A stretch of 34,602 nt of DNA from the NCBI GenBank assembly GCA_011088265.1, contig JAALKB010000013.1:1-34602 (forward strand), written 5' to 3'. Numbering within the stretch: the stretch's first letter is position 1; every line of letters starts with the position of its first letter. The notes below the pieces were generated by a model. The model did no database searches. It was given only the letters and a program-made list of their open reading frames with translations, and was not told the DNA's origin. A program made the position numbers and the translations under genes. This DNA comes from Gammaproteobacteria bacterium. Its GTDB lineage: Bacteria > Pseudomonadota > Gammaproteobacteria > Arenicellales > Poriferihabitantaceae. Shown piece after piece: positions 1-34,602 of the stretch.

Positions 1-389
1 CATTATCCCTGCTTTCCCTTCTTTGACGAGTTGCACTTACTAGTTGAATTCAAGTCTTAATGTTACGAGATGGGATGTAAAAATGAAACAAAGAACAGAA
101 GTTTTTACTCGACCCAATAAAAGAAATTGATGTCGGAAAAACACTTCTCCACTCCTAATTCCTATAGGATGATTAGCAGCAACCTCTCGTGGCGCCCTGG
201 AAACGATGTCCTTCCCATGCATAAACTATAACAGAGAGATAGTAGTAGATGACGTCGCCTAATAGGTGGGATACCAAACCCAGACACCCACAAATACCAT
301 TGACACAATCTGATTTTCCACCAGGCTTTAGTTAAAGAAATCACTCCACCAGTCAGAAGTCAGGCAGGGCCATCGCACGACAACAACTC
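1..389. other. Left edge of island, no gene seen
   Basis: I find no open frame with recognisable protein similarity, no tRNA and no clear repeat here. The short frames on the minus strand resemble no family I know. I looked for a copy of the tRNA-Leu 3' end, which would mark the far attachment site of the element, and did not find one. The sequence just before 390 may be the decayed start of the transposase remnant. Confidence 0.5.
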
Positions 390-667
390 ATGAACATCGA
401 ATCAATCCCTTCTTACCATTGCACTTCCAGTGTGTCCGAAGAGCGGGTCTGTGTGGTGGGGACGACGACCGTGGTCGCAATGATGAACATTGCCGGGAAT
501 GGGTTGAATTCCTACTCCTAAAAATCAGCGCGGCCTTTTGCATTGACATTGCCACTTACGACGTGATGTCCAATCACTATCATGTGATTCTCAACGTAAA
601 CCCTGAACTTGCGAACCCGCTCACCGATGCCGGGGTCATTGAACGATGGGTTCTCCTGAGGCGATGA
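390..667 (+). pseudogene. Remnant of a RAYT/IS200-like (Y1_Tnp) transposase
   Basis: This is a broken REP-associated tyrosine transposase (HUH, Y1_Tnp family). The visible stretch covers the N-terminal core: a YHC motif, then CVRRAGLCG, then the metal-binding HUH segment SNHYHVIL (about 60 codons in), then a VIERW motif. The YHCTS part and the CVRRA part are in different frames. One base is missing near 433 between them. The frame then stops at 665-667, well before the catalytic tyrosine region, and I cannot find the C-terminal half (GRFWEGRFKSQ-type motif) downstream. Intact members are about 200-330 residues and move or maintain REP palindromes. It sits at the left side of the tRNA-Leu island, and an inverted repeat at 9511-9610 could be a non-autonomous relative of such an element. 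It is almost certainly non-functional. Confidence 0.75.
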
Positions 668-990
668 GTGTATCTTGCCAATCCATCGGCCAGCGGTGGA
701 TATGTTTACGAAATAACAACACCTGACAACAATCGATTTCCCACAGACTACCCAAAACACCGGACGTTCGATTCAGCGGTGGGCTAGGCGTGCCCTGGAC
801 AAATGTGAAAGGCTATATTTCCTACTCAGCAGGTCTCCTAGAAATTACTAATATCGATTGCTTCGTCGCCAGCCGAAACCCGGTAGAGGGAGAACGCTTT
901 TCATTAACTGCTAATTCGTGGGTATCTTTGTTTCTGCTCAATTCTTAATCCCTCCGACACCTTTTACTTTACTGATTTCTTCGGTGTTCA
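668..990. other. Gene-free stretch with possible REP-like segment
   Basis: No coding frame is recognisable. The first part is probably the decayed 3' half of the transposase. Positions 912-956 align without gaps to 9528-9572 inside the inverted-repeat element downstream of efp, with about 26 of 45 identities by hand count, including a shared run AATCCCTCCG. This could be a degenerate flank of the same repeat family. The AlpA-like gene starts immediately after. Confidence 0.35.
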
Positions 991-1320
991 ATGGCTGACG
1001 TCAAAGCCCTAATCCGTCGGAAAAATATCAACTACATTGAAGTTTCAGCGAATCAAATAGAGTTCTTCGGTTATCAGCTGCTTGAATATCTTTTGGGTCA
1101 AACCACGAGTAACGTGGTTACCCCAGTCAGTGCTGCCCCGTCCTCAAATCGAATTATTCGAGCGAAAGATGTTCAGGAAATGACCGGATTATCCAGAACG
1201 ACGATCTGGCGTCTGGAAAATAAGGGAGATTTTCCGAGGAGAGTTAGTTTGGGAGTAGGGAGTGTGGGGTGGTTGGATGATGATGTGAAAAGATGGATTA
1301 ATAATAGAAATGGTATCTAG
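991..1320 (+). CDS. AlpA-family DNA-binding regulator with N-terminal extension
   Basis: This is a predicted 109-residue transcription regulator of the AlpA/MerR-like phage regulator family. The C-terminal half (about residues 53-109) is the typical AlpA fold: IIRAKDVQEMTGLSRTTIWR is the winged helix-turn-helix, followed by a basic FPRRV strand, a GWL turn and a final acidic/aromatic helix (DDDVKRWI). Residues 1-50 are not part of the usual AlpA domain and I do not recognise them. AlpA proteins in P4-like elements switch on the integrase or excisionase, which suits an element carrying a P4-type integrase at 3541-4773. The start is the first ATG of the frame. No strong Shine-Dalgarno precedes it, so the true start could lie further in. 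It is convergent with gapS4b, with 57 bases between them. Confidence 0.75.
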   Translation: MADVKALIRRKNINYIEVSANQIEFFGYQLLEYLLGQTTSNVVTPVSAAPSSNRIIRAKDVQEMTGLSRTTIWRLENKGDFPRRVSLGVGSVGWLDDDVKRWINNRNGI

Positions 1321-1377
1321 GCTTAGTGGCGTCTGTAGTGGGCACAGCAAACGACAACGAGTCTGAGTTGGTGGTAT

Positions 1378-2501
1378 TTATCCGTTTATTGGAGCTTTAG
1401 CTCTATATTTCTCGTAGGCTTCCATTTTATTTTCCTCCAAAGACTCCATGATCAGTTTGCTGATGACACTTTTCGTTAAGCCTTCTTCATTAGCTGCAAG
1501 TTTGAGCATAGAGAGATTAAGCGTCAACTCACCACTGGTAGATTCGTCCTTATCAGAAAACTCAAATAATATTCTGCATGTTCCAGAGTAATTGTCTCCT
1601 AGGAGTTCATAATCACATTGCAGGCCAAACAATTGAATATACGGGTGAATGGATTTATCGCTAATGAAGAATGTTGAGTGAAGCCCTTTCCCCTTCATTT
1701 TCATATCCTCGATCTTGTCCTTCATCCAAGCGATATTCGATGGTGGGTTAGAAACATCATGATCCGGAGAGAAGTGGATATCTCTGGTGTCAACAAAACG
1801 CAGAATCGAATGACTCATATTTTGGGTGAGGTCATTCAAAAACTGAACACGTAATTCATTCGTGAAGTCTGCATACCTTATGACTTTTACATTCTCACTT
1901 TGTTTGATATGCCCTTCGCTCTTGAAATGCTTTATCAGAGAGGTAGAAATTTTGTTTCCAAAATCGATAGTTTCGGGCGCAGTGTGACTTAGGGAAATAC
2001 TTAGAGATTTTCCGTCGTTGTTTTTTCTTATTTCAACACGCCCCCCATGCGTAACCGTGTTCTCTCCCCAGTTCTTGACTGGGTCACGTCTATCGATCTC
2101 GAAATCCATGTATATATGATCCGGGTTATCATTAGATGTAGTAAAGTTCGACATCCTCGAAACGGTGAAGACACCAAACTGATCATTCAGTAAGGCCTCA
2201 TAGCTAATTTCCTCTGGTAAAGATTCCAGTAAGTTAGATTCTGAATCCCAGCTAATAGTGCGAGTTTTTGACTTTCGCGACTCTTCCTTGGTCCTGTAAC
2301 TTTCACGCAACTCCACGTACTCAAAGGGAGATAATCCAGTTTTGATGAGAATGGGTCCTAGAACTTCCTTCTGGTCAGACCCGGTAATACGCCTCGTGAA
2401 CGCAAAACATTTTTAAGTTCGGTGTTTTTGACCTTAGTCTGGCCGACTAGCTGACGCAGAAAGTCTCTAGTAGGGAGCAGTACTTCATCGTTATTATTCA
2501 T
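1378..2501 (-). pseudogene. gapS4b: GapS4b-like anti-phage protein, one-base frameshift
   Basis: This is the second gene of a GAPS4-type defence pair. The long frame (2316 to 1378) contains the family signature LLESLPEEI near its start and a lysine/glutamate-rich end. Its true N-terminus lies upstream in another frame: an ATG at 2501 opens MNNNDEVLLPTRDFLRQL and LKNVLRSRG, as in intact GapS4b proteins. At a GGG run (2380-2382) the reading must shift to continue as KEVLGPILIKTGLSPFEYVEL. Without the shift a TAG stops translation at 2358-2360. Adding one G gives exactly 375 codons, a normal family length. The ATG overlaps the gapS4a stop by 8 bases, so translation is coupled. The shift may be a real inactivating mutation, a slippage site or a base-calling error. 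The family assignment is from memory of the sequences. Confidence 0.72.
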
Positions 2502-3444
2502 TACTCATACTCCTGAAATCTGGGCGAAAGCTAACAACTCTTATCCGAGGAAAAATATCACTGTCGAAGCCCGCAGTAGCATTCTTAACTGCATCAGCAT
2601 GATTAGAGTCAACATAATTTGGAAATAGAAACAGCAAACTGCAACTCATGTCTTGAGTGTATTCTTTGGCTGCTTGAATAAGCCTGCGTAAGGAGTCTTG
2701 GGCAAAGTCTTCTATGGTCGCCAAGCAAAAAATATCCTGATCATGCTGGGACTTTGCTTTAATGATGAGCGGAATTAGGGGTGAAGTTAAGAATTCAAGC
2801 GGACACACCTTTCCATATCTCGATATGGTTTTATCAACGTAGCTTAGAGACGTCTCAGGATAATAAAAGTGAAGGCGAGCCGGATCATACTCATGCCTCA
2901 AGTATTTTATCGTGTTGAATATGAAATTTATTCGCTTATTATCAACCACGTGAAATGACTCGAAGTTCCAATCTGGCTCAAGTCGTGAGTTTGCAATTTT
3001 TGATACGATATCATCATATGTATCTTCGTTACTGGATAGCCAGAACAATATCCCTGAATCCCTACTTTTCGTTGTTTTCCCCAAGATTTCCTGTTGCTCT
3101 TTTTTCAGCTCTGAATGTTTGTAACATTCTAGGGTTTCAGCCAAGTCCCTAGCATGGGACTTGAAAGTTGACTTAGGATTGTTCTCGTAAGGATTACCCG
3201 AGTGCTTAACCGAAATTACGGCACTTTCCGCAGTAGATCCTTCAAGAGGGCTTCTATAGCAGTATAAAAAGTCAATTCCATGTGTTTCTCGCCTTTTTTT
3301 CTTTGAGATTTCTCTGGCATGTTTACTCGACTTTCCACAAAGGAGTTTTTGCCCAGATAAGGTGCCTTCCCACCCTATTAGGTGGAAAAAGTTATCAACT
3401 ATATTCTCACCAATTTCTCCAATTCGTTTGGATTTTTCACCCAT
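2494..3444 (-). CDS. gapS4a: GapS4a-like PD-(D/E)XK nuclease of a GAPS4 defence pair
   Basis: This is a 316-residue protein that I recognise as the nuclease partner of the GAPS4 anti-phage system, described in work on Gamma-Mobile-Trio elements. The N-terminal half resembles a PD-(D/E)XK endonuclease. GEIGENIVDNFF forms the first helix, GIDFLY (about residues 57-62) supplies the acidic residue, and VISVKHS (about 77-83) is the E/QxK-like strand, with serine in the first position as in relatives I recall. The rest is a family-specific region with no known motif. A weak AGGA lies a few bases before the ATG. It overlaps gapS4b by 8 bases and the two must be co-expressed. The expected role is DNA degradation on infection, in the cytoplasm. 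It is intact here, unlike its partner. Island location supports a defence role. Confidence 0.75.
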   Translation of the reverse strand: MGEKSKRIGEIGENIVDNFFHLIGWEGTLSGQKLLCGKSSKHAREISKKKRRETHGIDFLYCYRSPLEGSTAESAVISVKHSGNPYENNPKSTFKSHARDLAETLECYKHSELKKEQQEILGKTTKSRDSGILFWLSSNEDTYDDIVSKIANSRLEPDWNFESFHVVDNKRINFIFNTIKYLRHEYDPARLHFYYPETSLSYVDKTISRYGKVCPLEFLTSPLIPLIIKAKSQHDQDIFCLATIEDFAQDSLRRLIQAAKEYTQDMSCSLLFLFPNYVDSNHADAVKNATAGFDSDIFPRIRVVSFRPDFRSMSNE

Positions 3445-3540
3445 TACACATTCCTATAACCAAGCTGCGGATTTTTATTTCATACATAACTATAAATATA
3501 CCCTATATCTACCCGAAAATACCGATTGACTTTTCTTGCA
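3445..3540 (-). promoter_or_regulatory. AT-rich promoter region of the gapS4ab cassette
   Basis: The 96 bases between the integrase stop and the gapS4a start are very AT-rich, with several TATA-like hexamers on the minus strand. This is the only room for a promoter of the pair. No single -35/-10 pair stands out enough to call. Confidence 0.35.
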
Positions 3541-4773
3541 TCAAGTTGAACAATGGTACTGATAGTCCTGCACTCCTGCTTTTTCAACTAGATAATCAGC
3601 CCCCCACTGCATCATCTCTTTACGTTCTTCAAGGTAATGCGCGTGATGGATGTACGCGGCTCTCACACCATTTCTCTCTGAATGGGAGAGCTGTCTCTCA
3701 ATAGCATCAGGATTGAAGCCTTTTTCATTGAGAACTGACGAAGCATTCGCTCGAAAGCCATGGGGTGTGGCATGAGACTTTCCTTCGGTTTTTCCATCAT
3801 ATCCCATACGGATCATAGCCCTTCGCATCGTATTATCGGATATACATTCGTTTCGATTTCGCTCTGATGGAAAAAGGAGCTCGTATTGCCAAGTGATGGA
3901 TTTTATCTCATCCAATATTCTGATCACTTGAGAAGATAACGGAACGAGATGCTCACTCTGCATTTTCATACGATGCGCTGGAATTCTCCAAATTTGATTT
4001 TCGAGATCAAACTCCGACCACTGAGCCCCTCTAACCTCACCTGGGCGCACGAAAGTAAATATCAGCATTTCTAGGGCCAACTGGGTAAGGAGCCTACCCT
4101 TGGTTTCGTAGCCCTTCAGATCCACTAGAAATTGTCCGAGCTCTTCCACTGGAAGTGATGCTCTATGCCGCTGAATTCGTGGTTTAAGAATACCTGTTAA
4201 CTCACCCACTGGGTTATGATCTATTTTCCCATTCTGTACACCATAGCGAAAAACTCGGCGGATGTCCTGCAAGACTCTGGAAGCAACGTCCAAAGCATCT
4301 CGAGATTCTACTTTTCGGATAATCGCTAATATGTCCCGAGGTTCGATTTTTTCCATTGGTTGCAAATCCATTTCCTTGAACGCATTGTCTTTAATTCGCT
4401 TCCACAAACGTTGAGCATGATCCTCCGTCCATGTACCTTTTTGGTACTCCCACCATTCGAGGGCAAGCACCGAAAACTGGGTTCCGTTTTCGAACAGTGC
4501 TCGTCGCTTCTGTATCTGTCGTTCTTTTGATGGATCAACCCCTTGAGAAATCTGCAGCTTTGCCTGCTCCCGTTGAAGTCGCGCTTTTTTCAAACTGACA
4601 TCTGGATAAATACCTAGAGCTAGCGTTTTCTGCTTGTTAGCAAAACGATACTTCAGTCGCCAATATTTCGAACCATTGGGTTTTACAAGTAATCGTAGTC
4701 CCCTCTCGTCGTTAAGCCAATAGTCTTTTTCTTTTGGCTGGGAACGCTTTATTTCCAGGGCTGTGAGCGGCAT
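3541..4773 (-). CDS. P4-type tyrosine integrase of the tRNA-Leu element
   Basis: This is a site-specific recombinase of about 410 residues that inserts and excises the element at the adjacent tRNA-Leu gene. The N-terminal DUF4102 arm-binding domain is seen in LNDERGLRLLVKPNGSKYWRLKY-type sequence and LALGIYPDVSL. A SAM-like core-binding region follows, then the catalytic domain: Arg in FVRPGEVRGAQW, the HGFR box (His and second Arg), and the nucleophile region AAYIHHAHYLEERKEMMQWGADYL, whose AAY tyrosine fits the family position. I place the start at the ATG at 4773 (MPLTALEIK), the normal P4-integrase start. The frame stays open further upstream but that part is not conserved. All catalytic residues are present, so it should be active. 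It lies 150 bases from the tRNA in the same orientation, so tRNA operon read-through could add expression. Confidence 0.93.
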   Translation of the reverse strand: MPLTALEIKRSQPKEKDYWLNDERGLRLLVKPNGSKYWRLKYRFANKQKTLALGIYPDVSLKKARLQREQAKLQISQGVDPSKERQIQKRRALFENGTQFSVLALEWWEYQKGTWTEDHAQRLWKRIKDNAFKEMDLQPMEKIEPRDILAIIRKVESRDALDVASRVLQDIRRVFRYGVQNGKIDHNPVGELTGILKPRIQRHRASLPVEELGQFLVDLKGYETKGRLLTQLALEMLIFTFVRPGEVRGAQWSEFDLENQIWRIPAHRMKMQSEHLVPLSSQVIRILDEIKSITWQYELLFPSERNRNECISDNTMRRAMIRMGYDGKTEGKSHATPHGFRANASSVLNEKGFNPDAIERQLSHSERNGVRAAYIHHAHYLEERKEMMQWGADYLVEKAGVQDYQYHCST

Positions 4774-4820
4774 TTTGGTGCTACAAATTTGAATTGAACC
4801 GAGATAGCACCACTTTTCAT

Positions 4821-4918
4821 GAAAAAGCAAGAAACGGGGTGAAACAGCATGAAACAAAAAGAGAGATAAAATCGTTTAAAAACAAGGCACTTAGAAACGA
4901 TTTGAAACAACCTGAAAT
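4821..4918. repeat. Helically phased GAAAC repeats beside the attachment site
   Basis: GAAAC or near-GAAAC units start at 4821, 4831, 4841 and 4851, and again at 4894, 4904 and 4914, each exactly 10 bases apart. The second cluster ends 7 bases from the tRNA 3' end. They lie in the integrase leader between the integrase start and the tRNA. That is where P4-type elements keep arm-type integrase sites and excisionase sites, so they are good candidates for these. Confidence 0.6.
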
Positions 4919-4925
4919 GGAGAAA

Positions 4926-5012
4926 TGGTACCCGGGGCCGGACTTGAACCGGCACGATGTTGCCATCGAGGGATTTTAAGTCCCTTGCGTCTACCAATTC
5001 CGCCACCCGGGC
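4926..5012 (-). tRNA. leuZ: tRNA-Leu(UAA), integration site
   Basis: The 87-base gene reads on the minus strand from GCCCGGG to CCCGGGT-A-CCA, with the CCA encoded. The anticodon loop CTTAAAA gives anticodon UAA. A long variable arm (CGATGGCAACATCG) is typical of class II tRNAs. It is the last of three tRNA genes after pgsA, matching E. coli leuZ. The 3' end faces the integrase, so this is the attB half of the junction. Confidence 0.96.
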
Positions 5013-5142
5013 AAGGGGTTTTTGTACAGAGGCTTGGTAAGGCCTAGCGTTGCTTTGGAGGGGCTTTCCTGTTTATATCTCTTTTTTATATCTCTTTGAA
5101 AGCACGGCAACGATTCTGATGGACAACGGTCTTATTGAGATA

Positions 5143-5216
5143 TGGAGGCTGAGCCCGGAATCGAACCGAGGTCAACGGCTTTGCAGGCCGCTGCATAACC
5201 ACTCTGCCACTCAGCC
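5143..5216 (-). tRNA. cysT: tRNA-Cys(GCA)
   Basis: This is a 74-base cloverleaf on the minus strand. The acceptor stem GGCTGAG pairs with CTCAGCC, followed by T and an encoded CCA. The anticodon loop CTGCAAA gives GCA, and the T-loop GGTTCGATTCC is present. It is the middle tRNA of the Gly-Cys-Leu trio. Confidence 0.96.
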
Positions 5217-5361
5217 ATCTGTTTTAATGACTGTTACATCGCGATGGATTCTAGCATTACTCGCTACCAATCGCACACAAAACAAAGGACGTTATTCCCA
5301 ACTGAAACCCAATGACGGTATCAATAAAGGGACTAATCAAAAACACTGCCTTTGATAGACA

Positions 5362-5391
5362 AAAGCCCGGCCATAACGATGACTGGGCTTT
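5362..5391 (-). terminator. Hairpin between tRNA-Gly and tRNA-Cys
   Basis: The arms AAAGCCC and GGGCTTT pair across a loop of about 16 bases, and the minus strand reads on into TTTTG. This could be a weak intrinsic terminator or a processing hairpin in the tRNA transcript. The long loop makes full termination doubtful, which would allow the downstream tRNAs to be transcribed. Confidence 0.4.
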
Positions 5392-5398
5392 ATAAATT

Positions 5399-5473
5399 TG
5401 GAGCGGGAAACGAGATTCGAACTCGCGACCCCAACCTTGGCAAGGTTGTGCTCTACCACTGAGCTATTCCCGC
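5399..5473 (-). tRNA. glyW: tRNA-Gly(GCC)
   Basis: This 75-base gene on the minus strand has acceptor GCGGGAA paired with TTCCCGC, encoded CCA, anticodon loop TTGCCAA giving GCC, and a standard T-loop GTTCGAATC. It is the first tRNA after pgsA, as in the E. coli pgsA-glyW order. Confidence 0.96.
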
Positions 5474-5554
5474 AGCCCTCATTTCGAGAGGGGAGTAGAT
5501 TCTAGTCAACGAGCGCTGACTGTCAATAGAAAAAGGTGTTTTTTTCTGAAAAAA

Positions 5555-6133
5555 TTAGCTTTTTTCCCGCAGGAAAGACTTCGCCGCCCGCAAGTATACC
5601 CACATGGACCACAAGGTCAAAATAGCTGCAATATAGAAGGCGATCTCGCCGATGATAAATATCGGCAACCCCATAATGGGCTTCGCATATAACAAAAGAC
5701 TAATCGCAACCATCTGAAAAACGGTTTTGATTTTTCCGATAGGTCCAACGGCAACGGCGCCTCGCTCTCCGAGCTCCGCCATCCACTCCCTTAAAGCCGA
5801 AATCACGATTTCCCGGCCAATAATAATACAGGTTGCGATAGCGAATGGGATTGGGTGAAAAACCCGACCTAAGGTAGAAAGGTCAGACACCAATAACACC
5901 AGGGCAGTGGAAACAATCAGCTTGTCTGCAACGGGATCCAGAAATGCGCCTAATGCAGAAACCGCATTCATTTTTCTGGCAATATAGCCATCTAGCCAAT
6001 CGGTAATCGCAGCGAGTACAAAAATACCTGTGATCAATAACTCCCGATTAGCCGAGGGCCAAAAATACATAACGACAAATACGGGAATCAGTGCGATTCG
6101 CAATAAAGTCAGTATGTTAGGAATATTTAGCAT
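5555..6133 (-). CDS. pgsA: CDP-diacylglycerol-glycerol-3-phosphate 3-phosphatidyltransferase
   Basis: This 192-residue inner-membrane enzyme joins glycerol-3-phosphate to CDP-diacylglycerol to make phosphatidylglycerol-phosphate, the first committed step to phosphatidylglycerol and cardiolipin. The CDP-alcohol phosphotransferase motif DGx2ARx8Gx3Dx3D is complete (DGYIARK, then GAFLDPVAD, about residues 48-71). Hydrophobic segments before and after fit about five or six membrane helices. The MLNIPNILTLLRI start is typical of the family, and an AAGGAAA Shine-Dalgarno sits just before the ATG. It follows uvrC by about 60 bases on the same strand and leads into the tRNA trio, the classical arrangement. 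Confidence 0.97.
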   Translation of the reverse strand: MLNIPNILTLLRIALIPVFVVMYFWPSANRELLITGIFVLAAITDWLDGYIARKMNAVSALGAFLDPVADKLIVSTALVLLVSDLSTLGRVFHPIPFAIATCIIIGREIVISALREWMAELGERGAVAVGPIGKIKTVFQMVAISLLLYAKPIMGLPIFIIGEIAFYIAAILTLWSMWVYLRAAKSFLREKS

Positions 6134-6196
6134 ACTTTCCTTTTCTCCTGAGGACTGATTTCAGTTTATTCTTGTAGACTAAAGAGAGATTATTCG

Positions 6197-8083
6197 TTAG
6201 CGATGAAATTGATTATAGATTTTCTCCGCCAAAGCGGGGCTGATGCCCGGTGCTTTTGAGAGGTCTTCAATCCCCGCTCGCTTGATCTCCTGCATCCCAC
6301 CAAAATATCGCAGTAAGCTTCGGCGGCGCTTGTCTCCCACTCCTTCTATTTGTTCAAGTGCTGACTCTGTCCGCGCCTTGGCTCGTCTTTGCCTATGTCC
6401 AGTAATGGCAAATCGGTGGGCTTCATCCCGGATTCGTTGAACCAAATGAGATGGTGCAGAAGTACCTTTGGGGATTATAGCGCGAGCACGATCAATAAGG
6501 TGAAATTGTTCTTCTCCTGCTCTTCGTTCTGGCCCTTTGGAAACGCCGAGTAAAATCACAGAACCAATAATCTGAAGCTCCTCGAACACTGTTTTTGCAA
6601 CACCAAGCTGTCCTTTTCCGCCATCAATAATCACAAGGTCCGGCAACTTTCCGTCATTCTCCATAACCCGCGTGTATCGCCTCATTAACACCTGGGACAT
6701 CGCGGCGTAATCATCTCCTGGTTCGATTCCTTCCACATTGAATTTTCGATAGTCGGACTTGACTGCACCATTTTGATCAAACACCACACAAGAACCCACA
6801 GTACGTTCTCCCATGGTGTGACTGATATCAAAACACTCAATTCGAGCGGGGACCTCTTCTAGCTTCAACAACTCCGCAAGTGCGATAAATTGCGCGTTTA
6901 TCTGTGTCCGTTCGTTCATATGCCGTCGCAGGTAGTCCGTGGTATTGATTCTGGCAGATTCAATCCATCGGGCGCGGTGAGCACGGCACTGCTGTTTGAT
7001 TTCTACTTTGCTTTTGTTTTCCAGGGAGAAAATCTGGGAAAGGGAAGCCCTACTTTCGATTTCATCGCTGAGTAAAATTTCCCCTGGGATGAAATTACCA
7101 AAATAGTTTTGCGGCAAAAAGGCCTCCAGCAATTGACCTGCATTCAGATCAAGGGGGTTGGACTGAATATCAAACCGACCACCCAGGTTCCGCCCCTGTC
7201 GAATTGAGACCACACCGAAACACACCATTCCCGACTCAACGGCCACTGCAACTACATCCGCATCCGCCGCATCCGATGATACATATTGTTTTTCCCGAAT
7301 ACGTTGTAACAAGGCAATACGGTCTCGAAACGTTGCCGCGGATTCGAAATCCAGTGCGGTTGAAGCGCTCTCCATTTTGCAGCCTAACTCTTCAATGAGT
7401 GAGTGGTCCTGGCCCTGTAACATGGCCTTGGCCTGACGCACATCTTCCCGATAATCTTCCGCAGAGATCCGATCCACACAGGGCGCACTGCAACGTTTGA
7501 TCTGATGCTGCAAACAGGGGCGGGATCGATTGCGGAAAAAGGCGTCTGTGCATTGGCGGAGTTGAAATATTTTATGTAAATGCCCCAGCATTTCCCTTAC
7601 CGCCGCTGCATTGGGGTAAGGGCCATAATATTTCCCCGGCTGAGATCGTCGACCACGATAGAACGAAAACCTTGGAAAGGTATCTTTATCCGTTAAACGA
7701 ATATAGGGAAAACTTTTATCGTCCCGTAAGGAGATGTTATAGCGGGGCCGTTTGTCCTTTATCAGATTATTCTCTAATAACAGCGCCTCGCTTTCCGTCC
7801 GGGTTTGCTGGGTTTCGGCAGCCCGGATCTTTGACACCATTAGTCGGGTTTTCGGCGTTAGACCCGTGGTGCGGAAATAGCTTTGGAGTCGGTTCCTGAG
7901 ATTCTTCGCTTTCCCTACATACAGCGTTTTTCCTTCCCCGTCATAGAAAATATAGATCCCAGGTTTTTCAGAAACTGATCCTAAAAAAGTAGCAGAATCA
8001 AAGACGACGACCTGATCGGTAGCCTGGTGATCAGGTTGATTCAAAGACTCTTCCGGAGTCTCATTCGAAGTCTCGCCTCCCAT
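6197..8083 (-). CDS. uvrC: Excinuclease ABC subunit C
   Basis: This is the nucleotide excision repair nuclease, which cuts on both sides of a lesion after UvrAB loading. The 628 residues contain a GIY-YIG domain for the 3' cut (PGIYIFYD to TLYVGKAKNLRNR, about 41-67), a UVR motif region around residues 215-250 for UvrB contact, the RNase H-like domain for the 5' cut (IECFDISHTMG and DLVIIDGGKGQLG), and C-terminal helix-hairpin-helix repeats (IEGVGDKRR, APGISPALAEKIY). It has about 25 more N-terminal residues than most UvrC proteins, an acidic, glutamine-rich stretch that may mean a later start. The UDG gene stops 8 bases upstream, so two repair genes are coupled with pgsA downstream. Confidence 0.97.
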   Translation of the reverse strand: MGGETSNETPEESLNQPDHQATDQVVVFDSATFLGSVSEKPGIYIFYDGEGKTLYVGKAKNLRNRLQSYFRTTGLTPKTRLMVSKIRAAETQQTRTESEALLLENNLIKDKRPRYNISLRDDKSFPYIRLTDKDTFPRFSFYRGRRSQPGKYYGPYPNAAAVREMLGHLHKIFQLRQCTDAFFRNRSRPCLQHQIKRCSAPCVDRISAEDYREDVRQAKAMLQGQDHSLIEELGCKMESASTALDFESAATFRDRIALLQRIREKQYVSSDAADADVVAVAVESGMVCFGVVSIRQGRNLGGRFDIQSNPLDLNAGQLLEAFLPQNYFGNFIPGEILLSDEIESRASLSQIFSLENKSKVEIKQQCRAHRARWIESARINTTDYLRRHMNERTQINAQFIALAELLKLEEVPARIECFDISHTMGERTVGSCVVFDQNGAVKSDYRKFNVEGIEPGDDYAAMSQVLMRRYTRVMENDGKLPDLVIIDGGKGQLGVAKTVFEELQIIGSVILLGVSKGPERRAGEEQFHLIDRARAIIPKGTSAPSHLVQRIRDEAHRFAITGHRQRRAKARTESALEQIEGVGDKRRRSLLRYFGGMQEIKRAGIEDLSKAPGISPALAEKIYNQFHR

Positions 8084-8091
8084 GATTTCCG

Positions 8092-8844
8092 TTATCCTTT
8101 TTCCAACAACGCGGATTCGATGCGTTGAAAGACATCATGGAACATGGATTCGGTCAAACGTCGGGTTTGGGTGTTGTACCGGCTACAGTGGTAACTGTTT
8201 ACCAGCGTAATACCATTGTCCAGTTGATGGCTAACATTGTGGCCGAAGGCATAACGATTCAGGCGAAGACCCAGGCAGCGCAAAATGGACCGATGGGCTA
8301 ACGAACCAAGGGCCAGAATCACTTTTAAGTCCGGCTGCGCCATTTCTCTGGCAAGAAAATGATTACATCGTTTTTCTTCTTCGCCAGTGGGTTTATTTTG
8401 GGGTGGTAGACATTTCACCGCATTGGTAATACGGCAGTTTGGAAGCTCCAAACCATCGTCAACATGATTGGATTCCGGAGCGGAGGCGAATCCAAATTTA
8501 TGCAGGGTGCTGTATAAAAGAACGCCGGCATAATCACCGGTAAAGGGGCGACCCGTGGCGTTAGCGCCATGTTTACCCGGCGCCAACCCAACCACCAGCA
8601 ATTGCGCATTCGGATCGCCAAACGGCGCCACGGGGCGGCAATAGTAATCTGGACGTTCGATTTTAACGTCGGCCAAAAACGCCGACAGCCGAGGGCAGTC
8701 GGAGCATGATTCGTCATACCAGTCCGTGGGCCAGCGAGTCGCCGGACTAACCGATAAACCTTCTGGCCGGGAAGCTCCATCGAAGACCCGACCTGAAGAT
8801 GCCAAACTGGACGTTGGAGTAGAACCCTTGCTGCCATTGGTCAT
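8092..8844 (-). CDS. Type 5 uracil-DNA glycosylase (UdgB family)
   Basis: This is a base-excision repair enzyme that removes uracil and related deaminated bases from DNA. Visible motifs are LLVVGLAPGKHGANATGRPF (motif 1, GLAPG type as in family 5), CRITNAVKCLPPQNKPT, and the C-terminal VNSYHCSRYNT (motif 3, His of the active site). Cysteines in CSDCPRL, in the KCLPP segment and in YHCSRYN fit the four [4Fe-4S] ligands of this family. The open frame runs further upstream, to 9021, but that part overlaps efp and is not conserved. I choose the ATG at 8844, giving 250 residues. It lies just upstream of uvrC and probably in the same transcript. Family 5 is commoner in alphaproteobacteria and actinobacteria than in gammaproteobacteria. 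Confidence 0.9.
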   Translation of the reverse strand: MTNGSKGSTPTSSLASSGRVFDGASRPEGLSVSPATRWPTDWYDESCSDCPRLSAFLADVKIERPDYYCRPVAPFGDPNAQLLVVGLAPGKHGANATGRPFTGDYAGVLLYSTLHKFGFASAPESNHVDDGLELPNCRITNAVKCLPPQNKPTGEEEKRCNHFLAREMAQPDLKVILALGSLAHRSILRCLGLRLNRYAFGHNVSHQLDNGITLVNSYHCSRYNTQTRRLTESMFHDVFQRIESALLEKG

Positions 8845-8904
8845 TGCCAATACAATCCCGCTGTTAATAAATCCGCTAAATCCACTGAATAGAGCCTTTT
8901 TGTT

Positions 8905-9465
8905 ATGAAAATGTCTACCTTCGATGCCCGCATTGGTAATCTGCTCGAATACCAAAACAAACTCTGGCGCGTCTTGAAAAAGAACCACGTCAAACCTGGC
9001 AAAGGTGGCGCATTCGTGCAACTAGAAATGAAGTGTATCAGTGATGGCACAAAACTCAATGAGCGATTTCGCTCTGAAGACAAGGTAGAGAAAGCCCATG
9101 TCGAGCCTCGCCAGATGCAATACCTTTATGCAGATGGTAACGCCTTTGTATTCATGGACTCCCAGACCTATGAGCAGATCAACATTGACGCCGAAGACCT
9201 AGAAGCCCAGGCACCGTTTTTATTGCCAAACACGGATGTTCAGATCAACTTTCATAACGATGTCCCCATCGGCATCGAACTACCCGGCTCCGTAATACTG
9301 GAAGTAGTGGAAACCGAAGGTGTTGTAAAAGGCCAAACCGCCTCAGGCAGCGGCAAGCCTGCAATACTGGAAACTGGCCATAAAGTCACTGTTCCCACCT
9401 TCGTCACCGTGGGAGAAAAAGTAAAAGTAAACACAGACACCGGAGACTACATGGAGCGAGCGTAG
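8905..9465 (+). CDS. efp: Translation elongation factor P
   Basis: EF-P binds the ribosome E/P site and relieves stalling at polyproline. This is a full-length protein of 186 residues with the KOW-like N-domain, middle OB domain and C-terminal OB domain ending YMERA. The ribosome-contacting loop reads HVKPGKGGAF, with the tip lysine at about position 33. The sequence follows the alphaproteobacterial pattern (IGNLLEYQNKLW, DGTKLNERFRS, VVKGQTAS, KPAILE) rather than the E. coli one. The two ATGs (8905, 8911) are equivalent. It is divergent from the UDG gene and convergent with chrA. Confidence 0.96.
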   Translation: MKMSTFDARIGNLLEYQNKLWRVLKKNHVKPGKGGAFVQLEMKCISDGTKLNERFRSEDKVEKAHVEPRQMQYLYADGNAFVFMDSQTYEQINIDAEDLEAQAPFLLPNTDVQINFHNDVPIGIELPGSVILEVVETEGVVKGQTASGSGKPAILETGHKVTVPTFVTVGEKVKVNTDTGDYMERA

Positions 9466-9510
9466 TTCTTCTAAACTCGAATAGCGCTGGCGTCGAATAA
9501 CGTTGGGCAA

Positions 9511-9610
9511 GATTGGGGTCGGAGTCGTAATTATTGCGGTCTTTCCTTAGTTTGTCTTCCTCAATCCCTCCGTATTACTAGAAATGAATAATTACGACTC
9601 TGACCCCCAG
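9511..9610. repeat. Imperfect inverted repeat, REPIN/MITE-like, between efp and chrA
   Basis: The left arm (9514-9534) and right arm (9588-9609) are inverted copies of GGGGTCRGAGTCGTAATTAT with one mismatch and one extra G. They enclose about 53 bases. The GGGGTCAGAGTC-type ends resemble sequences I associate with RAYT/Y1 transposases, of which a broken copy lies at 390-667. It sits between two converging genes, so it may also serve as a bidirectional terminator. Confidence 0.65.
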
Positions 9611-9616
9611 TATTAA

Positions 9617-11020
9617 TTAGACCTGTGTTAAATAGCTCAGCCCAAGACCGAGGCTGGCGGACAGGGCGAGGGTTTTCAGGATTGACCAGTGGAATTTGAA
9701 GATAGCCAGCGCGCAGATTAGGGTTAGGGCGACGACCTGCCAATCTACCGAAGCGAAATCAGGTCTCCACAAGGATAGGAGACCGTACTTTTCCTGAGTG
9801 ATCTCGGCAAAAATAACGTGCAGGGCGAACCAAAGGGAGAGATTTAGAATGACTCCCACCACCGCTGCGGAAATCGCTGACAGGGCACCCTTGAGCCTGG
9901 GTTGCTGGCAGATCCATTCAATATGAGGTGCGCCGGCGAAGATCCAGAGAAAACAGGGCACAAACGTAACCCAGAGAGTCATTACTGCTCCTACCGCACC
10001 GAGACCCATTCCTCCTTCCCGATAAGCGGCGAGAAATCCCACGAATTCCGTTACCAGGATCAGCGGTCCCGGTGTGGTTTCTGCGAGACCCAAGCCATCC
10101 ATCATCTCTCCAGCGGTTAACCAGCCGAATTGGTTCACCACCTCCTGTCCCATATAAGCGAGCACCGCATAGGCACCACCAAAGGTCACCACCGCTAATC
10201 GAGAGAAAAAAGCCCCAATTTCACTCAGGATAGATTGGTCAAACCAATGGTCTACGAGGATCAGAGGCATCGCCCAAAGCCCCAACCAGATCATTATCGT
10301 GACCAGAGTTTGCGGCAGGGTGTGACGAAAATGCCGAACCGCGGAATGTCCATTACTCTGATCAGGGACATTACCAGGAATATTGTTGGAAGTATTGGCT
10401 CTTCCGCCCCAAATAAAACCCACTAATACAGCCAGGAATACGATGATCGGATAGGGTAGTGCGAGGAAGAAAATACCGATAAAGGACAGGGCGGCAATCC
10501 ACCAAAACATCGAGCCATTTAGTGCCTTCTTCGCAACCCGGAATAGTGCTTCTACAACAATAATCAGCACCGCGGCCTTGATACCGAGAAACAGCGCACT
10601 CACAAAAAGCGTTTGCCCCGCCGTCACGTAGACCATACCCAGACCGAGAACAACCAGTGCCCCGGGCAAAACGAACAGCAATCCAGCGATTAATCCTCCG
10701 ATCACACCATGCAACCGCCAACCGGCGTAGGTCGCGAGTTGCATCGCTTCTGGCCCAGGTAGCAACATGCAAAAGCTCAAGGCATTGAGATACTGTTTTT
10801 CACTTAACCACCGCATTTCCTCCACCAGCAGTCGGTGCATCAATGCGATCTGGGCAGCAGGGCCGCCAAATGAAAGCAACCCAATTTTTGCCCATATTCG
10901 GGTGGCCGCCATCAATGAAGGAACCGCTTCTGAGGTCGCATTGTTTTGTGATGGGCTATTGCGTGCTTGTGCTTGTGTTCGTGTTTGTATTTGCGCTTGC
11001 TTGTTTTCTGTGGTCTCCAT
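9617..11020 (-). CDS. chrA: Chromate efflux transporter ChrA
   Basis: This is an inner-membrane CHR-family chromate/sulfate antiporter of the long two-domain type, about 467 residues from the chosen start. Both halves carry the family pattern: WAKIGLLSFGGPAAQIALM followed by LLPGPEAMQLATYAGW in the first, and RLAVVTFGGAYAVLAYM followed by GLAETTPGPLILVTEFVGF in the second. Around ten or more hydrophobic helices are visible. The start at 11020 (METTENK) is preceded by GGAGG at good spacing. The upstream open frame overlaps chrB and is unlikely. A Gln/Thr-rich hydrophilic tail of about 35 residues precedes the first domain. The gene lies 13 bases after chrB and is surely co-transcribed with it. 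Confidence 0.95.
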   Translation of the reverse strand: METTENKQAQIQTRTQAQARNSPSQNNATSEAVPSLMAATRIWAKIGLLSFGGPAAQIALMHRLLVEEMRWLSEKQYLNALSFCMLLPGPEAMQLATYAGWRLHGVIGGLIAGLLFVLPGALVVLGLGMVYVTAGQTLFVSALFLGIKAAVLIIVVEALFRVAKKALNGSMFWWIAALSFIGIFFLALPYPIIVFLAVLVGFIWGGRANTSNNIPGNVPDQSNGHSAVRHFRHTLPQTLVTIMIWLGLWAMPLILVDHWFDQSILSEIGAFFSRLAVVTFGGAYAVLAYMGQEVVNQFGWLTAGEMMDGLGLAETTPGPLILVTEFVGFLAAYREGGMGLGAVGAVMTLWVTFVPCFLWIFAGAPHIEWICQQPRLKGALSAISAAVVGVILNLSLWFALHVIFAEITQEKYGLLSLWRPDFASVDWQVVALTLICALAIFKFHWSILKTLALSASLGLGLSYLTQV

Positions 11021-11033
11021 TTTGTCCTCCGGC

Positions 11034-11918
11034 TTAGCGACTACTGATTTTATGCATCGGCCAGTCATGACTCTCATTGGTGGCGTCCCGACACCAGCGA
11101 TAAAAAGCATCGTATAACGTCATACTGGCTTCTAACTGATCCCAGTCATCACGATACATCCGGGATAAGCCAAGCGACGCTGCTAATAGCCCGGCGGACT
11201 CCGGAGTCAGATCGTGGTGATCAGTGTCGGCGCCACGAACAATTTCAGCCAAATGGAGCAGCGGTTTGAGATTCAGATCAAATTCTTCGATTAGTGTGTC
11301 GAAGGTGCAGCGATCTCCTCGATGGGTCCAAAAAACGCCTTCAACATCAAAGGGCAGGGCGTTGTATTTTTCCGCAGCACCCATCACCTCAGCGGGAGCC
11401 ACATAAAGAAATCGGGCACCGGGATCGATAAATCGACGAATCAACCAGGGGCAAGCGATACGGTCAATCTTTGGCCGATACCGGGTAACCCAGAGGCTTC
11501 TCTGAAGAGGCATGGGGTCGGATAAGTGAAGCAGCTTGTCTGCAGGAATCATGGGTTGGTTCGCATCCCGCCAACCAAATTGACCCCCTTCCAGGGACTC
11601 CGTGGGAACATCAAGGGATCTGAGATGGGCCATGGCACCCTGGCTGATTTTCTTGCCTTTTTGGCAATACAGCACAATGCGCTTATGTGAACTTTGGAAC
11701 GCAGAACCAAACCTGCCAGCAGGGTTGGTATCGAGAATCTTCGCTAGACTGGAGGAAAGAGTTTCAATTTTCGCAAACGGGTGACGAATCGATCCTGGAA
11801 GCATTCGGGGATCGTCATCGAAATCTTCATCAGAACGAACATCGATAATAGTCGGATAGTCCGGCGTTCCAATTAGGCGGGAAAGTTGTGTAACGGTAAT
11901 TTCATTGGGCGATGGCAT
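11034..11918 (-). CDS. chrB: ChrB-type chromate resistance protein fused to a rhodanese domain
   Basis: This is a predicted 294-residue cytoplasmic protein of the chromate resistance operon. Residues 1-120 form a rhodanese domain (IDVRSDEDF near the start, and an active-site loop VLYCQKGKKIS with its cysteine). The rest is the ChrB C-terminal domain (WVTRYRPKIDRIACPWLIRRFIDP, then VEGVFWTHRGDRCTFDTLIEEF and HLAEIVRGADTD). In characterised operons ChrB senses chromate and controls chrA, but the rhodanese-fused version has no obvious DNA-binding domain, so its role may instead be sulfur/thiol chemistry in chromate detoxification. The start at 11918 has an AAGGAGG five bases upstream. It is the first gene of chrBA. 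Confidence 0.88.
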   Translation of the reverse strand: MPSPNEITVTQLSRLIGTPDYPTIIDVRSDEDFDDDPRMLPGSIRHPFAKIETLSSSLAKILDTNPAGRFGSAFQSSHKRIVLYCQKGKKISQGAMAHLRSLDVPTESLEGGQFGWRDANQPMIPADKLLHLSDPMPLQRSLWVTRYRPKIDRIACPWLIRRFIDPGARFLYVAPAEVMGAAEKYNALPFDVEGVFWTHRGDRCTFDTLIEEFDLNLKPLLHLAEIVRGADTDHHDLTPESAGLLAASLGLSRMYRDDWDQLEASMTLYDAFYRWCRDATNESHDWPMHKISSR

Positions 11919-12265
11919 GGCATCCTCCTTAAGGTTAAGGTCTAAATTGCCCCAACAATCTCTGTAATAACCCAAACTACCAGGCTCGAGAAGAGTTATT
12001 GATAAGGACAACTAATTAGTATTGGATGCGAAACTTCGGCTGTCGCCTCACGGGGTGGTCGCAACCCCATAGACCAGATTCTCGATCAAGCCGGATAGCT
12101 TGTCAACATGTTCCTGGCATGACGACTTCCCGAAACCACGGCGAGAGATCAGATCCAATTACCAAATCAGGATTACCGGTTTAATCTGGTCTTATGAAAA
12201 ACTAATTCAAATGAATTGAAATGAACTGATCGGAGTTAAATTTAAGGAGAGAAAAGTATTGTTTC
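11919..12265. other. Intergenic stretch upstream of chrBA
   Basis: It holds the chrB leader with its strong AAGGAGG and, further up, the end of the DUF3726 operon. I see a small dyad AATTCA-AA-TGAATT near 12206-12219 but no convincing -35/-10 pair and no intrinsic terminator with a T-run. Confidence 0.4.
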
Positions 12266-12949
12266 CTAGTCGTTGTCGTTTAGCCCTGCTCCCGCACCAG
12301 ACTGCCGAGACTGTTCGGTGGCTTCCACATAGGTGTGATGGGCAAGTTTTTCCAGTTTCTGCCAAATTACCCATGTTACCTTAACGCTTGCCATGACAGG
12401 CTTAAGCAGGTTCTTTTGATCTGTCTGTATTTCACTAAAATTGACGCGCTCGCATTCCAGTGTTTCACAAAATTCAAGCTCCAGATCTTTTCGGTTTCCC
12501 TCGATAATCAAGGCATCCCGGTAGAACACCAACGCGATTCCTGCCCAGCTCAACCGTATCGCCCGGTCTTCAGTCAGCGCTGTTTGTCCGAGAAAGCCCG
12601 CGGTAAAGATCGGGTAATCGAGCCTGCCAGTGACCATAGGGTTTTCCTTTATCTCATCGATCAGGTCACTCAATACCATGCCCGTTATAAGCGGATTCAG
12701 ACGTCCTTTTCCGGGTTGCAATGGGCTCGCCAGGTTTTGGGGAATCACGTCCTCGTAACGATCTGGCTCATAGGCTTCCAATAACTCAACAATTTGCGGC
12801 ACACTGGTCAATTCATAGGCGCTTAACCAGCGTGCGGCCTTGCCGATATCATCCGCTGCACCCCAGGGCAGACCGACACCCCTCGCCGCTTTGCGACAAG
12901 TTTGGTCTATCTGGTTTAGCGAAAAAAAACCCTGTTTTGATTCACTCAT
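12266..12949 (-). CDS. DUF3726 family protein of unknown function
   Basis: This is a soluble protein of about 227 residues matching the DUF3726 family as I recall it: an N-terminal block SLNQIDQTCRKAARGVGLPWGAADDIGKAARWL, then a central GFLGQ segment. No catalytic motif or membrane segment is visible. I chose the ATG at 12949 (MSESKQG) because an AGGAA sits about nine bases before it. The open frame also allows starts at 12985 and 12979. It lies about 90 bases downstream of a large conserved gene on the same strand and the two probably form an operon. Function is unknown. Confidence 0.8.
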   Translation of the reverse strand: MSESKQGFFSLNQIDQTCRKAARGVGLPWGAADDIGKAARWLSAYELTSVPQIVELLEAYEPDRYEDVIPQNLASPLQPGKGRLNPLITGMVLSDLIDEIKENPMVTGRLDYPIFTAGFLGQTALTEDRAIRLSWAGIALVFYRDALIIEGNRKDLELEFCETLECERVNFSEIQTDQKNLLKPVMASVKVTWVIWQKLEKLAHHTYVEATEQSRQSGAGAGLNDND

Positions 12950-13040
12950 CCGTTTACTTTCCTGCTCATTCGATGACATATCCACTGAAATAATTGAAAC
13001 AGAATATTTGTATTGTCGCTTTAATCAAAATGATAAAAGC

Positions 13041-14762
13041 TCAAGAGTTACCCGGCAGAGGAGGGTAAACCCAATCGTCAGCATCCATACCCTCCTGATA
13101 AAGTTCGTCAGGAAAAGGGGCATGTTGATACATGGTAATTCTGACCCACCGATCTGATCGAGGATCAAATCGGGATGCACCAAAAAACGACAGCTTGCAA
13201 CGCAACAAATCGATCGGCCTCATGTCCGCGGCGATGAGGTTATCCTGCACCTCCGCATAGGGCAACCGGGAAGTCGTCTGCACCCGCCTTACGGCATGGC
13301 GATGTTCCGGGTTTTGCAACAGGAAACCTGCAATTTTCTGGTTGGGGTCTCCAGGGGACAGCGTTCGATATAAGGCCGCCACATCCCGACCAAAAGCCAA
13401 AGGTTGTTCCTTTTCTGCTCCGGGTTCTTCAAATCGCTCACCCAATCTCGGCTCGAGTTTTTCTTCGGAAACATACCAGAATCGCGCTGACTCAGCGCTT
13501 TGTTCATAGTTGATGTCCAAAGCCCATCGATAGTGATCTTCGATATTTCCTAGAAGCTCGCCAACGGTTTGCCCTCCTTTAATGGGAAAATATTGTGCTT
13601 CATCAATCCCCATTTCATCCGCTAAATCATCCACCAACTCACCATGGGGCTCTATCACCAAAGATACCACTAGCTCCTGGGCTTCCATGGAAAGCGCCGA
13701 ATCCGTCCAGTGGATCAATTGCTTCCAGGGCATTGGAGCCTCCCAGATACTCGGTTGGTTGTCGCGATCAATGTGGCTTTGTAGCTTAAGTAGGTCCTGG
13801 CGAAGCTCAATAATTCGATCCTGCTGGATTTCATCTACGGTGTTCCAATTATCAACACCGATAATCATCCGTCGAACCAGATCCGCGAATTGGTTTTCGG
13901 TTTCCATGGTCGCTGTCGGCAGGCTACAAACCCGGGCTAATGCCCTCTCTCTAGCGGCAATCCAGCGATGAATCAATGCCGGATGTAAAATCAGAAACGG
14001 CGCCATCCCGAGTCCAGTGGAATTCCCGACACCCAGTCGACGCTTTATGTTTGGGTCCATTTTCACCGCTTTTTGTGGGTTCGCTACTCTTGCCATGTGC
14101 TCCGTAATATCCGTGGTAAAAGCCCGAATTAGCCATACCGCGAGTAATTCAGTACGAAATGCGCCGACAAATTCCGGTCGATCAGAAACTCGTTCCCGAT
14201 CACCCAAACCAAATTTTCCATTTCCATAAACCGCAGATGTGCGCATTAAATAGCCGACACTATCGATCATGTCCTGATCCGGTTGTCGTCCTTGGGAAAG
14301 CCGGTCCACTACATGTTCAAATAACCTGACGCTGCGATTCGCCCGAGCTAGTACCAATTCGGTTTGCTGGCAGTGTCCCGCTTCCTGTTTTGGGATGTTT
14401 CCTCGAAGCCGTTCGATTTCTTCCTGATTAGGAGAGCCATCGTAAAGAGCGAATGTGGCGTCCCACTCTTCGGCGATTACCCGATCGGAACGCTTCTCAG
14501 GAGGCAGATCATGGGCGAAACACACCAGACTATAGGTATGTTTTCCATTGCTAGCGACATAGACTCCGTGACCCACTCCGTTTTCGTCAATATTCCAGAC
14601 AGCTCGTTCAAACTGCCACTTTTCCCTTTTCAGGCAGCGCAATAGCGCTCGCATAAAGCTAAGCCGGGTTTGATGAAAGCTGCCCATGCGAGCCAGGCGC
14701 ATAACTTTCTCTGGGGAGCGAAGGGATGCTCTTTCCGCTTTTTCAGACAGGTTTTCTTGCAT
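13041..14762 (-). CDS. Large conserved protein of unknown function beside DUF3726
   Basis: This is a 573-residue soluble protein that I have seen as a conserved hypothetical in alphaproteobacteria but cannot name by domain. Conserved-looking blocks are LRSPEKVMRLARMGSFHQTRLSFMR at the N-terminus, YSLVCFAHDLPPEKRSDRVIAEEWDATFALYDG, LVLARANRSVRLFEHVVDRL, LMRTSAVYGNGKFGLGDRER, RRLGVGNSTGLGMAPFL and DLLRCKLSFFGASRFDPRSDRW. It is rich in Arg and Trp, with no signal peptide or membrane helix. The start at 14762 (MQENLSEK) is the first ATG. A TTG at 14804 is possible. It precedes the DUF3726 gene and is likely co-transcribed. I do not propose a reaction. Confidence 0.75.
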   Translation of the reverse strand: MQENLSEKAERASLRSPEKVMRLARMGSFHQTRLSFMRALLRCLKREKWQFERAVWNIDENGVGHGVYVASNGKHTYSLVCFAHDLPPEKRSDRVIAEEWDATFALYDGSPNQEEIERLRGNIPKQEAGHCQQTELVLARANRSVRLFEHVVDRLSQGRQPDQDMIDSVGYLMRTSAVYGNGKFGLGDRERVSDRPEFVGAFRTELLAVWLIRAFTTDITEHMARVANPQKAVKMDPNIKRRLGVGNSTGLGMAPFLILHPALIHRWIAARERALARVCSLPTATMETENQFADLVRRMIIGVDNWNTVDEIQQDRIIELRQDLLKLQSHIDRDNQPSIWEAPMPWKQLIHWTDSALSMEAQELVVSLVIEPHGELVDDLADEMGIDEAQYFPIKGGQTVGELLGNIEDHYRWALDINYEQSAESARFWYVSEEKLEPRLGERFEEPGAEKEQPLAFGRDVAALYRTLSPGDPNQKIAGFLLQNPEHRHAVRRVQTTSRLPYAEVQDNLIAADMRPIDLLRCKLSFFGASRFDPRSDRWVRITMYQHAPFPDELYQEGMDADDWVYPPLPGNS

Positions 14763-15060
14763 TGTGGGTTTCCCGGGAATGACTGTTAAGAGATTGGGGA
14801 GCAATTATCCAGATCATCATTTTATTTCGCTGTTTATGCGACTGCCTATCTCGCCATCAATGTCGCCGTTTTAACACAGGAATGGTCCTGGCGTCAGTCA
14901 CCAGTAAGACATTGTGGGAATATTAATGAGGAATGGCTGTAATAGCCGTTGTTGACCAGAAGCACCATTATTCGGACGAAGAAAGTGGCATGACGATAAT
15001 CACGCAAGGGGGTTTCAACACAATCCCATGATAAAAACAGAAAATCAGGAGACAGGAGAA
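14763..15060. other. Intergenic stretch between rnpB and the 573-residue gene
   Basis: No gene is seen. It must contain the 3' end signal for rnpB and the promoter for the gene at 14762, both on the minus strand, but neither an obvious hairpin plus T-run nor a clean promoter is visible. Confidence 0.4.
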
Positions 15061-15455
15061 GTGGGAGTTGGCCGATAAGCCGGGTTCTGTCGAGAACAGT
15101 CATTCATCTGGGATGTCTGTCGCCAGACACCTCTAGCAACCTACCCGGATCCAACATGGGCCATGTAAAGGATCCCTATTCGGTCTTGCTCCAGGTGGGG
15201 TTTACCCTGCCAATGCTGTTGCCAGCATTGCGGTGCGCTCTTACCGCACCATTTCACCCTTACTTCAATTACCCCAGGCAATTATCCCGGGATAAAAAAG
15301 CGGTATATTTTCTGTGGCACTTTCCGTCAGCGTTAACTGCCCAGGCGTTACCTGGCACCCTGCCCTATGGAGCCCGGACTTTCCTCCCCGTATCATAAAA
15401 TCTGGTCGTAAAACCGGACATCACAACACAGAGCGACTGCTTAGCCAACTCCCGG
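15061..15455 (-). ncRNA. rnpB: RNase P RNA, bacterial type A
   Basis: This is the catalytic RNA that matures tRNA 5' ends. The minus strand contains the universal GAGGAAAGTCCGGGCTCC near the 5' side, the AGGGTGCCAGGTAACGCCTGG type loop after it, a GGTAAACCCC region, and ACAGAACCCGGCTTATCGG near the 3' end. The P1 stem is clear: GGGAGTTGGC (15444-15453) pairs perfectly with GCCAACTCCC (15063-15072), setting both ends. Location next to rsmI is the usual gammaproteobacterial one. Confidence 0.96.
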
Positions 15456-15459
15456 CGCG

Positions 15460-15488
15460 AGACTACGCTAAACATCTGACAATTACAA
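15460..15488 (-). promoter_or_regulatory. Probable rnpB promoter
   Basis: On the minus strand, TTGTAA (15483-15488) and TAGTCT (15460-15465) are spaced by 17 bases. The GC-rich CGCGCCG lies between the -10 and the first base of P1. The GC discriminator is typical of stable RNA promoters. Position relative to the RNA start is right. Confidence 0.6.
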
Positions 15489-15583
15489 ACACCTGAGCCA
15501 TTAATTCTCATTCCCTGTTTCTGGACTTGTTTCTGGATTCGGTTCTGTTTTCCTTGCAGACATGTGTTGGATCTACTTCCAAT

Positions 15584-16442
15584 TTAGACCTGGTCATTTT
15601 CCCGCTTCATGGAAAGCCCAGCTTTGTAAAGCTGGTTACGGTTGCAATTAAGCGCTTCAGCGGCGATTTCACTGGCCCTTTTCAGCGGCATATGATCGAT
15701 TAGCTGACTAAGGAGATGAGCTGCTTTTTCAAAATCTTCATCTGAACCAAAGGTCGCTCCGCTCACGACAACAACGAACTCGCCTTTTTGGTTCATGGGA
15801 TCTTCTTCCAGCTGAGCCAGAACTGAATCGGGACTGCCGTAGTAGAAAGTTTCGAATCGTTTGGTGATTTCTCTGCCAACGGACAGGTTTCTTTTTTCTC
15901 CAAGACAACGGCCAATTGCTTCAATGCAGGCCATGATACGATGGCTGGATTCATAAAAGACCAGGGTTCGGGGCTCTTTTTTTAACTCACCAAGACGTTG
16001 GTCGCGGCCATGTGGTTTGGCCGGCAAAAACCCCTCAAAGCAAAAGCGATCAGTGGCAAGACCACTGGCGGAGAGTGCGGCAGTAACGGCACAGGGGCCG
16101 GGGATGGGGCTCACGGGGATTCCATGGATAACGGCCTCCGGAAACCAACCGATAACCAGGATCACTGATTAGCGGTGTTCCTGCATCACTGATTAATGCC
16201 ACATCTTTCCCATCCTGCAATTGTCGGATTACGCCATGGACCTGGTTTTGCTCATTATGTTCATGGAAGGATCGGGTAGGGGTGGAAATAGAATAATGAG
16301 AGAGCAGGATACCTGCATGACGGGTATCTTCTGCAAGAATCAGACCAACCTGACCCAACACATCCAGTGCCCGCTGACTTATATCTTTGAGATTACCGAT
16401 GGGCGTCGCCACCACATAGAGCGTTCCAGTGTCATTATTCAT
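15584..16442 (-). pseudogene. rsmI: 16S rRNA 2'-O-methyltransferase RsmI, one-base frameshift
   Basis: RsmI methylates C1402 of 16S rRNA using SAM. The first frame (16442 to about 16140) has the start GTLYVVATPIGNLKDIS, the LAEDTRH box and ISDAGTPLISDPGYRLV. The second frame continues EAVIHGIPVSPIPGPCAVTAALSASGL, FEGFLPAK, VFYESSHR and the C-terminal domain NRNQLYK. The join needs removal of one base in the CCGG at about 16138-16141. The corrected gene has 286 codons, the normal length. In this sequence the product would be cut after about 130 residues. The whole remaining protein looks normal, so a base-calling error or a very recent mutation is likely. It is divergent from lpoA, as in other gammaproteobacteria. 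Confidence 0.88.
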
Positions 16443-16640
16443 GGTCGATGCGGTTATTTGTAGGTTGACTCTATTGGTCCACGAAATCGATTGATTACGT
16501 TATCATCTTACTTTCGAAAACGTTCTGATTTTCGACACTTTTCAGGAAGGGAGAAAATGGACGAATACGGTAAATCGGTCGGAATGCTGTAGAATATTAT
16601 GCCACAATCCACTACCTTCTCTGTCAGGAAACTATTGTCT

Positions 16641-18818
16641 ATGGATTTTGTTAATCTGTATCGTCGCGAGGTAAAAAGATCGAACAAACCCCTTTTTATG
16701 GATTTATTGCGAGGCGGTTTAATAACGATACTTCTGAGTAGTTGTGCATCAGTGCCCTCCACTCCGCCCACGGTAGAGACAATCGATCCAGCCGGGCAGG
16801 CTGGAACCGGGGCACCGGAAGAAACAGAAGAGGGGGTCATCACCCATACGCTGGAAAAAGACGACCCCATCACCTCAGCAGATGATCCGCAAACCCTGGT
16901 CGATCGCGCCCGTGAAGCCCCTCCAGAAGAAGCCGTTGGCCTTTTGACACTGGCCATATCCGGATTTATAGAATCCAAACAATACGAAACCGCCCAGATA
17001 GTGGCGTATCAGCTCTCGCTCTACCCCCTGACTTTCGCGGAAAGAATCTCGCTACAGTTACTCCATATTGAATTGACCCAAGCCAAGGGCCAGCACAATC
17101 GGGCAATGGTGACCCTCAATCAGCTGGATGTTCTGTTCATTCAAAACGCGGGGGACCCTGAACTCACACCCCTTCGTATCAAATATCTATCACTACTTGC
17201 CCGTTCCCACCGGGAATTGGGTCAGGTTCAAGAGGCCATTCAGACATTACTCTTTCGAGACACGCTATTGGAACCTGATGCACAAACGGGTAACCAGCAA
17301 AGAATCGTCTCTTTGTTGCTATCATTGGACGATTCCAGCCTTGAGATGCTGGCCCAAAATACCACCGAACTTCATTTACCGGGATGGATCGCATTAACCC
17401 AGCTGCTTAGCACATCAGATCAAGAGGAGCTGCCAGGCAAACTCCAACAATGGCGAGCCAGCTTTCCCGGGCATCCCATGAAATTTGCACTTCTGCGACA
17501 GTATTTAAACGTTGGACAACTAGAATCCTATCGTCAGATTGCGCTTCTGTTACCGCTAAACTCTCCATTCGGAGCAGCGGCTCGCGCTTTTTACGATGGG
17601 TTTATTGCTGCGAGGAATGAAACCCCAGAAATTGATCAACCTGAAATCCTACTTTATGACATTGGCGAAGAACCGGAATTGAGTACTTTCTACTACCAGG
17701 CGGCGATCAATGAAGGCGCTGACTTTGTCGTCGGTCCCCTGGGACGACAGGCTGTCAACTCATGGCTAGCCACAGAAATTGCCGTCGTTCCTACATTAGT
17801 GATCTCCAACATACCTGAAGACCATGCGAAGGTAGATCTGTTTGGTATCAGTTTATCTCCAGAACAGGAAGCAGCAAAAATTGCCGAAAAGGCCTATGCC
17901 GATGGACATCGACAAGCCCTGGTTTTCAGGGTCGATTCCCAATGGGGGCAAAGGGTTGCGGATGCGTTCGTTATGGCATGGGAGAAAAGAGGTGGAAAAA
18001 TTATCAGGAACAGCTCCTTCCCAACAGACATTTCTGATTACTCCAGAATCATTCAGAAGCTTCTAAGCCTGGATAAAAGTATCATCAGACAAAAACAATT
18101 GAGCGCCAGGCTGGGATTCAATCTTCATTTCACGCCCAGTCGAGACGATGTGGATTTTCTTTTCCTCGCAGCAAATGCAAAACAGGCAAGACTGGTCATC
18201 CCTCAGCTACGTTTTTTTCAGGCACACAATCTGCCGATGTATGCCACATCCTATATTTATAGCGGTGAACCTAATGCATCGGTGGACGCGGATCTGGATG
18301 GGGTTACGTTGGGTGAAATGCCGTGGATGTTACAGGGAGTGGAACAACATAGAGCCGACATTGCCCGAAGAGAATCAGAAAAACAAGCCGCGATATTGGA
18401 GGAAAATACCGCAACAGAAGAAACAAACACAGTGGAAGATGATGGACCCTTTGTCGCCACTGACGGAACACCCCTTGATGATAACTCCGTAGCCATTGAC
18501 GACCCAGTCGATGGAGGCATTCCTGAAACCGTTGATGCACAAAATGTCCATCAGCTGGTGACGTTAGAGGAAACTGGCGAAACGGCTCAGGCCTCTTCCG
18601 CCCATGCTTATTCGGCACTGGACCGGCTATACGCTTTGGGCTTCGAAAGTTATAAAGTAATTCCAAAACTGCGTTTGATGAAGGAAAATGAATGGATTCG
18701 CCACCGGGGTCGCACTATGAAAATCAGCGTGGACCAACATGGAAATGTTGAACAGCACCCAATCTGGGTAACGTTCAACCAGGGCCTACTTGAACCGGTT
18801 CAGATCACTGAAAATTAG
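16641..18818 (+). CDS. lpoA: Penicillin-binding protein activator LpoA
   Basis: This is an outer-membrane lipoprotein that reaches through the periplasm to activate PBP1a. Basic residues, a hydrophobic run and the lipobox LLSSC are visible early, with the lipidated Cys about 35 residues after the chosen ATG. An N-terminal TPR-like helical region (about residues 75-280) is followed by a periplasmic-binding-protein-like domain beginning IALLLPLNSPFGAAARAFYDGF. Other in-frame starts are 16599 and 16698. I took 16641, which has an AGGAA upstream. An acidic, Thr/Asp-rich stretch of about 80 residues (roughly 575-655) interrupts the C-terminal domain and makes the protein longer than E. coli LpoA (678). 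It is divergent from rsmI and followed by yraN. Confidence 0.9.
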   Translation: MDFVNLYRREVKRSNKPLFMDLLRGGLITILLSSCASVPSTPPTVETIDPAGQAGTGAPEETEEGVITHTLEKDDPITSADDPQTLVDRAREAPPEEAVGLLTLAISGFIESKQYETAQIVAYQLSLYPLTFAERISLQLLHIELTQAKGQHNRAMVTLNQLDVLFIQNAGDPELTPLRIKYLSLLARSHRELGQVQEAIQTLLFRDTLLEPDAQTGNQQRIVSLLLSLDDSSLEMLAQNTTELHLPGWIALTQLLSTSDQEELPGKLQQWRASFPGHPMKFALLRQYLNVGQLESYRQIALLLPLNSPFGAAARAFYDGFIAARNETPEIDQPEILLYDIGEEPELSTFYYQAAINEGADFVVGPLGRQAVNSWLATEIAVVPTLVISNIPEDHAKVDLFGISLSPEQEAAKIAEKAYADGHRQALVFRVDSQWGQRVADAFVMAWEKRGGKIIRNSSFPTDISDYSRIIQKLLSLDKSIIRQKQLSARLGFNLHFTPSRDDVDFLFLAANAKQARLVIPQLRFFQAHNLPMYATSYIYSGEPNASVDADLDGVTLGEMPWMLQGVEQHRADIARRESEKQAAILEENTATEETNTVEDDGPFVATDGTPLDDNSVAIDDPVDGGIPETVDAQNVHQLVTLEETGETAQASSAHAYSALDRLYALGFESYKVIPKLRLMKENEWIRHRGRTMKISVDQHGNVEQHPIWVTFNQGLLEPVQITEN

Positions 18819-18887
18819 GAACCAGACAATATTTCAATAGTCGGTTCAAAGCCCAGCCCAGGAGAATGTTAAAAGAGAACAACAAGG

Positions 18888-19268
18888 ATGACTAACGGAC
18901 CAATGATGCTTGAGCCAAAACACCTTAGAAAGGGAAAAACCGCGGAGAGTCAAGCCCTGACATTTCTAGAGTCAAAGGGCTTATCTTTAATTGAACGGAA
19001 TTTTCGTTGTCGATGCGGTGAGATTGATCTGATCATGCTCCATGATCAGGATCTGGTTTTTGTTGAAGTTCGATATCGACGCAAGGATTCTTTTGGTGGG
19101 GCGGTTGAAAGTATCGATTCACGAAAGCAGAGGAAAATCCGAATGGCGGCAGAGGCCTATTTGCAACAAAATGAAACTTTGATGTTTAAGGGTTGTCGAT
19201 TCGATGTACTGGCTATTGATGGTGAAGAGGAACGCTCCAGTATACAGTGGATTAGCGACGCATTTTGA
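18888..19268 (+). CDS. yraN: YraN/UPF0102 family nuclease-like protein
   Basis: This is a 126-residue protein of the UPF0102 family, which has a PD-(D/E)XK nuclease fold of uncertain biological role, linked to DNA uptake or repair. Visible are the N-terminal KGKTAESQALTFL helix, NFRCRCGEIDLIM with the catalytic-type E and D, and LVFVEVRYRR, where VEVR replaces the usual ExK as is normal in this family. It closes with CRFDVLAID. It follows lpoA by about 70 bases in the same direction. The start at 18888 has AAGG just before it. A second ATG at 18903 is possible. Confidence 0.93.
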   Translation: MTNGPMMLEPKHLRKGKTAESQALTFLESKGLSLIERNFRCRCGEIDLIMLHDQDLVFVEVRYRRKDSFGGAVESIDSRKQRKIRMAAEAYLQQNETLMFKGCRFDVLAIDGEEERSSIQWISDAF

Positions 19269-19292
19269 CCCCTCTTTTAACGCTGCTATAAT
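19265..19292 (+). promoter_or_regulatory. Sigma-70-like promoter ahead of dolP
   Basis: TTGACC (19265-19270) and a perfect TATAAT (19287-19292) are spaced by 16 bases. The -35 overlaps the yraN stop. Transcription would start near 19300 and leave about 265 bases of leader before dolP. Confidence 0.6.
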
Positions 19293-19299
19293 CGCCTGA

Positions 19300-19566
19300 T
19301 CGAAAAGGTCGCTGGATAGCGTCAGACTTAAAACCGGTCAGAGATACTGATTTTAAGATAGTTTTGATTTCGATTTAGATCAAGTGGTATGGTAATTATT
19401 GTTATCGAGAACGACTGAAGATCCATTCTCGGGCTTTGTCAAACCTGGAGTAGCTCCAGATAACGCTATTGACTACACCATTTGAGACCGGGGCCTTTTG
19501 AAACTGAGGCCATTTGACACCAGGGGCCTGATTCTTTCAGATCCCGCTGTCAGGAAGTAACTTAAG
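19300..19566 (+). other. Long leader or intergenic RNA between yraN and dolP
   Basis: No open frame is recognisable. It contains a perfect small hairpin CTGGAG-TAG-CTCCAG (19445-19459) and two near-copies of a GGGGCCT-containing phrase near 19493 and 19522. The SIS gene diaA, which lies here in E. coli, is absent and no remnant of it is visible. The stretch could be a structured 5' leader of dolP or a small RNA. Sequence alone does not decide. Confidence 0.35.
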
Positions 19567-20166
19567 ATGCCAAGATCAAAAAAGCAAATAAGACTTACCC
19601 TTCTCTCCCTGCTTCTCGCTGGCTGCGGAATGTTATCCGCCTGTGTTCCTTTAGTCATTGGCACTGCAACAATCACCGCCATCGATCTCGTTCAGGATCG
19701 ACGAACCATGGGCAGAAACATTGACGATAATGCCCTGGAACTAAAACTACGAACAGATTTTCGATCTGACTCGATGCTCGGAAAATCGGCTCATCTTAGT
19801 GTGACCGTGATTAATGGACTGGTTTTGCTTACCGGTGAAATTCAACAGGAACCCCAAAGGGAACGGGCAGTCGGTTTGGCTAATTATTATTCTGAAACCA
19901 GAAAAGTCGTGGATGAAATTGAGCTTACCAACGCTACGGATCTTAGAAGTCGCACAAATGACTCATGGATCACTAGCAAAGTTAAGACAAAACTATTAAG
20001 AGCTCCCGGTATCCCTTCTTCAAATATCAAAGTCGTCACAGAAAAAGGGCGGGTCTATCTGTTGGGATTGGTTACCCGAGCGGAAGCGGAGCGATCAGTG
20101 AGTATTGCTAAAACGGTGCGAGGTGTAAGCCATATTTATAAAGTCTTTGAGTACATTGAGCCGTGA
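19567..20166 (+). CDS. dolP: BON-domain outer-membrane lipoprotein DolP (YraP)
   Basis: This is a 199-residue lipoprotein with a basic start, a hydrophobic run and the lipobox LLAGC (lipidated Cys about residue 20). Two BON domains follow: about residues 50-115 (LELKLRTDF, VTVINGLVLLTGEI) and 125-195 (SWITSKVKTKLL, IKVVTEKGRVYLLGLVTRAEAE). The NDSWITSKVK and GLVTRAEAE segments match E. coli DolP closely. DolP binds anionic phospholipid and supports outer-membrane integrity and BAM function. It overlaps the next gene by four bases (GTGA). Confidence 0.93.
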   Translation: MPRSKKQIRLTLLSLLLAGCGMLSACVPLVIGTATITAIDLVQDRRTMGRNIDDNALELKLRTDFRSDSMLGKSAHLSVTVINGLVLLTGEIQQEPQRERAVGLANYYSETRKVVDEIELTNATDLRSRTNDSWITSKVKTKLLRAPGIPSSNIKVVTEKGRVYLLGLVTRAEAERSVSIAKTVRGVSHIYKVFEYIEP

Positions 20167-20645
20167 GTGTTTTCACCGGTGAGTCGGATGCATCAATCAT
20201 TCAATGGGCCGCTTCCTTGCCCCGTCCGTTGGTCTTCACCAACGGGTGTTTTGATATTCTTCACCTTGGTCACGTAAGTTATCTTCAAACCGCCGCTGAG
20301 CTTGGTGCGGGATTGGTGGTTGGGGTGAACACCGATCAATCCGTTCGTTGGCTTGAAAAAGGCAATGACAGACCTATTAATCCGCTTATCGATCGTATGG
20401 GAGTACTGGCCGCCCTGGGATGTGTGAATGGTGTCATCAGTTTCGACCAACCGACTCCTTTGAATCTGATTAATTTGATCAGGCCCGACCATTTGGTTAA
20501 AGGCGGTGATTGGGCGCTGGAAGATATTGTTGGTGGCAGGGAGGTCAAAAGCTGGGGCGGTAATGTTCATTCCATCGAGTTTGAACATCAGCGTTCCACC
20601 ACTGATCTATTGAATCGTATTCGGTCCCTCGGTTCCATTTCTTGA
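20163..20645 (+). CDS. rfaE2: Heptose-1-phosphate adenylyltransferase (RfaE2/HldE C-domain type)
   Basis: This is a 160-residue nucleotidyltransferase making ADP-D-glycero-D-manno-heptose from the 1-phosphate, for LPS core synthesis. Motifs are the FTNGCFDILHLGHVSYL core with the HxGH box, GVNTDQSVRWL, RPI, and the LVKGGDW segment followed by IVGG. It is a stand-alone domain rather than the fused HldE of E. coli. The start is a GTG overlapping the dolP stop, so translation is coupled. Placement after dolP is unusual for gammaproteobacteria with HldE. Confidence 0.9.
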   Translation: MSVFTGESDASIIQWAASLPRPLVFTNGCFDILHLGHVSYLQTAAELGAGLVVGVNTDQSVRWLEKGNDRPINPLIDRMGVLAALGCVNGVISFDQPTPLNLINLIRPDHLVKGGDWALEDIVGGREVKSWGGNVHSIEFEHQRSTTDLLNRIRSLGSIS

Positions 20646-20783
20646 TTTCTCCTCTTGATTTCTATCGCTTGGTTCGATCTCCTGATTCAAAATTGCCAGT
20701 GGCGCCCCGGGAACCTCGACGGACTCCTGACAAACTCCTGTTTTAAAAACCCCAAAGACCCAGAATATTCTGAAAGTTTTTAG

Positions 20784-21224
20784 CTACCACTCCCCGGTGT
20801 TTTCCATGGACACCCAGGGCTCCTGAGGAGCTAGTGGCTTTCCTGTCTGCAGCAACTCGATGGAGATGTTATCCGGAGATCGAATAAAGGCCATATACCC
20901 GTCCCGTGGAGGCCGATTAATGATTATTCCGGCGTTTTTCAACTTTTCACATGTTTCGTAAATGTTCTCCACGCTATAAGCAAGGTGGCCAAAGTTCCTT
21001 CCACCATCGTATTCTTCTGAATCCCAGTTATGGGTTAGCTCCAGTAAGGGAGCATCTTCGATGTTCGCTCTATCCACATCATCCGGTGCGGCGAGATATG
21101 CCAGGGTGAAACGACCCTTTTCATAGTCGTTTCTTTTGACTTCCACCAATCCCAGTAAATCGCGGTAGAACCGCATCGAATCGTCAAGATCGGCGACCCG
21201 CACCATGGTATGTAGATATTTCAT
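20784..21224 (-). CDS. gloA: Lactoylglutathione lyase-like VOC protein
   Basis: This is a glyoxalase I-type enzyme of 146 residues, expected to turn the hemithioacetal of methylglyoxal and glutathione into S-lactoylglutathione. Metal ligand positions fit: His in YLHTMVRV, Glu in LLELTHNW, His in NFGHLAYSV and Glu in ISIELLQ. The C-terminus extends a little past the usual end. GGTGA precedes the ATG at good spacing. It is the last gene of a minus-strand row with slyX, the M19-like gene and the aldehyde dehydrogenase. Confidence 0.92.
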
Positions 21225-21290
21225 AATTCACCAATATTCGTACAATGTTTATATTTGTCCGACGAGACAGTTTGCTCACCTTCGGTTTTT

Positions 21291-21548
21291 TCAATAATGC
21301 GGAGGTCGATGCTCTTGTATTTGCACCCCTTCATCAGTGACTGTATCGGATCCCGCTTCACCTAACTGGGAAAGTTTCATCTCCAGTATTTTGATACTCT
21401 TATTCAGGTTTTCGATCAGACCCGATTGGTGAAACAGTTGCTGGCTCAATGCTTCGATGGACTGTTCCTGCTCCATCATTCGCATTTGCAAATCAATGGT
21501 TGTTTTTTCGTCGACTCTTTCCCCATCCACTGTGCTTTCATCTGACAT
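21291..21548 (-). CDS. slyX: SlyX family coiled-coil protein
   Basis: This is an 85-residue protein with a central heptad coiled coil (MMEQEQSIEALSQQLFHQSGLIENLNKSIKILEMKL) and the signature C-terminus PPHY. Its biochemical role is unknown, and E. coli slyX sits beside the FKBP gene slyD. Here it lies between the M19-like gene and gloA, which is not its usual neighbourhood. The gap to the M19-like gene is 24 bases. Confidence 0.93.
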   Translation of the reverse strand: MSDESTVDGERVDEKTTIDLQMRMMEQEQSIEALSQQLFHQSGLIENLNKSIKILEMKLSQLGEAGSDTVTDEGVQIQEHRPPHY

Positions 21549-21572
21549 TTATGTTATCTCAAATGAAGCATG

Positions 21573-22547
21573 TCACGTTGGTGAAAAGGATGACTCAAAG
21601 AACCTCAACCAATTCTTACCCATCACTTTTTCCACATCCTCATCACTAAAACCATGGTCGATTAACCCTTTTGCAATACGAGCATAATGAGTTGAGTCTG
21701 AGAACCAATCCGGCTGTTTGGGCCAGCCAGCATTAGAAGATGACCCTTCTCCATAGTCCGTTGTTTTACTCCAACGACCATTTCTCATCCATTCAACCAC
21801 TGAATTCTCCTGATCCTGACAAAGATCGGAACCAATACCAATGTGATCCACGCCCATCATCTCTGCCGTATCCGCCACCATTTCACAGAATTCTGCCAGC
21901 GTACAGTCCGGTCCATTTTTTAGATGAAAGGGGTACAAACTAAAGCCAAGCATGCCGCCGGTTTCCCCTAGCGCCTTGATGACCGCATCAGACTTGTTTC
22001 TCAGAGCAGGCTCAAAGAAAACCGGATTTGCATGGGTGATAGCAATGGGCCGTTCTGATAACTCAATCGCTTCCAGGGTAGAAATCTCTGCACTATGAGA
22101 CATATCGATTACCATACCGACCCGATTCATTTCGCGAATAATCTGTTTTCCAAATCGGGTAATGCCTGGATCATTCGCTTCATAGCATCCCGTGGCTAAC
22201 AAACTTTGGTTGTTATAGCTAAGTTGCATGAATCGCACTCCCAGGGTGTGGAAAATTTCTACCAGTGAGTAGTCGTCTTCGATAGGAGAGCAGTTTTGAA
22301 AGCCGAAAACCACACCGGTTTTTCCTTCCTGCTTTGCTTTTAGCAACTCTGACGCGCTTCCTACCTGACAAATCAGATCGTTGTGCTGTTCGAACATCAG
22401 ATTCCACTTACCAATATTCCTAAGTGTTTCCAAACAGGTTTCATGGTAGGCAATAGTGACATGGACACAATCCAGGCCACCTTCTCGCATTTGCTGAAAA
22501 ATGGAGCGACTCCAATTCGAATACTGCAAGCCGTCAATCGTTAGCAT
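21573..22547 (-). CDS. Peptidase M19 (membrane dipeptidase)-like protein with altered metal site
   Basis: This is a 324-residue protein of the renal dipeptidase (M19) TIM-barrel family. The second metal site is present: His in VIDMSHSAE and His in AITHANP, plus an Asp in IGIGSDLCQD. The first site is not: the usual N-terminal HxD is replaced by DGLQYSNWS, and the bridging Glu of the EG motif is replaced in GFQNCSPIEDD. It belongs to a subfamily I recall from marine alphaproteobacteria with these same substitutions, so they are not random decay. There is no signal peptide. It follows the aldehyde dehydrogenase by 42 bases and is likely co-transcribed. The substrate is unknown; a dipeptide or a cyclic imide or amide is possible. 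Confidence 0.85.
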   Translation of the reverse strand: MLTIDGLQYSNWSRSIFQQMREGGLDCVHVTIAYHETCLETLRNIGKWNLMFEQHNDLICQVGSASELLKAKQEGKTGVVFGFQNCSPIEDDYSLVEIFHTLGVRFMQLSYNNQSLLATGCYEANDPGITRFGKQIIREMNRVGMVIDMSHSAEISTLEAIELSERPIAITHANPVFFEPALRNKSDAVIKALGETGGMLGFSLYPFHLKNGPDCTLAEFCEMVADTAEMMGVDHIGIGSDLCQDQENSVVEWMRNGRWSKTTDYGEGSSSNAGWPKQPDWFSDSTHYARIAKGLIDHGFSDEDVEKVMGKNWLRFFESSFSPT

Positions 22548-22589
22548 CGTTTTATTCTATTTTTTAGTTTAGCCTTTTTGTAGCCGGAT

Positions 22590-24029
22590 CTATTCGCTTT
22601 TCAGATAGGTGGTTTTCACATGGGTATAGAACTCTGCCGCATAGGTACCCTGTTCCCGAGAACCAAAACTGGAGCTTTTACGTCCACCAAAAGGGACGTG
22701 GTAGTCTGTTCCAGAAGTTGGTAAATTCACCATTACACAACCGGTTTTTGCATGTTTTTTGAAGTGATTCGCTTTTGCCAGGGATTCGGTAATAACACTG
22801 GAAGTCAAACCGAACTGGGTATCATTCGCCACTGCTAGCGCTTCATCATAGTCTGCTACCTTAATCACACAGGTCATCGGGCCAAACACTTCATCTTTAT
22901 TAATACGCATATCATTACTGGTATTAATAAATAAAGCGGGCTGCATATAATGCCCCGGTGTTTCCAGCTCCAGCAACTCCCCACCACAGACCCGTTCCGC
23001 GCCTTCTTCCGCTGCGATTTTCATGTAACGCTGGTTTTGCTCCAATTGCCCACCATCTACCGCCGGGCCGATATTCGTCTTTTCATCCAGTGCGTGGCCC
23101 ACCACGAGGTTGTGCATAGCAGCTTGCATCGCGTCAACAAACTGATCATGGATTTTCTCGGCAACGATGATTCGGGATGACGCGGTACATTTTTGACCCG
23201 TACTTCCGAATGCTCCATTTATCGCACAGGCTACTGCGGTTTCCATGTCTCCATCCTCCAGGATCACCAATGGATTTTTGCTACCCATTTCCATTTGAAC
23301 TTTGGTCAGGTTAGCCGCTGCTGCACTGGCAATGCGTTTTCCTGTTGCTACCGAGCCGGTAAAAGTGATCGCATCGACATCCGCCGAACCGATTATTGCT
23401 TCTCCCACCTTGCTACCTGCACCCAGAACCATATTAACCAGCCCTGGTGGCAAATCCTGTTCAGCAATAATTTCCATCAGCGCGACGGCGCTGGCAGGAG
23501 TGAGACTCGCAGGCTTCCAGACAATACCATTGCCATAGGCAAGGGCGGGAGCAATTTTCCAACTGGGCAGGGCCGTGGGGAAATTCCAGGGAGTCACCAT
23601 ACCGACCACCCCCACAGGCTCTCTCGTTACCTGCACTTCAACTCCAGGTCTGACAGAATCACAGATTTCCCCCATTTGGCGTAATACTTCGGCGGCATAA
23701 TAGGTAAAAAACTGCCCGGCACGATAGACCTCACCTTTCCCTTCTGGCCGGGTCTTGCCCTCTTCACGGCATAATAATTCACCAAGCTCTGCTGACCTGG
23801 ACATAAGCGCATTACCGATGGACATCAAAACATTGTATCTTTGTTCCAGGCCAGTGGTCGCCCATTCTTTCTGGGCCCGTTTAGCCCCAGCGATGGCCTC
23901 CTCCACCTGGACTACGCTCGCCTGGGCGTATTCGCCGATGGTATCCCGGGTATCTGAAGGGTTGATATTCGCGATTGTTGAATCACCACCAACCCAATGC
24001 CCATCAATATAGTTGTTTGTCTGTATCAT
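22590..24029 (-). CDS. Aldehyde dehydrogenase, ketoglutarate-semialdehyde type
   Basis: This is a 479-residue NAD(P)-dependent aldehyde dehydrogenase. The cofactor segment is VGMVTPWNFPTALPSWKIAPAL with KPAS, followed by FTGS. The catalytic Glu is in QMEMGSKNP, and the catalytic Cys is in GQKCTASS. The C-terminal part (YHVPFGGRKSSSFGSREQG, AAEFYTHVKTTY) resembles 2-oxoglutarate-semialdehyde (2,5-dioxovalerate) dehydrogenases that finish hydroxyproline and sugar-acid breakdown, but substrate assignment by resemblance is weak. It heads a minus-strand row with the M19-like gene, divergent from the Ldh-family gene across 351 bases that hold two dyads. The Shine-Dalgarno is weak. Confidence 0.9.
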   Translation of the reverse strand: MIQTNNYIDGHWVGGDSTIANINPSDTRDTIGEYAQASVVQVEEAIAGAKRAQKEWATTGLEQRYNVLMSIGNALMSRSAELGELLCREEGKTRPEGKGEVYRAGQFFTYYAAEVLRQMGEICDSVRPGVEVQVTREPVGVVGMVTPWNFPTALPSWKIAPALAYGNGIVWKPASLTPASAVALMEIIAEQDLPPGLVNMVLGAGSKVGEAIIGSADVDAITFTGSVATGKRIASAAAANLTKVQMEMGSKNPLVILEDGDMETAVACAINGAFGSTGQKCTASSRIIVAEKIHDQFVDAMQAAMHNLVVGHALDEKTNIGPAVDGGQLEQNQRYMKIAAEEGAERVCGGELLELETPGHYMQPALFINTSNDMRINKDEVFGPMTCVIKVADYDEALAVANDTQFGLTSSVITESLAKANHFKKHAKTGCVMVNLPTSGTDYHVPFGGRKSSSFGSREQGTYAAEFYTHVKTTYLKSE

Positions 24030-24380
24030 AAAATCACGTTATTATTTTAATTAGGGAGCCGCTGCTTTTGCCAGGCGATAAATAGATCCGAAACCAATTA
24101 TAGAGTCTATAAAGTCAAGACATCGCTAGCTGTTTTTTCGATAGAAAACTACTCGGGGTTGTTAACATTTGCCACGCATAACAAACACCAACAACCCCAA
24201 CCTGAGTTAAGTCGATCTTAACTTAAATGCAGTAACAGTATACACTTGGTTTTGCCTTTCCGGAATCCATTATTCCTGTTTCGCCTGTGTCGTTTTCGCT
24301 ACCTCCACCCACCATGGCACCAAGGGTTTAATTTCAGCGATACCTCCAAACCACCTCCACAATCCAGGAGATAAAAAGCA
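24030..24380. promoter_or_regulatory. Divergent control region between aldehyde dehydrogenase and Ldh genes
   Basis: No gene is present. Two clear dyads stand out. TTATAGAGTCTATAA (24098-24112) is a perfect 7-1-7 palindrome, and its minus-strand reading contains TATAAT about 70 bases before the aldehyde dehydrogenase start. AGTTAAG-N5-CTTAACT (24205-24223) is a 7-bp-arm inverted repeat containing a T-N11-A core of the kind LysR-type regulators use. Both are candidate operators for the two divergent units. Confidence 0.55.
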
Positions 24381-25382
24381 ATGAGTGACGTAAACCTGTC
24401 CTTAACTGAGGCACACGAACTTGCGGTCCGCGTACTAACGCAGAATGGCTGCGATAATCAGAACGCAGTTGCTGTATCAGATACCATGATCGCCGCAGAG
24501 CGGGATCTTTGTCATTCTCATGGGTTGTTTCGGCTACCGGGCTATGTCGCCTCTTTACGGAGCGGAAAAGTCAATGGCAACGCGAAACCGAAAGTGGAAA
24601 AGCTGGCTCCATCGGTTCTTCGCACCGATGGTAACAATGGATATGCGCCATTAGCGCTAAAAGCGGCAAGAGATCCGCTCGCAGAATGTGCAATGGAAAC
24701 CGGTATCGCCGCAATGTCTCTCATTAACATCCATCATTTTTCTGCCTTATGGGTAGAAATAGAATCCCTTACCGAAAAGGGACTGTGTGCCATGGCGTTT
24801 ACCGCCTATACCCCCTCCGTTGCACCAGCGGGGGGAACCAGGCCTTTTTACGGCACGAACCCAATGGCGTTCGGCTGGCCGAGAACCAATAAGCCCCCCA
24901 TGATTTTTGACCAAGCCACCGCTACCCAGGCTCGGGGAGAAGTAATGATAGCAGCCCGGGACGGTCACGTTCTGCCTGCTGGCGTGGGCATCGATGCTAA
25001 AGGAAACCCTAGTACCAATCCAAACGAGGTATTGGAAGGCTGCCTTCTACCATTTGGCGGATACAAGGGAGCATCCATTGCATTGATGATTGAGCTGTTG
25101 GTTGGGCCACTCATCGGTGAACGGTGTAGCTACGAAGCCGAATCGGCTGATAACCATGACGGTGGACCACCCAGGGGAGGAGAGATTCTCATCGCGATGA
25201 ACCCCCAACGATTTGGTACCCAGGATCCTTATGCCCACGCGGAGCGCCTTTTTACCGCACTGCTGGAGATGGATGGAACCCGGCTTCCTGGGGATCGCAG
25301 GGTACAAAATAGAGCAAAAAGCGCCCAAAACGGCATTTTTGTACCCCAAAGCCTACATGACAAAATCCAATCATTTTTATGA
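24381..25382 (+). CDS. Ldh/malate dehydrogenase family oxidoreductase
   Basis: This is a 333-residue NAD(P)H-dependent enzyme of the Ldh family (ketoacid or cyclic imine reductases such as delta1-piperideine/pyrroline-2-carboxylate reductase). Visible are LCHSHGLFRLPGYV, the catalytic-type histidine in INIHHFSALW, GGTRPFYGTNPMAFGWP, DQATATQARGEV, and LPFGGYKGASIALMIELL near the C-terminus, followed by DGGPPRGGE and RLPGDRR. It looks complete. Family members do not share one substrate. Beside an aldehyde dehydrogenase of the type above, a role in proline, hydroxyproline or lysine/arginine-derived imine metabolism is reasonable but unproven. AGGAG precedes the ATG. Two permease genes follow. 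Confidence 0.88.
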   Translation: MSDVNLSLTEAHELAVRVLTQNGCDNQNAVAVSDTMIAAERDLCHSHGLFRLPGYVASLRSGKVNGNAKPKVEKLAPSVLRTDGNNGYAPLALKAARDPLAECAMETGIAAMSLINIHHFSALWVEIESLTEKGLCAMAFTAYTPSVAPAGGTRPFYGTNPMAFGWPRTNKPPMIFDQATATQARGEVMIAARDGHVLPAGVGIDAKGNPSTNPNEVLEGCLLPFGGYKGASIALMIELLVGPLIGERCSYEAESADNHDGGPPRGGEILIAMNPQRFGTQDPYAHAERLFTALLEMDGTRLPGDRRVQNRAKSAQNGIFVPQSLHDKIQSFL

Positions 25383-25429
25383 TGACCGAGTCATTTTGCA
25401 ATTGACCTCAACTCAATAGAGCCTGGCTG

Positions 25430-26296
25430 ATGGGTAAAATTTTCGCCCTTTTGGCTGCGGTCTCCTATGGTGCAAACACGACCTTGTCCCGGTTGGCTTA
25501 CGACACCGGAACCACTCCCTTTTCCTTAACCGCCTATCGTTATTTACTCATTGCAATAATTATGGTCGCCATCATGTTGATCCTGCGAAAGCCATGGCGT
25601 CTTCGGGTTCCGCTCTGGCTATTTGCTGGCTGTGTTCTTGGCATGTATGTCGTGTCCATCGGTCACCTTGGGGCTGTGCAGTATATTTCAGTGAGTTTGT
25701 CCGCAATCATTTTCTATACCTATCCTCTGCTAGTCATTGCCTATCGCCGCTGGATAAGCCATAAGTCCGTAAATGCCTATGAAACCATCGGCTTCGTGCT
25801 GGCGTTTGCCGGCTTGGTTGTCGCACTTGGGCCAGAGTTCCATGAAATGGATTGGCGCGGTCTGGTTATGGCGTTCTCAGGCTCGATTGGCGCTGCGCTG
25901 TTTCTGATTTGTTATGAATTATTTCCCGAAGACACAGAACCTTTCGCTGCAACCACATGGATAAGCCTCGGAACGCTAGCACTTTGCGCTGTGACCCTAT
26001 TTGGCTTTGAATTGACGCCTCCGGCCCAGCAAATTGGGTGGGTGTATCTTTGGTGCATCGCGATACTGACCGTCATTGCGTTTTTGTGTATCGTTTTTGC
26101 CATACCGCGAATTGGCGCCGCAGGCACCGCTTTGTTTCTTAATTTTGAACCGGTGATTATTTTATTACTGGCCTGGGTTGTTCTGGACGAACGCCTAAGC
26201 TCAGGGAGACTGATCGGGGTCGCGCTGGTTGTGCTGTCCCTGTTAATTAGCCAGATTTCCCCGGGAGAACCGGCGAAAGGCCATCAGCAAAAATAA
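25430..26296 (+). CDS. EamA-domain DMT-family permease (first of two)
   Basis: This is a 288-residue membrane protein with about ten hydrophobic helices in two EamA repeats. The first repeat opens IFALLAAVSYGANTTLSRLAYD, and the second ends with the typical FLNFEPVIILLLAWVVLDERLS, then a GVALVVLSLLI helix. DMT permeases export or import small metabolites and the substrate cannot be read from sequence. It starts 47 bases after the Ldh-family gene and is followed by a second DMT gene 18 bases on, so the three likely share a transcript. Confidence 0.9.
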   Translation: MGKIFALLAAVSYGANTTLSRLAYDTGTTPFSLTAYRYLLIAIIMVAIMLILRKPWRLRVPLWLFAGCVLGMYVVSIGHLGAVQYISVSLSAIIFYTYPLLVIAYRRWISHKSVNAYETIGFVLAFAGLVVALGPEFHEMDWRGLVMAFSGSIGAALFLICYELFPEDTEPFAATTWISLGTLALCAVTLFGFELTPPAQQIGWVYLWCIAILTVIAFLCIVFAIPRIGAAGTALFLNFEPVIILLLAWVVLDERLSSGRLIGVALVVLSLLISQISPGEPAKGHQQK

Positions 26297-26314
26297 TAGA
26301 TAACGGTACACTGG

Positions 26315-27214
26315 GTGAAACAACTTAACAAACAGGGATGGGCGAAAGGGGCGGCGATTTTTTCTGGACTGACATTTGGAATTTATTGGATACCGTTAAG
26401 GGAAATGGAGTCCTCTGGTTTCTTTGGGCTCTGGTCTTTGAGTATGTTTAATCTCATCAGTGCGCTAATTGTGTTTCCCCTAGTGGTTCATCGATGGAAA
26501 CAGCTTATTCCCGGTCGATTTAAGCTGCACATTGGTACCTTTATTGCTGGTGTTGGTTTCGTTTGTTATGCCGGCGCATTTCTCTATACCGAGGTTGTGC
26601 GGGTAATTGTGCTGTTTTACCTACTACCTATTTGGGGCTTTTTACTCGCCAGAGCGGTAACCGGGGAAAAAATCACCAAAGTAAGATGGCTTTCCATGTT
26701 CCTTGGTCTATGTGGGCTAGTGGTCATCTGCGGCACAGACCAGGGAATTCCAATGCCACGGAATGCCGGGGACTGGATGGCATTATTGGCAGGTATTTTG
26801 TGGGCTTTAGCTTCGATGTTGATGTTAACGGATCGGGATGACGCCGTTAACTACACCTTGGGTTTCCTTTTTTGGTCCACCATACTCTCCCTCATTGCAG
26901 CGTTTATTGGCACATATTCCGGCGTTATTTCTAAGCCGGATTGGGGTGAACTTGAGGTTACTGCCTTATGGCTAATTCCTTTTAGTATCGTCATCATCAT
27001 CCCCGCAGCATTTGCGACGATGTATGGCCCGTCACAGCTTAACCCAGGAACCGTAGGGCTTTTGTTTATGACCGAGATTTCGGTGGGAACCATTACTGCG
27101 GCAATATGGGCTGGGGAACGTTTTGGTTACGAGGAAATTATTGGCGTCAGCCTTATAACCCTGGCTGGATGTGTTGAGCCCCTCTGGCAAAAAATGCGGA
27201 GGGGCTCTAAATAG
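26315..27214 (+). CDS. EamA-domain DMT-family permease (second of two)
   Basis: This is a 299-residue membrane protein, again about ten helices in two halves, only distantly like the preceding gene. The first half has GLTFGIYWIPLREMESSG and the second has LNPGTVGLLFMTEISVGTITAAIWAGERFGYEEIIG. The ATGless start is GTG at 26315. A later start is possible. Adjacent pairs of DMT genes can act as heteromeric carriers in small-multidrug families, but these are full-length ten-helix proteins, so two separate permeases are more likely. The 3' end contains a strong hairpin. Confidence 0.88.
   Translation: MKQLNKQGWAKGAAIFSGLTFGIYWIPLREMESSGFFGLWSLSMFNLISALIVFPLVVHRWKQLIPGRFKLHIGTFIAGVGFVCYAGAFLYTEVVRVIVLFYLLPIWGFLLARAVTGEKITKVRWLSMFLGLCGLVVICGTDQGIPMPRNAGDWMALLAGILWALASMLMLTDRDDAVNYTLGFLFWSTILSLIAAFIGTYSGVISKPDWGELEVTALWLIPFSIVIIIPAAFATMYGPSQLNPGTVGLLFMTEISVGTITAAIWAGERFGYEEIIGVSLITLAGCVEPLWQKMRRGSK
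27176..27207. terminator. Hairpin at the end of the second DMT gene
   Basis: The arms GAGCCCCTC (27176-27184) and GAGGGGCTC (27199-27207) pair perfectly across a 14-base loop. It spans the last codons of the plus-strand gene and lies 20 bases from the end of doxX on the minus strand. There is no T-run on either side, so it may be a Rho-dependent or bidirectional barrier between convergent genes rather than a classical terminator. Confidence 0.45.
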
Positions 27215-27226
27215 CGACGCTGGAAG

Positions 27227-27610
27227 CTACGATCTGGCTGAATCGACACTCCAGATACCCGGTCCTCTAGCCGCGATATACAAAAAGACGAACGTATACA
27301 TCACCGCGAGCTCACCGTTATTCACCATAGGAAAAATTGGATTTCCATGGGGTGCATGAAAAACCCAATAGGCCACCGCCATGGTGCCGCTACAAATAAA
27401 TGCGGCCACTCGGGTAAATAGACCGATGAGAATCAGTAGACCGCCCACAATTTCAATACCGCCACCGAGGGTCATTAGTGCATTCAACTCCCCGGGGCCC
27501 GGCACTGGAAAGTTCAGGAACTTTTGCGTGCCATGCCACAAAAAGAGATATCCGCTAATAATACGAAGCAATGCGTAACTATGTTCTTTGAAACCATCCA
27601 GAAAATTCAT
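27227..27610 (-). CDS. DoxX family membrane protein
   Basis: This is a 127-residue four-helix membrane protein of the DoxX/DoxD family. The first helix carries ALLRIISGYLFLWHGTQKF, followed by the glycine-rich GGGIEIVGGLLILIGLFTRVAAF and an AVAYWVFHAPHGNPIFP loop. Family members are linked to respiratory or thiol-stress complexes but no reaction can be assigned. GGAG precedes the start at good spacing. It lies between the DMT genes and the guanidine hydrolase gene and may be its operon partner on the minus strand, about 107 bases downstream. Confidence 0.92.
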   Translation of the reverse strand: MNFLDGFKEHSYALLRIISGYLFLWHGTQKFLNFPVPGPGELNALMTLGGGIEIVGGLLILIGLFTRVAAFICSGTMAVAYWVFHAPHGNPIFPMVNNGELAVMYTFVFLYIAARGPGIWSVDSARS

Positions 27611-27717
27611 AAGTCACTCCAACAATCGATTGAAAGGGCCTTCATTCTATGACAGTTTAGGTTGACCGACAAACCCCCTTTTCCAGCCCCCTTATCCTAC
27701 ATCCTATTGATCTAAGC

Positions 27718-28650
27718 CTAGCCCGGCTCCCGTTTTAACGCCTGACACATACAATGGACACCACCGCCTCCGGGAGTAATCATGGAGACATCTGGATCGA
27801 ATATCTCCAGGCCATGGGCTTTTGCTTTTTCCTTTAGAACCACGCTTTTCTCTGGCAACAAAATCCGATCATTACCCAATGCAACCACATTACAGCCCAA
27901 ATCCAGGGTGTCCTGAAACGGAACTGAGATAATTTCAATTTGTTTGGATTTAAGCCAACTCACCACATCTGGATCGGTAGATTCCAGACAGACAGCTGCA
28001 AGTTTTGGCGCCAGCATCACAACCATTAGATCAATATGGACATAAAAAGGATCCAGATCGGTTAGTTTGACTTCCCAGCCTTCCGCTTCAAACCAGCGCT
28101 GAAGTTGTAATGCACTTTGTTCCTGGCTCCGACCTTCTTCTCCTTCCCAACCAATCAATACCGTGCCTGGTTCGATAACATTAAAGTCACCGCCCTCAAA
28201 TGTTCCAGCGGTCACGTAGTCATAGATAGGAATTCCCAGGCGTTCGTAGGTTTCAATAGCACGAAAATTCTCACCCCGACGCCACCAATTTGCCATATTA
28301 GTGATGATTGCTCCATAGGGAGTCATCACTGAGGAGTCTCTGGCGAAAATATGATATTGCAATTCGGGATCGGGATCATGCAGATGAACCGTGACCCCTG
28401 CTGATTCATAGGCACTTATCATTTCCTTGTGCTGAGCCTGGGCAACCTCGGCACTAAACTGATAGTTTCGACGAATGCTCTTTTTTGATACCGAACTGGT
28501 CTTTAGCCAATGGTAGTAATCCGCCGGACCGAGCAAAACGTCCTTTAACACACCGTACTCACAATCAGCACCCCAATTGGAGAGAACCGGCGTGCCACCG
28601 CCTTCTTTCCGACATCTTAATGAAAACTCTGAATTCATATCGCTTCTCAT
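27718..28650 (-). CDS. DDAH/arginine deiminase-type guanidine hydrolase
   Basis: This is a 310-residue enzyme of the guanidine-modifying superfamily (dimethylarginine dimethylaminohydrolase, arginine deiminase, amidinotransferase). The fold markers are present: GVLKDVLLGPADYYHWL near the start, ARDSSVMTPYG, the acidic pair GTFEGGDFNVIEPG, HIDLMVVML with the catalytic His, and the nucleophile Cys near the C-terminus in GGGGVHCMCQAL. All catalytic positions are filled, so it should be active on a guanidino substrate, probably releasing ammonia or an amine to give a ureido product. The exact substrate is open. The start is the ATG at 28650, with another at 28638. It sits between doxX and the peptide-binding protein gene, separated from the latter by a terminator. 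Confidence 0.85.
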   Translation of the reverse strand: MRSDMNSEFSLRCRKEGGGTPVLSNWGADCEYGVLKDVLLGPADYYHWLKTSSVSKKSIRRNYQFSAEVAQAQHKEMISAYESAGVTVHLHDPDPELQYHIFARDSSVMTPYGAIITNMANWWRRGENFRAIETYERLGIPIYDYVTAGTFEGGDFNVIEPGTVLIGWEGEEGRSQEQSALQLQRWFEAEGWEVKLTDLDPFYVHIDLMVVMLAPKLAAVCLESTDPDVVSWLKSKQIEIISVPFQDTLDLGCNVVALGNDRILLPEKSVVLKEKAKAHGLEIFDPDVSMITPGGGGVHCMCQALKREPG

Positions 28651-28672
28651 CTGGTTGAAACCTGGTTAGAGA

Positions 28673-28689
28673 CGGAATCTCGAATTCCG
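28673..28689. promoter_or_regulatory. Dyad upstream of the guanidine hydrolase gene
   Basis: CGGAAT and ATTCCG pair across five bases, 23 to 39 bases before the gene start. The position near a promoter suggests an operator. It is different from the TTATA-N5-TATAA dyads. Confidence 0.35.
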
Positions 28690-28762
28690 AACAATAATAG
28701 AGCCGTAACCCTATACCACCTTGCCTATCAATCGCAAGAAACCCCGAATATCCCAGGTTCAA

Positions 28763-28794
28763 GGAAAAAAGAAGGCCGGTTAACCGGCCTTCTT
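28763..28794 (-). terminator. Intrinsic terminator after the peptide-binding protein gene
   Basis: On the minus strand a perfect stem built from AAGAAGGCCGG and CCGGCCTTCTT around TTAA is followed by a T-run (28763-28770 read in reverse). This is a textbook Rho-independent terminator 25 bases after the stop codon. Confidence 0.9.
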
Positions 28795-28818
28795 AACTAC
28801 AGTACTACGGTTGATGAA

Positions 28819-30487
28819 TTACTTAAACCACCAGCGTTCAGCATTCTTTCCGCCGTCCAGCTCCCAGTTGTTTCCAACCACTTCGGGTACTTCGAGCTTA
28901 TCGTTATATGCCATAACATCACTCTGGAACAATGGGAGACATACACCACCTTCATCATGCACGATGCGTTGCATCTCTACGTAGATTTCCCGACGCTTGC
29001 CGGTATCAAGTTCAGCGCGGCCCTGAATGAGTAATTCATTAAATCGATCATGTTTCCAGTAGGTGTCATTCCAACTGGCATCCGCTGCATAGACCTTGGG
29101 AGAACATCCAGTTTTCGGTGGGACGACCACTCCAATAACAGGCACTAAATGCTTTTTGCATCCAGACATTCGACCAATATCCATCATCTGGCTCGCGGAT
29201 AACCTCAATATCAATTCCCGCTGGTTTGGCTGACTCTCGCATAAGCTGACCGGCATCTACCGCACCGCCAAAACCCGTGTCCGCCGCATGGAACTGGATA
29301 GAAAGACTATCCAGCCCTGCTTGCTTGAGATGGTATTTGGCTTTATCGGTATCGTACTCCCGCTGAGGAATCTCATCAGTAGTGGCTCGATAAATGTTAG
29401 CTGGACCAATGGGGCTATCGTTGCCAATCTCACCGTATCCATAAACCACTTTTTCCAGCCACTGCTGACGATCAACAATATGCTTAACGGCTAAACGGAC
29501 GTGATTATTATCAAACGGTGCCGTATCCGTTCGCATTGGCAATGTTACCTGTTTGTTACCGGTTGTCGCCTTAATATTGATGCCCGGCAATTTTTTCATT
29601 CTATCGATTGTTTTTACTTCAACGTTGTTCATACAATCAATCGCGTCAGTCCGAAGTGCATTACTCCTAGCGCTTGGGTCAGCAATTTGCAACGTTTCGA
29701 TTTCATCGAAATGGGCCATTCCCTCTTTCCAGTAATTTGGATTGCGCACAGTAAATGTTCGAACTCCCGGATCATTCTCAGTCAAAACGTATCCACCGGT
29801 CCCAACACCCGACTGCCAATCAATGGTTCCGTCTCCATTGGAAGGGCAAATATTGAGGTGATAATCACTCATCAGAAATGGGAAGTCCGCATCTCCGCCG
29901 GAGAGCGCGATTACAACCGTGTGGTTGCCGTCAGCTTTTACACTCTCTATGCCACTTAGAATACCTTTTGCAGCGGAGGTAGAACCTTCACCCAAATGGT
30001 GATTTATGGAATCAACCACGTCTGCCGCGGTCAGGGACTTACCGTTGTGGAACTCGACACCCTTGCGGATCTGGAAAGTCCATGTTTTTGCATCTGCCGT
30101 TGCATCCCAACTTTCCGCCAGCTCGGGAATCAACTCACCGCTGGCAGCTACTTCAGTTAGACCATTGCGTACCTGTCCAAACTGCACGTTCAGCATATAA
30201 AGGTCAAGAATCTGACCTGGATCCAGGATATCACTGGTCGAGTCACCAGTTAATCCAATACGAAGACGCCCGCCTTTTTGGGGAGTTGCGGCCTCTGCAC
30301 GAGATAGCAAGCCCGACGCTGCGGTCATTGAAACACCCAACGCCACTGCTCCCATCATGAAACTGCGCCGAGACATCTCTCCCTGCTCAAAACTGTTTTG
30401 CAGCATTTTTACTTTTTCTACCTGTTCTCGATCTGCTATCCCTAGCGAAAGATCAATAGGTTTTAGCAGGTTAAACTTTCTGAACAT
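28819..30487 (-). pseudogene. Peptide ABC transporter substrate-binding protein, one-base frameshift
   Basis: This is a periplasmic SBP_bac_5 binding protein (OppA/DppA type). The N-terminus is a Tat signal: SRRSFMMGAVALGVSMTAAS with the twin Arg at residues 40-41, cleavage after AEA. The binding domain begins GGRLRIGLTGDSTSDILDPG. The frame runs to about 29100 then breaks. The C-terminal part (VYAADASWNDTYWKHDRFNELL to GNNWELDGGKNAERWWFK) continues in another frame. Removing one C from the CCC run at 29098-29100 rejoins them as MFSKVYAAD and gives 556 codons, a normal length. An AGAGGA precedes the start. The rest of the sequence shows no decay, so an error or fresh mutation is likely. It is divergent from its cognate permease genes. 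Confidence 0.88.
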
Positions 30488-30967
30488 AAATTATTCCTCT
30501 TTGGGCATGGGTAGGCTTAGCACACCACCCGTTTTTGTGTTTAACGTATCTGAAAATCAATAAGGTTTTACTTCATACTTTGACCGATATGAAATTCCAT
30601 TATACTGTGTATAACTCTTCAATAGTCAAGCCTTCTCCTGACTCGAGCTCTGGATATCTGATACGGTTATTTTGTAATGTAAATTTATCCAGGGTAAGAT
30701 CTTTGTCATTATCACTCTGACTAGTGTTATCGCTTTCCATTTGGCAACCGTTCATGAATCCACTTTTTTCTCATCGAGGAGGTACAGCTTGAAAGAGATA
30801 CCCGTCTTTCTGAAGCGTTGTTTCATCTCTTCGCAAAGTCACTTTCCCCGGACATTTCTAACCATTGGTCCCTGGTATATTGGGGCTTTCTTCCTTTTTA
30901 TTAGCCGTTCACTCCGTACCGAATTAGCATACACACCAGCAAGGGTGTCTTGTCAGGGATTCATAGA
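30488..30967. promoter_or_regulatory. Divergent control region of the peptide transporter
   Basis: These are 480 bases without a convincing gene. A frame at 30741-30971 on the plus strand resembles nothing and overlaps the oppB-like start. TTATACTGTGTATAA (30600-30614) is a dyad with 6-bp arms and the same TTATA-N5-TATAA form as the one upstream of the aldehyde dehydrogenase. It overlaps the -10 of a possible plus-strand promoter, TTGACC (30580-30585) and TATACT (30601-30606), spaced 15. A second, looser dyad TTCATA-N10-TATGAA lies at 30572-30593. Confidence 0.5.
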
Positions 30968-31924
30968 ATGAGCGATATCTTAAAAATGCTAGCCCATCGT
31001 ATTTCCCTGGGCCTACTCACCCTGTTTGCGGTTTCGCTAATCATCTTTCTAGGGGTTAGTTTGCTTCCCGGTGATGCTGCGCAATCCATGTTGGGTCAAG
31101 CGGCGACCACGGAAACCGTGGAGGCTCTTCGCAAACAGATGGGGCTCGATCTTCCTCCCCATACCCGTTATCTTCAATGGTTAGGTAACATTCTTCAAGG
31201 AGATTTCGGTGTCTCTATTGGCAATAGACGGGAAATATCCGAATTAATTGGTGTTCGCTTCGCTAACACACTGTTTCTTGCCTTGTTTGCTGCTGTTATC
31301 GCGGTACCACTAGCCTTAACACTGGGAGTACTGGCGGCTTTATACCGAAACTCTATTTATGATCGAACAGTTAACGTTGTCACACTGTCTTCGATCTCCA
31401 CTCCTGAGTTTTTTGTTGCCTATATTCTGATTTTGCTGGTCTCTGTTAAGGCAGGGATGTTTCCAAGCCTCGCCAATATTTCCCCGGACACGCCATTATT
31501 TGAACGACTGCACAAGATGTTTTTACCGGCGGTTACCCTGACCCTTGTCGTATTAGCCCATATGATGCGTATGACTCGGGCAGCGATTATCAACCTGCTG
31601 GCCAGTCCCTATATTGAAATGGCCACGTTAAAAGGAATGAGCCGGGCACGGGTTATCGTTCACCATGCCCTACCCAATGCCTGGGCGCCCATTGTTAATG
31701 TTATCGTTCTTAATCTTGCCTATCTGATTGTGGGTGTGGTGGTGGTCGAGGTTGTTTTTGTTTACCCGGGGCTGGGTCAATTGCTTGTGGATTCAGTTCA
31801 AAGACGGGATTTACCTGTGGTCCAGGCCTGCTGTCTAATTTTCGCTGCGACCTATGTTTTATTGAATTTGATTGCCGATATTCTTTCGATTATGACCAAC
31901 CCCCGCCTTCTTCATCCAAAATGA
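30968..31924 (+). CDS. Peptide ABC transporter permease, OppB/DppB type
   Basis: This is an inner-membrane permease of about 318 residues with six hydrophobic helices. The N-terminal MLAHRISLGLLTLFAVSLIIFLGVSLLPGD, the Leu/Gly-rich middle and the EAA-type loop YIEMATLKGMSRARVIVHHALPNAW are typical of DppB. I take ATG 30968 (MSDILK) over the upstream TTG at 30950. An AGGGA lies about ten bases before. It shares ATGA with the next gene, so translation is coupled. Confidence 0.93.
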   Translation: MSDILKMLAHRISLGLLTLFAVSLIIFLGVSLLPGDAAQSMLGQAATTETVEALRKQMGLDLPPHTRYLQWLGNILQGDFGVSIGNRREISELIGVRFANTLFLALFAAVIAVPLALTLGVLAALYRNSIYDRTVNVVTLSSISTPEFFVAYILILLVSVKAGMFPSLANISPDTPLFERLHKMFLPAVTLTLVVLAHMMRMTRAAIINLLASPYIEMATLKGMSRARVIVHHALPNAWAPIVNVIVLNLAYLIVGVVVVEVVFVYPGLGQLLVDSVQRRDLPVVQACCLIFAATYVLLNLIADILSIMTNPRLLHPK

Positions 31925-32826
31925 ATATGCCCAATTCAGGGGATCAATCTGCTGACGCGCTGCCTCCCCCAGAAAGACGAAGTGACAGCGCATTCGCCAT
32001 TATGTGGAAAGAGTTTCTTAAAGCACCGTTTAGTGCAAAATTTGGTTTTTTTGTTATTTTCAGTTACATCTTTGTCGCCATTTTTGCCCCAGTTATTGCG
32101 CCATATGGTGAAGCGGAAATCGCCGGAGATCAGTTTGAGCTTTGGAGTCAACAGTTCCTGCTAGGGACAGACAACCTGGGGAGAGACATGTTAACCCGGA
32201 TTATTTACGGCGCCCGCAATACCGTTGGAATCGCCCTGATTATCACCTTATTTGCCTTTCTGGTTGGCGGTATATTGGGAATACTAGCCGCGGTAGTCGG
32301 TGGCTGGATCGATCAACTTCTGAGTCGCACCGTGGACGTTTTGATGGCCATTCCTTTGCTAATTTTCGCCATGTTATTGCTGACCATCTTCGGTACTTCT
32401 GTGATAAATATGATTTTGATTATTGGTATTCTGGATTCTACCCGGGTTTTTCGTATCTCCCGGGCAGTGAGTCTAAACGTGGTGGTCATGGATTTTATTG
32501 AAGCGGCCAGACTTCGTGGTGAAGGTCTGGGTTGGATCACCATTAGGGAGATTCTTCCCAATATTGCTCCTCCTCTTGTTGCGGAGTTTGGGCTACGATT
32601 CTGTTTTGTCTTCCTAACTATCAGCGCATTGAGTTTCCTTGGGCTTGGAGTCCAACCGCCCACGGCTGATTGGGGCTCCATGGTACGTGATACAGCGGAC
32701 CTGATTACCTTCGATGACTATACGCCTCTTATCCCCGCCGCCGCAATCGCATTACTTACGATTGGAGTAAATTTCGTGGTGGATTGGTTTCTTCACAAAA
32801 CCAGTGGGTTAAAAGATGAACACTAG
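31921..32826 (+). CDS. Peptide ABC transporter permease, OppC/DppC type
   Basis: This is a 301-residue inner-membrane permease. The hydrophilic N-terminus has the OppC_N-like segment and the first helix is near residue 40. The periplasmic LLGTDNLGRDMLTRIIYGARNT motif is characteristic of the family, and an EAA loop (FIEAARLRGEGLGWITIREILPNI) contacts the ATPase. Six helices are expected. It overlaps both neighbours (ATGA before, 11 bases with the ATPase after), so it is part of a tight operon. Confidence 0.94.
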   Translation: MNMPNSGDQSADALPPPERRSDSAFAIMWKEFLKAPFSAKFGFFVIFSYIFVAIFAPVIAPYGEAEIAGDQFELWSQQFLLGTDNLGRDMLTRIIYGARNTVGIALIITLFAFLVGGILGILAAVVGGWIDQLLSRTVDVLMAIPLLIFAMLLLTIFGTSVINMILIIGILDSTRVFRISRAVSLNVVVMDFIEAARLRGEGLGWITIREILPNIAPPLVAEFGLRFCFVFLTISALSFLGLGVQPPTADWGSMVRDTADLITFDDYTPLIPAAAIALLTIGVNFVVDWFLHKTSGLKDEH

Positions 32827-34477
32827 GGATAAGAAAGACGTGCTGCTGGAAATGAGAAATCTTCAGATTGAAGGTTTCAGTGATGAAAAATGGCATCAAA
32901 TTGTTAATGGAGTAGATCTTACCTTACGTCGGGGAGAGGTCCTTGGTCTTATCGGTGAATCTGGAGCAGGTAAGTCGACCATTGGCATCGCGGCCATGGG
33001 CTATGCCAAACCCGGTTGTCGCATCCACGGGGGAAGCATTAAGTTTGATGGCTTTGAACTAACCACCGCAAGCGATGAAGAAAAAAGAAAGCTAAGGGGC
33101 TCCCGAATCGCCTATGTGGCACAAAGTGCGGCGGCATCTTTTAATCCCGCCCATCGCCTCATTGATCAGTTCTCTGAAACCGTTATTGAACATGGCATTG
33201 CCAATCGGGAACAGGCTTATGCCGATGCCAAAGCGCTGTATGAAAAAATCCGTCTCCCGAACCCTAACCAAATCGGTTTTCGTTACCCCCACCAAGTTTC
33301 CGGGGGCCAACTTCAACGCGCAATGACGGCAATGGCTTTGTCCTGCCGCCCTGATCTCATCATCTTCGACGAACCTACCACGGCCCTTGATGTCACCACA
33401 CAAATTGAGGTTCTTATCACGATTAGGGATATCGTCGAGCAGTTTAATACTGCGGCTATTTATATTACCCATGATCTGGCAGTGGTGGCGCAAATGGCTG
33501 ACTACATAAAGGTATTACAATTCGGCGAGACGGTTGAAGATGCGGATACCCGGGTCATGTTATCGGCTCCCAAAAAAGACTATACGAAATCCCTTTGGGC
33601 CGTGAGGACCTTTAAAAAATCCGTCACCCCCCCCCCGGCTCATGAAGCAACACCACTGGTGAAGGTTGACAACATTACTGCCAGCTATTCCAGTAGTTTA
33701 TCCCCAGTTCTGATTGATGTTGATTTTGAAATACATCGAGGGCACACGGTTGCTGTGGTGGGCGAATCTGGCAGCGGAAAGAGCACCGCTGCACGAGCCA
33801 TTACAGGACTGCTCATGCCACAAAAAGGGCAGATATTTTTTGACGGTGTTGCATTACCACCCAATTTTCGTAAACGTAATAAAGAGCAACTCCGCCAGGT
33901 CCAAATGATTTACCAGATGGCGGATACTGCCGTGAATCCCCGTCACAGAATCCGGGATATTATTGGACGGCCTTTGTCCTTTTATCTTGGAATGGAGGGC
34001 GCCGCCAAGGAACGCCGATTGCGGGAATTAATGGAGATGATTGAGATGGACCCCGGTCTGTTTCTCGATCGCCTTCCAGAGGAACTCTCCGGCGGACAAA
34101 AGCAACGCATATGTATTGCCAGAGCGTTGGCAGCAGAGCCTTCCTTTATCATTTGTGACGAAGTGACCTCTGCTCTTGATCAACTCGTGGCGGAGGGAAT
34201 CCTGAGGTTATTGGATCGACTTCAACAGGAGCTAAACCTTGCTTACATGTTCATCACCCATGACCTTGCCACGGTAAATGCCATTGCCGATGAAGTGATT
34301 GTAATGCTCCAGGGTAGAATTGTAGAACAGGGGCCCAAAGAAAAAATCTTCAATCCTCCCCATCATGAATACACCGATCTGCTCCTTTCCTCGGTACCGG
34401 AAATGGATCCAGACTGGATGGACAAAGTTATTCAGATCCGCAAGGAAAAGGGCGTAATGAGTGCTGCGGGCAACTAG
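32816..34477 (+). CDS. Fused dual ATPase of the peptide ABC transporter (OppD-OppF type)
   Basis: This is a 553-residue cytoplasmic protein with two ABC domains that power the permease pair. Domain 1 has Walker A GESGAGKST (about residues 46-54), signature SGGQLQRA and Walker B LIIFDEPTTALD. Domain 2 has Walker A GESGSGKST, signature LSGGQKQR, Walker B FIICDEVTSALD and a switch His in FITHDLATV. The join is around residue 270-285. It is like DppD fused to DppF, which are separate in E. coli. All motifs are intact. It ends 125 bases before the window edge with no following gene seen. Confidence 0.94.
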   Translation: MNTRDKKDVLLEMRNLQIEGFSDEKWHQIVNGVDLTLRRGEVLGLIGESGAGKSTIGIAAMGYAKPGCRIHGGSIKFDGFELTTASDEEKRKLRGSRIAYVAQSAAASFNPAHRLIDQFSETVIEHGIANREQAYADAKALYEKIRLPNPNQIGFRYPHQVSGGQLQRAMTAMALSCRPDLIIFDEPTTALDVTTQIEVLITIRDIVEQFNTAAIYITHDLAVVAQMADYIKVLQFGETVEDADTRVMLSAPKKDYTKSLWAVRTFKKSVTPPPAHEATPLVKVDNITASYSSSLSPVLIDVDFEIHRGHTVAVVGESGSGKSTAARAITGLLMPQKGQIFFDGVALPPNFRKRNKEQLRQVQMIYQMADTAVNPRHRIRDIIGRPLSFYLGMEGAAKERRLRELMEMIEMDPGLFLDRLPEELSGGQKQRICIARALAAEPSFIICDEVTSALDQLVAEGILRLLDRLQQELNLAYMFITHDLATVNAIADEVIVMLQGRIVEQGPKEKIFNPPHHEYTDLLLSSVPEMDPDWMDKVIQIRKEKGVMSAAGN

Positions 34478-34602
34478 CTTACTAATCAGCAAACCTCCGT
34501 AGATGCAGTGAACGGCTTAAGCTGGCCTGGAGAAAAAATAGTCTAGGCCGTCCTGAAAAAAGGCGCGATGTCGTTAGCGATCATGCGTCATTTTCGACCT
34601 TC
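34478..34602. other. Right edge, no feature seen
   Basis: The last 125 bases contain no clear gene, hairpin with T-run, or repeat. Confidence 0.4.

What the first reader, a model, noticed from the sequence alone, without database searches (positions are those of the whole stretch)
1378..3444. GAPS4-like anti-phage pair carried by a tRNA-Leu integrative element
A PD-(D/E)XK-like nuclease gene and its overlapping partner match, from memory, GapS4a and GapS4b. They sit alone between an AlpA-like regulator and a P4-type integrase at a tRNA. I see no Gamma-Mobile-Trio genes here, so the pair appears to travel on a different kind of element from the one in which it was described. The 8-base overlap of the two genes argues for fixed stoichiometry.
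Basis: partly seen in the sequence, partly recalled or inferred. Interest (0 to 1): 0.6.

Follow-up and report, generated by a model that had tools for sequence, protein, structure and literature searches.

The report
GAPS4 anti-phage pair beside tRNA-Leu integrase
This is a known two-gene bacterial anti-phage system (GAPS4), carried next to an integrase at a tRNA gene; it is an ordinary new copy, its second gene is out of frame in this draft assembly, and its structure models hint that a DNA-binding protein works together with a DNA-cutting one.

Summary
The 316-aa product of 3444-2494(-) scores 348 bits against NCBIfam GapS4a (cut-off 270). The downstream frame (2316-1378) scores 304 against GapS4b (cut-off 300) even without its N-terminus, which lies in another frame from ATG 2501, so gapS4b is broken as assembled. 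Intact homologues align across both pieces. Conserved genes in this draft (rsmI, a redoxin-like gene) show the same kind of break against an intact congener, so an assembly error is at least as likely as real inactivation.

The pair is the only cargo between an AlpA regulator and a P4-type integrase adjoining tRNA-Leu(TAA). No GmtY exceeds cut-off anywhere in the genome. The element's left end is lost at the contig edge. A congener has the same integrase (about 86% identical) at the same tRNA without the pair.

Non-GMT carriage is not unusual: of 32 other GAPS4-bearing genomes or records, two have GmtY, apparently unlinked. Others lie on plasmids or in prophage tail modules. Overlap length varies and says nothing about stoichiometry.

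New lead: GapS4a models as a PD-(D/E)XK nuclease with invariant E13, D58, S78 and K80. GapS4b models like RdgC/Iml3/CENP-L, suggesting a DNA-binding, possibly encircling, sensor.

The parts
2494..3444 (-). gapS4a: 316-aa PD-(D/E)XK-fold protein, GapS4a family
   Evidence: NF047933 348.5 bits, cut-off 270; model pLDDT 85; matches McrC, AF1548, EndoMS/NucS, FokI
1378..2501 (-). gapS4b: gene with one frame break between about 2415 and 2360; N-terminal piece read from ATG 2501, remainder in another frame
   Evidence: both pieces align with intact homologues L006/L015 and L038
1378..2316 (-). open 312-aa part of gapS4b, covering the whole RdgC/Iml3-like core
   Evidence: NF047934 304.1 bits, cut-off 300, profile 56-355
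2494..2501 (-). 8-base overlap of gapS4a end and gapS4b start
3541..4857 (-). P4-type tyrosine integrase (438 aa as read from the TTG; exact start uncertain)
   Evidence: PF13356, PF22022, PF00589; PRK09692-like, no GmtY match; 86% identical protein at the same tRNA in G001
991..1320 (+). AlpA-type regulator
   Evidence: PF05930 62.4 bits, cut-off 21
4926..5012 (-). tRNA-Leu(taa), presumed attachment site
   Evidence: no second copy of its 3' end in the window
419..667 (+). remnant of an IS200-like (Y1) transposase, below the curated cut-off; decayed flank
   Evidence: PF01797 17.4 bits, cut-off 23

Best explanation
The locus is a GAPS4 anti-phage operon carried as cargo, directly beside the integrase, of a P4-type integrative element inserted at tRNA-Leu(TAA). 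Shown: family membership of both genes, gene order and overlap, conserved candidate active-site residues, the integrase/AlpA/tRNA setting, and the frame break in gapS4b as assembled. Inferred: GapS4b is a DNA-binding, possibly DNA-encircling, protein with an RdgC/Iml3-like fold that recognises phage DNA or its replication intermediates and licenses the PD-(D/E)XK nuclease GapS4a to cut DNA, stopping the infection. In this strain the system works only if the frame break is an assembly error or if translation restarts inside gapS4b.
For: Both proteins exceed curated NCBIfam cut-offs, and relatives recovered independently match the same two families: all 25 GapS4a and all 24 GapS4b rows. E13, D58, S78 and K80 are invariant in 25 GapS4a proteins. 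The GapS4a model (pLDDT 85) matches PD-(D/E)XK nucleases McrC Z 8.9, AF1548 Z 8.7, EndoMS/NucS Z 7.8-8.0, FokI Z 7.4. The GapS4b model's top matches are RdgC Z 9.4 over 223 residues and Iml3/CENP-L Z 9.2. Integrase, AlpA and tRNA. The same integrase sits at the same tRNA in a congener without GAPS4. Frame breaks in rsmI and a redoxin-like gene relative to intact orthologues make an assembly error plausible.
Against: gapS4b is out of frame as assembled. There was no activity test and no read data. GapS4b has no sequence-level link to RdgC (hhalign probability 0.1%; no PF04381 match). Foldseek ranked no RdgC in its top 50, and Z 9.4 is only modestly above the stated background of 7-8. The distal end of the element was not found.
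Confidence: 0.85

Rival explanations
1. The pair is a real, recently inactivated relic: gapS4b lost its frame in vivo and the locus no longer defends.
For: The frame changes within gapS4b between about 2415 and 2360, with no canonical -1 slippery heptamer seen in that stretch (sequence printed). The left flank is decayed, with a transposase remnant.
Against: 312 codons after the break remain open and still pass the family cut-off, and gapS4a is intact. rsmI and a redoxin-like gene in the same draft are similarly broken while intact in the congener, pointing to indel errors in the assembly.
Confidence: 0.4
2. gapS4b is expressed as a shorter protein from an internal start (for example GTG 2316), giving the RdgC-like core without the N-terminal helical domain, so the system is altered rather than dead.
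For: The open 312-aa frame covers nearly all of the RdgC/Iml3-like core, model residues 74-366.
Against: All 23 relatives in the alignment carry the N-terminal region. No convincing ribosome-binding site precedes GTG 2316.
Confidence: 0.08
3. The integrase is a long-resident gene of this genus and the GAPS4 pair was inserted beside it separately, so the two do not move together.
For: G001 has the 86% identical integrase at the same tRNA, and similarity ends inside the integrase's 3' end. GAPS4 is absent from G001.
Against: AlpA on the other side and the position directly beside the integrase fit normal element cargo. G001's contig breaks 213 bases past its integrase, so its element cannot be compared.
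Confidence: 0.3

Closest known systems
GAPS4 (GapS4a/GapS4b; NCBIfam NF047933/NF047934), described from Gamma-Mobile-Trio islands (Mahata et al. 2024, doi 10.1038/s41564-024-01840-5; text not held here, association from memory)
   Same: Both protein families above cut-off, same gene order, near-zero spacing, same conserved residues
   Different: Vehicle is a P4-type integrase/AlpA element at tRNA-Leu, not a GMT island; gapS4b out of frame as assembled
P4-type satellites and genomic islands with integrase-adjacent defence cargo (Rousset et al. 2022 hotspots, from memory)
   Same: P4-type integrase at a tRNA-Leu, AlpA-family regulator, defence genes next to the integrase
   Different: psu, sid, delta, alpha and cos are not in the visible 4.9 kb; the contig ends before the rest of the element
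GAPS4 in prophages and plasmids found here (L038, L035, L037; Pantoea and Ewingella plasmids L007, L008)
   Same: gapS4a-gapS4b pairs; L038 is the closest relative at 57% identity (GapS4a)
   Different: Prophage copies sit among tail genes; plasmid copies near transposase or recombinase genes; no P4-type integrase detected in any of these loci
RdgC (E. coli ring-shaped DNA-binding protein) and Iml3/CENP-L
   Same: Predicted GapS4b fold, best matches over residues 74-366
   Different: No detectable sequence similarity; GapS4b has an extra N-terminal helical region of about 70 residues

Membership tests
GAPS4 | GapS4a protein above curated cut-off | tested here: met
   348.5 vs 270 bits
GAPS4 | GapS4b protein above curated cut-off | tested here: met
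   304.1 vs 300 bits from the open 312-aa part alone
GAPS4 | Adjacent co-directional gapS4a then gapS4b | tested here: met
   8-base overlap; 11-base overlap to 4-base gap in relatives
GAPS4 | PD-(D/E)XK nuclease fold with conserved candidate active-site residues in GapS4a | tested here: met
   Fold matches; E13, D58, S78, K80 invariant in 25 proteins
GAPS4 | Both genes intact | tested here: inconclusive
   gapS4b frame broken as assembled; draft shows similar breaks in conserved genes
GAPS4 | Protection against phage | not testable with these tools
   Needs a bench test
Gamma-Mobile-Trio island | GmtY recombinase | tested here: not met
   NF040693 best 22.8 bits vs cut-off 340 in the whole genome, on another contig; the window integrase has no GmtY match
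Gamma-Mobile-Trio island | GmtX and GmtZ | not tested
   Not searched for by model; no unexplained gene lies between AlpA and the tRNA
P4-type integrative element | P4-type tyrosine integrase adjoining a tRNA gene | tested here: met
P4-type integrative element | AlpA-family regulator | tested here: met
   PF05930 62.4 bits
P4-type integrative element | Second attachment site flanking the element | tested here: inconclusive
   No copy in the window; in the genome, a 24-base probe with up to 3 mismatches finds only this tRNA and one other tRNA-like match; contig ends at base 1
P4 satellite phage | psu, sid, delta, alpha primase, cos | tested here: inconclusive
   None in the visible 4.9 kb; the rest is off the contig
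RdgC family | PF04381 sequence match | tested here: not met
   No match at E up to 1 in 24 GapS4b rows; hhalign probability 0.1%

The most novel reading that the evidence does not exclude
GAPS4 is a two-part machine in which GapS4b forms an RdgC-like DNA-encircling ring, sharing its fold with kinetochore Iml3/CENP-L, that detects phage DNA and hands it to the PD-(D/E)XK nuclease GapS4a, whose second half is a degenerate nuclease-like (RPB5-like) domain.
Probability: 0.25. Interest if true: 0.6.

Novelty: new member of a known kind. Interest (0 to 1): 0.3.

Why it matters
It adds a P4-type tRNA island to the plasmids and prophages that carry GAPS4, showing that GMT islands are one of several carriers. 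The structure models suggest a testable mechanism: an RdgC/Iml3-like DNA-binding partner plus a PD-(D/E)XK nuclease. No solved structure of either protein was found by sequence.

Tried and rejected
PADLOC gave no GapS4 match, although NCBIfam did; I take this as absence of such models in that 2023 library. Pfam alone gives nothing useful for either protein. A single-protein scan of genome contigs found no relatives, while an alignment query found 26 loci. Programmed frameshifting in gapS4b was considered and set aside: no canonical slippery heptamer was seen by eye in the overlap zone, and relatives encode one continuous frame. A second attachment site was sought in the window, in the genome and near the hpt gene that follows tRNA-Leu in G002; none was found. 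An apparent multi-frame ORF at 15163-15750 was discarded because most of it lies over rnpB RNA. The split ABC-binding-protein gene at 28819-30487 was not used as evidence, since G001 also appears broken there. The GapS4b viral fold search gave nothing below E 0.001. GapS4a halves and GapS4b lobes show no sequence-level internal repeat. Papers describing GAPS4 itself are not in the held library.

Full report
Observation. The window is one whole contig (C198, 34,602 bases) of a draft genome of 4.17 Mb in 317 contigs (contig length). On the minus strand, 3444-2494 encodes 316 aa without interruption, and 2316-1378 is a 312-aa ORF. The expected start of the second gene is ATG 2501, which overlaps the end of the first by 8 bases. 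That frame ends after 47 codons, while the frame that carries on to 1378 is a different one. AlpA lies at 991-1320(+), a P4-type integrase at 4857-3541(-), and tRNA-Leu(taa) at 5012-4926(-).

Identity. NCBIfam scores GapS4a at 348.5 bits (cut-off 270) and the open part of GapS4b at 304.1 bits (cut-off 300). All aligned relatives also match those two families.

Frame break. Homologues L006/L015 and L038 encode one continuous GapS4b, and both pieces in the window align with them. Compared with the same-genus genome G001, rsmI in this contig is also split between frames while G001's copy is whole. A redoxin-like gene on another contig of this genome is split likewise. The draft therefore carries frame breaks in conserved genes, and the gapS4b break may well be an assembly error. 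It could also be real; no reads are available.

Vehicle. The integrase carries Arm-DNA-bind_3, Phage_int_M and Phage_integrase domains and no GmtY match. GmtY's best hit in the whole genome is 22.8 bits against a cut-off of 340. In G001 an integrase 86% identical in protein sits at the same tRNA. DNA similarity stops within its 3' end, the following sequence is unrelated, and that contig ends 213 bases past the integrase. G001 has no GapS4a. In G002 the tRNA is followed by ordinary chromosomal genes and no integrase was matched there. No second attachment-site copy was found, so the element's extent is unknown; its left 1 kb is decayed.

Distribution. GapS4a is rare: in a class-wide sample only this genome and one other of 369 match. 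The other one's contig length and locus coincide with L015, an uncultured Ectothiorhodospiraceae bacterium, which places this genome in Gammaproteobacteria. An alignment search found 26 genome loci in Pseudomonadota, Bacteroidota, a Desulfobacteraceae genome and Enterococcus, four viral contigs and two plasmids. Of these 32 genomes or records, two contain GmtY above cut-off. Judging by coordinates, neither GmtY lies beside the GAPS4 pair: in Halomonas the positions do not coincide, and in Enterovibrio it would collide with gapS4b if it were on the same contig. The closest relative, L038 (57% identity for GapS4a), sits in a prophage between a tape-measure-like gene and a tail-tube-like gene. 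L035 sits between a tail-fibre-assembly-like gene and a sheath-like gene, which recalls the P2 Z/fun defence hotspot (from memory, not tested). Gene names for the prophage neighbours are my reading of the translations. No P4-type integrase was detected near any other GAPS4 locus, so this particular vehicle is new in the sample, but carriage outside GMT islands is not.

Overlap. Spacing between the genes in relatives runs from an 11-base overlap to a 4-base gap (a few starts reassigned by me to the ATG that aligns with relatives). This fits co-translation but does not show fixed stoichiometry.

Structure and mechanism. The GapS4a model (pLDDT 85, pTM 0.85) matches PD-(D/E)XK enzymes over its first half: McrC Z 8.9, AF1548 Z 8.7, EndoMS/NucS about 8, FokI 7.4. 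Its second half resembles the RPB5 jaw domain (RNA polymerase subunit E entries), Z up to 8.4. E13, D58, S78 and K80 are invariant in 25 sequences, fitting an E...D...SxK active site; their assignment as catalytic is inferred. The GapS4b model, made from the intact L038 protein (pLDDT 80.6, pTM 0.69), matches RdgC (Z 9.4, 223 residues, rmsd 4.9) and Iml3/CENP-L (Z 9.2) across residues 74-366. From memory, these folds are already known to resemble each other, which makes the coincidence more credible. There is no sequence support and Foldseek did not list RdgC among its best 50, so this is a lead only. The mechanism I favour is DNA recognition by GapS4b followed by DNA cleavage by GapS4a.

Verdict. 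An ordinary new member of GAPS4 on a P4-type tRNA-Leu element, with an unresolved frame break and a modest structural lead.

Noticed in passing
window 15584-16442 (-): rsmI is split into two overlapping frames, whereas the same-genus genome G001 has it whole (283 aa); points to indel errors or gene decay in this draft.
   Followed up: yes
window 28819-30487 (-): An ABC-transporter substrate-binding protein gene is split between frames; G001 appears broken at a different position of the same gene.
   Followed up: partly
L071 (G000:C186) 3308-5653: A second P4-type integrase beside tRNA-Leu(gag) in the same genome, with a stop inside, followed by an AlpA-like ORF; a 199-aa ORF occurs identically on both sides, overlapping a direct repeat of 300 bases.
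   Followed up: partly
window 15060-15452 (-): RNase P RNA (rnpB, class A), 329 bits.
   Followed up: no
window 12001-12073 (-): chrB-a RNA motif just above its gathering score, upstream of chromate-resistance-like genes.
   Followed up: no
L052 1-63: In G001 the contig end beside the integrase reads like the C-terminus of a transposase, so an IS may lie next to its integrase.
   Followed up: no
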